Shown here: in pieces, positions 1 through 64,000 of the stretch
Layout: the number at the start of each line of letters is the position of its first letter
Numbering within the stretch: position 1 is the stretch's first letter
Origin: Paracidovorax cattleyae
GTDB lineage: Bacteria > Pseudomonadota > Gammaproteobacteria > Burkholderiales > Burkholderiaceae_C
DNA length: 64,000 nucleotides
Reading direction: 5' to 3'
Assembly (NCBI RefSeq): GCF_900104515.1
Contig: NZ_FNJL01000020.1
Span: 1 to 64,000 of the forward strand
Program-made: the position numbers and the translations under genes
The notes under the pieces: model-generated
What the model saw: only the letters and a program-made list of their open reading frames with translations
Databases searched by the model: none
What the model was told of the DNA's origin: nothing

Positions 1-395
1 ACCGGGCCTGCAAGGCCCTTCATGCACGAGGCGCAGACCGCCCAGGGCCTCATCAAGCATTCAAAACGGCTGGCGCCCACTCGTGCCTATTCGGATTCAT
101 CAAACATGGGGTTGTGAGAGGCTCCCAAGGGGCTGCTGCAGGCCGGCAGCGTGGAAGGCCTGACGGGCGAGCGCCTGAGCGACGATCTGCTTACCGCCGT
201 GATCTGGAGCTGGTTCGCGGCCACGGAAAGCCATAGCCGGCTGAGCCAGCCGGCATGGTGGAGAACCCGGGGCTGAGCTACGGGCTCTTCCACGCGGTGG
301 CGCAGCCGGTGTACAGCTGGGGCGTGGGATGGAGGCGGACCAGGAACTGGTGGACGTCCATTTCGCCCGCGTGGAACCGGGGGCGCCCTCTTGCC
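1..395 (+). pseudogene. Decayed remnant of an unidentified gene
   Basis: Coding-like text is scattered over three frames. Frame 1 gives 38 codons that stop at TGA 115-117. It reopens from 127 with a peptide beginning GLLQAGSVEGLTGERL and continuing through a WSWFAATESHSRL-like segment, then stops at TGA 274. Frame 3 carries on from 255 (MVENPGLSYGLFHAV), and frame 2 reads MEADQELVDVHFARVEPG from 329. No single open frame covers the stretch, so it looks like a gene broken by frameshifts with its 5' part outside the window. The peptide pieces remind me of large transglutaminase-like secreted proteins, but this is weak and I give no function. Confidence 0.4.
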
Positions 396-407
396 CCTCC
401 TCTCGGC

Positions 408-413
408 GATAAT
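408..413 (+). promoter_or_regulatory. -10 box of rnpB
   Basis: GATAAT, five of six matches to the sigma-70 -10 consensus, ends six bases before the first base of the RNase P RNA helix P1 at 420. No good -35 lies at the usual distance. The ten bases CGATAATCCT here recur exactly before dapF, and their first nine recur before the NUDIX/MBL gene. Confidence 0.55.
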
Positions 414-419
414 CCTCCC

Positions 420-757
420 GTGAAGCGCGCCAGACCGCCGCTGGTGCACGTGCCGAAAGGCCGCACTGGAGGAACGTCCGGACTGCACAGGACGGCGTAG
501 CAGCTAACGGCTGTCCACCGCGAGGTGAGGATCAGAGCAACAGAGACGAGTCCGGAAGGAGTGCCGCAAGGCAGACCAGCCGGGGTGAAACGGGCAATCT
601 CTACGCGCAGCAATACCAAGTAGGCCAGCGTTGACGTGGTTCCGCGGAGCTGGCGGGTAGGTAGCATCGAGCCGGGTGGGCGACCCCCGGCCCAGAGTAA
701 TGGCGGTCACATGCGGGCAACCGCATGCACAGAATCCGGCTTATCGGCGCGCTTCAC
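420..757 (+). ncRNA. rnpB: RNase P RNA, bacterial class A
   Basis: This is the catalytic RNA of RNase P, which cuts 5' leaders from pre-tRNAs. The conserved 5' core GAGGAACGTCCGG lies at 469-481 and the conserved 3' core ACAGAATCCGGCTTAT at 729-744. The ends are set by helix P1: bases 420-431 (GTGAAGCGCGCC) are exactly complementary to 746-757. A T-rich run follows the 3' end. The core order, internal GNRA-type hairpins and length of about 338 nt fit the class A form of betaproteobacteria. The minus-strand ORFs over this region are chance readings. Confidence 0.96.
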
Positions 758-838
758 ACTTTTGTTTTTCCGTGCGCCTGCGTCCTGCAGGCGCCGCCGC
801 ATCCCTGGCGGCACCCGCATCTTTCACCGCACTTCATT

Positions 839-2200
839 TCAAGGCCGCGCGCAGTGCGGCGCATGGCCGGCGCGCAGTTCCGCGGCGCGCTGTTCCGTGC
901 CGGGGTGGGTGGCGAGCAGGCCCATCCACACGCTGTCGCCGCTTCCCTTGCGCGGGGGCGCTTCGGGCGTCTCGCGCGCAGCCGGGTTGCTGCCCGGGGC
1001 TTCGGGAGGCTTCGCGGCCGTGCCGCCTTCGCCGCGCTGGCCCGCGGCTCCATCCGCATCGTCTTGTTCCTCGCGGCCATCCTTCGTGCGATCGCCTGCG
1101 GGCGCCTTGCCGCGGGGCGGCGCCTCCCGCTGCTCCTGCGCGATGGCCAGCAGCAGGTCGGCCATGGGCGCGGTGGGCAGGCGCGCATGGCCCATGAGCG
1201 CGAGGGCGTAGCAGTCGGCCTCGCGCTCGTGGGCGCGGCTGTAGGCCAGGCCGGTGACGAGGGCGCCGCCGGTGGACAGCAGGCTGGAGACATCCCCCAG
1301 CGCCAGGCCCAGGCCGATGTTGAGCACGCCCTGCTCGACCACGGTGCGCGTGGTGTGGCGGTACACGACGTGGCCGATCTCGTGCGCGAGCACGCCGGCC
1401 ACGGCATCGTCGCCCAGGCCCTGGCGGGACGCGGTTTCCGCAAGGCCGTCGGTGATGACGACGGTGCCGCCCGGCAGGGCGAAGGCGTTGGCGCCCATGC
1501 CGCGCCGGAACTCCAGGCGCAGCGCGGGTGCGTAGCCCGCATAGCGCTGCGGCGCCGATGGCATGCCCTGCACGAGCGTGTCGAAGCGGGCGCGCAGCTG
1601 CTGCTGGCGCTCGGGCGCGAGGCGCGAGGGGCGCAGCAGGTCGCCGTCCATGCGCTCCAGCGTTTCCCGCGCGAGGGAGGTCTCCCATCCCGGGGGCACG
1701 GCCCGGGTGAGCTGGGTGGCCAGCCAGGGCGTGCCATAGCGGTAGAAGAGCGCCAGCACCAGCACGGAGGCGAGCAGCACGGCCGCCAGCATGCCCCGGC
1801 GGGTCTGCATGCGCTGGGCGATGCCGGCGCGGTGGCCGGCCGCCTGCAGCGCGGCGTGCCAGCGCGCAATGCCATCGCCCGCGATTTCCAGGCTGCCGCG
1901 CTCGCCCAGGTCCACCGCCAGCCGCGGGGGAGGGCGGCGCGGGTTCCAGGCCTCGGGCCAGTCCACCGCATCGTGCGCGAAGTGCTCGGGGTTACCGCCC
2001 CCGGCGCCCACGGGGTGCAGCATGAGTTCCGGGCCGCGCAGGCCGGGGGCGATGGCCGCGAGCACGGCGCGGCCCTGGCTGCTGCGCCCGTCGAACCAGC
2101 GCGCGGGCACGGGCTGCGGGGCCGTGCCGGAGGGCGTTCCGGCCCCCGGGGCGGCATGCCCGGAATCTGCCCGCGGAGGCGGCGGTGCGGCGGAGGTCAT
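839..2200 (-). CDS. M48-family metallopeptidase, membrane anchored
   Basis: A 453-residue zinc endopeptidase of the M48 (HtpX/BepA-like) family. The zinc site HEIGH is at residues 273-277, and the third-ligand glutamate lies in an HEREAD motif about 50 residues on. A single membrane segment spans about residues 137-154, so the protease domain probably faces the periplasm. The N-terminal 125 residues are a proline-rich soluble region, and the C-terminal 100 residues are low-complexity and charged. It lies 16 bp downstream of the YjgN-like gene in the same direction; this pairing suggests a joint role in envelope quality control. The natural substrate is unknown. Confidence 0.88.
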   Translation of the reverse strand: MTSAAPPPPRADSGHAAPGAGTPSGTAPQPVPARWFDGRSSQGRAVLAAIAPGLRGPELMLHPVGAGGGNPEHFAHDAVDWPEAWNPRRPPPRLAVDLGERGSLEIAGDGIARWHAALQAAGHRAGIAQRMQTRRGMLAAVLLASVLVLALFYRYGTPWLATQLTRAVPPGWETSLARETLERMDGDLLRPSRLAPERQQQLRARFDTLVQGMPSAPQRYAGYAPALRLEFRRGMGANAFALPGGTVVITDGLAETASRQGLGDDAVAGVLAHEIGHVVYRHTTRTVVEQGVLNIGLGLALGDVSSLLSTGGALVTGLAYSRAHEREADCYALALMGHARLPTAPMADLLLAIAQEQREAPPRGKAPAGDRTKDGREEQDDADGAAGQRGEGGTAAKPPEAPGSNPAARETPEAPPRKGSGDSVWMGLLATHPGTEQRAAELRAGHAPHCARP

Positions 2201-2216
2201 GGCGGGTGGGCGCCGT

Positions 2217-3458
2217 TCAGCCGATCAGGTCCAGGCCCGCGGCGTCGGCCAGGGCGTCGCCCACGCCGCTCTGCTGTTGCCGCTGCAGCTGCCCTGCCAA
2301 CTGGTCCACGCCGCCCTTGACGTGCAGCGTCACGGATTCGAGCTTCATGCGGTATTCGTTCACGCGGGCGAACGGGCGGTAGAAGCCCAGCGTGAGCAGG
2401 GTGAGCAACAGGTTGCGGATGCGCAGGCCGACGAAGCGGCGCGCGCGCAGGTGGCATTTGAAGCGCGCCACGTGGCTCACGCCGATCTGGTTCCAGGTGA
2501 TCTGGAACAGGCGTGCCTCGCGGTAGGCGCGCGCCGGCGCCGAGACCAGCAGCGCCAGGAAGCCGAAGAACACGATGCCCACGATGAAGAGCATGGCCAG
2601 CCAGATCCCCATGTGCTGCATCTTGCCGGACAGCAGCGCCAGCGACCCGCCGAAGGCGGCGCCCACGATGGCGCTCATCCCCGCCACGGTGAGCAGGAAC
2701 ACGCCCACGGTGGCCAGCCACACCTTCACGAAATCCATGTACACCGGCTTCCAGCGGCCGGGCTCGGTGCCCAGGCGCGAATGGAGCACCAGGATGCTGC
2801 GGTAGTTGTATTCGAGCCGGATGGCGCACAGCACGGTGAGCACGAGCGTCAGTGCGAGCAGCCCCCACATCGCGCCGGTGACCTGCGGGAGCCTGCGGCC
2901 CGAGGCGCCGGCCACGGGTTCCGGCGCCAGCGCCTGCAGCCCGTAGAACGCGGCCAGCCACAGGGCGGCGATGGCGAACACGGGCCAGCTCGCCGCATAG
3001 ACCTGCCGCCAGCCAGCGGTGAACTGCAGCCGCAGCCCGCGCCAGCGCGTGTTGCCGAGGCGAAAGCGCATGGCGCTGCCCCAGATGAGCGGCGCGAGCG
3101 CCGCGCCCGCGAGGATGAAGAGGCCCACGGCGGTGTCCTGCCCGGTGCGCACGGCGATCTGGTAAGCGGCGGTGAGCACCAGCAGCACGACGAAGCCGAA
3201 CACCATGCGGCGCTGCTGCGCGGTGAATTCGAGCGGGCTGCCGGCCACCAGCGTGTGGCCGTAGAAGTACTGCACGGTGCGGCGGCGCGCCCAGGGGGTA
3301 TAGAGGCCCAGCGTCAGGATGCCCAGCAGCACGTTGACGATCCAGACGCGGAAGTATTCGCCGCCGCTGCCGGTGAACTCCAGCGGATGCGGCTCGATGC
3401 CGTGCGACGTGAACGATGACGCCATGCGTGCCACGTGGGGCTCGACGCGCTGATCCAT
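2217..3458 (-). CDS. YjgN/DUF898-family polytopic membrane protein
   Basis: A 413-residue protein with repeated hydrophobic segments and the family-typical stretches FTGSGGEYFRVWIVN, GLYTPWARRRTVQYFYGHT and, towards the C terminus, LLTLLTLGFYRPFARVNEYR. These mark the DUF898 (YjgN) inner-membrane family, whose biochemical role is not established. GGGAGG upstream of the ATG is a good ribosome-binding site. It is the first gene of a two-gene operon with the M48 protease. By position it may be a partner or substrate of the protease, but nothing in the sequence proves that. Confidence 0.85.
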   Translation of the reverse strand: MDQRVEPHVARMASSFTSHGIEPHPLEFTGSGGEYFRVWIVNVLLGILTLGLYTPWARRRTVQYFYGHTLVAGSPLEFTAQQRRMVFGFVVLLVLTAAYQIAVRTGQDTAVGLFILAGAALAPLIWGSAMRFRLGNTRWRGLRLQFTAGWRQVYAASWPVFAIAALWLAAFYGLQALAPEPVAGASGRRLPQVTGAMWGLLALTLVLTVLCAIRLEYNYRSILVLHSRLGTEPGRWKPVYMDFVKVWLATVGVFLLTVAGMSAIVGAAFGGSLALLSGKMQHMGIWLAMLFIVGIVFFGFLALLVSAPARAYREARLFQITWNQIGVSHVARFKCHLRARRFVGLRIRNLLLTLLTLGFYRPFARVNEYRMKLESVTLHVKGGVDQLAGQLQRQQQSGVGDALADAAGLDLIG

Positions 3459-3508
3459 GGATATGCCTCCCTCGAAGAGCCCGGCAGTTTATCGCGGCGG
3501 CGCGAGGA

Positions 3509-4312
3509 TCAGAAGCGCTCCCAGGGCAGCAGGTAGCGCCACTGGCCTTCGGGCACCCTGGCGAGCGAGACGCGGCCGATGCGCAGCCGCTTGAGCGCCG
3601 TCACCTGCAGGCCCACGGCCTCGCACATCGCGGGGATCTGCCCGGGGCGGATGCCCTTGAGCGCGAAGCGCAGCCGCGTCTCGCTCTGCCAGCTCACCCT
3701 GGCGGGCGGCAGGGGCCGGCCGTTGAACTCCAGGCCCCGACAGAGGCGCTCGAGCCCGCCTTCGGCAATACGCCCTTCCACGGAGGCGATGCATTCCTGC
3801 TCGAGCAGCTCGATGTCTTCGGCCAGGCGGCGCGCCATGCGGCGGTCCTGCGTATAGACCACGAGCCCGCTGGCCGCGTCGGCCAGCGGCGTGAAGCACT
3901 CCTGCTGCCGGAAATGCCGCTGCAGCACCCGCACGGGCGGGCTGTCGCCCACGTACCGGTGGCCGGGCTCCAGCAGCGTGCCGGCGTCGGGTGCCCCGCC
4001 GCTGCGCGCCTGGCGCGGATCGCCGGCGGGGCCCTGGCCGATGCCGGCTTCCCAGCCGGCGGGCTTGTGCAGCAGGAGGGTGACGGGCGGCGCTTCCTCG
4101 GCCTTCGCGTTCTGCGCCACCACGACGTCCTGGTCCGGGCGGACACGGGCTCCCGGCGCCTCGGTCATCCGGCCGTCCACCTGCACCCAGCCGCCTTCGA
4201 TGAGCCACTCGGCTTCGCGGCGGGAGCAGCCGCGCATCTCGGCGACGCGCTTCGACAGGCGGATGTGTCCGGCTTCGCCGGCGCCGGTGTCATTGTGGGA
4301 AAGATCATGCAT
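3509..4312 (-). CDS. S4-domain RNA pseudouridine synthase-like protein, possibly inactive
   Basis: 267 residues. An N-terminal S4 RNA-binding domain (about 16-65) precedes an RsuA/RluB/RluF-type pseudouridine synthase fold (about 76-260). In the family the active-site motif reads R/K-L-D-x-x-x-S-G-L. Here residues 142-150 read PLADAASGL, so the expected catalytic Asp position is Ala144, with an Asp one place later. The enzyme may therefore be inactive or use a shifted residue. I chose the ATG at 4312 because it overlaps the stop of the upstream NUDIX/MBL gene by 8 bp; a longer frame to 4399 has no family match at its N terminus. Confidence 0.8.
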   Translation of the reverse strand: MHDLSHNDTGAGEAGHIRLSKRVAEMRGCSRREAEWLIEGGWVQVDGRMTEAPGARVRPDQDVVVAQNAKAEEAPPVTLLLHKPAGWEAGIGQGPAGDPRQARSGGAPDAGTLLEPGHRYVGDSPPVRVLQRHFRQQECFTPLADAASGLVVYTQDRRMARRLAEDIELLEQECIASVEGRIAEGGLERLCRGLEFNGRPLPPARVSWQSETRLRFALKGIRPGQIPAMCEAVGLQVTALKRLRIGRVSLARVPEGQWRYLLPWERF

Positions 4313-5975
4313 GGCCGGCCTCCAGCGCGCGCAGGCGCTCCACATGGGCGAGCAGGGAGCGCTGCGCCACGGGCCACAGCCGCTCGGGCACGTCGGCATA
4401 GGCGTGGCGCACCCAGTCGTCCATGCTGCCGTCCGGCAGGGCCTGCATGGCCGCGAGCACTTTGGCCTCGCGTGCGAGCCGGTGCGCCTTCAGCCGGGCG
4501 ATGGCCTCGCGCGCACCGGCGATCGCATGGCCGTGGGCCGGCAGGATGAATTCCACGCCGTGGCGTTCGCACAGCGCGTCCAGACGGTCGAGCGAGGCGA
4601 GGTAGTCGTCCATGTTGCCGTCCGGCGGATCGATCGCGGTGGTGCTGCCGTTGAGGATGTGGTCGCCGCTGAATAGCAGGCCGTCCTCGTGCAGCAGCAG
4701 GCACAGGTGGTTCGCGGCGTGGCCCGGGGTGTGGACCACTTCGAGGGTGTGGGTGACGTCGCCTTCCAGCTGCCGGCCGCTCAAGGTGATCCGCTCCCCA
4801 TCGGCCAATGCCCGGTCGGGCGTGAACCGGCTGGCCGCGCGCGCCGTGGGGGCGGAGGGCAGGCCCAGCACGGGCGGGCGCGGGCGGCCGGCCGCGGCCA
4901 CGCGTGCGGCCAGCGGCGCGGCGCCCGGTGCGTGGTCGGCATGGGAGTGCGTGCACACGATGGCGCGGATGTCGCCGCCCGCCGCATGCCAGAGCCGTTC
5001 GAGATGCGCCTCGTCGGCCGGGCCGGGGTCGATGGCGATGTAGCCGGTGGACGGATCGCCCACCAGGTAGCTGTTGGTGCCCGGGCCGGTCATGGCGCCG
5101 GGGTTGGCCGCGGTGAGCCGCTGCAGGTTGCGCAGCAGCGGCACGGACCGCTCGGGCTGCCAGTCGAGCGGGTGCACGATCTGCCCGTCGGGGCAGACCA
5201 GGGCCAGCTCGCCATAGGGTGCTTCGTGCTCCATGTAGCGTGCCTCGCGGCCTGCGAGCAGGCCGGCGCGCGGGCAACTGGTCCACAGCGGCTGTTCGTG
5301 GGCCACGGCGGCGAGCACCGCATCGGCGCCGGCGAATTCCGCCAGGCGCTCCAGCGTGCGGATGGTCGGGAAGATCATGAAGAACTGGCCTGCCGCATGC
5401 CGGTCCAGCGCGTCCCGCGGGCGCACCCACACGGGCTCGAACTGCTCGGTCTCGTCGGCCACGGGCTCCTGCCCCTGCGGCATGCGCGCGACCAGGAACG
5501 GCACGTCGAAGCGCCTGGGCAGGTCGCGGTCGGCCGTCCAGTGCGCGAGCAGGAAGACCGCATCGGCGGCCAGGCGCAGGCCGCGCGCGGCGCACTGCGC
5601 GATGAAGGGCGCGCCGCGGTCGAGCGCGGCGATGTCTTCTTCGGTAGCGAAGTGGCCGTCCGGGCGCCGCGCGAGCAGCACGCCCAGTTCCTCGAAGCTT
5701 TCGCGGATGGCGGCGACGGCCTGGGTGACGCGGTCCTGCGTCTGCGCCGGGCGCCGGTCGGCCTGCGAATGGGTGGCGGGCTCGGCGTCCTGCGGGTCGA
5801 TCGCGCCGCCGGGAAAGACGTAGGCCCCCGGCGCGAAGCTGGCCTGCGGCGAGCGCCGCGTCATGAGCACTTCGAGGCCGCCGCCGGGCGCGTCGCGCAG
5901 CAGCAGCACGGTGGCGGCCGCGCGCGTGGCGGCAGGCTCGCGGTGGGGATGGAGTTGTTGGGAAAGGCGGGGCAT
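4305..5975 (-). CDS. NUDIX hydrolase / metallo-beta-lactamase fusion protein
   Basis: 556 residues with two domains. The N-terminal half is a NUDIX domain with the GG...REx2EELG signature (GG at 56-57, REVENTUAL helix R91-G98 reading RESFEELG). The C-terminal half is a metallo-beta-lactamase fold with HSHADH at 343-348, HTPGHAANH, GDHI and PAHGH further on, all the expected metal ligands. The MBL part resembles the LACTB2/glyoxalase II-like group. Such fusions suggest stepwise hydrolysis of a nucleotide-linked or CoA-type ester, but the substrate is unknown. The start at 5975 gives a clean NUDIX N terminus and lies 6 bases after a GATAAT hexamer with no Shine-Dalgarno. The gene ends 8 bp inside the S4-domain gene. 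Confidence 0.88.
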   Translation of the reverse strand: MPRLSQQLHPHREPAATRAAATVLLLRDAPGGGLEVLMTRRSPQASFAPGAYVFPGGAIDPQDAEPATHSQADRRPAQTQDRVTQAVAAIRESFEELGVLLARRPDGHFATEEDIAALDRGAPFIAQCAARGLRLAADAVFLLAHWTADRDLPRRFDVPFLVARMPQGQEPVADETEQFEPVWVRPRDALDRHAAGQFFMIFPTIRTLERLAEFAGADAVLAAVAHEQPLWTSCPRAGLLAGREARYMEHEAPYGELALVCPDGQIVHPLDWQPERSVPLLRNLQRLTAANPGAMTGPGTNSYLVGDPSTGYIAIDPGPADEAHLERLWHAAGGDIRAIVCTHSHADHAPGAAPLAARVAAAGRPRPPVLGLPSAPTARAASRFTPDRALADGERITLSGRQLEGDVTHTLEVVHTPGHAANHLCLLLHEDGLLFSGDHILNGSTTAIDPPDGNMDDYLASLDRLDALCERHGVEFILPAHGHAIAGAREAIARLKAHRLAREAKVLAAMQALPDGSMDDWVRHAYADVPERLWPVAQRSLLAHVERLRALEAGHA

Positions 5976-5981
5976 CCGGGG

Positions 5982-5987
5982 ATTATC
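5982..5987 (-). promoter_or_regulatory. -10-like hexamer directly before the NUDIX/MBL start
   Basis: On the minus strand GATAAT is followed by six bases and then the ATG at 5975. The wider context CGATAATCC is identical to that before rnpB and dapF. No Shine-Dalgarno is present, so transcription probably begins at or next to the start codon. Confidence 0.5.
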
Positions 5988-6048
5988 GGCAGCGTCCCCT
6001 GCCCGCCGGCAGAGGGGGCTTCCCGCCCGTGCCCTGGCGGGCCCCGGT

Positions 6049-7359
6049 TCAGGCCGCGGCCACCGCCGGCTCCGACTGGCGGTGGCCCGCCGCGGTCTTG
6101 TAGGTGCGCACCCAGTCGGCCAGCAGCGCGGGATCGAGCACGTCGCCGATGCGCTCGAAACCATCGGGCGCGCGCTCTTCCACCATGTCGAGGATGGCGT
6201 CCAGGCCTTCCGCGCGGTTGAGCTCCACGATGCGCGCGGTCATGGGCCGGCGCCCGTCCTCGTAGGCGTCGAGGGCGGCCGGCAGGTCGTGCGGGCGGGC
6301 AGCCAGCGCATCGGCGATGGCGCGCGCGTCCAGCAACGCCTGGGTCGCGCCGTTGGAGCCGATGGGGTACATGGGGTGGGCCGCGTCGCCCAGCAGCGTC
6401 ACGCCGCGGCCCTGGCGCCAGCGCGGCAGCGGGTCGCGGTCCACCATGGGCCATTCGAGGATCTGCGTGGCCTGCGCGATCAGGCCCGGCACGTCCACGA
6501 AGCCGAAGCGCCAGGTGCCGAAGGTGGGCAGCAGGTCGTCCACCGAGCCCGGCCGGCTCCAGTCCTCGCGGCCCGGGGCCGTGAGGCCGCCGCCGAAGCC
6601 ATCCTCGCGCAGCCGGCGGTCGGCCACCCAGTTGACCAGCTGCAGGCCGTCCTCGCGCGGCGGGGCGATGGGGTAGACGACGAATTTCGCGCGGCGGTGG
6701 CCGGCCTGCACCATGGTGCGGCCGTCCATGAACGGGCGGGCCCAGGTGGTGCCGCGCCACATCATCATGCCGTTCCAGCGGGGCGCGCCTTCATCGGGAT
6801 GGAACTGGCGCCGCAGCGCCGAATGGATGCCGTCCGCCCCGACCAGCAGGTCGCAGCGCAGCGTGGCGGTGTCGCCGGCAGCGAGCTCGGCGTGTGCCAG
6901 CACATGGCCGTCAGCCTCCTCCGTACAGCCGGTAACGCGGGTGCCGGCGCGCACCCGGTCTTCGCCCAGGCGCTGCAGGCAGGTGTTCCACAGCAGCATC
7001 TGCAGCTCGCCGCGGTGCACGCTGTACTGCGGATGGCTGTAGCCCGCCTCGGTGCCGCGCAGGTCTTCGTAGATCGGCTGGCCGTGCCGGTTGGCGAACA
7101 CCAGGGCGCGCGTGCGCACGGCCATGGCGTCCAGCGCGGGCAGCAGGCCCAGGCTGTCCAGCACCTCCACCGCATGCGGCAGCAGGTTGATGCCCACGCC
7201 CAGCGGCTGGGGCCGCGCCGCGGCTTCGCACACCGTGACGCGGTGCCCCTGGGCACGGAGGGCGAGCGCGGCGGCGAGGCCGCCGATGCCGCCGCCGGCG
7301 ATCACGATGTCCAGCGGTCGCGGCGTGGCCTGGGAGGGGGCGGGGGAGGGCGAAGTCAT
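6049..7359 (-). CDS. PhzS-like FAD-dependent aromatic monooxygenase
   Basis: 436 residues, a class A flavoprotein hydroxylase. The dinucleotide-binding motif IAGGGIGGLAAALAL is at about 20-34, the DG motif (GADGIHSALR) is in mid-protein, and GDAAHPMYPIGSNGA is the FAD-ribityl-binding GD motif. The segments MMMWRGTTW and YPQYSVHRGELQM-like wording resemble PhzS, which hydroxylates phenazine carboxylates, and related COG0654 enzymes. The aromatic substrate here is unknown. The ATG at 7359 faces the marR gene across 63 bp, so this gene is the likely MarR target. The open frame extends upstream antisense to marR, but the conserved N terminus starts just after 7359. Confidence 0.88.
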   Translation of the reverse strand: MTSPSPAPSQATPRPLDIVIAGGGIGGLAAALALRAQGHRVTVCEAAARPQPLGVGINLLPHAVEVLDSLGLLPALDAMAVRTRALVFANRHGQPIYEDLRGTEAGYSHPQYSVHRGELQMLLWNTCLQRLGEDRVRAGTRVTGCTEEADGHVLAHAELAAGDTATLRCDLLVGADGIHSALRRQFHPDEGAPRWNGMMMWRGTTWARPFMDGRTMVQAGHRRAKFVVYPIAPPREDGLQLVNWVADRRLREDGFGGGLTAPGREDWSRPGSVDDLLPTFGTWRFGFVDVPGLIAQATQILEWPMVDRDPLPRWRQGRGVTLLGDAAHPMYPIGSNGATQALLDARAIADALAARPHDLPAALDAYEDGRRPMTARIVELNRAEGLDAILDMVEERAPDGFERIGDVLDPALLADWVRTYKTAAGHRQSEPAVAAA

Positions 7360-7386
7360 GGCGGTGCGTTCTCCGGGTAATGCCGC

Positions 7387-7416
7387 TTGACGCGGGTCAA
7401 AGCGGCCGCCTATTGT
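7387..7416 (+). promoter_or_regulatory. marR promoter
   Basis: TTGACG (7387-7392) and TATTGT (7411-7416) are separated by 18 bp. The predicted start of transcription falls on the marR ATG at 7423, suggesting a leaderless message. The -35 lies in a small dyad, TTGAC-N4-GTCAA (7387-7400), so it presents a TTGAC element on both strands. Confidence 0.5.
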
Positions 7417-7431
7417 TGCGTCATGCAACAA
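7413..7431 (+). promoter_or_regulatory. Probable MarR operator overlapping -10 and start codon
   Basis: A perfect inverted repeat TTGTTGC (7413-7419), spacer GTCAT, GCAACAA (7425-7431). It covers most of the -10 hexamer and the marR start codon. Its size and symmetry fit a winged-helix MarR dimer. Binding here would block marR itself and, being in the 63-bp divergent gap, probably the monooxygenase promoter as well. Confidence 0.65.
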
Positions 7432-7962
7432 AACCGGCGCTCCGAAGAAACCCGCGGTCCCGGCGCACGCCCCACCGCGGCCGCCCGCGCGCCCGATGCA
7501 CCCGAAGGCTCGCTGCAGCCGCTTCCGGGGCTGCGCTACGGCGTGCTGGACCAGCTCATGGGCTATGCGCTGCGCCGGGCGCAGAACGCGCTCTACCTCG
7601 ATTTCCAGCGCGCCGTGGGCGACGACGTCAGCCCGCAGCGGTTCGCCGCCCTGGTGCTGGTGGTGGGCAATCCGGGCCTGCGCCAGGGGCTGCTGGCCGA
7701 GGCGATGGGCCTGCACCGCAGCGGCGGCATGCGCCTGGTGGACTGGCTGCACGCCCAGGACTGGGTGCGCCGCGAGGCCGATCCGCAGGACCGGCGCTCC
7801 TGGCTGCTCCATCCCACGCCGCAGGGCCGTGCCGCGTTGGAGGCGCTGTCGGCCCGCGTGCGCGCGCACGACGACGCGCTGGTCGCATCCCTGGGGTCCG
7901 GCGGCAAGGCCCTGCACCCGCTGCTGGAGCGGCTGGCCCGCGTCGCCCCCGGCCCCGAGTGA
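7423..7962 (+). CDS. MarR-family transcriptional regulator
   Basis: 179 residues. A winged-helix domain covers about residues 35-145: the recognition part reads LLAEAMGLHRSGGMRLVDWL and the wing contains READPQDRRSWLLHPTPQG, matching the D-x-R-D/DRR wing motif of the family. The N-terminal 30 residues are low-complexity. I start at the ATG 7423; the longer frame begins with TTG at 7387 inside the promoter. MarR dimers usually repress an adjacent divergent gene until an aromatic ligand binds, which fits the flavin monooxygenase across the gap. The TctC gene follows 69 bp downstream in the same direction. Confidence 0.85.
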   Translation: MQQNRRSEETRGPGARPTAAARAPDAPEGSLQPLPGLRYGVLDQLMGYALRRAQNALYLDFQRAVGDDVSPQRFAALVLVVGNPGLRQGLLAEAMGLHRSGGMRLVDWLHAQDWVRREADPQDRRSWLLHPTPQGRAALEALSARVRAHDDALVASLGSGGKALHPLLERLARVAPGPE

Positions 7963-8031
7963 AGATAGGCCCCCGCCGGTACGGGCGACGCAGTCCGGCA
8001 CGATCCGAACCATTCCAAGGAGACACCCACC

Positions 8032-9054
8032 ATGACCTTTTCCTTTCCGCGGGGCTCCGCCCCCCATCCCGCGCCGCAGGGCATGCGCCGGCGCGACGCC
8101 GGCCTGGCCCTGGCCGCGCTGTGTTTCGGCGGCGCCGGGCCCGCGGCGGCACAGCAAAGCGTGCAGCGCATCCTGGTGGGGTTTCCCGCGGGAGGCTCGG
8201 TGGATGTGGTGGCGCGCCGCCTGGCCGAGAGCTGGCGCGCGCGCAGCGGCATGACCACGCTGGTCGAGTCCCGCGCCGGCGCGGGCGGGCGCATCGCGCT
8301 CGCGGCGCTGAAGGACGCGCCGCCCGACGGGCTCACCGTGGTGCTCAGCCCTTCGTCCATGCTCACCATCTATCCGCACGTGTACAAGCGGCTGCAGTAC
8401 AGGCCCGCCACGGATTTCATTGCCGTGGCGCCGGTGGCGCTGTCCACCTGCGGCTTCATGGTGGGCCCGAAGGTGCCCGATTCGGTGAAGACGCTCGGGC
8501 AGTTCGCGGAGTGGGCCAGGGGCCGGCCCCAGCCCGAGGGCTATGCGTCCCCCGCTGCGGGCGCCATGCCGCACTTCCTGGGCAACCAGTTCGCGCGCGC
8601 CGCGGGCATCTCCCTCACGCACGTGCCCTACCGCGGCGCGGCGCCCGGCCTGCAGGACCTCATGGGCGGGCAGGTGGCCTCGGGCTGCTTCAGCGTGGGC
8701 GACTGCCTTCCGCACGTGCCCACGGGCCGCGTGCGCGTGCTCGCGGTGAGCGACAGGGAGCGATCGCGCTTCCTGCCCGACGTGCCCACCTTTGCCGAGC
8801 AGGGCTTCGCGGGCATCCAGGGCGTGGAGAGCTATGGGCTCTACCTGCCCGCCCGCGCCCCCGCTGCGGTGGCCGAGCGCTGGGCCGAGGCTGCCCGCCA
8901 GGCCGTGCGCGAGCCCGCGGTCGTGGAGGCGCTGGCCAAGCTGGGTTTCGAGCCCGCGTCGGGATCGCCCGAGGAATACGCCCGCCAGCTCGCCCAGGAG
9001 CGCGACCGCTGGGCGCCGGTGGTCGCCGCCTCGGGTTTCTCGTCGGAGGAGTAG
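8032..9054 (+). CDS. Bug/TctC-type periplasmic solute-binding protein
   Basis: 340 residues. A twin-arginine-like start ([14 protein letters not shown], from about residue 18) with cleavage near AAAQQ is followed by a Bug-family fold: [13 protein letters not shown] near the start of the mature protein, [11 protein letters not shown], then [19 protein letters not shown] and [10 protein letters not shown]. Bug proteins bind carboxylates or small aromatics and either feed a tripartite transporter or act as sensors; no TctA/TctB genes are beside it here. AAGGAG 10 bases upstream is a good ribosome-binding site. Its place beside marR and the monooxygenase suggests an aromatic ligand, which is an inference. 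Confidence 0.85.
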
Positions 9055-9118
9055 CGGCGGGGCCCGTTCCGGGCCCTTTCGCCGCGGAACCCGCCGAAAA
9101 TCACGTATCTCTTTCGCG

Positions 9119-10159
9119 ATGGTCTCCATGCCATCTCCCGCCGCCGAAGGCGTCCATCCGTCCGCCGTGTCCCTGCCGGAGGCCCTGCGCTTCTGGCTGA
9201 AGCCCGGCTTCATCGGTTTCGGCGGGCCGGCCGGGCAGATCGCGCCCATGCACGACGAACTGGTGGACCGGCGCCGCTGGATCTCCGAAAAGCGCTTCCT
9301 GCATGCGCTGAACTGCTGCATGCTGCTGCCCGGGCCCGGGGCGCAGCAGCTCGCCACCTACCTCGGCTGGCTGCTGCACCGCACGTGGGGCGGCATCCTG
9401 GCGGGCGTGCTCTTCGTGCTGCCCTCGCTGTTCATCCTGGTGGCCCTGGCCTGGCTGTACATGGCGCACGGCGATGCGCCCGCGGTGGCGGGTGTCTTCC
9501 ACGGCATCCAGCCGGCCGTGACGGGCATCGTGGCGCAGGCGGCCCTGCGGATCGGGGGCGGTCGCTGCGCAGCGGCTGGCTGTGGTCCATCGCCATCGCG
9601 GCGTTCGTCGCGCTCTTCGCCTTCGATGTGCCGTTCCCCGCCATCGTGGCGGCCGCGGCGGCGGCGGGCTGCGCCCGGAGGCGTTCGGTGCCGCGGCGGC
9701 CACCGCCGCCCCCTCGGGAATGCCCAGTGCGCGGTGCTGCCTTATGTGTACCAGGGCGCGGTCGAGCACTTCCAGTGGATCACCCCGGCGCAGATGATGG
9801 ACGGCCTGGCGCTGGGCGAAACCACGCCGGGGCCGCTCATCATGGTGGTGACGTTCTTCACCTTCCTGCCGTCCTTCGTCTTCATGCTGCCGTGCGGGCC
9901 GTTCATCGGGTCCACGCGCGGCAACCTCCGGCTCGCGGCGCCGCTGGCGGGCATCGCGGCGGCCGTGGTCGGGGTAATCGCGAACCTGGCGGTGATCTTC
10001 GCCCTGCACGTGTTCTGGCCGCAGGGCCTGCACGCGGGCCCCGATATGCGCATGCTGCTCATCGGGGCGGCATCGGCCGTGGCGCTGATGCGCTGGCGCG
10101 TGGGCGTCATCCCCGTCATCCTCGCCGCGGGGCTCGCCGGACTCGCGATGGGGCTGTGA
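9119..10159 (+). pseudogene. chrA: Broken chromate-transporter (ChrA) gene
   Basis: The first part (9119 to about 9560) reads as the ChrA N-terminal half, with [21 protein letters not shown] and [23 protein letters not shown]. The frame then breaks near 9560 in a G-run. The next membrane segment ([18 protein letters not shown]) is in another frame, a short RPEAFG piece is in the third, and the C-terminal half ([34 protein letters not shown] onward) is back in the first frame from about 9735. The linker and the start of the second half, usually 60-80 residues, are missing. So at least two shifts and a deletion have inactivated the gene, unless the assembly is wrong. An intact ChrA would export chromate. 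Confidence 0.8.
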
Positions 10160-10190
10160 GCCACGGACAGGGCCCCGGCGCAAGAGACCG

Positions 10191-10910
10191 TCAGGCCGGG
10201 TTCCTCGCGGGAATCTCCAGCCCGCGCGCCACCGCGGGCCGGGCCGCGAAGGCATCCAGCACCCGGCGCACGTGGGTGAACCGGTCGAACTCCACCAGTT
10301 CGCCCGCCTCGTAGAAGCCCACGAGGTTGCGCACCCACGGGAACACCGCGATGTCGGCGATGGTGTAGTCCTCGCCCGCCATCCAGGCACGGCCGTCGGC
10401 CAGGTGCCGGTCCAGCACGCCCAGCAGGCGGCGGCTCTCGGCCACGTAGCGGTCGCGCGGGCGCTTGTCCTCGTAGTCCTTGCCGGCGAATTTGTGGAAG
10501 AAGCCGAGCTGGCCGAACATCGGCCCGACCCCGCCCATCTGCCACATCAGCCACTGCAGCGCGGCATAGCGCTGCGCGCCCGCGGGGGCCAGGAAACGGC
10601 CCGTCTTGTCGGCCAGATAGACCAGGATGGCGCCGGACTCGAACAGCGCCAGGGGCTGGCCGCCCGGGCCGTCGGGGTCCAGGATGGCCGGGATCTTGTT
10701 GTTGGGATTGAGCGAGAGGAATTCGGGCGAGGTCTGGTCGTCCTGGTCGAAGCGCACGAGGTGCGCCTCGTAGGGCAGGCCGGTTTCCTCCAGCAGGATG
10801 GACGCCTTCACGCCGTTGGGCGTGGGCAGCGAATAGAGCTGCAGCCGGTCGGGATGGCGGGCGGGCCATTTGCGGGTGATGGGGAAGGCGGCGAGCACGT
10901 TGTCGGTCAT
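10191..10910 (-). CDS. Glutathione S-transferase, YghU/YfcG (nu) type
   Basis: 239 residues. The N-terminal thioredoxin-like domain has the nu-class motif [18 protein letters not shown], where Thr/Asn replace the Tyr/Ser/Cys of other classes, then [14 protein letters not shown] and [16 protein letters not shown] (glutathione-binding ES pair). The C-terminal helical domain includes [15 protein letters not shown], the N-capping motif. In E. coli, relatives YghU and YfcG bind two glutathiones and act as disulfide reductases. GAGGAG upstream of the ATG is a good ribosome-binding site. The gene stands alone, convergent with the broken chrA. Confidence 0.9.
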
Positions 10911-11006
10911 CGGAACTCCTCGGGGGCGTAAGGGATGGATGCCGCCATCATCGCGCGCCCGGCCGGCCCCTGCCGGCGAGGGGCCATGCTATGCCCGCCG
11001 GGCAAC

Positions 11007-11012
11007 GATAAT
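11007..11012 (+). promoter_or_regulatory. -10-like hexamer directly before dapF
   Basis: GATAAT sits seven bases before the dapF ATG, within CGATAATCCT, which is identical to the rnpB -10 context. No Shine-Dalgarno lies between it and the start codon. This predicts a leaderless or nearly leaderless message. Confidence 0.5.
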
Positions 11013-11019
11013 CCTGCGG

Positions 11020-11898
11020 ATGCAGATCCGCTTCACCAAAATGCAGGGTGCCGGCAACGATTTCGTCGTGCTCGACGAAACGCAGGGGCGCCTGGGCCTC
11101 ACGCCCGCGCAGTACCGCTTCCTCGCCGACCGCCACTTCGGCGTGGGGGCCGACCAGATCCTCACCGTGCGCCCGTCGCCGGCCGACGGCATCGATTTCG
11201 AATACGTCATCCACAACGCCGACGGCGGCGAGGTCGAGCAGTGCGGCAATGGTGCGCGCTGCTTCGCCCGCTATGTGCGCGACAAGGGCCTCACCGACCG
11301 GGACACCATCCGCGTGCAGACCCTGTCCGGCGTGATCGCCCCGCGCCTGACGCCGGACGGCCGCGTCACCGTGGACATGGGCCGCCCGCGCTTCGCTCCC
11401 GCCGAGGTGCCTTTCGACGCCTCCGGCCTCGCCCCCGCGGCCCGTGGGGCGGGGCAGACCTGGCCGCTGGCCCTCGGCGCTGGCGCCGATGCGCAGGTGG
11501 TCGATGTGGCGGTGGTCTCCATGGGCAACCCGCATGCCGTCCAGCTGGTCGATGACGTGGACGCGGCGCCGGTGGCGCGCACCGGTCCGCTCATCGAGAG
11601 CCACGCGCGCTTTCCGCAGCGCGTGAACGCGGGCTACCTGCAGATCGAGGACCGGGCCCGCGTGCGCCTGCGCGTGTACGAACGCGGCGCCGGCGAAACC
11701 CTGGCCTGCGGCACGGGCGCCTGCGCCGCCGTGGCCGCGGGCATCCGCCTGGGCCTGCTGGACGCGCGCGTCGATGTCCGCACGCGCGGCGGCCTGCTCA
11801 CCATCGCCTGGAGCGGCGACCCGTCCGAGTCCGTCTTCATGACCGGCCCGGCGACCACCGTCTTCGAAGGCCAGATCGACATTCCCGACGCACCATGA
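11020..11898 (+). CDS. dapF: Diaminopimelate epimerase
   Basis: 292 residues. Interconverts LL- and meso-diaminopimelate for lysine and peptidoglycan synthesis in the cytoplasm. Both catalytic cysteines are visible: Cys75 in [13 protein letters not shown] and the second in [15 protein letters not shown] near residue 225. The N terminus [19 protein letters not shown] is canonical and fixes the start at 11020. It is the first gene of a dapF-DUF484-xerC operon, an arrangement also known in E. coli. Its meso-DAP product feeds MurE encoded later in this window. It overlaps the next gene by 4 bp (ATGA). Confidence 0.97.
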
Positions 11899-12596
11899 CC
11901 CATCCGCATACCCCCGCCCAGGCCGTGCCTCCCATCACGGAAGAAGACATCGCCGAATTCCTCGCCAACACCCCGGGCTTCTTCGAGCGCCATGCCGAAC
12001 TGCTGACCGGCGTGGTCCTCACCAGCCCCCACGGGCAGCGCGCCGTCAGCCTGCAGGAGCGGCAGGCCGAGATGCTGCGCGAGAAGATCAAGGGCCTGGA
12101 GCAGCGCATCATGGAAATGGTGCGCCACAGCCACGAGAACACCGCCATCGCGCAGAAGATCCACCAGTGGACGCGCGAGCTGGCGCAGGCCGGCGACCCG
12201 GCGCTGCTGCCGGGCGTGGTGGAGCAGGGCATCCGCCGGCTGTTCGACGTGCCGCAGGCGGCGTTGCGCCTCTGGGACGTGGCCGGCCCGTACGCAGGCG
12301 CCGCCTTCGCGCAGGGCGCGAGCGCCGATGCGCGCTCGTTCGCCACCTCGCTCACGCAGCCGTTCTGCGGGCCCAACCTCGGCTTCGAGCCCGCGGGCTG
12401 GCTGCCCGAACCGGCCACGGTGCAGTCGATCGCCCTGCTGCCGTTGCGCCAGGGGGCGCTCGATGGCGATGCGCCGGCCTTTGGCCTGCTGGTGCTGGGT
12501 TCGCCCGATGCGCAGCGCTTCGGGGCCGACCTGGGCACCGACTTCCTCGTGCGCATGGCCGAACTGGCCAGCTCGGCGCTCTCGCGTCTGCGCTGA
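11895..12596 (+). CDS. DUF484 family protein (YigA-like)
   Basis: 233 residues. The N-terminal signature [20 protein letters not shown] and [16 protein letters not shown] is typical of DUF484. A coiled helix follows (about 58-85), then a GAF-like C-terminal domain (about 95-230). The family sits between dapF and xerC in many proteobacteria, but its function is unknown. The start overlaps the dapF stop by 4 bp, and its stop is 7 bp before xerC, so translation is likely coupled. Confidence 0.88.
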
Positions 12597-12603
12597 TCCG
12601 GCC

Positions 12604-13587
12604 ATGGCGGATGCCGTGCAGCCGGTCGCGCCCACCGATCCCGACGTGCTGCGCTACCTGGAGCACGTGCGCGTGGAAAAGCGCCTGGCGCAGCGCACCG
12701 TCACGCTCTATACGCTCGATCTGGCCAGGCTGGCCGCCAGCGCGCGCGACGCGGGCGTGCCGCTGCTGCGACTGCAGACCGCGCACATCCGCCGCTTCGT
12801 CGCGCAGATGCACGCGGGCGGGCGCGGCGGGCGGGGCATCGCGCTGATCCTGTCGGGCTGGCGCGGCTTCTTCACCTGGGCGGCGCGGCAGGGCCTCGTG
12901 CCCCACAACCCCGTGCAGGGCGTGCGCGCCCCGCGCGCGCCCAAGCCGCTGCCCAAGGCGCTGGGCGTGGACGATGCGGTGCAGCTGGCGGAGTTCGAGG
13001 GCTCCTCGGGCAGCGACCCGTGGCTGGAGGCCCGCGATGCGGCGATGGTCGAACTGCTCTACGGCTGCGGCCTGCGCGTGGGGGAACTGGCGGGCCTGGA
13101 CGCCGTGCCCGGGCCCGATACGCAGCGCCAGGGCCGGGGCTGGATCGATCTCGATGCCGCCGAGGCGCACGTCTTCGGCAAGGGGTCGAAGCGGCGCAGC
13201 GTGCCGGTCGGATCGGCCGCGCTGGCGGCCCTGCGCACCTGGCTGGAGGTGCGGCTGCAGCCCTTCGGCGGCGCGGCGTCCGGCCGGGCGGATGCCGCGC
13301 TCTTCCTGGGGCGCCGCGGGGCGCGGCTCACGGGGCAGTCCATCTGGTCGCGCCTGCGGCAGCGCAGCCAGCTCGCGGGTCTCTCCACCCCCGTGCATCC
13401 GCACATGCTGCGGCACTCCTTCGCCAGCCACCTGCTGCAGTCCAGCGGCGACCTGCGGGCGGTGCAGGAGCTCCTGGGCCACGCCAACATCACCACCACC
13501 CAGGTCTATACGCGCCTGGATTTCCAGCACCTCGCCAAGGTGTACGACGCCGCCCATCCGCGGGCGCGCCGCAAGCCCGGCGGCTGA
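12604..13587 (+). CDS. xerC: Tyrosine recombinase XerC
   Basis: 327 residues. Acts with XerD at the chromosomal dif site to resolve dimers. The N-terminal SAM-like DNA-binding domain covers about 10-105 and the catalytic domain 120-320. All catalytic residues are seen: Arg158 (GLRVGEL), Lys193 (GKGSKR), His267 and Arg270 (HPHMLRH), His293 (LLGHANI) and nucleophile Tyr302 (VYTRLDF). Compared with the usual 300 residues there is a modest insertion around 170-185 and 220-232. It is the third gene of the dapF operon, which is the usual context of housekeeping XerC and argues against a phage integrase. Confidence 0.95.
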   Translation: MADAVQPVAPTDPDVLRYLEHVRVEKRLAQRTVTLYTLDLARLAASARDAGVPLLRLQTAHIRRFVAQMHAGGRGGRGIALILSGWRGFFTWAARQGLVPHNPVQGVRAPRAPKPLPKALGVDDAVQLAEFEGSSGSDPWLEARDAAMVELLYGCGLRVGELAGLDAVPGPDTQRQGRGWIDLDAAEAHVFGKGSKRRSVPVGSAALAALRTWLEVRLQPFGGAASGRADAALFLGRRGARLTGQSIWSRLRQRSQLAGLSTPVHPHMLRHSFASHLLQSSGDLRAVQELLGHANITTTQVYTRLDFQHLAKVYDAAHPRARRKPGG

Positions 13588-13625
13588 CGGCGGGGGCTTT
13601 CGTGGCGCAGGTTTTCCGCGCTGCA

Positions 13626-13631
13626 GAATAT
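13626..13631 (+). promoter_or_regulatory. -10-like hexamer before the GHL10 lipoprotein gene
   Basis: GAATAT ends six bases before the ATG at 13638, and no Shine-Dalgarno is visible. It is a weaker match than the other close -10 boxes of this window, so I hold it as a candidate. Confidence 0.3.
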
Positions 13632-13637
13632 CGTCCC

Positions 13638-14984
13638 ATGCCCCGCCACCTCGCCACGCCACTACGATCCCCTTTTGATCCGCGCCGCCGGCGCCTGTTC
13701 GCCCAGGCGGCCGGACTGTCGTCCCTGCTGGCGGCGCCGCTCCTGCTGGAAGGCTGTGGCGGAGGGGCCCGCGCTGGCGCGGCCGGCCCGGAGCCGTCTT
13801 TCACGCGGGCCCGGCCCCTGCGGGCCAGCTGGGTCTCCACGGTCCTGAACCTGGACTGGCCTTCCGCGGAGTCCGTCCGGATCACCGACGATGCGCAGCG
13901 CGCCGCCGTGCAGCAGGCGGAGCTGCTGCGCATCCTCGACGAGGCGGTGGCCACCGGCCTCACCGCGGTGATCTTCCAGGCCAAGCCGTGCGCGGATGCG
14001 TTTTACGCATCCGACCTCCTGCCCTGGTCGCCCTACCTGACCGGCACGCTGGGCCGGCATCCCGGCTTCGACCCGCTGGCCTTCGCCGTGGAGCAGGCGC
14101 ATGCGCGGGGGCTGGAGTTGCACGCCTGGCTCAATCCGTACCGCGTGTCGATGGACGTGGGCGCGGACACCGTGCGCATGCTGGGCAGCACGCCCGCCGA
14201 CGGCCCGCCCAGCATCTACCGCACCCGGCCCGGCTGGATCCGCACGGCCGCACGGCGCTTCGTGCTCGACCCGGGGCTGCCCGAGGTGCGGGCGTGGCTG
14301 GGCAGCGTGGTGGCCGAGATCACGTCGCGCTATGCCGTCGATGCCATCCACTTCGACGACTATTTCTATTACGAGACCGCCGATTCGCCCCTGGACGACA
14401 CGCAGACCTTCGCCACCTACGGCGGTGGGTTCGCGGACAAGGGCGACTGGCGCCGCGACAGCACCCGGCTGCTGGTGCAGGGGTTGTCGGAGCAGTTGCG
14501 CGCCACCAGCCCCGGGGTGCGCTTCGCGGTCAGCCCCGCGGGCGTCTGGCGCAACCGGGCCGACGATCCGCGCGGCTCGGACACGCAGGCCGGCGCTCCC
14601 AGCTACGACGCGGCCTTCGCCGATACGCGCCAGTGGGTGCTCGATGGCCTGGTGGACGACATCGTGCCCCAGGTGTACTGGCCTTTCGCGCGGCAGGCGG
14701 TGGGCTACGGCACCATCGCGCGCTGGTGGGCGGACGTCGCGCTGGCCTCGCCCGGCGTGCAGGTCCACATCGGCATGGCGCTCTACAAGGCGGGGCGGCC
14801 CACGGCCCAGGAGCCCGACTGGGGCGTGGAGGGCGGCGTGCCGGAAATCCGCCGCCAGATCGACCTCAACGAATCCACGCCCGGCATCCACGGCAGCGTG
14901 CTGTTCCGCCACGCCTTCCTGCGGGACCCCGCGGCCGCGGCCGTCGCGGCCTGGCTGCGGCAGCGGTGGGTGCCCGCGCCCTGA
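13638..14984 (+). CDS. GHL10-type glycoside hydrolase-like lipoprotein (YddW-like)
   Basis: 448 residues. The N terminus has basic residues, a hydrophobic stretch (LSSLLAAPLLL) and a lipobox ending in Cys at about residue 38 (LLEGCGGG), so it is probably a lipoprotein. The rest is a TIM-barrel of the GHL10/DUF187 family: LRASWVSTVLNLDWPS, VIFQAKPCADAFY, ELHAWLNPYRVS, YAVDAIHFDDYFYYE, FAVSPAGVWRN, DDIVPQVYWPF and HIGMALYK. These relatives are thought to act on peptidoglycan or other envelope glycans, but the reaction is not certain. It lies 50 bp after xerC. Confidence 0.85.
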   Translation: MPRHLATPLRSPFDPRRRRLFAQAAGLSSLLAAPLLLEGCGGGARAGAAGPEPSFTRARPLRASWVSTVLNLDWPSAESVRITDDAQRAAVQQAELLRILDEAVATGLTAVIFQAKPCADAFYASDLLPWSPYLTGTLGRHPGFDPLAFAVEQAHARGLELHAWLNPYRVSMDVGADTVRMLGSTPADGPPSIYRTRPGWIRTAARRFVLDPGLPEVRAWLGSVVAEITSRYAVDAIHFDDYFYYETADSPLDDTQTFATYGGGFADKGDWRRDSTRLLVQGLSEQLRATSPGVRFAVSPAGVWRNRADDPRGSDTQAGAPSYDAAFADTRQWVLDGLVDDIVPQVYWPFARQAVGYGTIARWWADVALASPGVQVHIGMALYKAGRPTAQEPDWGVEGGVPEIRRQIDLNESTPGIHGSVLFRHAFLRDPAAAAVAAWLRQRWVPAP

Positions 14985-15002
14985 GGCAGCCTCCCTGTTG
15001 GC

Positions 15003-16628
15003 TCACCCGTGCTGCAGCAGCGCCCGGGGGGCGGAAGCCGGCGGCAGCGCCGCGCCGGCCAGGGCGAGCCGTTCGACCGGCAGCCGGAAGCTGGCCACGG
15101 TGCCGACCAGCTCCCGCGCGCGCTGGCTCAGGGCCGCGGCGGCGGCGGCCATCTCCTCGACCAGCGCCGCGTTGTGCTGGGTGGAGCGGTCCATGTCGTT
15201 CACCGCGTCGTTGATCTGGTCCACGCCCTGGCTCTGCTCCTGGCTGGCGGCGGTGATTTCCCCCACCAACTGCGACAGCCCCTGGATCGACTGCACCACG
15301 CTTGCCATGGTCTGGCCGGCGCGGCCCACCAGCTCGGTGCCCGCGGCCACGCGGTCCATGCTGGTGCCGACCAGGCCCTTGATCTCGCCGGCCGCCTGGC
15401 CCGCGCGCTGGGCGAGACGGCGCACTTCCCCCGCCACCACGGCGAAGCCCCGGCCCTGCTCGCCCGCGCGGGCCGCTTCCACCGCGGCGTTGAGCGCGAG
15501 CAGGTTGGTCTGGAAGGCGATGCTGTCGATGATGCCGGTGATGTCCGCGATGCGCCGGCTGCTGTCCTGGATCTGCTGCATGGTGCCCACCACTTCGGTC
15601 ACCACCGCGCCGCCCTGGGCAGCGACGCGCGACGCGGCCTGCGCCACGCGGTCGGCCTCCAGCGCATTGCCCGCGTTCTGCCGCACGGTGCCGTTCAGTT
15701 GCTCCATGGAGGCCGCCGTCTGCTGCAGCGCACCCGCCTGGCCTTCGGTGCGCGCCGAGAGGTCGCTGTTGCCCTGGGCGATCTGCAGCGCGGCGGAGGA
15801 AACGCTCTCGGCGCTCTCGTGGATGGCCGCCACCATGGCGGCGAGCTGGTCGCGCATGCTCCGCAGCTGGGCCATCAGGCTCGCCGTATCGCCCTGGCGC
15901 GCGGGAATCTCGATGGTGAGGTCGCCCTGAGCCACGCTGCGCGCCACGGCCGCGGCCGCGCCGGGTTCTGCGCCCAGCTCCCGCAGGATGCCGCGCACCA
16001 CCAGTGCGCCGAAGCCGATGGCGAACACCATGCCCGCCAGCACCGCCGCGATGACGCCCGAGCGGGTGCCGGCGTACTGGATCTCGGCCGCCTCGTAAGT
16101 GCTGCGCGCCGTGTCCAGCTGCACCTGCGTGAGGGCCGCGAGCACCGCCTGCAGCGGGTCGAGCGCCGGATACATCTCGCGGGCGGCGAATGCCGTCAGG
16201 CCGGGGATGTCACCGGCGCGCAGCAGCGCCTCCAGGGCCTGCACGGCGGCGTCGGCGCGCGCCTGCAGCGGCCCGAATTCCGAGAGCAGCCGGCGCTCCT
16301 CGACATGCATGCCGGTCGCCAGGTAGGCGGCCCACTGCTCCCGCACCTCCTTGCGCGCCGCTTCGACCGACTCCAGGCCCTGCTGCGGCGTCAGCGCACC
16401 GTCGCGCACCTTGTGGGCGGTGTCCACGATGTTCACCGCGTAGGCGTCGGCCACCCGCTTGATCTGCTGCAGCGGCACGACCCGGTCGTGGTAGACGGAA
16501 ACCAGGCCGGCATTGGAGTGGCCCATGCCCATCAGGCCGGCGGCGCCGACCCCCGCGGCCAGCAGGCAGAGGGTGGCCAGGAGCCAGCCGAGACGCGTCG
16601 AGACCTTGAGCCGGTGTAGGTAGTGCAT
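15003..16628 (-). CDS. Methyl-accepting chemotaxis protein (four-helix-bundle sensor)
   Basis: 541 residues. Membrane segments at about 13-33 and 193-215 enclose a helical periplasmic domain of the 4HB_MCP type. A HAMP-like region follows, then the signalling hairpin, whose tip reads [20 protein letters not shown] with the nearly invariant protein-interaction motif. The methylation helices contain the usual Q/E pairs. The C-terminal tail is short and lacks the NWETF-type CheR/CheB tether. GAGGGA before the ATG is a good ribosome-binding site. The ligand is unknown. It is transcribed away from the large GH-like gene; no chemotaxis kinase genes are nearby. Confidence 0.92.
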
Positions 16629-16879
16629 GGGATTTCCCTCGGTAGTGGATGTGGATCTTTTCTTGGCGGGCCTTTTCGGGGCCTGCAGGCACGGATCCTA
16701 GGAAAGCCCGGCACCGGCTTTCTCAACAATCCTCAAATCTTCTTCATCGCACAATTTCTTGCGCATGGAAGCCACGTTCTTCGTGGATTTCATGTAAGCG
16801 AATGGTCGGCGGATGGCCCGAAACCGCGGAAAATGCGCACCTCACGACAACCACGGATGCGCCCCGGTGCGCATGTTGC

Positions 16880-19303
16880 ATGACTGAATCAAAGAAGACC
16901 GCGCCGTCCCGGGCAGGCTTGCGGTGGTGGCTGGGCGTCGGCCTGGCGGTCATGCTGTTGTCCTGCTTCGGCGTGGCGGGTAGCCAATGGGCCGCAGCGA
17001 AGCTGAAGGAAAGACAGGTCGTTCCCTCCCCGGATGCCAGGTCGGGTCGTGCGTTCGGCCATGTGGATTCGTTGCAACGTGTTTCTGATGGATCGCTGCG
17101 CATCCAGGGGTGGGCGATCAGCCCGGACGGCATCCGGAACCTGGAGGTCCATGTCAATGGGCAGCCCCTGGTGATCCCCTACGGACTGCTCCGCCTGGAT
17201 GTCTACCGGGCCCATCCGGGCATGCGCGGCGCCCCGACGGCCGGTTTCGACGGCAAGCTTCCCATGGGCGACATCGATCGGCAGACGGACCTGGAAGTCG
17301 TGGTCGTCGATCGGAAGGGCGGGAAGACGACGCTGCTGAGGCAATCGTTTTTCCCCCAGGCCTATAACACCCGCTGGGGTGATTTCAGGCCCGGGCGGAG
17401 CGTGGATGCCGACGACGTGTTCTTTTTTCCCATGGCCACGAGCCATGTGGAGGGAGGGGGTGCCGACGGCATCCGTGAAACCTACGCTCCCTATGAGAGC
17501 CGCACCGTCAAGGCCGGGATCCGCGTCCAGATCCTCTACATGCGCACCACCACCGGCGCACCGGGGGACTATGCGTTCGACCCGGATTTCGTCCCGGACA
17601 AGAAATGCGGCAAGCGGCTCATCGCGGAAGACGGCCTCCACGGCGTGATGCGGTACGCCATCGAGAAGAAGATGCCCGTCCTGTTCACGCTCAACGGCGG
17701 GATCTGGGCCGATGCCCCGTGCGACGCGCCCCAGTGGGACATCAACGATGTGCTGGAGCAGGACGAGACGCTCTGCCAGTGGAACGACAGGAATGGGGTG
17801 ATGCCCGACTCGGCGATCGAGGGGCAGCCCGGCTCGTTCGAGTCTCCGGAGCTGGGGCGTGCCCTGAGCCTGAATGTGTTCGCAGAGCGGGCCCGCTTCT
17901 ACAAGAAGCGCAACCTGCAGCAGGCCGCCGCATTGATCCAGCGCTTTGCCATCGAGCACCCTGACCTGTTCATCGGCATCAGCCTGGACCCGGACGTGTA
18001 CATCAACCCCTTCTTCGAGGGGCGGCAGTGGTACGACTACAACCCGCAGACCTTGCGCCAGTTCCGCGACTGGCTGCGCGGCAGCGGGCCCTACGCGAAC
18101 GAAGGCGGGCCCGGCGTGCCGGACCTCCGGGCCTACCGGCGGCCCCAGCCGTTGACCCTGGCGGATATCGACAGGATGAGGGGCCGGCACCACGCCAGCT
18201 GGGAAGAGGTCGATCCTCCGCGCCGGTTCCCGAAAGCGCCGCACCCGTTCTGGCAGGAGCCCTGGACGCAGGCCTGGGAGCAATTCCGCCGCCATCTCGT
18301 GAAGCTGCATTACGACGAGCTGTCGCAGTGGGTGGCGCAGACCGGCGTGCCGGCCAGCCGCATCTATTCCGCGCAGGGCTTCATGCCCCCGGGCCTGATG
18401 GAACCCTTTGCCGTGCGCCTCGACAGCCCGGCCAAAAGCTACGATTCCGGGGGTATCTCGATCGAGGGCTCGGCGCCGGTGCAGGGGCGCCTGGGCGCGA
18501 TCATCTATGGCGACAGCGCCACCAATTCGATCCCCATGGAAGGCAAGGGCTCGCTGTTCGACGAATTCCGCCGCTACAGCCCGGAATGGGCCGCGGTGGA
18601 ATACAACACGGCCGACCTGACCGCACCCCGGCGCATGGCGAACTATGACCGGGCCTATCGTTCGCTGAGGGAGATTTCCAACTATGGGGCGCGCCTCGTC
18701 TCTCCCATGGCCTGGAACGGCAGCCCGGGCGAAGCGGCGAATACGAAAGGCTATGTCAGCTACACGTCATTGCGCCGTACGCCGCTCGAAGAGGCCATCC
18801 AGCATTTCATGATGTCCCGGTATGACCTTCCCCGCGGCGCACGCCTCTGGACCTTCGGAGCGGGAAGGCACCATGACACGGATGGGTGGCAGGCCGACGC
18901 AGGAACACCGGTGGCCGCCACCCCGGACGGGCTGCGCCTGGTCCTGGACGGCGCAGGCCGTGCCGGCGCCTTATCGCCCGCCGAACTGGCCATGCGCCCG
19001 GGCGCGTTCGACGCACTGGTCGTGCAGGCCGACGGCGGCGGCGAAGACCTGAGGCTGGCGGTGGACGTGCAGACCGCAGGAGGCGCCTGGCAGCCGCTGG
19101 TGGCCGAGACCCCCGTTCGGCAGTGGGAGCACCGGAGCGCGGGATGGCGCATACCGCTGCCGGCGGCTTCCGCGCAGGATTCCGAGTCGTTCGACCGTCT
19201 GCGGCTGGTCTGGCGGGGCCCGCCTGGCGCCACCATGGATCTGGCCCTCGTGGCGCTCTACCCGGCGCCGCGTGCGGCCGCGGTGGAACCTGGCGCCCGC
19301 TGA
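16880..19303 (+). CDS. Membrane-anchored glycoside-hydrolase-like protein with Ig-like domain
   Basis: 807 residues. A single N-terminal membrane helix (about 15-31) is followed by a beta-rich domain (about 58-155) with the wording RIQGWAISPDGIRNLEVHVNG and DVYRAHPGM...AGFDGKL, seen in Ig-like modules of polysaccharide enzymes. The middle (about 180-650) looks like a TIM-barrel related to GH42-type enzymes: FIGISLDPDVYINPF, YDYNPQTLRQFRDWL, GGISIEGS and EWAAVEYN. The last 150 residues form a beta-sandwich-like domain. It is probably periplasmic. The substrate is unknown, and I cannot name catalytic residues with certainty. The start at 16880 is chosen because the longer frame has no signal or similarity. 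Confidence 0.6.
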   Translation: MTESKKTAPSRAGLRWWLGVGLAVMLLSCFGVAGSQWAAAKLKERQVVPSPDARSGRAFGHVDSLQRVSDGSLRIQGWAISPDGIRNLEVHVNGQPLVIPYGLLRLDVYRAHPGMRGAPTAGFDGKLPMGDIDRQTDLEVVVVDRKGGKTTLLRQSFFPQAYNTRWGDFRPGRSVDADDVFFFPMATSHVEGGGADGIRETYAPYESRTVKAGIRVQILYMRTTTGAPGDYAFDPDFVPDKKCGKRLIAEDGLHGVMRYAIEKKMPVLFTLNGGIWADAPCDAPQWDINDVLEQDETLCQWNDRNGVMPDSAIEGQPGSFESPELGRALSLNVFAERARFYKKRNLQQAAALIQRFAIEHPDLFIGISLDPDVYINPFFEGRQWYDYNPQTLRQFRDWLRGSGPYANEGGPGVPDLRAYRRPQPLTLADIDRMRGRHHASWEEVDPPRRFPKAPHPFWQEPWTQAWEQFRRHLVKLHYDELSQWVAQTGVPASRIYSAQGFMPPGLMEPFAVRLDSPAKSYDSGGISIEGSAPVQGRLGAIIYGDSATNSIPMEGKGSLFDEFRRYSPEWAAVEYNTADLTAPRRMANYDRAYRSLREISNYGARLVSPMAWNGSPGEAANTKGYVSYTSLRRTPLEEAIQHFMMSRYDLPRGARLWTFGAGRHHDTDGWQADAGTPVAATPDGLRLVLDGAGRAGALSPAELAMRPGAFDALVVQADGGGEDLRLAVDVQTAGGAWQPLVAETPVRQWEHRSAGWRIPLPAASAQDSESFDRLRLVWRGPPGATMDLALVALYPAPRAAAVEPGAR

Positions 19304-19341
19304 GCCGTCGCGGCGCCGGCCCGGGCGCCCCGCGGCTCCCG

Positions 19342-19347
19342 GACAAT
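19342..19347 (+). promoter_or_regulatory. -10-like hexamer directly before rlmI
   Basis: GACAAT is followed by seven bases and then the rlmI ATG; there is no Shine-Dalgarno. Same geometry as the dapF and NUDIX/MBL cases. Confidence 0.42.
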
Positions 19348-19354
19348 ACGGCCC

Positions 19355-20542
19355 ATGAAAACCATCCGCCTGCGTCCTGGCAAGGAGCGTTCCCTCCTGC
19401 GCCGCCATCCCTGGATCTTCGAGTCCGCCATCGCCAAGGGCGGTGGCGACAGCGGCGAAACCGTGCGGGTGGAATCGGCGGAAGGCCGCTTCCTGGCCTG
19501 GGCCGCCTTCAGTCCCGCGTCGCGCATCCGCGCCCGTGCCTGGAGCTTCGACGAGGCGCAGCGCATCGATCCCGCGTTCTTCGCCGCGGCCGTGGACCGT
19601 GCGGTCCGGGCGCGTGAACGCTTCGCCATCGAGAGCGACGGCGTGCGCCTGGTACATGGAGAGTCCGACGGCCTGCCCGGCCTGATCGTGGACCGCTACG
19701 GCGATACGCTGGTGGCGCAGTTCACCAGCGCCGGCACCGAGCGCTGTAAAGCCGTGATCGCCGATGCCCTGCTGAAGGCCACCGGCCTGCAGAAGCTCTA
19801 CGAGCGCTCCGACGCCAGCGTGCGCCAGCTGGAGGGCCTGGAGCCCGCGACGGGATGGCTGCGCGGCGAAGGCCCCACGGAGCTGTCCATCCGGGAGCAT
19901 GGCTGGCGCCTGACGCTCGACATCGCCGAAGGCCACAAGACCGGCTTCTACCTCGACCAGCGCGACAGCCGCCACCGGTTTTCCGAGGCCGTGCGGCGGC
20001 TCGGCGCGCGCCAGGTGCTCAACTGCTACTGCTACACCGGCGGCTTCACCGTGGCGGCGCTCGCGGGCGGGGCCGCGCAGGTCACCTCCATCGATTCGTC
20101 GGGACCGGCGCTGGAGCGCGCGCGCTCGCATGCGGCCCTCAACGGCTTCGATGCCGGGCGCACGGAATTCCTCGACGCCGACGTGAACGCCTCCCTGCGG
20201 CGGTTCCTGCAGGAGGGGCGGCGCTTCGATGCCATCGTGCTCGATCCGCCGAAGTTCGCCCCCACGGCGGCGCATGCCGAGCGTGCCGCGCGGGCCTACA
20301 AGGACATCAACCGCCTGGGCCTGCAGTTGCTGGCGCCCGGAGGGCTGCTCTACACCTTCTCCTGCTCTGGCGGCATCAGTGCCGACCTGTTCCACAAGAT
20401 CGTGGCGTCGGCCGGTGCCGATGCGGGGGTGGACGGCTACATCCTGGAGCGCCTGGGCGGCGCTCCCGACCACCCCATGACCCTGGAATTCCCCGAGGGG
20501 GAGTACCTCAAGGGGCTGGCGGTGATGCGCAAGGGAGCGTGA
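19355..20542 (+). CDS. rlmI: 23S rRNA 5-methylcytosine methyltransferase RlmI-type
   Basis: 395 residues. An N-terminal PUA domain (about 1-75) starts with RLRPGKERSLLRRHPWIF. A central region (VHGESDGLPGLIVDRYGD) leads to a Rossmann methyltransferase domain: VLNCYCYTGGFTVAAL binds SAM, VLDPPKFAP is the catalytic DPP motif, and FSCSGG supplies a catalytic cysteine. E. coli RlmI methylates C1962 of 23S rRNA, and this protein matches its length and motif order. The gene ends 35 bp inside the 3' end of the convergent diguanylate cyclase gene. Confidence 0.92.
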   Translation: MKTIRLRPGKERSLLRRHPWIFESAIAKGGGDSGETVRVESAEGRFLAWAAFSPASRIRARAWSFDEAQRIDPAFFAAAVDRAVRARERFAIESDGVRLVHGESDGLPGLIVDRYGDTLVAQFTSAGTERCKAVIADALLKATGLQKLYERSDASVRQLEGLEPATGWLRGEGPTELSIREHGWRLTLDIAEGHKTGFYLDQRDSRHRFSEAVRRLGARQVLNCYCYTGGFTVAALAGGAAQVTSIDSSGPALERARSHAALNGFDAGRTEFLDADVNASLRRFLQEGRRFDAIVLDPPKFAPTAAHAERAARAYKDINRLGLQLLAPGGLLYTFSCSGGISADLFHKIVASAGADAGVDGYILERLGGAPDHPMTLEFPEGEYLKGLAVMRKGA

Positions 20543-21899
20543 AAGGCGCCTGCGGCTCGCTGTCGGCGCCGGCCATCTCGACGCGGCCGCGGCCGCTGCG
20601 CTTGGCGGCGTAGCAGGCGGCGTCCGCGTCGGCCATGAGATTTTCCAGCGGCTCGTGCGTGTGGCCGAACAGCCGCACGCCGATGCTCGCGCCGATCCGG
20701 AACGAGCGTTCCGATGCGTGGAAAGGCTCGCTGCGCAGGACATCCACGATCTGCAGTGCGATGCCCCGCGCCCCATGCCGGGTGCAGTGCCGCAGGAGGA
20801 CCACGAATTCGTCGCCGCCCAGCCGCACGAGCACGTCGTCCCCGCGCACGCAGCGGCGCAGCCGGACCGCCACCTGGCAGAGCACGTGGTCGCCGGCCGC
20901 ATGGCCGGCTTCGTCGTTCACGGCCTTGAATCCGTCCAGGTCGATGAACAGCAGCGCATGCGAGCCGGGCTGGGCCGAGAGCTCCTGGACCTTCGCGCCG
21001 AGGCTGCGGCGGTTGGGCAGGCCGGTCAGCACATCGTGGCGCGTTTCCGTGCGCAGCTGCTCGGCCAGCACGCGCAGCTGCTCCTCGCTCTCGCGTGCAC
21101 GCAGTTCGGCCGCGCGCAGCTCGCTTTCGTTGCGCTTCACTTCGGAGATGTCCGTGTGCAGGGCGTAGCTCTGCCCGCCGGCGCTGCGGTTCATGGTGAC
21201 GCGCATCCAGCGGCCGCCCGGCAGGGGCACTTCGAAGGGGGCCCCCGCGAAGAAGGCCGCATCGTGCAGTGCCGCGGCCACGTCCTGGGCGCGCCGCAGC
21301 CGCTCCTGGGCATCGGGCGACGCATCCCAGAGCTGCCGGACGATCTGCACGTAGGTTCGCTGCGCCAGCGCTTCCCTGGAGGGCAGCCCGTGCATCATCA
21401 CGAACAGGTCGTTGGCGTACAGGATGCGCCCTTCGTCGTCCAGCACGGCCGCGGCTTCGCCCAGGTCCTCCAGCATCTGACGGGTGCCGGAAGCCGGCAG
21501 CGCCGCCTGTCTCTCCGCGGCCGGCGCGTCCGGGCCGTCGTCCACGTGCGCCACGTGCTGCCAGACGCGGATGCGATGGCCCCCCTGCAGCGGCACCGCG
21601 GCCACGCGCAGCCAGCGCCCGAGGTGCTGGAAGACATAGGGCCGCGTCTGCAGGCGGTTGCGCACCAGGCCGTCGGCGATGAAGCGGCCGATGTGCGGCA
21701 GGTCGTCGGGCGGCAGGCGGCCCAGGTAGAAGCGCCGCAGGTTGTCGGCGTAGGGCTCGCCGGCATGGATGTGGCCCTCGTGTTCCGGGAAGAAGCGGAG
21801 GAACGATGGATTCCACAGCACGGTACGTTCCTGGGCGTCGAACACGCACATGGCGATGCCCAGCGAATCCAGGAGCGTGGCGGTCAGGTCGAAATCCAT
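20508..21899 (-). CDS. PAS-PAS-GGDEF diguanylate cyclase
   Basis: 463 residues, cytoplasmic, no membrane segment. Two PAS-like sensor domains cover about 5-120 and 140-255, linked by a coiled coil (255-285) to a GGDEF domain (about 287-450). The active-site motif GGDEF is intact at 361-365, and the product-inhibition I-site RGDD lies at 352-355, five residues before it. It is therefore predicted to make cyclic di-GMP and to be feedback inhibited. The PAS ligand is unknown. It converges with rlmI (35-bp overlap) and diverges from the CobW gene across 195 bp. Confidence 0.93.
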   Translation of the reverse strand: MDFDLTATLLDSLGIAMCVFDAQERTVLWNPSFLRFFPEHEGHIHAGEPYADNLRRFYLGRLPPDDLPHIGRFIADGLVRNRLQTRPYVFQHLGRWLRVAAVPLQGGHRIRVWQHVAHVDDGPDAPAAERQAALPASGTRQMLEDLGEAAAVLDDEGRILYANDLFVMMHGLPSREALAQRTYVQIVRQLWDASPDAQERLRRAQDVAAALHDAAFFAGAPFEVPLPGGRWMRVTMNRSAGGQSYALHTDISEVKRNESELRAAELRARESEEQLRVLAEQLRTETRHDVLTGLPNRRSLGAKVQELSAQPGSHALLFIDLDGFKAVNDEAGHAAGDHVLCQVAVRLRRCVRGDDVLVRLGGDEFVVLLRHCTRHGARGIALQIVDVLRSEPFHASERSFRIGASIGVRLFGHTHEPLENLMADADAACYAAKRSGRGRVEMAGADSEPQAPFTLPCASPPAP

Positions 21900-22094
21900 G
21901 GCCTGGAAAGTGGCTGGGGAACGGCTCGGAGGGCTGTCGGAATCTGGAAATCAATGTAGCGCATTTCCTGCCGCGCCAACCGGGGAAAAGACAGGCTTTG
22001 GCGCGTGAAATCCGGGGGTGTTGACAGCCTCGCTAAACTTTTGGGAAGGGGTGCCACGCCGGCACCCTCCACCTTCCGAAAGCGTTCGCCGATC

Positions 22095-23174
22095 ATGTCC
22101 CTCATTCCGACCACCATCCTCACGGGCTTCCTGGGCTCGGGCAAGACCACTCTCCTCAAGCGCGTGCTGACCGAATCGCACGGCCAGAAGATCGCCGTCA
22201 TCGAGAACGAGTTCGGCGAGGAGAACATCGACAACGACATCCTGGTGACGGATTCCAAGGAACAGATCGTGCAGATGAGCAACGGCTGCATCTGCTGCAC
22301 GATCCGCGAGGACCTGCGCGAGACGCTCCAACTGCTGGCCGCCAAGCGCCGCAAGGGGCTCCTGGAGTTCGACCGCATCGTGATCGAGACCACCGGCCTG
22401 GCCGATCCCGGCCCGGTGGCCCAGACCTTCTTCATGGACGAGGAGATCGCCGAGACCTACCTCATCGACTCCATCATCACCCTGGTGGATGCCAAGCACG
22501 CCGCCCAGCAGCTCAACGACCGGCAGGAGGCGCGCCGCCAGGTGGGCTTCGCGGACCAGATATTCCTGTCCAAGACCGACCTGGTGTCCCGGGAGGAAAC
22601 CGACGCGCTGATCCACCGCCTCAAGCACATGAACCCGCGCGCCCCGATCAAAGCGGTGCATTTCGGCGAAGTGCCCGTCTCGGAGGTGCTGGACCTGCGC
22701 GGCTTCAACCTCAACGCCAAGCTCGACATCGACCCCGATTTCCTGAAGGACGAGGACGACCACGGACATGGCCATGACCACGGGCACGACCACCACGACC
22801 ATGACCACGAGCATGGCGAGCACTGCAGCCATCCCTCGCACCAGCACGGGGGCCACGGCCACCACCACCACCATGACGACGACGTGAAAAGCTTCGTCTA
22901 CCGCGCCGACCGTCCCTTCGATCCGGCCAAACTGGAGGATTTCCTGGGTGCCATCGTCAACATCTACGGCCCCCGCATGCTGCGCTACAAGGGCGTGCTG
23001 CACATGAAGGGCACCGAGCGCAAGGTCATCTTCCAGGGCGTGCACCAGCTCATGGGCAGCGACCTGGGGCCGCAATGGGCCGGGGACGAGAAGCGCCAGA
23101 GCAAGATGGTGTTCATCGGCATCGACCTGCCCCAGGACATCTTCCAGCAGGGCCTGGCGCAGTGCCTGGCCTGA
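22095..23174 (+). CDS. CobW/COG0523-family metallochaperone GTPase
   Basis: 359 residues. Walker A GFLGSGKTT at 11-19, the metal-binding motif GCICC at 64-68, IVIETTGLADPGPV (Walker B region) and SKTDLV (guanine specificity, NKxD-like). A histidine/aspartate-rich stretch covers about 220-258 (22756-22880), probably for metal binding, followed by the CobW C-terminal domain. Members move zinc or cobalt to client proteins using GTP. The gene is 310 bp upstream of a DksA that has lost zinc ligands. I start at 22095, where the conserved SLIPTTILTGF begins; the longer frame has no match. No Zur-like box was recognised. Confidence 0.9.
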   Translation: MSLIPTTILTGFLGSGKTTLLKRVLTESHGQKIAVIENEFGEENIDNDILVTDSKEQIVQMSNGCICCTIREDLRETLQLLAAKRRKGLLEFDRIVIETTGLADPGPVAQTFFMDEEIAETYLIDSIITLVDAKHAAQQLNDRQEARRQVGFADQIFLSKTDLVSREETDALIHRLKHMNPRAPIKAVHFGEVPVSEVLDLRGFNLNAKLDIDPDFLKDEDDHGHGHDHGHDHHDHDHEHGEHCSHPSHQHGGHGHHHHHDDDVKSFVYRADRPFDPAKLEDFLGAIVNIYGPRMLRYKGVLHMKGTERKVIFQGVHQLMGSDLGPQWAGDEKRQSKMVFIGIDLPQDIFQQGLAQCLA

Positions 23175-23483
23175 GCCGTACCGGGCCGGGCACCGCGGCC
23201 GGTTTGTAGGATAACCACTACTTCGCGGGGGATGGCCGCGCAGTCCGTGGATCGGCCGATACAATCGCGCCCCGGCAAAAACGGGAGGACAACCGCCGCT
23301 GCATCGACCGCTTTTGGCAGGGCGGGCGGCACGGGCGGGACCGGGTTTGCCTCGCCGCCGTCCCATTCCGGTGGAAATCGCCGTACGTAGGAGGCGGCAT
23401 CCTTCCCGTTTGGAGCAATTGACCGTACCATCCACGGCACCGTCGCCGGCCACCCCGCCGGCGCAGCCAGCCTAATACACATC
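23175..23483 (+). promoter_or_regulatory. Intergenic region with probable dksA promoter
   Basis: No gene seen in these 309 bases. Just after the CobW stop there is an imperfect GC hairpin around 23180-23203 followed by TTTG, a weak terminator candidate. TACAAT (23260-23265) is a good -10-like hexamer without a convincing -35; it would give dksA a leader of about 210 nt. A separate TTGACC at 23419 has no matching -10. Confidence 0.35.
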
Positions 23484-23981
23484 ATGCCTACGACCCTGCA
23501 AGCGCAATCGCCCGTCGCGGCCGCCAAGAAAGACCCGAAGCTGGCCAACAACTGGAAGACCAAGCCGGCCGAGGAGCTCTCCGACGCCGAGGTGCTTTCC
23601 ATGCCCGACAGCGAATACATGAACGAGAAGCAGCTGGCCTTCTTCCGGCACAAGCTCGTGCAGCTCAAGCAGGACATGCACAACAACGCGGGCGAGACCA
23701 CCGAGCACCTGCGCGAGGACACCGTGGTGGTGCCCGACCCGGCCGACCGCGCCACCATCGAGGAAGAGCACGCCCTGGAACTGCGCACCCGCGACCGCGA
23801 ACGCAAGCTCCTCAAGAAGATCGAGCAGTCCATCGCGCGCATCGATGCGGGCGACTACGGCTACTGCGACGAGACCGGCGAGCCCATCGGCGTCGGCCGC
23901 CTCCTGGCGCGCCCCACCGCCACCCTGTCCCTCGAGGCGCAGCAGCGCCGGGAGCTCAAGCAGAAGATGTTCGGGGATTGA
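23484..23981 (+). CDS. dksA: RNA polymerase-binding transcription factor DksA, cysteine-depleted
   Basis: 165 residues. DksA enters the RNA polymerase secondary channel and works with ppGpp on rRNA and stress promoters. The coiled-coil tip D85-P-A-D88-R-A90 matches the functional DxxDxA triad of E. coli DksA, and the flanking coil (ELRTRDRERKLLKKIEQ) is well kept. In the globular domain only one of four zinc ligands remains: Cys128, with Thr131, Ser149 and Ala152 in the other places (GYCDETGEPIG, TATLSLEAQ). The fold is therefore predicted to be zinc-independent. The N-terminal 30 residues are an extension. It is followed by the STAS-like gene and hslVU. Confidence 0.93.
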   Translation: MPTTLQAQSPVAAAKKDPKLANNWKTKPAEELSDAEVLSMPDSEYMNEKQLAFFRHKLVQLKQDMHNNAGETTEHLREDTVVVPDPADRATIEEEHALELRTRDRERKLLKKIEQSIARIDAGDYGYCDETGEPIGVGRLLARPTATLSLEAQQRRELKQKMFGD

Positions 23982-24090
23982 CGGCGCTGCGCCTGCCTCG
24001 CAGCCTCCGCGACCGGCCCGCCCCGCCGTTTTCCGTACCCGTCCGCCCGACCCCCGTGCCGAGGCGCGTGCCCTCCAGCCACGACGATCC

Positions 24091-25899
24091 ATGAGCAAGG
24101 AAGATTCCTCCCGCGGCCTGCTGTCCAAGGTGGTGCGCTTCGTGCGCAATCCCACCGTCAACTGGAATGAGCTCGACTCCATCGACGAGGAGCGCGAGAG
24201 CCAGTACAGCAAGCAGATGCTCAAGGAGATGATCGAGCGCAAGCGCCGCAACGACTTCGTGCGGCGCCGAGAATTCGACCAGCTGCGCAAGCTGCGCCAG
24301 CGCGAGGCGCTCCACGGCCAGCGGTCGGACGACCAGACCGCCCGGCCTTCGTTCTTCCATACCAGCATGACCTCGCCGGACGACCGGGCCGTCACGCTCA
24401 AGAAGATCGACGAGATCGAAGCGCAGATGTCCCAGCAGTGGTGGAAGAGCAAGCAGCCCGCGGCCGCTACGGCCCCGGCCGGCCTGGCGTCCACCGAGCC
24501 GGCGTCCTTCGGCGCCTCCGATTCGACCATCGCGGCGCATGCCCGCGCCTTCGCGCCCACCGCCCCGGCCAGCCTGCCGGCAGGGTTGTCGGAGCCCGGC
24601 GTGCAGTCCCTGTTCTCCGGTGAAAGCCTGCCGCCCGCGACGGACTTCATGGCTGCCACGGTGCCCCAGGCCTTTCCCGGGACGCTCTCCGCCGAGGGCT
24701 CGCGCCCGCTGGCGCCCCCGCTGCTCACCGAGCGGGCCGACCCACCGTCGCACCCCGTGCGCGTCTACGTGGCGCCCGAGCCGCCCCCCTTCGTGCACGA
24801 GCCCGACCTGGAAGAGGCCGCGATCCGCTTCGCGAACGGCGACTATGCCGGCGCGGAGGCCGGCCTGCTGGAGGCGCTCGCGCAGCACGAGGGCGACGAA
24901 GACCCCGCGCGGCAGGCCGAATTCTGGATGGCGCTCTTCGATTTCTACCGCGCCACGGGCGACCACGGGCGTTTCGAGTCGCTCGCCATCGATTTCGCCG
25001 CCCGGTTCGGCCGCTCTGCGCCGCTGTGGTTCTCCATGCCCGAACTGCTGGGGCTGCAGTCCCCCTCGGCGGCGGCCGCGGCCGAATCCGCCGGCGGCGG
25101 GCAGCGCGAATTCCTCTGGAACGCGCCTTCGGTGCTCACGGCGCAGTCCGTGGCCGCGCTGCAGGCTTCCGTGGCCCGTGCGTCCGCTCCGCCCTGGACC
25201 TTCTCCTGGTCGCGCCTGATGACGATCGAGGACGGCGCCGTCCCGGGCCTGGCGCAGCAGTTCGGGCAGTGGGCGGACCGCTCCGACGGCATCGTCTTCA
25301 AGGGCGTGGACGCCCTGGCGAGCCTGCTGGAGGCCCGCACGCCCTCCGGCGACAGGAGCGTTCCGCCGGACTGGTGGCGCCTGCGCATGGCGGCATTGCG
25401 GCTGATGGGCCGGCCCGACGAGTTCGAGCTGGTCGCGCTGGACTACTGCGTCACCTACGAGGTCTCCCCCCCGTCCTGGATGCCCCCGAAATGCAGCTAT
25501 TCCGACGACGGAGGCGGTGCCGGCGGCCCCCCGGGCGCGGCCACCGTGTCCTTCGACGCCGATGCCTTCTCCTCGGGCTTCGGCGAGCCGGCCTCCCAGC
25601 CGGGCGGCCTGGAGGCCTCGGCGCCGGCCGCCGTGCTGTCCGGGCACATCGAGGGCGACGCGACGGCCGTTCTCGAGCCCATGGAGGCACACCTGCATGC
25701 CGGCGTGCCCTTCGCCATCCGCTGCGACCGGCTCGCGCGGGTGGATTTCGCCGCCGCGGGCTCCGTATTGAACTGGACCGCCGCCCAGCAGGCGCTGGGA
25801 CATGTGGTGCATTTCACCCACGTGCCGCGGCTGGTGGCGGTGTTCTTCAACGTCATCGGCATCCACGAGCACGCGCGCATCGTTCCGCGGCAGAACTGA
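24091..25899 (+). CDS. Unrecognised protein with C-terminal STAS-like domain
   Basis: 602 residues. The N terminus (1-85) is highly charged and helical ([20 protein letters not shown], then arginine-rich coil). Residues 90-245 are a low-complexity Ala/Pro linker. A short TPR-like helical pair lies at about 248-300 ([21 protein letters not shown]). The C-terminal 90 residues look like a STAS/MlaB-type domain ([17 protein letters not shown] to [19 protein letters not shown]). No enzyme motif is seen. The place between dksA and hslVU suggests a stress or regulatory role, which is only context. I start at 24091, 16 codons after other ATG-free sequence; the long upstream frame belongs to dksA's shadow. 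Confidence 0.72.
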
Positions 25900-25978
25900 G
25901 TCCGTCCCCCGCGGGGCGGCGCGCAGGCCGGCCGGCGGGCTGTTGCAATCCGGGCGTCCATCCCCAATTCCGGACGCT

Positions 25979-26527
25979 ATGGAACAGTTTCACGGCACCA
26001 CCATCCTCAGCGTCCGCCGCCAGGCCGCGGACGGCACCATCCAGGTCGCCATCGGCGGCGACGGGCAGGTCACGCTCGGCAACATTGTCGTCAAGGGGTC
26101 GGCGCGCAAGGTGCGCAAGCTGCACCACGGCAAGGTGCTCGCGGGCTTCGCGGGCGCCACGGCCGATGCCTTCACCCTCTTCGAGCGCTTCGAGGCCAAG
26201 CTGGAGAAGCACCAGGGCCACCTGACGCGCGCCGCCATCGAGCTCACCAAGGACTGGCGCACCGACCGCGTGCTGCGCCGCCTGGAGGCCATGCTGGCCG
26301 TGGCGGATGCCAGCGCCTCGCTCATCATCACCGGCAACGGCGATGTGCTGGAGCCGGAGCAGGGCATCGTGGCCATCGGATCGGGCGGCGCGTATGCGCA
26401 TTCGGCTGCCAAGGCACTGCTGAACCACACCGAGTTGTCCGCCGAGGAGATCGTGCGCAAGTCGCTCGCCATCGCGGGCGAGCTGTGCATCTACACGAAC
26501 ATGCACCACACCGTCGAGACGCTCTGA
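25979..26527 (+). CDS. hslV: ATP-dependent protease proteolytic subunit HslV (ClpQ)
   Basis: 182 residues. HslV forms the double-hexamer threonine protease of the HslUV complex. The pro-sequence MEQFHG precedes the catalytic Thr7 (TTILSVRR), so the peptide is expected to be removed. GGDGQVTLG and [15 protein letters not shown] are canonical. Compared with E. coli, about five extra residues (within QAADGTIQ) sit in the first beta hairpin. It is followed 64 bp later by hslU, its ATPase partner. Confidence 0.96.
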
Positions 26528-26591
26528 CGCCCCCGCGCCCTTCGCCCTTTTGCCTGCCGGTTCCCGGCCCGTCCTTTCCCGAGTGTCCACC

Positions 26592-27911
26592 ATGTCTTCC
26601 ATGACCCCCCAGGAAATCGTCTCCGAGCTCGACCGCCACATCGTGGGCCAGTCGGGTGCCAAGCGCGCTGTCGCCATCGCGCTGCGCAACCGCTGGCGCC
26701 GCCAGCAGGTCGATCCCGGACTGCGCCAGGAGATCACCCCCAAGAACATCCTGATGATCGGCCCCACCGGCGTCGGCAAGACCGAGATCGCCCGCCGCCT
26801 CGCCCGGCTGGCGGACGCCCCGTTCATCAAGGTGGAGGCCACCAAGTTCACCGAGGTGGGCTATGTCGGCAAGGACGTGGATTCCATCGTGCGCGACCTC
26901 GTCGAGGTGGCCGTCAAGCAGACCCGCGAAGCCGACGTGAAGAAGGTGCGTGCCCGCGCCGAGGACGCCGCCGAGGACCGCATCCTCGACGTGCTCATCC
27001 CCACGGCGCGCACGACGGGGGATCAGCCCGCGGACAGCACCGCGCGCCAGGTGTTCCGCAAGAAGCTGCGCGAGGGCCGGCTGGACGACAAGGAGATCGA
27101 GATCGACCTGGCCGATGCCCGGCCCCAGCTCGAGATCATGGGCCCCCAGGGCATGGAGGAAATGGCCGAACAGCTGCGCGGCATGTTCAGCCAGATGGGC
27201 CAGGAGCGCCGCAAGACGCGCAAGCTCCGGATCGCCGAGGCGCTGAAGCTGCTCACCGACGAGGAGGCGGGCAGGCTGGTCAACGAAGAGGAGGTCAGGA
27301 CGCGCGCCCTGCAGAATGCCGAGCAGAACGGCATCGTGTTCATCGACGAGATCGACAAGGTCGCCACGCGCCAGGAAGCGGGCGGTTCCGACGTCTCCCG
27401 CCAGGGCGTGCAGCGCGACCTGCTGCCGCTGGTGGAGGGCACCACGGTGAGCACCAAATACGGCATGGTGAAGACCGACCACATCCTTTTCATCGCTTCG
27501 GGCGCCTTTCACCTCGCCAAGCCCAGCGACCTGATCCCCGAGCTGCAGGGGCGCTTCCCCATCCGCGTCGAACTGGAGTCGCTCTCGGTGGGGGATTTCG
27601 AGGCCATACTGACCCAGACGCATGCCTCCCTGGTGAAGCAGTACCAGGCGCTGCTGGCGACCGAAGGCGTCACGCTGGAGTTCGCCCCCGAGGGCATCAC
27701 CCGCCTGGCCCGCATCGCCTTCGAGGTGAACGAGCGCACCGAGAACATCGGCGCGCGCCGGCTGTCCACGGTGATGGAGCGGCTGCTGGACGAGGTGAGC
27801 TTCGACGCCGCGAAACTCTCCGGCCAGACCGTGCGCGTCGATGCCGCCTACGTGGACGGACGCCTCGCGAGCCTGAGCCAGAACGAAGATCTTTCGCGCT
27901 ACATCCTGTAA
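26592..27911 (+). CDS. hslU: HslUV ATPase subunit HslU (ClpY)
   Basis: 439 residues. This AAA+ unfoldase feeds substrates into HslV. Walker [10 protein letters not shown] lies at about 57-65, Walker B IVFIDEID in mid-protein, and the pore motif GYVG near residue 90. An intermediate domain inserts between about 110 and 245. The sensor-2 region ([17 protein letters not shown]) and the C-terminal tail LSRYIL, which docks into HslV, are intact. The start is the ATG at 26592 giving [11 protein letters not shown] strong terminator follows 60 bp after the stop. Confidence 0.97.
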
Positions 27912-27970
27912 GAAGCGATCTTTTCCTACAGACTTGCGGAGTTTTTCGCGGGTCTTTTCACGCCATCGAG

Positions 27971-28006
27971 CCGCCGCCCGGACGCCAGCCGCCGGGCGGC
28001 GGTTTT
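27971..28006 (+). terminator. Intrinsic terminator after hslU
   Basis: A perfect 11-bp stem: CCGCCGCCCGG (27971-27981), ten-base loop, CCGGGCGGCGG (27992-28002), followed by TTTT. It would end the hslVU transcript before the dcw promoter. Confidence 0.85.
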
Positions 28007-28197
28007 GCCTGGGCCGCGGCGAGGGCTGGGCGGCCGGGCAGGGCGCCGGAGTCCTGTTCCCATTCCACGTTGGCGCCAGACCCTAAGGTATCACTTCCAC
28101 AGCATTTGCTAAGTGCTTATCCGGGAAGGGAAATCATCCCCGATATACGTTTGCAATCAGCGCTAAGTCGTTGATTTCATTGCAAAACTTTGTTGCA
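28007..28197. other. Non-coding stretch upstream of the dcw promoter
   Basis: No gene seen. The GC content falls sharply here compared with the flanks, and several AT-rich patches occur (for example GATATA at 28142), which could be further promoter or regulator sites. None has a convincing pair of hexamers. Confidence 0.5.
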
Positions 28198-28232
28198 CCC
28201 GATCTTGCGATCGGGCCTTTTCCTGCTACAGT
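28198..28232 (+). promoter_or_regulatory. Main dcw (mra) promoter with hairpin dyad
   Basis: TTGCGA (28205-28210) and TACAGT (28227-28232) are 16 bp apart, a plausible sigma-70 pair. The -35 lies inside a perfect dyad CCCGATC-TTGC-GATCGGG (28198-28215), which could be a regulator site or a weak hairpin. Transcription would begin at about 28240, inside the MraZ boxes, leaving a leader of about 80 nt before the GTG start of mraZ. Confidence 0.6.
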
Positions 28233-28263
28233 GCAAAAAAGTGCAATTAAGTGGTGAAAAGTG
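28230..28263 (+). promoter_or_regulatory. Four MraZ boxes at exact 10-bp spacing
   Basis: AGTG occurs at 28230, 28240, 28250 and 28260, each preceded by A-rich bases. Direct repeats with one-helical-turn pitch near the -10 and start site of the mra promoter are the known form of MraZ binding sites; mollicute boxes share the AAAGTG core. They overlap the -10 element, so MraZ bound here would repress its own operon. Confidence 0.8.
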
Positions 28264-28319
28264 CCCTCCAACCCCGTTCTCGGCGGGAAGTGGCGGCGAC
28301 AACCTGTCGGGGTCTAACG

Positions 28320-28748
28320 GTGTTTCAAGGGGCGTCATCGCTGAGTCTGGATGCGAAGGGTAGGCTTTCCGTGCCCACCCGGCATCGTGACGTCCTGAGC
28401 GCGACGGCCGGCGGACAGCTCACCATCACCAAGCACCCCCACGGCTGCCTCATGGTCTTCCCCCGTCCCGAATGGGAGAAATTCCGCGAGCGCATCGCCG
28501 AGCTGCCGATGTCGGCCCAGTGGTGGAAGCGCATCTTCCTGGGCAACGCCCAGGACGTGGAAATGGACGGCACGGGCCGTGTGCTCGTGGCGCCCGAACT
28601 GCGGCAGGCCGCGGGCATCACCAAGGACACCATGCTGCTGGGCATGGGCCACCACTTCGAGCTCTGGGACAAGGCCACCTACGAGGCCCAGGAAGCCCAG
28701 GCCATGCAGGGCGAGATGCCCGAAGCCTTCAAGGACTTTTCTTTCTGA
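28320..28748 (+). CDS. mraZ: Transcriptional regulator MraZ
   Basis: 142 residues beginning at GTG 28320, which gives the canonical [23 protein letters not shown] second copy of the AbrB-like fold reads [22 protein letters not shown]. MraZ forms a ring that binds direct repeats before its own gene and represses the division cluster. A longer frame opens at 28251, but it would start inside the MraZ boxes and the extra residues do not match the family. It is followed 5 bp later by rsmH. Confidence 0.96.
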
Positions 28749-28753
28749 AGGCC

Positions 28754-29689
28754 ATGGCGGACACCACGACACTGCTGCATACCACCGTCCTGCTGGACGA
28801 GGCGGTCGATGCCCTGCTGGGGGGCGCCGGCCCCTCGCCCGCCGGCGTCTGGATCGACGCGACCTTCGGCCGGGGAGGGCATTCGCGCAGGATATTGGAG
28901 AGGCTGGGGCCGCAGGGCCGCCTCGTGGCTTTCGACAAAGACCCCGAGGCGATCCAGGAAGCAGCGCGCATCACCGATGCGCGCTTTTCCATTCGGCACG
29001 AGGGTTTTCGCCATCTGGCCGACCTGCCCGAGCGCAGCGCGGCCGGCATCCTCATGGATCTGGGCGTGAGTTCGCCGCAGATCGACAGCCCCGCGCGCGG
29101 TTTCAGTTTCCGGTTCGACGGCCCCCTGGACATGCGCATGGACACCACGCGCGGCGAGAGCGTGGCCGACTGGCTGGCGACGGCCGACATGGGGCAGATT
29201 GCGGAGGTGATTCGTGAATACGGTGAAGAACGGTTTGCTGGCCCCATTGCAAAGGCGATTGTTGCTCGGCGCGCGGAGCGCGGCCCGCTGCGCACCACCT
29301 CCGAGCTGGCCCAGCTCGTGGCTGGCGCGGTCAAGACCCGCGAGGCCGGCCAGAACCCCGCGACCCGGACCTTTCAGGCTCTTCGGATTTTCATCAACGC
29401 AGAGCTTGAGGAGCTGCAGGCCGCGCTAGAGGCCAGCCTGCGCGTGCTCGCACCGGGCGGCAGGCTCGCGGTGATCAGCTTCCATTCGCTCGAAGACCGC
29501 ATCGTCAAGCAGTTCATCGCGCAGCACTCCAGGGAGGTGTACGACCGCCGCGCGCCGTTCGCCACGCCGCAGCCGATGCGGCTGAAGGCGCTGGACCGCA
29601 TCAAGCCGGATGCCGCCGAGGTGGAGTCCAACCCCCGCGCGCGCAGCGCCGTGATGCGCGTGGCCGAGCGCACGGAGGTGCCGGCATGA
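28754..29689 (+). CDS. rsmH: 16S rRNA m4C1402 methyltransferase RsmH
   Basis: 311 residues. Adds the N4-methyl group to C1402 of 16S rRNA. The SAM-binding motif is [10 protein letters not shown] (about 36-45). [29 protein letters not shown] and [15 protein letters not shown] are hallmarks, and [15 protein letters not shown] lies near the C terminus. The ATG overlaps nothing, but the gene's end overlaps ftsL by 4 bp, starting the chain of coupled genes. Confidence 0.97.
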
Positions 29690-30024
29690 CGCGCCTGAGC
29701 CTGGTGTTGCTGGTGGGCGTGCTGGCCAGCGCGCTCTACCTCGTGCGCACGCAGTACGAGTCGCGCCTGCTGTTCACCGAACTGGACCGCGCCGTCAGCG
29801 AATCCCGCCGCCTGGAGACGGAGCACCAGCGGCTGCAGGTCGAAAAGCGCGCCCAGGCCACGCCGCTGCGGGTGGAGAAGCTCGCGCGCGACCGGCTGCA
29901 GATGCGCACCGCCACGCCGGCGATCACCCAGTACGTGACGGACGACGGCACGCCCGTGCCGACCCCCACCGCACCGGCGGCGGGCGCCTCCGCCGCCACG
30001 GCGCCTGCGGGAGCTCGCCGATGA
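29686..30024 (+). CDS. ftsL: Cell division protein FtsL
   Basis: 112 residues: one membrane helix at about 4-21 ([16 protein letters not shown]), then a coiled coil (about 30-75, [21 protein letters not shown]) and a short Ala/Pro/Thr tail. FtsL bridges FtsB and FtsQ and helps activate FtsWI. Sequence similarity in this family is weak, so the call rests also on its fixed place between rsmH and ftsI, with ATGA overlaps on both sides. Confidence 0.93.
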
Positions 30025-31766
30025 GCCGCAGCGTCCTCTACACCTCCAGCCCGCTGCTCGCGAGCAAGACGCCCGTCTGGCGCAGCAAGTTCATCGTCGC
30101 CATGGTGGCGCTGGGCTTCCTGGCGCTGGCCGGGCGCGCGGCGTACGTGCAGGTGTTCGGCAACGACTTCTTCCAGCGCCAGGGCGAAGTGCGCTTCGCA
30201 CGCACGCTGGAACTGCCCGCCAACCGGGGCCGCATCCTGGACCGCAACGGACTGATCCTGGCCTCCAGCGTGCCGGCCGCCAGCATCTGGGCCATTCCCG
30301 AAGACGTGGAGCAGGACAACCCCGAGGTGCAGGCCAAGCTGCGCCAGCTGGCCAAACTGCTGGACATGCCGCTGTCTGCCCTGCAGGCCAGGCTGGCGGA
30401 CGAGGACAAGACCTTCGTCTGGATCAAGCGCCAGCTCGACTGGGACGTGGGCGTGCAGATCGCCGCCCTGGACATCAAGGGCATCTACCAGCGCAAGGAA
30501 TACAAGCGCCAGTACCCCGAGGGCGAATCGGCCGCGCACGTGGTGGGCTTCACCAACGTGGAAGACCATGGCCAGGAAGGCGTGGAACTGGCGTTCGACA
30601 AGGACCTGGCCGGCAAGCCCGGCTCGCGCCGCGTCATCAAGGACCGCCTGGGCCGCGTCGTGGAAGGCGTGGGTGCCGAGGTGCCGCCCGTCGATGGCAA
30701 GGACATGCAACTGTCGATCGACAGCAAGGTGCAGTTCTTCGCCTATCAGAAGCTGCGCGACCAGGTGGCGCTGCACAAGGCCAAGGCGGGCAGCGTGGTG
30801 GTGATCGACGCGCACACCGGCGAGCTGCTGGCGCTGGCCAACTACCCGAGCTACGTGCCCGACAAGCGCCAGAACCTGACCGGCGAGCAGCTGCGCAACC
30901 GCGCCATCACCGACGTGTTCGAGCCCGGCTCGACCATGAAGCCGTTCACCATCGGCCTCGCGCTCGAGACCGGCCGCGTGCGGCCCGACACCATCGTCGA
31001 CACCAATCCCGGGCGCGTCACGATCACCGGCTCGACGATCTCGGACACCCACAACTACGGCGTGCTGACCGTGGAAGGCGTGATCCAGAAGTCCAGCAAC
31101 GTGGGCACGACCAAGATCGCCATGCAGATGCCGGCCAGGGAGATGTGGGAAACCTTTTCCGCCGCGGGATTCGGCCAGAAGCCGCAGATCCATTTCCCCG
31201 GCGTGGTGAGCGGCCGGCTGCGCCCCTACAAGACCTGGCGCCCGGTGGAGCAGGCCACCATGTCGTACGGCTACGGCCTCTCGGCCAGCCTGCTGCAGAT
31301 GGCGCGCTCCTATACGGTGTTCGCCAACGGCGGCAAGATCATTCCCGCCACCATGCTCAAGACGAGCGAGCCCGCCGTGGGCGTGCCGGTGTTCTCCGAG
31401 CGCACCGCCTCGCAGATCCGCAAGATGCTGCAGATGGCGGCAGGCCCGGGGGGCACGGGCCAGCAGGCCCAGACCGTAGGCTATTCCGTGGGCGGCAAGT
31501 CCGGCACGGCGCGCAAGCAGGTGGGCAAAAGCTATGCCTCCGGCAAGTACCGCGCCTGGTTCACCGGCATGGCACCCATCGACAAGCCGCGCATCATCGT
31601 CGCCGTGATGATCGACGAGCCCAGCGCCGGCTCGTTCTACGGCGGCGCCGTGGCCGCGCCGGTGTTCAGCGAGGTGGTGCAGCAGACGCTGCGCATGATG
31701 GGCGTGGCGCCTGATATGGCCGTCAAGCCCCGGATCGTCTCCAATGGCGTGGAGGAGTCGCTATGA
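30021..31766 (+). CDS. ftsI: Peptidoglycan transpeptidase FtsI (PBP3)
   Basis: 581 residues. Septal D,D-transpeptidase. A membrane helix lies at about 23-43, followed by the class B dimerisation domain (RFARTLELPANRGRILDRNG). The penicillin-binding domain has catalytic Ser304 in STMK (304-307), SSN at 358-360 and KSGT at 493-496. The periplasmic module and spacing match PBP3 of gammaproteobacteria. It pairs with FtsW, encoded later in the operon. Overlaps ftsL and murE by 4 bp each. Confidence 0.97.
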   Translation: MSRSVLYTSSPLLASKTPVWRSKFIVAMVALGFLALAGRAAYVQVFGNDFFQRQGEVRFARTLELPANRGRILDRNGLILASSVPAASIWAIPEDVEQDNPEVQAKLRQLAKLLDMPLSALQARLADEDKTFVWIKRQLDWDVGVQIAALDIKGIYQRKEYKRQYPEGESAAHVVGFTNVEDHGQEGVELAFDKDLAGKPGSRRVIKDRLGRVVEGVGAEVPPVDGKDMQLSIDSKVQFFAYQKLRDQVALHKAKAGSVVVIDAHTGELLALANYPSYVPDKRQNLTGEQLRNRAITDVFEPGSTMKPFTIGLALETGRVRPDTIVDTNPGRVTITGSTISDTHNYGVLTVEGVIQKSSNVGTTKIAMQMPAREMWETFSAAGFGQKPQIHFPGVVSGRLRPYKTWRPVEQATMSYGYGLSASLLQMARSYTVFANGGKIIPATMLKTSEPAVGVPVFSERTASQIRKMLQMAAGPGGTGQQAQTVGYSVGGKSGTARKQVGKSYASGKYRAWFTGMAPIDKPRIIVAVMIDEPSAGSFYGGAVAAPVFSEVVQQTLRMMGVAPDMAVKPRIVSNGVEESL

Positions 31767-33322
31767 CCGAGCCCGTGTCCCCCCCGGTGCACCCCGCGCC
31801 CCCGCTGCTCGGCTCCGTGCCGGAGGCGCTGGAGTGGCTGCGCGCCCATGCCCCGCACGGCGCGCTGCGCACGGACAGCCGCCAGGTCGAGCCCGGCGAC
31901 ATCTTCATCGCCTGGCCCGGCGCGGCGACCGACGGACGCATGCACGTGGGCGAGGCGCTCGCGCGCGGCGCGGCGGCCTGCCTGGTGGAGCGCGAGGGCG
32001 TGGAGGCTTTCCGCTTCGGCGCCGAAGGCGTGGCGGCGCTGCGCGACCTCAAGGCCGCCACCGGCCTGCTGGCCGCCGACTGGTTCGGCATGCCCACGCA
32101 CCGCCTGGACGTGGTGGCGGTGACCGGAACGAACGGCAAGACCAGCACCACCTGGTGGCTCGCCCACGCGCTCAACCTGCTCGCGGGCAGCGGTCTGGCC
32201 CCCCGTGGCGGCTGCGGCCTGATCGGCACCCTGGGCGTGGGCGTGCCGCCCTCGCTGGAGGGCACGGGCCTGACCACGCCCGATCCCGTGCGGCTGCAGC
32301 AGGCCTTCGCCGGCTTCGTGGCCAACGGGCTGGGCGCCTGCGCCATCGAGGCCTCGTCCATCGGGCTCGCGGAGCACCGCCTGGCGGGCATGCGCCTGCG
32401 CTTGGCCGTCTTCACCAATTTCACGCAGGACCACCTGGACTACCACGCAGGCATGGCGGCCTACTGGCAGGCCAAGAGCGCGCTCTTCGACTGGCCCGGA
32501 CTGCAGGCCGCGGTCGTGAACATCGACGACCCCCGCGGCGGCGAACTGGCGGGCACGCTCGCGCAGCGCCCGATCGACCTGTGGACCACCTCGCTCACCG
32601 GCCCGGCCCGGCTGCAGGCCCGCGACATCACGTGGGGCGAGGGCGGCCTGCGCTTCACGGTGGCCGAAGGGGTGCAGGCCCACGTGCTGCAGACGCGCGT
32701 GATCGGCCACTACAACATCCACAACCTGCTCGCCGTGGTCGCTTCCCTGCGCGCGCTGGGCATTCCACTGGAACACGCCCTGTGGGCCTGCGCGCAGCTC
32801 GCGCCCGTGCCCGGCCGCATGGAACTCATCCACGAACCGGACCAGCCGCTGGTGGCCGTGGACTATGCCCACACGCCCGATGCGCTCGAGCAGGCCCTGC
32901 AGGCGCTGCGGCCCGTGGCGGAGCAGCGCGGCGGGCGGCTGTGGTGCGTCTTCGGCTGCGGCGGCAACCGCGACCGGGCCAAGCGGCCGCTCATGGGCCG
33001 CATCGCGCAGCAGCGCGCCGACGCGGTGATCGTGACCAGCGACAACCCGCGCAACGAGGCGCCGGGCGCCATCCTGCACGAGATCCTGCTGGGCACGGTG
33101 GCGGGCACCACGGTGCAGGCCGAGCCCGAACGCGATGCGGCCATCGCTCGCGCCGTCGCCGAAGCGGACGTGCGCGACGTGGTGCTCATCGCCGGCAAGG
33201 GCCACGAGGACTACCAGGAGACAGCGGGCGTGCGCCGGCCCTTCTCGGATGCCGCCCATGCCCGCGCTGCGCTGGCGCAGCGCGGGTCGGCGGCCGGCAG
33301 CGATACGGGAGGCGCGGCATGA
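31763..33322 (+). CDS. murE: UDP-MurNAc-L-Ala-D-Glu:meso-DAP ligase MurE
   Basis: 519 residues. Adds the third stem residue to the peptidoglycan precursor. The ATP loop reads VTGTNGKTSTTWW, and the substrate loop TTPDPVRLQ is present. The specificity motif DNPRNEAP is the DNPR form that marks meso-diaminopimelate as substrate, which fits dapF in this window. The N-terminal domain has the usual R-T-D-S-R-Q-V-E-P-G-D-I sequence binding the uridine part. Starts inside the ftsI stop (ATGA). Confidence 0.96.
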   Translation: MTEPVSPPVHPAPPLLGSVPEALEWLRAHAPHGALRTDSRQVEPGDIFIAWPGAATDGRMHVGEALARGAAACLVEREGVEAFRFGAEGVAALRDLKAATGLLAADWFGMPTHRLDVVAVTGTNGKTSTTWWLAHALNLLAGSGLAPRGGCGLIGTLGVGVPPSLEGTGLTTPDPVRLQQAFAGFVANGLGACAIEASSIGLAEHRLAGMRLRLAVFTNFTQDHLDYHAGMAAYWQAKSALFDWPGLQAAVVNIDDPRGGELAGTLAQRPIDLWTTSLTGPARLQARDITWGEGGLRFTVAEGVQAHVLQTRVIGHYNIHNLLAVVASLRALGIPLEHALWACAQLAPVPGRMELIHEPDQPLVAVDYAHTPDALEQALQALRPVAEQRGGRLWCVFGCGGNRDRAKRPLMGRIAQQRADAVIVTSDNPRNEAPGAILHEILLGTVAGTTVQAEPERDAAIARAVAEADVRDVVLIAGKGHEDYQETAGVRRPFSDAAHARAALAQRGSAAGSDTGGAA

Positions 33323-34821
33323 CCGGCACTCCCATGCTCACGCTGCAGCAGGCGCACGCGCTCGTGCAGGCCCGCATTCCGCAGGCACGCCTGGTGGGCG
33401 GGCCCGACACGCCGATCGTGCGCGTGCACACCGACACGCGCACGCTGCAGCCGGGCGACCTGTTCGTGGCGCTGCGGGGCGAGCGCTTCGACGCCAATGA
33501 ATTCCTCGCGCAGGCGCGTGCGGGCGGCGCGGCGGCGGCCCTGGCCCATCCGGGTCGGCTGGAGACCGCCGGCCTGCCCGGCATCGAGGTGCCGGACACC
33601 CTGGCCGCCCTGGGCGCGCTGGCGGCGGGCTGGCGTGCGCGCCTCGACCTGCCCCTGATCGGCGTCACCGGAAGCAATGGCAAGACCACCGTCACGCAGA
33701 TGACTGCGGCGGTGCTGCGCGCCTGGAAGGGCGGCGCCGCATTTGCAACGCAAGGCAACTTCAACAACGACATCGGCGTGCCGCTCATGCTGCTGCGCCT
33801 GCGCGCCGGGCACGAGGCCGCGGTGATCGAGCTCGGCATGAACCACCCGGGCGAGATCGCGGTGCTTGCCGGCATCGCGCAGCCCACGGTCGCGCTGGTC
33901 AACAACGCCCAGCGCGAGCACCTCGAATTCATGCACACGGTGCAGGCGGTGGCGGAGGAGAACGGCTCGGTGATCTCCGCGCTCCAGGCCGGCGGCGTGG
34001 CGGTATTCCCGGGGGACGATGCCTACGCGCCCCTCTGGCGCGGCCTGGCCGGCGCGCGCCGCTGCCTCGCGTTCGGCATGGAGCCCGGCTCCACGGCGGA
34101 CGTGCGCTGCACCCGTGCGCAGTGGGATTCCGGCGCCTGGAACATACACATCGACACGCCGCAGGGCGGATTCGATGGCACCGTGCGCATCGCAGGGCGC
34201 CACAACGTGGCCAACGCACTGGCCGCCACGGCCTGCGCGCTGGCCGCCGGAGCTCCGCTCGACGCCATCGCGCGCGGCCTCGCGGCCTTCGAGCCGGTGA
34301 AGGGCCGTTCGCGCGCCTTCACGGCCGCGGTGCCGCAGCCGGGCGGCGGCACCCGCCGGATCACGGCCGTGGACGACACCTACAACGCCAACCCCGATTC
34401 CATGCATGCGGCCATCGACGTGCTGGGCGAACTGCCCGGCCCGCGGTTGCTGGTGATGGGCGACATGGGCGAGGTCGGCGACCAGGGGCCGCAGTTCCAT
34501 GCGGAAGCGGGATCGCATGCGCGCGACCGCGGCATCGAGCGGCTGTTCGCGCTGGGAGCGCTCGGCATTCACGCCGTGCAGGCCTTCGGGCCGCAGGCAC
34601 GGCATTTCGACGACATGGCATCGCTGCTCGCGGCGGTGCGGGACGCCGCGCCCTCGACGGGCAGCGTGCTGGTGAAGGGATCGCGGTTCATGAAGATGGA
34701 ACAGGTGGTGCAGGCGCTGGAGGCGCCGGATGCGGTGTCGCAGATCCACCCCGGAGGCAGCGGCCATGGCGCTGCAGCATGTGCACGTACCACCGCGCAA
34801 GGGGGTGTCGCATGCTCCTGA
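33319..34821 (+). CDS. murF: UDP-MurNAc-tripeptide:D-Ala-D-Ala ligase MurF
   Basis: 500 residues. Adds the D-Ala-D-Ala dipeptide made by Ddl. The ATP loop is [27 protein letters not shown] and [16 protein letters not shown] are MurF hallmarks. The C-terminal 30 residues (Gly/His/Ala-rich) are poorly conserved and run past the start of mraY, giving a 10-bp overlap instead of the 4 bp seen at most other junctions. Confidence 0.96.
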
Positions 34822-35990
34822 TGCTGTCCCAGTGGCTGCAGGGCCTGTCGCCCGAATTCGGTTTCTTCCGGGTCTTCCAGTACCTCACCTTCCGCGCGGT
34901 GATGGCGGCCATGACGGCGCTGCTCATCGGGCTCCTGGCGGGGCCGAAGGTGATCCGCATGCTCACCGCGCTCAAGATCGGCCAGCCGATCCGCGGCTAC
35001 GCGATGGAATCGCACCTGTCCAAGAGCGGCACGCCCACCATGGGCGGCGTGCTCATCCTGGGAGCCATCGCCATCTCCACTTTGCTGTGGTTCGATCTGT
35101 CCAACCGCTTCGTCTGGGTGGTGCTGGCCGTCACCCTGGGCTTCGGCGCCATCGGCTGGGTGGACGACTGGCGCAAGGTCGTGCGCAAGGACCCGGAGGG
35201 CATGCGCTCGCGCGAGAAGTATTTCTGGCAGTCCGTCATCGGCATCGTGGCCGCGCTCTACCTGGTGTTCTGCATTTCCGAGAACTCCAATGCGCGCGTG
35301 TTCGAACTCTTCATCACCTGGATCCAGTCGGGCTTCTCGATGGACCTGCCGCCCCAGGCGGGCCTGCTCGTGCCGTTCTTCAAGGAAGTGAGCTACCCGC
35401 TGGGCGTGCTGGGCTTCGTGATCCTGACCTACCTCGTCATCGTGGGCTCCAGCAACGCGGTCAACCTGACCGACGGGCTGGACGGCCTGGCCATCATGCC
35501 GGTGGTCATGGTGGGCGCCTCCCTGGGGGTGTTCGCCTACGTCACGGGCAGCGCGGTGTATTCCAAGTACCTGCTCTTTCCCAACATCGCCGGTGCGGGC
35601 GAACTGCTGATCTTCTGCTCGGCCATGGCCGGCGCGGGGCTGGCCTTCCTCTGGTTCAACACCCATCCGGCGCAGGTCTTCATGGGCGACGTGGGCGCGC
35701 TCGCGCTGGGCGGCGCCCTGGGCACCATCGCCGTGATCGTGCGCCAGGAAATCGTGCTCGCCATCATGGGCGGTATCTTCGTGGTCGAGGCCCTCTCGGT
35801 GATGCTGCAGGTCACCTGGTTCAAGTACACGAAGCGGCGCCATGGCGAGGGCCGGCGCCTGCTCAAGATGGCGCCGCTGCACCACCACTTCGAGAAGAGC
35901 GGCTGGAAGGAGACGCAGGTCGTCGTGCGCTTCTGGATCATCACCATGCTGCTGTGCCTGATCGGCCTCACCACGCTCAAGCTGCGATGA
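34812..35990 (+). CDS. mraY: Phospho-MurNAc-pentapeptide transferase MraY
   Basis: 392 residues, about ten membrane helices. Makes lipid I at the inner membrane from UDP-MurNAc-pentapeptide and undecaprenyl phosphate. The active-site aspartate motifs are seen: [19 protein letters not shown] and [12 protein letters not shown], and the C-terminal [16 protein letters not shown] is diagnostic. The longer frame that begins upstream is murF shadow; I use the ATG at 34812. Confidence 0.97.
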
Positions 35991-38017
35991 ATCCGACCGA
36001 TCGCGACCTCCATCCCGCCGCCGGCGCCCCCCTGGGCGCCGAAGCCGCGCCATGGCCCCGTCCCGCCGCCGTGGCGGAGGAGGCGCCTGCGCCAGCCGAA
36101 AGCCTGGCAGCCGACGGCCCTGCAGCCGGGAACGCGGCAGCTGAAAGCCCGGCCGGGGACTGCGCGCCAGCGCACGCCACCGAAGCCGCCGGCACCGCCG
36201 ACGCGCCGTTGGCCGTGGAGGCCGGAGGCGGCCCGGAGCCGGTGGCAGAGACCGCTGCGCAACCGGCGGCGCTGGCGGACGGATTCGACATGACCGCGCC
36301 GCGCGTTTCCGCCGCGCAGGCGGCCGCGGAGTTCGTGGCCCGCATCTTCGCGGATGTCCAGCCCGAGGCATCCCCTGCAGCCGATGCCGCCGACGTGGGC
36401 GAGGCGCCCGGGGATGACGCTGCCGGGGCGACGGACGCTCCCGCGGACGGTGTCGAGCCCGCCGAACCCCTCGGCCGTCCGGCGGACACGCTGCGCCCGC
36501 TGGCGGGCCGCCGCATCCTCATCCTGGGCCTGGGCGCCTCGGGGCTGGCCATGGCACGCTGGTGCGTGCGCTGCGGCGCCGAGGACGTGACCGTGGCCGA
36601 TACCCGCGAGGCTCCGCCGCAGTTGGCGGTGCTGCGATCCGAGCTGCCCGATGTGCGCTTCGTCGCGGGCGCGTTCGACGCGGCGCTGGTGCAGGGCCAC
36701 GGCCTGCATGCCGTCTATCGGTCGCCGGGCCTGGCGCCCGATACCGTGGCCCCGGTGTTCGTCGCGGCCAGCGCCGACGGCATCGCCACCGGAGGCGAGC
36801 TCGGCCTTTTCGCCATGGCGCTGGCTGCGCTCAAGGCCTCCCATGGCTACGCGCCCGCGGTGCTGGCCATCACCGGCACCAACGGCAAGACCACGGTGAC
36901 CTCGCTCACCGGCCTGCTCGTCGAATGCGCGGGCCTTTCGGTGGCCGTGGCCGGCAACATCGGCCCGACGCTGCTCGACACCCTGGGTCGCCACCTGGAT
37001 GCCGACACCCTGCCCCAGGCCTGGGTGCTGGAGCTGTCCAGCTTCCAGCTCGATGGCGCAGCCGGTTTCGAGCCCACCGCGGCGACCGTGCTCAACGTGA
37101 CCCAGGACCACCTCGACTGGCACGGAGACATGCAAGCCTATGCGCGCGCCAAGGCCCGGATCTTCGGCGAATCCGGCCTCATGGTGCTGAACCGCGAGGA
37201 CGCCGCCGTGATGGGCATGCTGCCGCCGCCCGTGCGCGTGAAGCTGCAGAAGCCGCAGTTGCGCGCCCATGTGACCTTCGGGGCGGACATGCCCCAGCGG
37301 CCGGGCGATTTCGGCATCGAGACCGTCAACGGCATGGCCTGGCTGGTCCGCGCGCAGGAGTCCGACGAGACGGCCAGGCGCACGCGCAGCCACGCCGAGG
37401 AAGATCTGCATATCCAGCGGCTCATGCCGGCCGACGCGCTGCGCATCCGCGGCCGCCACAATGCCGTGAACGCGCTGGCCGCGCTGGCGCTTGCGCATGC
37501 GGCCGGCTGCGCGTTCGCGCCCATGCTCTATGCCCTGCGCGAATACCGCGGCGAGCCGCACCGCGTGGAGCCCGTGGGCCGGGTGAACGACGTGGAGTAC
37601 TTCGACGACAGCAAGGGCACCAACGTGGGCGCCACGGTGGCCGCGCTGGGCGGCCTGGGTGCCGACCGCCGCGTCGTGGTGATCCTGGGCGGCGACGGCA
37701 AGGGCCAGGACTTCTCTCCGCTGGCCATGCCGGTGTCGCGCTACGTGCGCGCCGCGGTGCTCATCGGTCGCGACGGTCCGCAGATCCGCGCCGCCCTGCG
37801 GGATGCGGGCGTGCCGCTGGTCGATGCGCCCACGCTGCCGGAGGCCGTGCGCCTGGCCGCGCAGCGGGCCCATGCGGGCGATGCGGTGCTGATGTCGCCC
37901 GCCTGTGCGAGCTTCGACATGTTCCGCAACTACGAACACCGCGCCGACGTGTTCCGCGAGGCCGTGCAGGCGCTCGCGGACGAGGCCGGGCAGGCGCTGG
38001 AAGGGGGGCTGGCATGA
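35987..38017 (+). CDS. murD: UDP-MurNAc-L-Ala:D-Glu ligase MurD with long N-terminal extension
   Basis: 676 residues, against the usual 440-500. The core starts near residue 170 ([22 protein letters not shown]). It has the ATP loop TGTNGKTTV (about 296-304), [35 protein letters not shown] and [10 protein letters not shown], all typical of MurD. Residues 1-168 are an Ala/Pro/Glu/Gly-rich extension with one helix-like patch ([14 protein letters not shown], 108-121). The ATG used overlaps the mraY stop by 4 bp like its neighbours; an internal ATG at 36290 is an alternative. The function of the extension is unknown. Confidence 0.94.
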
Positions 38018-39297
38018 GCGCGGGCGCTGCTGCAACCTCCCCGCAGGGCCTGCGCCAGCGGATGGCCGGCTGGTTTGGCCGCGGCGCCGCGCCCGCGGCC
38101 GACGTGCTGCCCGTGCGCGTCGGCGGCACCGAGTACCGCCAGACCACGACCACCCCGGCGCGCGTGCTCGGGTTCGACCAGGCCCTGCTCTGGGTGGTGG
38201 TCGCGCTGCTGGCCTGGGGGCTGGTCATGGTCTATTCGGCCTCCATCGCCATGCCCGACAACCCGCGCTTCGGCAAGATCGCGCCCACCCATTTCCTCAT
38301 GCGCCACATCTTCGCGCTGGGGATGGGTTTCGTGGCGGCGCTGCTCGCCTTCCAGGTGCCCATGTCCGTATGGGAGCGCGTCGCGCCCTGGCTGTTCGTG
38401 CTCTCCATCGTCCTGCTGATGGCGGTGCTGGTGCCGCACGTGGGCACGGTGGTCAACGGCGCGCGGCGCTGGCTGTCATTGGGCATCATGAACTTCCAGC
38501 CCTCGGAGCTCGCGAAGTTCGCGGTGCTGATCTACGCGGCCGACTACATGGTGCGCAAGATGGAAGTGAAGGAGCGCTTCTTCCGCGCCGTGCTGCCCAT
38601 GGGCGTGGCGGTGGCGGTCGTGGGCGTGCTGCTGCTGGCCGAGCCCGACATGGGCGCCTTCATGGTGATCGCCATCATCGCCATGGGTATCCTGTTCCTG
38701 GGCGGCGTCAACGCCCGCATGTTCTTCCTCATCGCCGCCGTGCTGGTGCTGGCCTTCGCCATCATGGTCATGGGCAGCCCCTGGCGGCGCGAGCGGATCT
38801 TCGCCTACCTCGACCCCTTCAGCGAAGCGCACGCGCTCGGCAAGGGCTACCAGCTGTCGCACTCGCTCATCGCCATCGGCCGCGGCGAGATCTTCGGCGT
38901 CGGGCTGGGCGGCAGCGTGGAAAAGCTGCACTGGCTGCCCGAGGCCCACACCGACTTCCTGCTCGCCGTGATCGGCGAGGAATTCGGCCTCGTCGGCGTG
39001 CTGGTCGTGATCGCGCTGTTCTTCTGGATGACGCGCCGCATCATGCACATCGGCCGCCAGGCCATCGCGCTCGACCGTGTCTTCGCCGGTCTCGTCGCGC
39101 AGGGCGTGGCGATCTGGATGGGCTTCCAGGCCTTCATCAACATGGGCGTGAACCTCGGCGCCCTGCCCACCAAGGGCCTGACCCTGCCGCTCATGAGCTT
39201 CGGCGGCTCGGCCATCCTCATGAACCTCGTCGCGATCGCGGTGGTGCTGCGGGTGGACTATGAAAACAAGCATCTCATGCGCGGAGGCCGCGTATGA
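38014..39297 (+). CDS. ftsW: Peptidoglycan glycosyltransferase FtsW (SEDS family)
   Basis: 427 residues with about ten membrane helices after a 50-residue cytoplasmic N terminus. FtsW polymerises septal glycan with FtsI. The SEDS hallmarks are visible: [30 protein letters not shown] (catalytic Asp), [16 protein letters not shown], and the closing [16 protein letters not shown]. Overlaps murD and murG by 4 bp each. Confidence 0.96.
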
Positions 39298-40364
39298 GCA
39301 CCGCTCCCAGGACCGCCCTCGTCATGGCCGGCGGCACCGGCGGCCACATCTTCCCCGGCCTGGCCGTGGCGGAAGAACTGCGCGCGCGCGGCTGGACCGT
39401 GCACTGGCTGGGCACGCCCGGCAGCATGGAGTCGCGCATCGTGCCCCCGCAGGGCTTCGCCTTCGAGCCGATCGACTTCTCCGGCGTGCGCGGCAAGGGA
39501 CTGGCCACGCTGGCGCTGCTGCCCCTGCGCCTGCTGCGCGCGTTCTGGCAGGCACTCGCCGTGGTGCGGCGCGTCCGGCCCGACGTGGTCGTGGGGCTGG
39601 GCGGCTACGTCACCTTCCCGGGCGGCATGATGGCGGTGCTCTGCGGCAAGCCGCTCGTGGTGCATGAACAGAACTCGGTGGCCGGCCTGGTCAACAAGGT
39701 GCTGGCCGGCGTGGCCGACCGGGTCTTCACCGCCTTCCCCGACGCGCTGCGCAAGGGCGCCTGGGTGGGCAACCCGCTGCGCACCGCCTTCACGCGGCAG
39801 GCCGAGCCGCAGGCGCGCTTCGCGGTCCGCAGCGGCCCGCTGCGCCTGCTGGTGGTGGGCGGCAGCCTGGGCGCGAAGGCGCTCAACGACATCGTGCCCC
39901 AGGCCCTGGCCCTCATTCCCCCGGAACGGCGCCCGGTGGTCACCCACCAGAGCGGCGCCGCCCAGATCGATGCGCTGCGCGCGAACTACGCCGCCGCGGG
40001 CGTCGAGGCCGCGCTCACCCCCTTCATCGACGACACCGCCACCGCGTTCGCCGAGGCCGACCTCGTCGTCTGCCGCGCGGGCGCGAGCACGGTGACCGAG
40101 ATCGCCGCCGTGGGCGCGGCGGCCGTCTTCGTGCCCTTCCCGCACGCGGTGGACGACCACCAGACGGCCAACGCCCGCTTCCTCGCCGACGCCGGCGGCG
40201 GCTGGCTCGTGCAGCAGCGCGACCTCTCCGCCGAGGCGCTGGCGCAATTGCTACAAAATACGGAGCGCGAAGTGCTGTTGGAGCGCGCGCTGAAAGCCAA
40301 GACGATGCAGAAGATCCACGCCACCCGCGAGGTGGCGAACGCGTGCGAGGAGTTGACCGCATGA
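39294..40364 (+). CDS. murG: UDP-GlcNAc transferase MurG (lipid II synthase)
   Basis: 356 residues. Adds GlcNAc to lipid I on the inner face of the membrane. The N-terminal [19 protein letters not shown] is the diphosphate loop, [14 protein letters not shown] is the second conserved loop, and [11 protein letters not shown] and [15 protein letters not shown] form the nucleotide-binding C domain. ATGA overlaps on both sides. Confidence 0.97.
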
Positions 40365-41788
40365 AGCACGCCATCCGCCACATCCATTTCGTGGGGCTCG
40401 GGGGCGCCGGCATGTGCGGCATCGCCGAAGTGCTGTTCAACCTGGGCTACGAGATCTCGGGCTCGGACCTGGCCGACAGCGCCACGCTGCGCCGCCTGGC
40501 CGCGCTGGGCATCGCCACCCACGTGGGCCATGCGGCAGCGCACATCGAGGGTGCCGACGCGGTGGTCACCTCCACTGCCGTGCAGTCCGACAACCCCGAA
40601 GTGCTCGCGGCGCGCGAGCGCAAGATCCCGGTGGTGCCGCGCGCCCTGATGCTGGCGGAGCTGATGCGCCTCAAGCGCGGCATCGCGATCGCCGGCACGC
40701 ACGGCAAGACCACCACCACCAGCCTCGTGACCAGCGTGCTCGCGGAAGCGGGGCTGGACCCCACCTTCGTGATCGGCGGACGCCTCAACAGCGCGGGCGC
40801 CAACGCCAAGCTGGGGCAGGGCGAGTACATCGTGGTGGAGGCCGACGAATCCGATGCGTCCTTCCTCAACCTGCTGCCCGTGATGGCGGTGGTGACGAAC
40901 ATCGACGCCGACCACATGGAAACCTATGGCCACGACTTCGGCCGCCTGAAGTCGGCCTTCGTGGATTTCCTGCACCGCATGCCGTTCTACGGCACGGCCA
41001 TCCTCTGCACCGACAACCCGGCGATCCGCGAGATCCTGCCCGATGTGACCTGCCCCGTCACGAGCTACGGCTTCTCCGAGGATGCGCAGGTGCGCGCGGT
41101 GGACGTGCGGGCCGACGCGGGCCGCATGCACTTTCGGGTGCAGCGCCGCAACGGCGTCACGCTGCCCGACCTGGACGTGGTGCTGAACCTCGCGGGCGAG
41201 CACAACGTGCTCAACGCGCTGTCGGCGATTGCCGTGGCGGTGGAACTGAACATTCCCGACGATGCGCTGCTGCGCGCGCTCGCGCAGTTCAAGGGCGTGG
41301 GCCGGCGCTTCCAGCGCTACGGCGAGCTGCCCGCGCAGGGCGGCGGCACCTTCACCCTGATCGAGGACTACGGACACCATCCGGTGGAGATGACGGCCAC
41401 GCTCGCCGCGGCGCGCGGTGCCTTCCCGGGCCGCCGCCTGGTGCTGGCGTTCCAGCCGCACCGCTACAGCCGCACGCGCGACTGCTTCGAGGACTTCGTG
41501 AAGGTGATGGGCAGCGCCGACGCGGTGCTGCTCACCGAGGTCTATGCGGCCGGCGAGGCGCCGATCGTGGCGGCCGACGGCCGCTCGCTCGCCCGTGCGG
41601 TGCGCGTGGCGGGGCAGGTGGAGCCCGTCTTCGTGGACGACATCGGCGAGTTGCCGCGGCGCATCGCGGACAACGCGCGCGGTGGCGACGTGGTGCTGTG
41701 CATGGGAGCCGGCTCGATCGGCGCCGTGCCCGCGAAGGTGGTGGAGATGCTGCGGGCCGAGGCGCCGGCGGTGCAGGAAGGACGGTGA
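40361..41788 (+). CDS. murC: UDP-MurNAc:L-alanine ligase MurC
   Basis: 475 residues. First amino-acid ligase of the stem peptide. [17 protein letters not shown] at the N terminus, ATP loop [34 protein letters not shown], and the C-terminal [14 protein letters not shown] and [11 protein letters not shown] are diagnostic. The stop TGA shares its final A with the ddl start (TGATG), the tightest junction of the operon. Confidence 0.97.
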
Positions 41789-42792
41789 TGGCTGTGGGCC
41801 TGAAAGATTCCGAAATCGACGTGCGTGCCCTGGGCAAGGTCGCGGTCCTGATGGGCGGCGACTCCGCCGAGCGGGAGGTCTCGCTCATGTCCGGCGGCGG
41901 CGTGCTGCAGGCGCTGCGCGCGCGCGGCGTGGACGCGCACGCCTTCGATCCGTCGCAGTCCGACCTCTCCGAACTCAAGAGCCATGGCTATGCGCGCTGC
42001 TTCATCGCGCTGCACGGCCGGCACGGCGAGGACGGCACCGTGCAGGGCGCGCTGGAGTTGCTGGGCATTCCCTACACCGGCCCGGGCGTGATGGCGTCGT
42101 CCATCGCCATGGACAAGATCATGACCAAGCGCATCTGGCGCTTCGAGGGCCTGCCCACGCCGGACTGGTGGCTGGTGTCGAGCGCTGCCGAGACCGCACG
42201 GGCCCTGGATGAACTGGGCTCGCCCATGATCGTCAAGCCCTCGCGCGAGGGCTCGACCATCGGGCTGACCAAGGTCACCTCGCCCGGCCAGTGCGAGCAG
42301 GCCTACCGCCTGGCCTCGCGCTACGACCCCGAGGTGCTGTGCGAGCAGTTCATCGACGGCGAGGAAACGACCTGCCCCGTGCTGGGGCAGGGCGCGGGCG
42401 CCCATGCGCTGCCGGTGATCCGCATCGTGGCGCCCGAGGGCAACTACGACTACCAGAACAAGTATTTCACCGACGTCACGCAGTACCACTGCCCCAGCGG
42501 CCTGCCCGCGCAGGAGGAGCGCGAGATCCAGCGCCTGGTGGTGGAGGCATTCCGCACGCTGCAGTGCCGCGGCTGGGCCCGCGCCGACATCATGATCCGC
42601 GCGAGCGACCGCAAGCCCTTCCTGCTGGAGATCAACACCTCTCCCGGCATGACCGGCCATTCGCTGGTGCCCATGTCGGCGCGCGCCATGGGCGTGAGCT
42701 ACGAGGAACTGTGCCTGCGCATCCTGGCGGGGGCGTCGCTCGACGCCCGCCAGGGCCAGGTGGACGCCGCAGGGCATCCGGGAGCCGCATGA
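41788..42792 (+). CDS. ddlB: D-alanine:D-alanine ligase
   Basis: 334 residues, ATP-grasp enzyme supplying D-Ala-D-Ala for Mur[20 protein letters not shown] at the N terminus, the [11 protein letters not shown] loop, [16 protein letters not shown] (metal and ATP site) and the [14 protein letters not shown] substrate loop are seen. The start is the ATG at 41788 in TGATG; the long upstream frame is a murC shadow. Confidence 0.96.
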
Positions 42793-43616
42793 CCACGAAC
42801 ACGCTGCCCGCACCGCTGGACGTGAAGCTCATGAACTGGACCGCGACGGTCCTGTTCGTGGGCTGCGCCGCGGCCGTGCTGGTGGCGGCCGGTTCGTGGG
42901 CGCGGCACCACCCGATGTTCGCGATCGGGCGCATCGTGGTGCAGGGCGAACTGGTGCACAACAACGCGGTGACGCTGCGCGCCAACGTCGGCCCGCACCT
43001 GGTGGGCAACTTCTTCACCATGGACCTGGCCGCCGTGCGCGAAGCCTTCGAGCAGGTGCCGTGGGTGCGCCGCGCGCTGGTGCGGCGCGAGTTCCCCAAC
43101 GGCCTGCGCGTGGAGCTGCAGGAACACGACGCCTTCGCTTACTGGGGGCCGGAAGAAGGGGCGACCCTGCTCAGCACCCGCGGCGAGGTTTTCGAGGCCG
43201 GCGCCGACGACCTGGAAGACGACGAACTGCCCCGCCTGCAGGGCCCGCAGGGCCAGTCGGAAGCGGTGATGCGCATGTACCAGCGGCTTGCCCCGGTGGT
43301 GGAGCCCCTGGGCGCGCACCTCGCGACGCTGGAGCTGTCCACGCGCGGCAGCTGGCGCGCATCCCTGTCGGGTGGCGCGGCGCTGGAGCTGGGCGGCGGC
43401 ACGCCGGAAGACGTCGAGGCACGCACGAAGCGCTTCGTGCGCACCGTGGCGCGCGTGGCGGCCCAGTACGGACGCCGGCCCGACGCGCTGGAATCCGCCG
43501 ACCTGCGCCATCCCGACGGCTACGCCCTGCGGCTGCGCGGGGTGACCACCGTCGAGGGCGACGGACCGCGCGTTGTGCGGCCCGCCGTGCGCCGTACACC
43601 TCCAAGGAATCGCTGA
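42789..43616 (+). CDS. ftsQ: Cell division protein FtsQ
   Basis: 275 residues. One membrane helix (about 17-38), then a POTRA domain ([21 protein letters not shown] to [29 protein letters not shown]) and the beta domain that binds FtsB. Part of the FtsQBL complex with FtsL from this operon; ftsB is not in the cluster. Starts by ATGA overlap with ddl and ends 23 bp before ftsA. Confidence 0.94.
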
Positions 43617-43639
43617 CCCAAGTCAGGACACACAAAGAT

Positions 43640-44869
43640 ATGGCACGAGAATACAAAGATGTGGTGGTGGGGCTGGACATCGGGACGGCCAAGGTGATGG
43701 CCGTCGTGGCCGAAGTGCTCCCGGGCGGTGACCTGAAGCTGGCCGGCCTGGGCGTGGCCCCGAGCAACGGGCTCAAGCGCGGCGTGGTGGTCAACATCGA
43801 CGCCACGGTGCAGAGCATCCAGCAGGCGCTGAAGGAGGCCGAGCTGATGGCCGACTGCAAGATCCAGCGCGTCTATACCGGTATCACCGGCAGCCACATC
43901 CGCGGCCTGAATTCCAGCGGCATGGTGGCCGTCAAGGACAAGGAGGTCACCCCCGCCGACGTGGCGCGCGTGGTCGAGACCGCCAAGGCCATCAACATCT
44001 CCTCCGACCAGCGCCTTCTGCTCGTGGAGCCGCAGGAGTTCGTGATCGACGGGCAGGACGTGCGCGAGCCCATCGGCATGAGCGGCATCCGCCTGGAGGC
44101 GAAGATCCACATCGTGACCGGCGCCCAGAGCGCGGCCGAGAACATCATCAAGTGCGTGCGCCGCTGCGGCCTGGAAGTGGAGCAGCTCATGCTGAACCCG
44201 CTCGCCTCCAGCCAGGCGGTGCTGACCGACGACGAGCGCGAGCTCGGCGTGGCGGTGGTGGACGTGGGCGCGGGCACGACCGACGTGGCGATCTTCACGG
44301 GCGGGGCCATCCGCCACACGGCGGTGATCCCGATCGCCGGCGACCTCATCACCAGCGACATCGCCATGGCGCTGCGCACGCCCACCAAGGACGCCGAGGA
44401 CATCAAGGTCGAGAGCGGTTACGCCAAGCAGCTGCTGGCCGACCCCGAGGCGCAGGTGGAAGTGCCGGGCCTGGGCGACCGCAGCCCGCGCATGCTGTCC
44501 AAGCAGGCGCTCGCCGGCGTGATCGAGCCGCGGGTGGAGGAGATCTTCTCGCTCGTGCAGCAGGTGATCCGCGAGTCGGGCTACGAGGAGGTGCTCTCCT
44601 CGGGCATCGTGCTCACGGGCGGCAGCGCCATCATGCCGGGCATGGTGGAACTGGGCGAGGACATCTTCCTCAAGCCCGTGCGCCGCGGCATTCCGAAGTA
44701 TTCCAGCGCGTTGTCCGACATGGTGGCCCAGCCGCGTGCTGCTACTGTCATGGGTTTGCTCGAAGAGGCCCGGCAGGCACGGCTGCGCGGCTTCAAGGTG
44801 GCCCAGAAGAGCGGCTCGGTGAAGACGGCTTTCGGACGGTTCAAGGACTTCATCATCGGGAACTTCTGA
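43640..44869 (+). CDS. ftsA: Cell division protein FtsA
   Basis: 409 residues, actin-like ATPase that tethers FtsZ to the membrane. VVVGLDIGTAKVMAVV (phosphate 1), VAVVDVGAGTTDVAIF (phosphate 2) and GIVLTGGSAIMPGM (adenosine) are intact. The 1C domain sits at about 85-165. The C-terminal amphipathic helix (KTAFGRFKDFIIGNF) is the membrane-targeting sequence. Confidence 0.97.
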   Translation: MAREYKDVVVGLDIGTAKVMAVVAEVLPGGDLKLAGLGVAPSNGLKRGVVVNIDATVQSIQQALKEAELMADCKIQRVYTGITGSHIRGLNSSGMVAVKDKEVTPADVARVVETAKAINISSDQRLLLVEPQEFVIDGQDVREPIGMSGIRLEAKIHIVTGAQSAAENIIKCVRRCGLEVEQLMLNPLASSQAVLTDDERELGVAVVDVGAGTTDVAIFTGGAIRHTAVIPIAGDLITSDIAMALRTPTKDAEDIKVESGYAKQLLADPEAQVEVPGLGDRSPRMLSKQALAGVIEPRVEEIFSLVQQVIRESGYEEVLSSGIVLTGGSAIMPGMVELGEDIFLKPVRRGIPKYSSALSDMVAQPRAATVMGLLEEARQARLRGFKVAQKSGSVKTAFGRFKDFIIGNF

Positions 44870-45061
44870 CATGCGAACCCCTCTGCAACGGCTTGTCCGC
44901 GGAAGTCCCACGGCCAGTGGCCTCCACCGATGGCGGGGCACGGGCCCTCCCCGCGGCGTGCACCGGCATACCCATCGCACCGTTTTCTTCTTCGTATTAC
45001 CCACCGGCCGCAACGGCCAACCGCAAATCTCTCGTGAAAGACCAGGACTAGGAGCACCAGC

Positions 45062-46294
45062 ATGACCATCGAAATGATCGAAGCCGAAGAATTCAACCAG
45101 GGCACGCAGATCAAGGTGATCGGTGTCGGCGGCGGCGGCGGCAATGCCGTCGAGCACATGATCTCGCGCCAGGTGCAGGGCGTGGAGTTCGTGTGCGCCA
45201 ACACCGATGCGCAGGCGCTCACCCGCAGCAGCGCGCACCGCGTCATCCAGCTGGGCCACAGCGGCCTGGGTGCCGGCAGCAAGCCCGAGAAGGCCCGCGA
45301 GGCCGCCGAGGCCGCGCAGGAGGACATCCGCCAGGCCATCCAGGGCGCGCACATGCTCTTCATCACCGCCGGCATGGGCGGCGGCACCGGCACCGGTGCC
45401 GCACCCGTGATCGCACGCGTGGCCAAGGAGATGGGCATCCTCACCGTAGGCGTGGTCACCAAGCCCTTCGACTGGGAAGGCGGCCGCCGCATGCAGAACG
45501 CCGACAACGGCCTGGCCGAACTGGAAGCCAACGTCGATTCGCTGATCGTCGTGCTCAACGAGAAGCTGCTGGAAGTGCTGGGCGACGACATCACCCAGGA
45601 CGAGGCCTTCGCACATGCCAACGACGTGCTGAAGAACGCCGTGGGCGGCATCGCCGAGATCATCAACGAGTACGGCCACGTCAACGTCGACTTCGAAGAC
45701 GTGCGCACCGTGATGGGCGAACCCGGCAAGGCCATGATGGGCACGGCCACCGCCAGCGGCCCCGACCGCGCCCGCATCGCCGCCGAGCAGGCCGTGGCCT
45801 GCCCGCTGCTGGAAGGCATCGACCTTTCCGGCGCCAAGGGCGTGCTGGTGCTGGTCACGGCCGCCAAGGGCAGCCTCAAGCTGTCCGAGTCGCGCCTGGC
45901 GATGAGCACGATCAACGCCTATGCGTCGCCCGATGCCCACGTCATCTACGGCGCGGCCTACGACGACAGCCTGGGCGACGACATCCGCGTCACCGTCGTG
46001 GCGACCGGCCTGTCACGCGCCAACGCGCGCCGCCAGCCGATCTCCGTGGTGCAGGGCGGCCTGCGCACCGGCACCGACAACATCGCCTACCAGATGCCCA
46101 TCGCGGGCGCTGCCGTGGGCGTGGCCGGCGGCCTGGCAGGCGGTGCGGCATCGCAGACCGACTACGGCAACATGTCGGTGCCCAGCGTCTGGCGCACCAA
46201 CCGCACGCAGGCCGCGGCCCGCGTCGACGCGCTGTCCTCGGGCGGCATGGACGACCTGGAAATCCCGGCCTTCCTCCGTAAACAGGCAGACTGA
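45062..46294 (+). CDS. ftsZ: Cell division GTPase FtsZ
   Basis: 410 residues, tubulin-like protein of the Z ring. The GTP signature GMGGGTGTGAAPV is at about 107-119, VIGVGGGGGNAVEHM near the N terminus, and the T7 loop reads GHVNVDFEDV. The conserved C-terminal peptide DDLEIPAFLRKQAD, which binds FtsA, ends the protein after a short linker. AGGAG 8 bases upstream is a good ribosome-binding site. The 192-bp gap after ftsA may hold a separate ftsZ promoter, but I could not identify hexamers. A terminator follows. Confidence 0.98.
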   Translation: MTIEMIEAEEFNQGTQIKVIGVGGGGGNAVEHMISRQVQGVEFVCANTDAQALTRSSAHRVIQLGHSGLGAGSKPEKAREAAEAAQEDIRQAIQGAHMLFITAGMGGGTGTGAAPVIARVAKEMGILTVGVVTKPFDWEGGRRMQNADNGLAELEANVDSLIVVLNEKLLEVLGDDITQDEAFAHANDVLKNAVGGIAEIINEYGHVNVDFEDVRTVMGEPGKAMMGTATASGPDRARIAAEQAVACPLLEGIDLSGAKGVLVLVTAAKGSLKLSESRLAMSTINAYASPDAHVIYGAAYDDSLGDDIRVTVVATGLSRANARRQPISVVQGGLRTGTDNIAYQMPIAGAAVGVAGGLAGGAASQTDYGNMSVPSVWRTNRTQAAARVDALSSGGMDDLEIPAFLRKQAD

Positions 46295-46326
46295 CCCCTT
46301 GAGTCGCCGTCTTCCGGAGGCCATTG

Positions 46327-46363
46327 GCCGCCCCGCTTCCGCAAGGAGGCGGGGCGGCTTTTT
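46327..46363 (+). terminator. Intrinsic terminator after ftsZ
   Basis: GCCGCCCCGCTTCC (46327-46340), GCAA tetraloop, GGAGGCGGGGCGGC (46345-46358): a 14-bp stem with one G-T pair, followed by TTTTTG. It closes the dcw operon before lpxC. Confidence 0.9.
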
Positions 46364-46382
46364 GTTTCCGTTGTGACGCATG

Positions 46383-46401
46383 GGCTATGGATGGCATAGC
46401 C
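46383..46401. repeat. Dyad upstream of lpxC
   Basis: GGCTATG (46383-46389), five-base spacer, CATAGCC (46395-46401), a perfect 7-bp inverted repeat 43 bp before the lpxC start. It is not followed by a T run, so it looks more like a protein-binding site than a terminator. No known operator was recognised. Confidence 0.4.
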
Positions 46402-46432
46402 ATCTGTGCGGGCAGGGACGGGTGCCGCCACC

Positions 46433-46438
46433 TAAAAT
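46433..46438 (+). promoter_or_regulatory. -10-like hexamer directly before lpxC
   Basis: TAAAAT, five of six matches, lies six bases before the lpxC ATG. No Shine-Dalgarno is seen. It predicts that lpxC is transcribed separately from ftsZ as a leaderless message. Confidence 0.48.
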
Positions 46439-46444
46439 TGCGGG

Positions 46445-47368
46445 ATGCTCCAGCAACGCACGATCAAGACCCTCACCCGCGCCGTCGGCGTGGGCCTGCA
46501 CAGTGGCCAGCGGGTCGAGCTCACGTTGCGTCCCGCCGCGCCGGACACGGGCATCGTGTTCCGCCGCATCGACCTCCCCGAACCCGTGGACATCCCGATC
46601 CGCGCCGAGTCGGTGGTGGATACGCGCATGGCCTCCACCATCGGCATGGGCGGTGCCAAGGTGCATACGGTCGAGCACCTCATGTCCGCCTGCGCGGGCC
46701 TGGGGCTGGACAATCTCTACATCGACATCACCGCCGAAGAGGTGCCCATCCTCGACGGATCCTCGGCCTCCTTCGTGTTCCTGCTGCAGAGCGCCGGCGT
46801 GGTGCTGCAGAACGCACCGAAGAAGTTCATCCGCGTCACGCGGCCCGTGGAAGTGCGCGAGGGCGATGGCCAGCAGCTCAAGTGGGCGCGGCTGGAGCCC
46901 TACCATGGCTACAAGCTGCGCTTCGAGATCGATTTCGCCCACCCGGCCGTGGATTCCACCGGCCAGAGCGTGGAGTTCGACCTCGGCTCGGGCAACTACA
47001 CGCGCGATATCGCGCGTGCCCGCACCTTCGGCTTCACGAAGGACGTGGAGATGATGCGCGCGAGCGGCCTCGCGCTGGGCGGCGGGCTCGACAATGCCAT
47101 CGTCATGGACGACTACAAGGTGCTCAATGCGGACGGCCTGCGCTACGACGACGAGTTCGTGAAGCACAAGATCCTCGACGCCATCGGCGACCTCTACATC
47201 GTCGGCCGGCCGCTGCTGGCGGCCTACAGCGCCTTCCGCTCGGGGCACGCGATGAACAACCGGCTGCTGCACGAACTGCTGGCGAACGAGGATGCCTGGG
47301 AGATCGCCACGTTCGAGAGCGAGCGGCAGGCGCCCACCGGTTTCGCCGCACCCGTGCATGCCTGGTGA
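46445..47368 (+). CDS. lpxC: UDP-3-O-acyl-GlcNAc deacetylase LpxC
   Basis: 307 residues, zinc enzyme for the committed step of lipid A synthesis. His78 in [17 protein letters not shown], and the later pair in [15 protein letters not shown] (His and Asp), are the metal ligands; SGHAMNN carries the catalytic His. [21 protein letters not shown] is a canonical N terminus. It follows ftsZ as in E. coli but is separated by a terminator. Confidence 0.97.
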
Positions 47369-47380
47369 GCCCGCGCCGCC

Positions 47381-47557
47381 ATGCTGCTGTTCCGAGGTCT
47401 TTTCTTCTTCCTGCTGCTGCTGGCGGTGGTGTCGTTCGTGTTCTACGCGGCCACCGGGCAGCCGCGCTTCAAGCGCTTCGGCATCGTGATCGTCAAGTGG
47501 ACGGTGCTCTCGGCATTCGCCTTCTTCGCGGTGCTGGCGCTCGAGCGCTTCCTCTGA
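47381..47557 (+). CDS. Small two-helix membrane protein, unrecognised
   Basis: 58 residues: MLLFRGLFFFLLLLAVVSFV forms the first hydrophobic segment, residues 24-33 are a basic loop (GQPRFKRFG), and residues 34-57 form a second. It starts 12 bp after the lpxC stop. Coding is supported by the membrane-protein pattern and position; the function is unknown. Confidence 0.6.
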   Translation: MLLFRGLFFFLLLLAVVSFVFYAATGQPRFKRFGIVIVKWTVLSAFAFFAVLALERFL

Positions 47558-47584
47558 TGTCCGCCGGCGCGCCCCGCCCCCGGG

Positions 47585-47613
47585 GTGACACGGCCGGGCA
47601 TCGCTCCTATACT
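47585..47613 (+). promoter_or_regulatory. thiC promoter
   Basis: GTGACA (47585-47590) and TATACT (47608-47613), 17 bp apart, each five of six to consensus. Transcription would begin at about 47620, right at the TPP riboswitch. Confidence 0.75.
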
Positions 47614-47621
47614 CGCGCCTG

Positions 47622-49748
<2,127 letters not shown>

Positions 49749-49777
49749 TGCCGCCCGTCCGGGCCGGGCGGGGCGGT

Positions 49778-51472
49778 TCAGCCCGCGCTGGCCAGCAGGC
49801 GCTGCGGGCGCGCAGGCAGCAGCGCGCTGCGTGCCGGCGGCCCGGCCGGGGCCGGCTCCTGCGCGGGCAGCACGAACTGGCTCACGAGCTGGGCCAGGTC
49901 GTGGGTCTGCAAGCGCAGGCTTTCGGTGGCGGCAGCCGATTCCTCCACCAGGGCGGCGTTCTGCCGCGTCATCTCGTCGAGCCGCGCCATGGCCACGTGG
50001 ATGGCGGCGATGTCCTCGTTCTGCGACTGCGCATGGCTGCGGATCTCGCCCATCGTGCGGGCCGTGTCCTCCACGGTCGAGACCACGCGGTGCATGGTCT
50101 GGCCGGCCTGCCGGGCCAGGCCGGCGCCGTCCTGCACCTGTTGCACCGTCGCCTGGATGAGGCCTTTGATTTCGCGCGCGGCTTCGGCCGAACGGTTGGC
50201 CAGGCTGCGCACCTCGGCCGCCACCACCGCGAAGCCGCGGCCCTGCTCGCCGGCATGCGCCGATTCCACCGCCGCGTTCAGCGCCAGGATGTTGGTCTGG
50301 AAGGCGATGGAATCGATCACGCCGGTGATGTCGGCGATGCGGCGCGAACTGGCGGCGATCTGTTCCATGGTCTGCTCCACCTGGCCCACCACGCCGCTGC
50401 CTTCGCGCGCGACCTGGGCCGCCCCGGTCGCCAGGGATTCGGTTCGCTGCGCCGAATCGGCGGCGCCGGCCACCCGGAGGGTGACGTGCTCCAGCGCCGC
50501 GGCGGTCTCCTGCAGCCGGGTGGCGGTTTCCTCCGTGCGGCTGGACAGCTCGGCGTTGCCGCCGGCGATCTCCGACGAGGCCGAGCGGATCGCCTGTCCC
50601 AGGGACTGCATCCGGCGCACGAGGCCGCGCAGCGCCGTCTGCATCACGGCCAGCGATTCGAGCATGTGGCCCGCCTCGTCCCGGCCGTGCCCCTGGATCT
50701 CCTGGCGCAGGTCCAGTCCCGCCACGCGGTCCGCCGTCGCGCCTGCCTGGGCGATCGGGCAGGTGATGCTGCGCACCAGCCACAGGGCCAGCAGCATGCC
50801 GGCCGCCAGCGACAGCACGCCGAACGCCAGCAGCGACCAGCGGCCGGCCGCACCCAGCCCGGACACCTCGGCCGCTCCGGCGTCGATGGCCTGGCGCTGC
50901 GACTGCGACAGGCCGTCCAGCGATGCGAGCAGGCGCGTGGCCGCGGGCACGAAGCGGTCTCCGTACACCTGGCGGATGCGCTCCGTGAGGCCGGAGTCCC
51001 GTGCGGCGATCAGTGCGGCGCAGGCCTGGCTGAAATCCCTGCCCGCCGAGCGCACCGCCACGATCCGTCCCGCGTCCTCGGTGCCCTGCAGGCGTTCGGC
51101 GAGTTGGGCCAGGAGGCTGTCGTACTGCCGCTGGGTGCGCGCGATGTCGGCACCCAGGATGTCGCCTACCTCGGGCTCGGAGCTGAGGGCCACGGCCTTG
51201 TAGCGCTCCGCATTGATGGCCTGCAGGCGGTGCGCGTCGGCGACCAGGCGTTCGGTGGCGACCCGGCGGTCCACCATGGCGCTGGCCGATGCGCCGATGC
51301 GTTGCAGCGCGACAACGCCGATGGCCGAACCGATGCCGTTGAGCGCCAGTACGGCGAGAAAGGCACCGAGCAGCCGCCGCCCGAGCGCGCCGCGGCGGAC
51401 GTGCCGACCCGGCAATCTGGAGGGCGGCAGGGAAGGCGGGGCGCCTTCTAAAGAATGGGATGAGAGAGTCAC
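49778..51472 (-). CDS. Methyl-accepting chemotaxis protein
   Basis: 564 residues. Basic N terminus, membrane segments at about 34-55 and 208-232, a helical periplasmic domain between them, a HAMP region, and a signalling domain whose tip reads [20 protein letters not shown]. The usual Ala-Ala-Arg is Ser-Ala-His here, a small departure. No NWETF-type C-terminal tether. Divergent from the next MCP across 250 bp. The ligand is unknown. Confidence 0.9.
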   Translation of the reverse strand: MTLSSHSLEGAPPSLPPSRLPGRHVRRGALGRRLLGAFLAVLALNGIGSAIGVVALQRIGASASAMVDRRVATERLVADAHRLQAINAERYKAVALSSEPEVGDILGADIARTQRQYDSLLAQLAERLQGTEDAGRIVAVRSAGRDFSQACAALIAARDSGLTERIRQVYGDRFVPAATRLLASLDGLSQSQRQAIDAGAAEVSGLGAAGRWSLLAFGVLSLAAGMLLALWLVRSITCPIAQAGATADRVAGLDLRQEIQGHGRDEAGHMLESLAVMQTALRGLVRRMQSLGQAIRSASSEIAGGNAELSSRTEETATRLQETAAALEHVTLRVAGAADSAQRTESLATGAAQVAREGSGVVGQVEQTMEQIAASSRRIADITGVIDSIAFQTNILALNAAVESAHAGEQGRGFAVVAAEVRSLANRSAEAAREIKGLIQATVQQVQDGAGLARQAGQTMHRVVSTVEDTARTMGEIRSHAQSQNEDIAAIHVAMARLDEMTRQNAALVEESAAATESLRLQTHDLAQLVSQFVLPAQEPAPAGPPARSALLPARPQRLLASAG

Positions 51473-51569
51473 TCAGGAGACCTGGCTGGGCAGGGAAATG
51501 GCGGGGCACGCCCGGATTCGGATACTTTGCACCAAGAATGTGACAATTTGTTTATCCTGGTTGCGCGTG

Positions 51570-51588
51570 GGTCACGTGGCGTGTGACC
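51570..51588. repeat. Inverted repeat between divergent chemoreceptor genes
   Basis: GGTCAC (51570-51575), seven-base spacer, GTGACC (51583-51588). It lies in the 250-bp divergent gap, in a position fit for a shared regulator. The protein that might bind is unknown. Confidence 0.35.
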
Positions 51589-51722
51589 GCGCCAGTCGTG
51601 CTTACCCTGCCGGTATCACTGCCGGACCGACCTATAGTGGGCGCCCCGGCGGCCCACGAGGCGGCAATGCGGGTGGGCGCAGTTATTGCATGGGCCCTTT
51701 GTAACGTTTTGTAGAGGATGTC

Positions 51723-53423
51723 ATGAATACTTTGGGACGCCTGTCGATCCGCACGCGCCTTTACTTCGGCACGATCTTTTCCCTGGTGCTGCTTGTCGTG
51801 ATCGGAGGGCTGGGATATCTCGCCCTCGACCGCACGCGCGACACGCTGCAGGTGCTTTTTTCCCAGCGGGTGCAGACGCTGACCGACATGGCCGACCTGC
51901 GCACGACGCTGGGCACACTGCGCCGCACCGAAAAGGACATCATCCTCAACTTCAACAACTCTGTCGAAGTGGCCTCGCAGAGAGAGGCCTGGGGCAAGAC
52001 CCTGGCCGCGCTGCGCAAGAGCCTCACGGCCGTGCGGCAGGTGCAGGCAGGCGACGCGGCCTTCGTGGCCTCCATCGACAAGGCGCAGGCCGAGATCCAG
52101 CAGTACGAGGCCGGCATCTCCCCGATCTTCGAGCAGATCGAGCGCGCCCAGCTCGACGGGGCCGGTGGCGCCGCCTATGCCGACCGCCTCAAGGGCCACA
52201 TGGAGGCGACCGACCAGATCCTCGCGAGCCTGGCGCAGAGCGCCCGCCAGAGCATGGAGGAGGCGCGGCAGGGCGTGGAGGAGCGCACCGCCACCATGTC
52301 CGCGGTGATCGGCGGCGGGCTGGTGCTGGCGCTGGCGGTGCTGATCCCGCTCACCTTCTTCAGCGTGCGCTCCATCACCGCTTCCCTGGCGCAGGCCCGG
52401 GCCCTTGCCGAACGCATCGCCGGCGGGGACCTGTCGCATGAAGTCCGGCCCGCCCAGATGGACGAGGTCGGCCAGCTCGTCGTGGCCATGGGGCGCATGC
52501 AGGATGCGCTGCGCGGCCTGGTGCGCCAGGTGCAGGAGGCCTCGGGCAACATCTCGACGGCCAGCACCGAGATCGCCTCGGGCAACCACGACCTGAGCCA
52601 GCGCACCGAGCAGACCGCCGCCAACCTGGAGGAAACGGCCTCGTCCATGGAAATGCTCGCCGGCACGGTGCAGCAGAGCACCCAGTCCGCGCGCCAGGCC
52701 AGCGACTTCGCGTCCACCGCGGCCCAGGTGGCGGCCAGGGGTGGCAGCGTCGTCTCGCAGGTCGTGGACACCATGGGCCAGATCACCGACAGCTCGCGCA
52801 AGATTGCCGACATCACCGGCGTGATCGATTCCATCGCCTTCCAGACCAACATCCTGGCGCTCAATGCCGCTGTCGAGGCCGCGCGAGCGGGCGAGCAGGG
52901 CCGCGGCTTCGCGGTGGTCGCGGCCGAGGTGCGCACGCTGGCGCAGCGATCGGCTTCGGCGGCCAAGGAGATCAAGGAGCTCATCGGCTCCTCGGTGGAG
53001 CGCGTGGAGAGCGGCTCGCGGCTCGTGAGCCAGGCCGGCACGACGATGACCGAGATCGTGGACAGCGTGCGCCGCGTCTCCGAAATGATCTCCGAGATCA
53101 CCGCCTCGTCGGCCGAGCAGAGCGACAACATCGGCCAGATCAGCCAGTCCGTGAGCCAGCTCGACCAGATGACCCAGCAGAACGCCGCCCTGGTCGAGCA
53201 GTCCACGGCCGCCTCGGAGTCGCTGCGCGAGCAGGCGGTGCAACTGCTCGGGGCCGTGCGCCGCTTCCGCCTCGACGACGGCGGCACGGTGGTGGAGACC
53301 GCCCTGCAGGCACCGACGCCGCCCGGCAGCACGCCCCTGGTGCCCCGGTCCCGGGCCGCCGCCCTGCCCGAACCCGTGCGCGGACCGGTGGTCGGCTTCG
53401 TGCGCCACGAGCCCGCCGCCTGA
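51723..53423 (+). CDS. Methyl-accepting chemotaxis protein
   Basis: 566 residues. Membrane segments at about 13-33 and 193-218 ([20 protein letters not shown]), a helical sensor of the 4HB type between them (with a typical [13 protein letters not shown] patch), HAMP (about 215-270), and a signalling hairpin with tip [20 protein letters not shown]. The C-terminal tail is proline-rich and lacks the CheR tether. TAGAGGA before the ATG supports the start. The ligand is unknown. Confidence 0.92.
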
Positions 53424-53520
53424 CCGGGCCGGCCCGACCGGACCGGGGTTGCGGTTTTCCCCGGCCGGGGTGGGCCGTGCATGGTGGTAGGCTGCGGTTT
53501 TTGCCCCGCAGCAACGAGCC

Positions 53521-54015
53521 ATGATCCGTACAGACTCCTCCTGCGCCGATGCACCCGGCTCCGGCGCGCTGAACCACTTCCGCTCCGCCGGCCTGGTCCT
53601 GTTCCTGGGCCTGTCCTCCCTGGGCGCGCAGGCGCAGCCCTACGACGGCATCCCGGGCCGCGAGTACGAGCACGGACCCGGACACCGCAGGGGCGGCCCG
53701 GGCCACGGGCACCATGCCGGTCCGCGCCATGCACCGCCGCCTCCGCCGCACCGGCAGCATGCCGGCCCGCGCCACCATCCCGGCCCCTCGCCGCATGCCC
53801 GCGCCCATGGCCGCCGTGGTGCCGGCCCGCACCACGACTGGTACCGCGGCGGCCGCGTGCCGCCCATGTACCGCTCCCACCACTACGTGGTGCAGGACTG
53901 GCGCGGCCACCATCTGGCGGCGCCGCCCTACGGCTACCACTGGGTGCAGAACGGTCCCGACTACCTGCTGATCTCGGTCGGCTCCGGCGTCATCGCGCAG
54001 ATCGTCTTCCGCTAG
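53521..54015 (+). CDS. RcnB-like periplasmic protein, His/Pro-rich
   Basis: 164 residues. A signal peptide (AGLVLFLGLSSLGAQAQP, cleavage near residue 38) leads a histidine/proline/glycine-rich middle (about 48-105). The C-terminal RcnB domain has WYRGGRVPPMYRSHHYVVQDW and LAAPPYGYHWVQNG plus YLLISVGSGVIAQI. E. coli RcnB helps control nickel and cobalt efflux. The many histidines suggest metal binding here too, but no rcnA is adjacent. Confidence 0.82.
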   Translation: MIRTDSSCADAPGSGALNHFRSAGLVLFLGLSSLGAQAQPYDGIPGREYEHGPGHRRGGPGHGHHAGPRHAPPPPPHRQHAGPRHHPGPSPHARAHGRRGAGPHHDWYRGGRVPPMYRSHHYVVQDWRGHHLAAPPYGYHWVQNGPDYLLISVGSGVIAQIVFR

Positions 54016-54025
54016 CCGGAGGGCA

Positions 54026-54574
54026 TCAGAGCGTCCGTCCGCCCCGGTACATGGCGTGCTGGCGGCGGTTGAGCGTCGTGGCTTCCGCCAGCCGGCCCAT
54101 CGCCGCGCCGGCATGGGCGTGGGTGATGGCCAGGCCCAGCGCGTCGGCGGCGTCGCTGCCCGGTACCCCGGGCAGCTGCAGCAGCCGGCGCACCATCTCC
54201 TGCACCTGGGACTTGGCCGCGCGGCCGTGGCCCACGACGGCTTTCTTCATCTGCAGCGCGGTGTATTCCGCCACCGGCAGCTGGCTGGCCACCAGGGCGG
54301 TGACGCAGGCGCCCCGCGCCTGGCCGAGCAGCAGGGTGGACTGGGGGTTCACGTTCACGAAGACGATCTCGACCGTGGCCACGTCGGGCTGGTAGCGGGC
54401 GGCCACTTCGGTGATGCCGTCGAACAGGATCTTCAGGCGGCCCGGCAGGTCGCCCAGGGCCGCGCCCGTGGTGCGGATCGTGCCGCTGGCCACGTAGCTC
54501 AGGTGGTGCCCGTCCACGTCCACCACGCCGAAGCCGGTGGTCTGCAGGCCGGGGTCGATGCCCAGGATTCTCAT
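54026..54574 (-). CDS. ruvC: Holliday junction resolvase RuvC
   Basis: 182 residues. Cuts four-way junctions with RuvAB. The four acidic residues are present: Asp7 ([10 protein letters not shown]), Glu69 (TVEIVF), Asp141 and Asp144 ([11 protein letters not shown]). It starts at 54574, 11 bp after cdsA, and is the last gene of the acyltransferase-cdsA-ruvC run; ruvA and ruvB are not in the window. Confidence 0.96.
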
Positions 54575-54585
54575 GGGGGTGCCGC

Positions 54586-55590
54586 TCACAGCCCGAAGTA
54601 CCAGCGGGCCGAATGGAAGAACACCGGGCCCGCGAAGCACAGCGCGTCCACGCGGTCCAGCAGGCCGCCCGCCCCGGTGGTGGACTGGCCCTGCAGGCCC
54701 CAGCTGGTCACGCCGCGGTCGCGCTTGAGGGCCTTCATCACGAGGTGGCCGAGCGTGCCGGCCAGGCACGCCAGCAGCGCCATGCCCAGCGCCTGCCCCG
54801 CCTTGAAGGGGGTGATGAACGACAGCGCCACGCCCGCCAGGCCGCCCACCGCGACGCCGACGCTCCAGCTCAGCCACTGGAAGCTCTGGCTCACCAGCGG
54901 TGCCACGGGGCGGTGCGGGAAGCGCCGGCCCAGCAGGTGCTGCGCGATGACGCTGGTCTGCACCACGGCCACGAGGAAGAAGACCAGGAAGGCGCCTCGC
55001 CCTTCGTAGTTGGGAAAATCGAGCAGCAGCAGAGCGGGCACGTGGCTCATGCCGTACACGCAGACCATGATGCCCCACTGCAGCTTGGCGTTGCGCTCCA
55101 GGAAGCGTTCCGGGTCGTTGGCCAGCGCGCTCGCCACCGGCAGCGCGAGGAAGACATACACCGGGATGAACACCGTCAGCAGGTCGAACTTGCGCATCCC
55201 CACGATGGCGAACTGCAGCGGCAGCACGACGAAGAACGCCAGCGCGAGGCTGCGGTGGTCTCCCCGCCGCGTGGGCGAGAGCGTGATGAACTCGCGCAAT
55301 GCCAGGAAGGCGACGATGGCGAAAAGCACCGTGGCCACGGCATCGCCCAGGGCCCAGCCCACCCAGAACACGATCGCCATGATCCACGACGTCTTCAGCA
55401 GGCTCCAGAAGCGGCGCCATTCCTGCTGGTGCGCCTCGTGCGCGGCCTGGTCTTCCGGGCCGGGCCCGCGCGCCTCGCGCAGGGTCTGGAAGAAGGCGTA
55501 GAGGGTGACCAGCGACAGCAGGCCGAACATGGCCACGAACAGCGCGCCGATCTGCTGCGTGGTGGTGAGGTGGCGAAGCGCGTCCAGCAT
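54586..55590 (-). CDS. Phosphatidate cytidylyltransferase-family membrane enzyme (CdsA-like)
   Basis: 334 residues with about eight membrane helices. The C-terminal CDP-diacylglycerol synthase signature reads [20 protein letters not shown] then [17 protein letters not shown], close to the S-x8-R-x2-K-x2-K-D-x5-PGHGG-x2-DRxD pattern with W-G-x-Q-G-Q-S-T replacing part of it. This variant group is common beside PlsC-like genes. Substrate specificity should be treated with care. It is 3 bp after the acyltransferase gene, so the two are probably coupled. Confidence 0.82.
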
Positions 55591-55593
55591 GGC

Positions 55594-56484
55594 TCACACC
55601 TCCCGCAGGGCGATTACCGCGCGCCTGGCGCGGTCGAGGAAGGCGCGCCGCTCTTCGCGCGCGCCCAGTTCGATGGGCGCGCCGAAGGTCACCGAGCACA
55701 GGATGGGCACGGGCACGACCTCGCCCTTGGGCATCACCCGCTGGACGTTGTGGATCCATGCCGGCACGAGCACCACCTGGGGGAACATCTGCGCGAGCCG
55801 GTAGAGCCCGGACTTGAAGGGCTGGGGCTCGTCCCCCTGGCCGCGCGTGCCCTCGGGAAAGATCACGATGGAATCCCCGCTCTCCAGGGCGCGCACCAGT
55901 GGCGCGAGCGGGTCGTCCCCGGGCAGCGCGGCGCGCAGGGCCTCCGGGTCCGGCCGCGCGGGCTGCGCCGGATCGGCGGGTGGCGCGGCCGGTTCGGCCA
56001 GCGCGGGCGCGGGCTGCGCCAGAAATCCCTCGAGCGTGCCCTGGGCGGGCAGCGGGCCGCGCGCGGGAGGCTCCGGCTGCGTGGGCAGGACGGACTGGGT
56101 GGGCTCGGTGATGGCCTGCAGTGGCGCTCCGCCCGGCGTGTCCGCGGCGGGCTGGGGCGGTGCCTCCGGCGCCGGGCGCTGCGCGGGGGTGCCGGAGACC
56201 CGGTCCACGTACACCGCGTTGAAGACGGCGGTGGTCAGCCATTGCCGGAAAGGGGTCTTGGTCCAGTAGTCCTTCGCCGCGATGGGCCGGGTGATGCTGC
56301 GCAGTTCCTGGGGCAGGGCGGCCCAGATCATGACCAGGTCGGCATGGCTCTGGTGGTTGGCGAAATAGATGCGCTGCTCGGCCTTGGGCGGGCAGCCGTA
56401 CCACCGGGCCTGCGAACCGGTGAGCAGGCGCACCAGCCCGAGCAGGAAAAGGCTCATCAACTTGGACAGCATGGCCCGGATCAT
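55594..56484 (-). CDS. PlsC-like lysophospholipid acyltransferase with Pro/Ala insertion
   Basis: 296 residues. The acyltransferase motif H-x4-D is at His44-Asp49 (NHQSHAD), FPEGTRG at 209-215, and a later VPAWIHNV region. Between VYVDR (about 92-95) and the FPEGTR block, about 90 residues (98-190) of Ala/Pro/Gln-rich low-complexity sequence are inserted; typical members have a short loop. Membrane segment at about 8-22. It precedes the CdsA-like gene by 3 bp, which fits phosphatidate synthesis followed by activation. An ATG at 56472 is another possible start. Confidence 0.8.
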
Positions 56485-56610
56485 ACGGGGCGGCCCTCTG
56501 CCGCAGCCCGCTGCGGATAGCGCGCGACCCTTTGGGCAATCCCGCAGGCCGGGAAGGGCCATGAATTGCGGAAAGGAACTAAATCGTTCCACTCTTCGGA
56601 ATCCGGAAAG

Positions 56611-56630
56611 TTCGCCTCCTATTCGGCGAA
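56611..56630. repeat. Inverted repeat upstream of the TctC-cupin-aldolase operon
   Basis: TTCGCC (56611-56616), eight-base spacer, GGCGAA (56625-56630). It sits in the divergent gap between the acyltransferase and TctC genes, just before an AT-rich tract. It is a candidate binding site, perhaps for the IclR regulator encoded downstream. Confidence 0.35.
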
Positions 56631-56715
56631 TATGGCTTCTAGACTCTGCCCATGCGAACCAAAAAATGATTTTGGTATCGTATTTCTCAAATTCATCAAA
56701 GAGGGAACCTTGCAC

Positions 56716-57723
56716 ATGTCTTCCAACCTCCTGCTGTCACGCCGCCACGCTCTTGCGCTGGGCCTGGGAAGCGCGGCCCTGCCCTGGGCCGCCCACGCCC
56801 AGGGTCCGCAGGGCGCGGGCGGCGGCGACTTTCCCTCGCGGCCGATCCGGCTGGTGGTGCCCTTCGCGCCGGCGGGATCGACGGACATCCTCGCCCGGCT
56901 GCTCTCCAGACAGCTCTTTCCCCACAGCGGCCAGCCCATCGTGGTGGATAACGTCGCCGGCGCGGGCGGCAACCTGGGGGCCGCCGTGGTGGCACGTGCG
57001 CCGGCCGACGGCTACACCCTCGAGATCGGTGCGATGTCCACCCATGCGATGAATGGCAGCCTCTACCGGCAACTGCCGTTCGATCCCATGAACGATTTCG
57101 ACACCGTCGCCATGCTGGCCTACGCGATCAACGTGATCGCGGTGTCCGCCAGCATGCCGGTGCACACCTTCCCCGAACTGCTCGCCTACATCCGCGCCAA
57201 CCCCGGCAAGATCAACTATGCCTCCGGGGGCATCGGCACGCACAACCACCTCACCCTGGCCCTGCTGGCCAAGACCGCCGGACTGGACATCGTGCATGTG
57301 CCCTACAAGGGCGGCGGCCCCGCCGTGGCGGCCCTGGTGCAGGGCGAGTGCCAGATGTTCGCGGGCGGCGCGTCGCTGCTGCTGCCCCATGCGCAGGCCG
57401 GGAAGATCCGCCTCATCGCGGTGACCGAGAAGAACCGCACCGACCTGCTGCCCGGCGTTCCGAGTGTGTCGGAGACGCTCAAGGGCTTCGAGGTGACCAA
57501 CTGGTACGGCGTGTTCGCGCCGCGCGGCCTCGAGCCGGCGCGCCGCGCGCAGCTCAACGAAGAGATCAACCGCGTCACCGCGCTGCCCGAGATCGCCGAG
57601 CGATTCCGGGGCCTGGGCATGGTGCGCTCGCCCCTGTCGCCGCTGCAGTTGCGCGCCGTGCTCCAGGCGGACTACGACCTGTGGTCCCGCACCATCCAAT
57701 CCCTACGCATCGCACCCGAATGA
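56716..57723 (+). CDS. Bug/TctC-type periplasmic solute-binding protein
   Basis: 335 residues. Signal peptide of twin-arginine or Sec type (LLLSRRHALALGLGSAALPW, cleavage after AHAQ). The family motifs are RLVVPFAPAGSTDILAR, VDNVAGAGGNLGAA, HVPYKGGGPAVAALVQGE and DLLPGVPSVSE. It overlaps the cupin gene by 4 bp, so the protein is linked to the following catabolic enzymes and probably binds their carboxylate substrate. No TctAB transporter is present. GAGGGAAC upstream serves as ribosome-binding site. Confidence 0.88.
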   Translation: MSSNLLLSRRHALALGLGSAALPWAAHAQGPQGAGGGDFPSRPIRLVVPFAPAGSTDILARLLSRQLFPHSGQPIVVDNVAGAGGNLGAAVVARAPADGYTLEIGAMSTHAMNGSLYRQLPFDPMNDFDTVAMLAYAINVIAVSASMPVHTFPELLAYIRANPGKINYASGGIGTHNHLTLALLAKTAGLDIVHVPYKGGGPAVAALVQGECQMFAGGASLLLPHAQAGKIRLIAVTEKNRTDLLPGVPSVSETLKGFEVTNWYGVFAPRGLEPARRAQLNEEINRVTALPEIAERFRGLGMVRSPLSPLQLRAVLQADYDLWSRTIQSLRIAPE

Positions 57724-58097
57724 CCCCCTCCGCTCCCGCCCCCCTGCCGCCCGAAGCGGCTGCCGTCCTGCACAGCGTCGACTGGAGCGCGCTGGAATGG
57801 GTGCCCGTGCGCCGCGGCATCGAACGCAAGGCGTTCGGCAGCGGCAACGTGACCCTGGCGCTGCACCGCCTGATGCCCGGGCACGAGCCCCGGCCGCATG
57901 CGCACCCGAACGAACAGGTGATGTACATCCTGGCGGGGCAGATGGACGTGCACGTGGACGGGCAAGTGGTCCGGCTGGGGCCCGGCGGGCTGCTGCTCAT
58001 CCCGCCCCACGCGCTGCACTACGGCGTGGTCGTGGGCGACGAGCCCGTGCTCAACCTGGATGTCTTCACCCCCGCGCGGCCGGAATACCTCGCATGA
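57720..58097 (+). CDS. Cupin-domain protein
   Basis: 125 residues, a single beta-barrel. Motif 1 reads PHAHPNEQVMYILAG (metal-binding histidines and glutamate-like Gln) and motif 2 PGGLLLIPPHALHYG. Such small cupins are often metal-dependent isomerases, dioxygenases or sensors. Its ATGA overlaps on both sides place it firmly in one pathway with the TctC protein and the HpcH/HpaI aldolase; the reaction is unknown. Confidence 0.85.
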   Translation: MTPSAPAPLPPEAAAVLHSVDWSALEWVPVRRGIERKAFGSGNVTLALHRLMPGHEPRPHAHPNEQVMYILAGQMDVHVDGQVVRLGPGGLLLIPPHALHYGVVVGDEPVLNLDVFTPARPEYLA

Positions 58098-58903
58098 CCG
58101 GCATCGCCCACTCCCCGCCTTTCGGTCCGTCTCCGGCGGCACGGCTGCGCAGCCGCATCCTGGCACGCGACCGCCTGATGGCGACCTTCGTCAAGACGAC
58201 CTCCCACCAGACGGTGGAGGTGCTCGCCGCCACGGGGCTCGACACGCTCGTGCTCGATGCCGAGCACGCGCCGTTCGGTCCGGAAAGCCTGGACCGCAGC
58301 CTGCTCGCCGCCCATGCCTGCGCGCTGCCGGTGCTGGTGCGCGTGCCCTACCCGCGTGCCTCGGCCATCCAGCAGGCGCTGGACCTCGGAGCGGGCGGGG
58401 TGATGGTGCCGCACGTGGACGATGCCCGCATCGCCGAGGAGGTGGTGCGCGCCGCGCGCTACGGGCAGGGCGGTGCCCGGGGGTTCAGCAATTCCTCGCG
58501 CGCCGGTGGCTACGGCACCCGCGGCATGGCCGAGCACTTGCGCGCCAGCGACGCGCACACCTCGGTCATCGTGCAGATCGAAAGCGCCCGCGCCGTGGCC
58601 GAGGCGGCCGCCATCGCCGCCGTGCCGGGCGTGGATTGCCTGTTCGTCGGCCCGGCCGACCTGGCCGTGTCGCTGGGTGCCCAGGGGCTGGACGATCCAC
58701 GGGTGGCCGCCGCGGTCGCGGCCGTGAGCGCCGCCGGGCTGGCCCAGGGCTGCGCGGTCGGCTGCTTCGTGCCCGACGTGCGCGCCATCCCTTCGCTGGC
58801 CGCGCAGGGCATGTCGTTTTTCGTGGTGGGTTCCGACCAGGCCCTGCTGTGCCGTGCGGCGCGGCAGGTGCTGGCGGAAGCGATCGAATCCGAAGCGGCC
58901 TGA
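58094..58903 (+). CDS. HpcH/HpaI-family aldolase
   Basis: 269 residues, TIM-barrel class II metal aldolase. TFVKTTSHQTVEVLAATGLDT, VLDAEHAPFGPESL (metal-site Glu and His), VRVPYPRASAIQQALDLGAGGVMVPHV, ARGFSNSSRAGGYG, IVQIESARAV and CLFVGPADLAVSLG are all family hallmarks. Members cleave 2-keto-3-deoxy or 4-hydroxy-2-oxo acids to pyruvate and an aldehyde. The native substrate is not clear; by context it comes from the acid bound by the TctC protein. Confidence 0.88.
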   Translation: MTGIAHSPPFGPSPAARLRSRILARDRLMATFVKTTSHQTVEVLAATGLDTLVLDAEHAPFGPESLDRSLLAAHACALPVLVRVPYPRASAIQQALDLGAGGVMVPHVDDARIAEEVVRAARYGQGGARGFSNSSRAGGYGTRGMAEHLRASDAHTSVIVQIESARAVAEAAAIAAVPGVDCLFVGPADLAVSLGAQGLDDPRVAAAVAAVSAAGLAQGCAVGCFVPDVRAIPSLAAQGMSFFVVGSDQALLCRAARQVLAEAIESEAA

Positions 58904-59104
58904 AGGCCGTACCCGGAAAGCCCCGACCATGAACCACCAGAACCGGATCCTCGCGCTGCGCAGAAGCCTCGGCTTGGCGCGCACGGGCCTGCCGCGGTCT
59001 GCTTCCGTTTTCCCAGCGCGCGTGACGGGGGGCCCGCGTGCGATCGTGTTCCCCGAATGACCCCCGCATTCGCTGGCCTTCCATTTCCACAGAGAGAACA
59101 ACCC

Positions 59105-59971
59105 ATGAGTACCGAAGTCCGCTCCGTGCAACGTGCGCTGCTGATCCTGCGCGTCATGAACGAGCGCTCCACCTGGAGCCTGCAGGAACTGCACCAGCGC
59201 ACGGGCCTCGCCAAATCCACGCTGCACCGCCTGCTGGGCACGCTGGAGCACGAGAAATACGTGCGCAGCGATCCCCACGCCTACGGGCAGTACCAGCTGA
59301 CGCTGGCCGTGAGCAACCTCAGCAGCGGGGTGAACGAGAAGCTGCGCCTGGCCGAGCTCGCCGCGCCGCTGATGATCACGGCCACGCGGCAGATCAAGTG
59401 GCCGCTGTCGCTCGCCGTGATCGACGGGCACCAGATGCGCGTGGTCTTCTGCACCATGCCCTACAGCCCCTATGCCATCCGCCCGTCGAGCCTGGGCCGC
59501 CGCTACGACCTGATCCCGTCGGCGCTGGGCCGCGCCTACCTGGCCTACTGCACCCGCGCCGAGCGCCGCATCCTCGTGGAGGCCGCCAACACCCATGGCG
59601 AGCCGCACCAGAAGATCACCGACATGTGGGCACTGCGCCGGATCGTGCGGGAAACGCGCCAGCAGGGCTACGCCATCCGCTACGCCCGCAACAACTCCGA
59701 GAGCACGGCCTTCGCGGTGCCGGTGTTCGGCGGCGGCGTGCTGCGCGGCGCGCTGGTGTATTCCACCTTCGCGAGCCAGATGGACGACCGCATGCTCAAG
59801 CGATTCCTCTCCCTCGTGCAGTCCACCGCTTCGCGCATCGGCGAGGAAGCCGCGCAGTCGTCACAGCTGCCCGGCATGCCGCTGCCGCCGCAGACGGCCG
59901 GCATCCTGGCATCGGCGCAGCCGGCGGCGTATGCCGGTGCCGTGTCGAACGCGCACCCCGTCGCGGCCTGA
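59105..59971 (+). CDS. IclR-family transcriptional regulator
   Basis: 288 residues. Winged helix at about 5-65 (SVQRALLILRVMNE, LQELHQRTGLAKSTLHRLLGTLE), then an IclR effector domain (about 85-245). The start at 59105 gives the normal N terminus and has GAGAG upstream. It lies 200 bp after the aldolase in the same direction and probably controls the TctC-cupin-aldolase operon; the ligand would be its substrate. Confidence 0.88.
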   Translation: MSTEVRSVQRALLILRVMNERSTWSLQELHQRTGLAKSTLHRLLGTLEHEKYVRSDPHAYGQYQLTLAVSNLSSGVNEKLRLAELAAPLMITATRQIKWPLSLAVIDGHQMRVVFCTMPYSPYAIRPSSLGRRYDLIPSALGRAYLAYCTRAERRILVEAANTHGEPHQKITDMWALRRIVRETRQQGYAIRYARNNSESTAFAVPVFGGGVLRGALVYSTFASQMDDRMLKRFLSLVQSTASRIGEEAAQSSQLPGMPLPPQTAGILASAQPAAYAGAVSNAHPVAA

Positions 59972-59977
59972 CGTTCG

Positions 59978-60712
59978 TCAGGGCAGTTCCGCGCTGGGCA
60001 TCCTGCCCTGGATCACGCGCGTGCGGCCCGACAGGTAGGCAGAGCCCGGGTTCTTCTCGAAGCGCCTGGGCGCCGGCAGCATGACGGCGAGGCGCGCTGC
60101 TTCCGCGGCGCTCAGCTGCGACGCGCTCTTGCGGAAATAGTGCTGCGCCGCCGCCTCGGCGCCGAACACGCCGCCGCCCCATTCCACGCTGTTGAGGTAG
60201 ATCTCCAGGATGCGCTGCTTGGACAGCAGTTGCTCCAGCGCCAGCGTCAGCACGAACTCCTGCCCCTTGCGCAGCAGGTTGCGCTCGCCGGAGAGCAGCA
60301 GGTTCTTGGCGAGCTGCTGCGTGATGGTGGAGCCGCCGCGGATGCGGGCCGGCCGCACCGTCCGCCCCGGCTGCGCATCCTGCAGGCGCGCGGCCTGGGC
60401 CTCGGCGCGGGCATTGCGCTCCCAGGCCTTCTCGATCGCATTCCAGTCCACGCCGTCGTGGCTGGCGAAGCCGTCGTCCTCCGACGCGATCACCGCACGC
60501 TTGAGCGTGTCCGCGATGCGGCCGTAGGGCACCCACTCCTGGCGCCAGCGCAGCCCGTTGCCGCCGGCCACCTGGGCCCAGGCCTCGGAGCGCTGGAAGC
60601 TGGTGGACTGCGGATCGATGGCCGCCATCGCGGCGATGCGCAGTACGAAGAACAGCTGCAGCGCCACGCCGGCCAGCAGCACGCAGCCGATCCAGCGCAG
60701 CAGGCCCTTCAT
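59978..60712 (-). CDS. mtgA: Monofunctional peptidoglycan glycosyltransferase MtgA
   Basis: 244 residues. Membrane anchor at about 5-30, then a GT51 domain. The catalytic Glu is in VIASEDDGFASHDGVDW, and RGGSTITQQLAKNLL, RKGQEFVLTLALEQLL and KQRILEIYLNSVEWGGG are typical. It makes linear glycan strands from lipid II supplied by the dcw enzymes. It overlaps the aroE stop by 4 bp. Confidence 0.96.
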   Translation of the reverse strand: MKGLLRWIGCVLLAGVALQLFFVLRIAAMAAIDPQSTSFQRSEAWAQVAGGNGLRWRQEWVPYGRIADTLKRAVIASEDDGFASHDGVDWNAIEKAWERNARAEAQAARLQDAQPGRTVRPARIRGGSTITQQLAKNLLLSGERNLLRKGQEFVLTLALEQLLSKQRILEIYLNSVEWGGGVFGAEAAAQHYFRKSASQLSAAEAARLAVMLPAPRRFEKNPGSAYLSGRTRVIQGRMPSAELP

Positions 60713-61554
60713 AGCTGCGCGCGCAGTTCCTGCAGCACCTGCGCGGCCGGGGGGCGCACGCCGCGCCACACCGCGAATGCCTCGGCAGCCTGCTCCACCA
60801 GCATGCCCAGCCCGTCTCGCGGCACCGCGCCATGGGCGAGCGACCAGTCCATGAAACCCTGCGCGGCGGGGCCGTACATCATGTCGTAGGCCAGCGTGCC
60901 TTCGCGCAGCACCGTGTCCGGCACGGGCACCTCGCCGCCGGCCAGGCTGCTGGCCGTCGCGTTGATGACCACGTCGTAGCCGGCACCGGGCTGGCCGATC
61001 GGCAGCGCCTGGAGCGCCACCTGCCGGCCGGCCGCGAGATCCGCGTGCGCCTGCACCAGGGCCTGCGCTCGCGCCTCGGTGCGGTTCACCACGGCGATCC
61101 GCCGGGGGGCCTGCTCCAGCAGCGGGGCGAGCACGCCCGCGGCCGCGCCACCGGCGCCCACGAGCAGCACGTTGCGGCCCGCGAGCGCCACGCCCGCATT
61201 GCCCACGATGTCCGCCACCAGGCCCAGGCCATCGGTGTTCTCGGCATGCACCGTGCCGTCGGCCCGGAAGCTCAGGGTGTTGGCCGCCCCCGCGCGCCGC
61301 ACGCGGTCGCTGGCGTGGGTCGCGATCCGGGCCGCGTCGTGCTTGAACGGCACCGTCACGTTGCAGCCCGCCCCGCCGGCCGCCGCGAAATCGGCGAGCG
61401 CCTGGGCGAAGCCATCGAGCGGCACCAGCCGCCGCGCGTAGGCGATCCGCTGGCCGGTGAGTTCGGCGAAGCGCGCATGGATCCACGGCGAGCGGCTGTG
61501 CTCCACGGGGTGGCCCATCACGCAGTACACGTCCGGGTCGGGTCTCGTCGTCAT
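60709..61554 (-). CDS. aroE: Shikimate dehydrogenase
   Basis: 281 residues. Reduces 3-dehydroshikimate with NADPH in aromatic amino-acid synthesis. VMGHPVEHSRSPWIH binds shikimate, NVTVPFK carries the catalytic Lys, NTDGLGL the Asp, and VGAGGAAAGV with NRTEARA the NADP site. It comes 46 bp after the TonB-like gene and overlaps mtgA, a grouping often seen in Burkholderiales. Confidence 0.96.
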   Translation of the reverse strand: MTTRPDPDVYCVMGHPVEHSRSPWIHARFAELTGQRIAYARRLVPLDGFAQALADFAAAGGAGCNVTVPFKHDAARIATHASDRVRRAGAANTLSFRADGTVHAENTDGLGLVADIVGNAGVALAGRNVLLVGAGGAAAGVLAPLLEQAPRRIAVVNRTEARAQALVQAHADLAAGRQVALQALPIGQPGAGYDVVINATASSLAGGEVPVPDTVLREGTLAYDMMYGPAAQGFMDWSLAHGAVPRDGLGMLVEQAAEAFAVWRGVRPPAAQVLQELRAQL

Positions 61555-61600
61555 TGGGGCAGGAAGGGCAGGTCGTCGGGAAGGGGCTGGCCGGTGTGCG

Positions 61601-62461
61601 TCAGCGCACGCTGGTTTCCAGGGTCTGCTCGCGCGTGAACTTGAAGCGCGACACCACGGCGATCTGGTCGGCCTTGGCGCGCATCGCGGGGCTGAAGTTG
61701 CCGAAGGGGCCGGATGCGCGCACGATGGCCTGAGCGCGCTGGTCCAGCAGGCGGTTGCCGGAGCCCTGGACGATCTCGGTGTCGAGCACCTGGCCGTCGT
61801 GGTTCACGGTCACGATCATGGTCAGTTCGCCGTAGAGCTTCCTGCCGGCCTGCTCGGGGAAGCTTTCCGTGCCCTTGTCCTCGATCTTGCGGCGCAGCCC
61901 GTCGTAATAGACCGCATAGACCTCCTCGCGCGTGGCGGGGCTGATGTAGCGCTTCTTCGGGCGGGAGTTCTCCTCGTTGATGCGCTTTTCGATCTCGGCG
62001 AGCAGCTTCAGCAACTGGCGGCGCCGCTCTTCCTGCTGCACGCGGTCGGTGTTCGGGCTCTGGTCCCGCGGGTCGGGCGGGGGCATGGTCGCCAGCTGCT
62101 TGCGCAACTGCGCCAGCATCTGGGCCTGTTGCTCCTGCATGGCGTCGAGCTTGCGTTGCGCCTCCTCGAAGTCCTCGCCCACCTGGGTGATGGCGGAGTA
62201 GGGCAGGGGGCTGGTCGCGCGGCCCTTGTCCGCGTCGCCGCCGCCCGCCAGCGAGGACTGCGCGATGGCCTGGGCCTTCTCGGGCCGCTCGTTGGACCTG
62301 GCGTTCACCAGGACCACCTCCAGCGGCGTGTCCTGGAAGACGCGGTTGAAGCCTTCCGGGTCGATGAAGCGCGCCGACAGCAGCACGGCGTGCACCGCCA
62401 CCGAGAAGGCGAGCGCGATCTGCAGCGTGCTGAAGCGTTGGAGGAGGGCGGGGACTTTCAC
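61601..62461 (-). CDS. TonB-like C-terminal domain protein
   Basis: 286 residues beginning with GTG. One membrane helix at about 12-32, a helical coiled middle (about 95-190: FEEAQRKLDAMQEQQAQML, LLKLLAEIEKRINEEN) rather than the Pro-rich rod of classical TonB, and a TonB C-terminal domain (ELTMIVTVNHDGQVLDTEIV to FSPAMRAKADQIAVVSRFKF). No exbB or exbD is nearby. It may act as an energy transducer or, more likely, as an envelope-spanning structural protein. It follows the RNase gene by 42 bp. Confidence 0.8.
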   Translation of the reverse strand: MKVPALLQRFSTLQIALAFSVAVHAVLLSARFIDPEGFNRVFQDTPLEVVLVNARSNERPEKAQAIAQSSLAGGGDADKGRATSPLPYSAITQVGEDFEEAQRKLDAMQEQQAQMLAQLRKQLATMPPPDPRDQSPNTDRVQQEERRRQLLKLLAEIEKRINEENSRPKKRYISPATREEVYAVYYDGLRRKIEDKGTESFPEQAGRKLYGELTMIVTVNHDGQVLDTEIVQGSGNRLLDQRAQAIVRASGPFGNFSPAMRAKADQIAVVSRFKFTREQTLETSVR

Positions 62462-62469
62462 GGCGGCCG

Positions 62470-62475
62470 ATTATG
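62470..62475 (-). promoter_or_regulatory. -10-like hexamer before the TonB-like gene
   Basis: On the minus strand CATAAT is followed by eight bases and the GTG start. No Shine-Dalgarno is visible. Weaker than the other close -10 boxes, because the gene could also be read from the RNase transcript. Confidence 0.35.
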
Positions 62476-62503
62476 CGGGCTGGGGCGGCGTGGCCGGCGG
62501 CTT

Positions 62504-64000
62504 TCAGGACGCCGCTGCCGGTGTGTCGGCTCGCTCGGCCTCGTTGACATCCACCGCGATGGCGATCGGGCCGGCCACGGCCTCCTCGTCCTCGCTCTCG
62601 GGCTCGCCGGTGATGGCATCGTCCCCGGGGTCTGCCGGATCGTCCAGGCGCTCGACCACGGTGCCGCTGACGTCCAGCGTGATGTCGTCGATCTCGCCCA
62701 GCTTCACGCGCACCCGCGCGCCGCGCGGCAGCGCCTGGGCGCCCAGCACGGGCAGCACCAGCGGCAGTTCGTCTGCGCGCACCAGGTAGCTGCCACCGCC
62801 GCCGTCCTTGATCACGCCGGCATCGAGTTCGGTGATGCCGTTCTGCCGCAGGTACTGCAGCGTCCAGAAGCGCTCCATGCCGGCCTGGTAGCCGTTGTAG
62901 GCACCGTAGGCCGCGTCGAAGCTGCTGATGATGGAGAACAGGTCCGCATCCTTGGGCTTGAACGGCGCCGCCAGCGCGGCGGTCTTGCCGTGGCGCACGC
63001 AGGCGATGATCTGCCACTGGTTCACCAGATCGACGTAGCGGCGCAGCGGCGACGTCGCCCAGGCGTAGCTCTTCACGCCGATGCCCGCGTGGGGCAGGGC
63101 CTTGGTGCCCATGCGCACCTTCATGCCCGGCGCGAGGCTCGCCTGGCTGCGGTAGATGCCGGGCACGCCGTGCTCGGCCAGCAGGCCGCCCCAGGTGCTG
63201 TTGGCCACGATGGCGGCCTCCGCCACGATCAGGTCCAGCGGCGCGCCCCGGCGGCGCGTGGTGATCGACACGGTCTCGGCGCCGGTCGGCTCGCTGCCCT
63301 CGGGCACCCCCGCCAGGCGGAAGTTGTAGTCGGGCCGGTTGAAGGTCTCGGGCTTGCCGCGCACCACCTCGCGCTGCGCCTTGAGCTTGCGCGCCAGGCG
63401 GTGGAGGAACGACAGCTCGGCCCGGCGCTCCTGCAGCGCGGCGGGCGTGCCCTCCACTTCCACGGACGGGTCCTGCAGCCATTCCTCGGTGACGATGTGG
63501 TCGAGCCGGTCGTGGCGCAGGTTCACGGCCACCGGCACCCGCTCGAGCTTCGTCTCCGTGCCCGTGATCTCCAGCGTGGTCTCGTCGATGGACACGTAGA
63601 GCGAGACGGCCGGGTTCGCGCGGCCTTCATCCAGCGTATAGATCTGCACCACCTCGTCCGGCAGCATGGTGATCTTGTAGCCCGGCATGTAGACGGTGGA
63701 CAGCCGCTGCCGGCCGAGCTGGTCGAGCGGGGAGCCCGGCACGATCGCCAGCCCGGGCGCGGCGATGTGGATGCCCAGCACCACGGTGCCGGTGTCCAGG
63801 CCCTGCACCGAGAGCGCGTCGTCGATCTCGGTGGTCTGCGAGTCGTCGATCGAATAGGCCTGCACGGGCGCCAGCGGCAGGTCGGCCGGCGGCTGGGGTG
63901 CCGTGAGCGACGGAAAGCCCGTGCCCTTGGGGAAGTTGTCGAACAGGAAACGCTTCCAGTGGAACTGGTAGGGCGAATCGATGGCGCCGGCCTGTTGCAG
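62504..64000 (-). CDS. RNase II/RNase R-family exoribonuclease, 5' end outside window
   Basis: The last 498 residues of a larger protein; the frame runs open through the window edge. The RNB catalytic part has DDSQTTEIDDALSV with the acidic cluster, VLGIHIAAPG, VYMPGYKITMLPDEV, and SPLRRYVDLVNQWQI, the family signature near the end of the domain. A short S1-like C terminus is followed by an acidic Asp/Glu/Ala tail. It degrades structured RNA from the 3' end. Which of RNase II or RNase R it is cannot be said from this piece; the missing helix-turn-helix and CSD domains would tell. Confidence 0.9.
   Translation of the reverse strand: MQQAGAIDSPYQFHWKRFLFDNFPKGTGFPSLTAPQPPADLPLAPVQAYSIDDSQTTEIDDALSVQGLDTGTVVLGIHIAAPGLAIVPGSPLDQLGRQRLSTVYMPGYKITMLPDEVVQIYTLDEGRANPAVSLYVSIDETTLEITGTETKLERVPVAVNLRHDRLDHIVTEEWLQDPSVEVEGTPAALQERRAELSFLHRLARKLKAQREVVRGKPETFNRPDYNFRLAGVPEGSEPTGAETVSITTRRRGAPLDLIVAEAAIVANSTWGGLLAEHGVPGIYRSQASLAPGMKVRMGTKALPHAGIGVKSYAWATSPLRRYVDLVNQWQIIACVRHGKTAALAAPFKPKDADLFSIISSFDAAYGAYNGYQAGMERFWTLQYLRQNGITELDAGVIKDGGGGSYLVRADELPLVLPVLGAQALPRGARVRVKLGEIDDITLDVSGTVVERLDDPADPGDDAITGEPESEDEEAVAGPIAIAVDVNEAERADTPAAAS

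Follow-up and report, generated by a model that had tools for sequence, protein, structure and literature searches.

A conserved, predicted helical motif in a disordered N-terminal arm of MurD in part of one Burkholderiales family

The MurD protein encoded in the analyzed window, a stretch of 64,000 nucleotides from contig NZ_FNJL01000020.1 of Paracidovorax cattleyae, carries ahead of its catalytic core a long arm in which one 17-residue motif is approximately as constrained as the core, while the rest of the arm drifts. The arm is probably a translated, disordered tether, with the motif as its functional unit, an amphipathic docking helix for a protein partner. Docking is the best explanation because a slowly evolving predicted helix lies in a fast-evolving disordered arm, is found in one protein as far as searched, and occurs there in two places. 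The 17-residue stretch would fold as a helix, predicted at low confidence in the window model, and would dock onto the partner through its hydrophobic face (A, A, A, F, V, I/L, F), with the arm acting as a flexible spacer that holds MurD nearby. The coordinates of the features are collected in Table 1.

Table 1. Features of the murD region, in window coordinates.
Feature	Position	Strand	Basis or comment
mraY	34812..35990	+	start picked by eye; upstream neighbour of murD; stop overlaps murD start (ATGA)
murD ORF, 676 aa	35987..38017	+	sole MurD-core match in its own genome at E <= 0.001
N-terminal disordered arm of MurD, 168 aa, A/P/D/G/E-rich	35987..36490	+	composition; AlphaFold block pLDDT 28-39, residues 1-150
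Conserved, predicted helical motif of MurD, 17 residues (108-124)	36308..36358	+	alignment, dN/dS, AlphaFold
Variable linker from motif to MurD core	36359..36490	+	second motif Phe to core is 36-58 residues in 69 motif-bearing proteins
In-frame internal ATG (M102), just 5' of motif	36290..36292	+	possible alternative start, Paracidovorax species group
MurD catalytic core, three Mur ligase domains	36491..38014	+	Pfam, TIGR01087, structure matches
Insertion site used in genera g72/g122, about core residues 112-118	36824..36844	+	no insertion in the window
FtsW cytoplasmic N-terminal patch	38101-38142		LPV[RNHW] core comparison, 76 loci

By family membership, the product of murD is predicted to be the UDP-MurNAc-L-Ala:D-Glu ligase. 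Residues 176-661 score 343.2 bits with model TIGR01087 (murD), for which the cutoff is 211.95, and the Pfam families MurD-like_N (also from residue 176), Mur_ligase_M and Mur_ligase_C all score above their cutoffs, giving the three-domain Mur ligase fold. The best Foldseek matches of the model are likewise MurD structures (8dp2, E 5.4e-43, TMt 0.82). The core resembles in sequence and fold the solved MurD enzymes of E. coli (1UAG/2JFG) and P. aeruginosa (8DP2), and is 96% and 95% identical to those of Paracidovorax citrulli and P. oryzae, the nearest named relatives among the matches listed. The matched solved chains comprise 437-459 residues, their single-stretch alignments begin at residue 169 or 173 of the window MurD, and a profile of the motif finds no match in any solved chain up to E 10. 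An extension of 168 residues ahead of the core, as first proposed from the DNA, is thus borne out, and residues 1-168 searched alone match no Pfam or NCBIfam family. A bifunctional Mur fusion was rejected, since these residues contain no second Mur or other enzyme domain in either collection.

The arm was originally described as low-complexity sequence rich in Ala, Pro, Glu and Gly. The composition was correctly seen (56 A, 23 P, 15 D, 15 G and 14 E among 168 residues), but the arm is more than a low-complexity tail, since it includes one conserved motif. The helix-like patch noticed at the same time (residues 108-121) is indeed present; what had been missed is that it coincides with the strongest conservation in the arm and that a similar motif occurs elsewhere in MurD of related genera. 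The consensus is [ST]AAxxAAxFVAx[IL]FA[DE]V, found once per arm. In a length comparison of 106 distinct related MurD proteins, taken from the best 80 named loci and 30 loci of a 200-genome family sample, 69 have an arm of 74-199 residues with the motif, a proportion that is not a prevalence because the loci were picked by similarity. The remaining 37 are devoid of a motif-bearing arm, a few of them having short motif-free arms of 28-56 residues (L044, L046, L062, L068, L082 and L106). In loci of genus g95, the motif-bearing arms comprise approximately 67-72 residues. Motif-bearing lineages include Acidovorax, Paracidovorax, Comamonas, Delftia, Polaromonas and most Simplicispira rows, among others.

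Counted from the first Phe of the motif (position 0), residues A-7, A-6, A-3 and V1 are invariant in all 69 proteins, V1 having been allowed as V or C in the search expression, whereas the invariance of F0, A2 and F5 is partly by construction because that expression fixes them. Among 87 rows selected instead with a profile (82 arm and 5 interdomain copies, the latter described below), A-7 is conserved in 84, A-6 in 86, A-3 in 87, F0 in 85, V1 in 87, A2 in 87 and F5 in 81, with F0 replaced by Tyr in two rows and F5 by Ala in five and Trp in one. Outside the motif, the arms of the profile-selected rows consist of 25% Ala, 18% Pro, 10% Glu and 7% Asp. The motif is therefore a short conserved stretch within variable sequence, as is characteristic of docking motifs (SLiM/MoRF) at the level of sequence.

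Comparison of closely related species reveals the same pattern. Nei-Gojobori-style dN/dS for pooled pairs was calculated in eight comparisons from seven close-species groups, one of which was also used reduced to its three closest members. The ratio ranges over 0-0.090 in the motif, 0.311-0.573 elsewhere in the arm and 0.047-0.131 in the core; single values are rough because two groups consist of two species each and the motif has 17 codons. In all eight comparisons the motif lies far under the rest of the arm, and only in Delftia is it slightly above the core. Synonymous changes are frequent within the motif (pS 0.16-0.40), and conservation is therefore at the level of the peptide.

The original prediction that the extension is probably translated is well supported by these ratios, below 1 throughout the arm and very low in the motif, and by the alignment of related loci, in which the frame is maintained through many length changes. 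The open frame and the ATGA overlap with mraY, on which that prediction relied, were both confirmed (murD ATG 35987-35989, mraY stop TGA 35988-35990). The segment of MraY from the window aligns next to MurD in each of the 111 loci, out of 113, that have a core match. The 4-base overlap of the murD start with the mraY stop recurs in 73 of 82 distinct rows with arm and motif, where the script takes the first start codon, and the start so assigned is ATG in 80 of the 82. It is extremely unlikely that the arm is instead untranslated or unconstrained low-complexity sequence, with translation beginning inside it, near the core. High GC makes open frames common, and an open frame is weak evidence by itself here because none of the three reverse frames of the arm contains a stop either (each of the two remaining forward frames has 2). 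Inspection by eye shows nothing resembling a Shine-Dalgarno sequence ahead of 35987 and a weak GGACGGA ahead of the ATG at 36290; 80 of 82 rows have in-frame start-type codons after the motif and before the core, ATG being among them in 29. Codon-position GC, which had been suggested as a check, proved non-classical and ambiguous, with GC1/2/3 of 0.869/0.667/0.798 for the arm and 0.770/0.502/0.911 for the core, the lower GC3 of the arm being compatible with an internal start. Against such a start stand the low ratios in all eight comparisons, the retained frame and the recurrent overlapping ATG. A Met occurs in the motif match or up to about 10 residues upstream in 17 of the 82 arm-bearing rows, and initiation at 36290 is possible in the Paracidovorax species group, where the motif helix would be retained even then. 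An antisense ORF of 191 residues also runs across the arm on the minus strand (35977-36552), and looks like a by-product of high GC because all reverse frames of the arm are open.

In the AlphaFold2 model of the window MurD, calculated from 46 aligned sequences of which 40 carry the motif, the core is mostly confident, and the arm, the disorder of which is judged by model confidence and composition only, stays at the low values given in Table 1 up to residue 150. The sole secondary structure in residues 1-155 is a helix at 109-122, with a block pLDDT of 39. The hydrophobic moment of the arm peaks almost exactly there (0.49, residues 109-124), a feature that would suit an amphipathic membrane anchor, and tethering to the membrane was among the functions first suggested. 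A membrane-targeting helix, however, would be positively charged or strongly hydrophobic, and this is not what was found, because the 17-mer has a net charge of -1 in 72 rows, -2 in 7, -3 in 1 and 0 in 7, never positive in any of the 87, and its hydrophobic face is largely alanine. Anchoring in the membrane is accordingly disfavoured and we regard it as very unlikely.

A second location of the motif was found in two genera, g72 (G071, G255, G177) and g122 (G122, G215, G285), where MurD has no arm and opens directly with the core, 4-13 bases beyond the mraY stop. In these proteins 204-341 residues separate the first domain from the P-loop, compared with the usual 116, and in five of the six genomes read the Ala/Pro/Glu-rich insertion between domains 1 and 2 includes the motif, as in TAAREAAEFVAKIAELS. 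The motif-bearing insertions add 168-225 residues and resemble the arm in composition; the sole exception, G177 (L122), has a shorter insertion with no motif. When scored with a profile derived solely from N-terminal copies, all five interdomain copies obtain 16.5-22.5 bits, a score reached by none of 5000 shuffles of each stretch (the largest being 13.2 bits), and whole-genome profile searches find them at E 1e-4 to 0.007. The copies are like the N-terminal ones over the first two thirds, have Ala at F5 in five of five, and diverge afterwards. In the AlphaFold2 model of a g122 MurD (24 aligned sequences), residues 252-270 form a helix in an otherwise largely unstructured insertion, with block pLDDT of 67 and 74 between neighbours mostly at 31-39 before and 44-47 after it. 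Shorter motif-free insertions are found at the same place in related genera (L123-L126, L134, L135 and L156); together with L122, these are perhaps the raw material of the motif-bearing insertions, or their remnants after loss.

The middle domain of MurD carries another kind of insert in relatives of the window organism. A near-identical in-frame stretch is present there in four species (L025, L027, L040 at 3759-3797 and L043 at 3771-3809), as inserts of 87-90 bp or 29-30 residues; L028 has an 84-bp insert of related sequence at another place, and L074 a similar peptide. The repeat is dispersed in all 13 genomes of the window's genus, the window's own included (1-15 matches at E <= 1e-5), with some copies in G088 in tandem at 84-bp spacing, and was found in none of eight genomes of other families. 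Two related genomes, L035 (5827-5865) and L095 (4324-4362), also have its pattern downstream of murD, at a distance that would place it near the ftsW-murG junction, and the window itself has no match to the consensus pattern with up to 3 mismatches. By analogy, the repeat recalls mobile palindromic elements inserted in genes; neither MurD insert folds better than its own shuffles.

Among the genomes searched, the motif is specific to MurD. In its own genome the profile matches MurD at E 7.8e-11, followed at 0.094 by a protein named by eye as Tct-like and periplasmic. A shared cargo tag carried by several clients was rejected, the own genome having a good match in MurD alone. In the family sample the motif occurs in MurD of at least 47 out of 299 genomes, namely all 41 matching at E <= 1e-4 and six with weaker matches, each confirmed in MurD (G095, G071, G255, G270, G122 and G225), the count being a lower bound. 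In an order-wide sample of 399 genomes that includes the own family, five genomes of other families gave weak matches, the best at 8.1e-4; none of the four inspected is MurD, and the fifth (G583) stands outside the count. In a sample of 299 genomes of the phylum, all four matches at E <= 0.01 lie within the window's own family. The non-MurD matches inspected are unrelated, comprising, as named by eye, a sensor kinase (two genomes), an acyl-CoA dehydrogenase, a short frame and the Tct-like protein. In a FastTree tree of core plus MraY with 156 rows (from 167 records after removal of the incomplete L114 and of identical proteins), 82 rows have the arm, 5 the interdomain copy and 69 no motif, and the three classes require seven changes. 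Three rows without the motif (L032, L034 and L138) lie inside the large arm-bearing clade, two of them armless and the third with a stub of about 15 residues. The interdomain motif may have arisen by relocation, with shared ancestry, or by convergence, and these are not distinguishable because 44 of the 153 inner branches are open.

The partner of a docking helix would most likely belong to cytoplasmic peptidoglycan-precursor assembly, as another Mur enzyme, MurG, MraY or an organiser; tethering to other Mur enzymes had been suggested at the outset. Two candidates for a partner that tracks the motif were rejected: MreB is present in all 45 genomes compared (24 with the motif and 21 without), and bactofilin in 43, being absent from one genome with the motif (G120) and one without it (G153). 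Since their presence does not follow the motif, this leaves a lineage-specific partner, a universal partner with a lineage-specific groove, or MurD itself. In the last case the helix would act in cis or homotypically, docking on the MurD core or joining the arms of several MurD molecules, for regulation or oligomerisation. The occurrence of the motif only in MurD among inspected matches is as expected for this arrangement, the core is within reach from both sites (36-58 residues from the arm motif, and 46-48 residues from the interdomain motif F to the P-loop), and the interdomain helix is predicted with the higher confidence. On the other hand, the N-terminal helix remains at its low pLDDT in spite of an alignment in which most rows carry the motif, and none of the 12 columns of MurD core and MraY that differ most between motif-bearing and motif-free rows followed the motif outside the main clade. 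A cis or homotypic role appears unlikely. An LPV[RNHW] core near the N terminus of FtsW, found in 67 of the 76 loci read, is present in 51 of 51 loci with the MurD motif and in 16 of 25 without it; the rows are related and the association is confounded by kinship, so that it is a lead and not a result.

A protease could also plausibly initiate at a disordered arm that bears a short hydrophobic patch, and helix and arm could together form a degron or an adaptor-recognition tag for the turnover of MurD. In our judgement, a generic hydrophobic degron would less usually show strong constraint at many positions or lie inside the protein, between domains, and we hold this role to be improbable. Returning to docking onto a partner, we give about an even chance to a more specific evolutionary reading, in which part of one family evolved a dedicated docking helix recruiting MurD alone to an undescribed partner, and in which, in g72 and g122, the helix either arose anew in the loop joining domains 1 and 2 or was transferred to it.

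Short linear motifs and molecular recognition helices in disordered regions form a general class, and the MurD motif resembles them in that a short predicted helix is conserved while the disordered region around it drifts, and this at two sites of the protein; unlike motifs shared by several clients, it is found on one protein. No description of the arm or the motif was found among the matches listed in the literature searched, which was mostly non-subscription. Bordetella belongs to the same order as the window organism. Two papers describe a MurE-MurF fusion in Bordetella pertussis (PMC6420597) and fusions of MurE with MurF and of MurG with MurC (PMC4929429), which are likewise read there as holding Mur enzymes together; the window MurD, in contrast, has no fused second enzyme domain, only a disordered arm and a predicted helix. 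The two papers also propose that oligomers of MurG might serve as a scaffold in Bordetella (PMC6420597) and state that MurD, MurE and MurF did not bind one another without MreB or MurG (PMC4929429). Scaffolding by MurG or MreB (PMC4929429) would provide the kind of partner that a docking helix might address, and a natural setting for it; the parts seen of both papers (PMC6420597, PMC4929429) mention no such motif.

It has long been asked whether the Mur ligases operate as an organised complex. A short, strongly conserved helix that some lineages possess and close relatives lack offers a handle on this question, as a bait, as a target for deletion that spares the active site, and for transplantation. 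If the two locations in MurD are the same device, selection would be keeping proximity to the partner rather than the surrounding fold.
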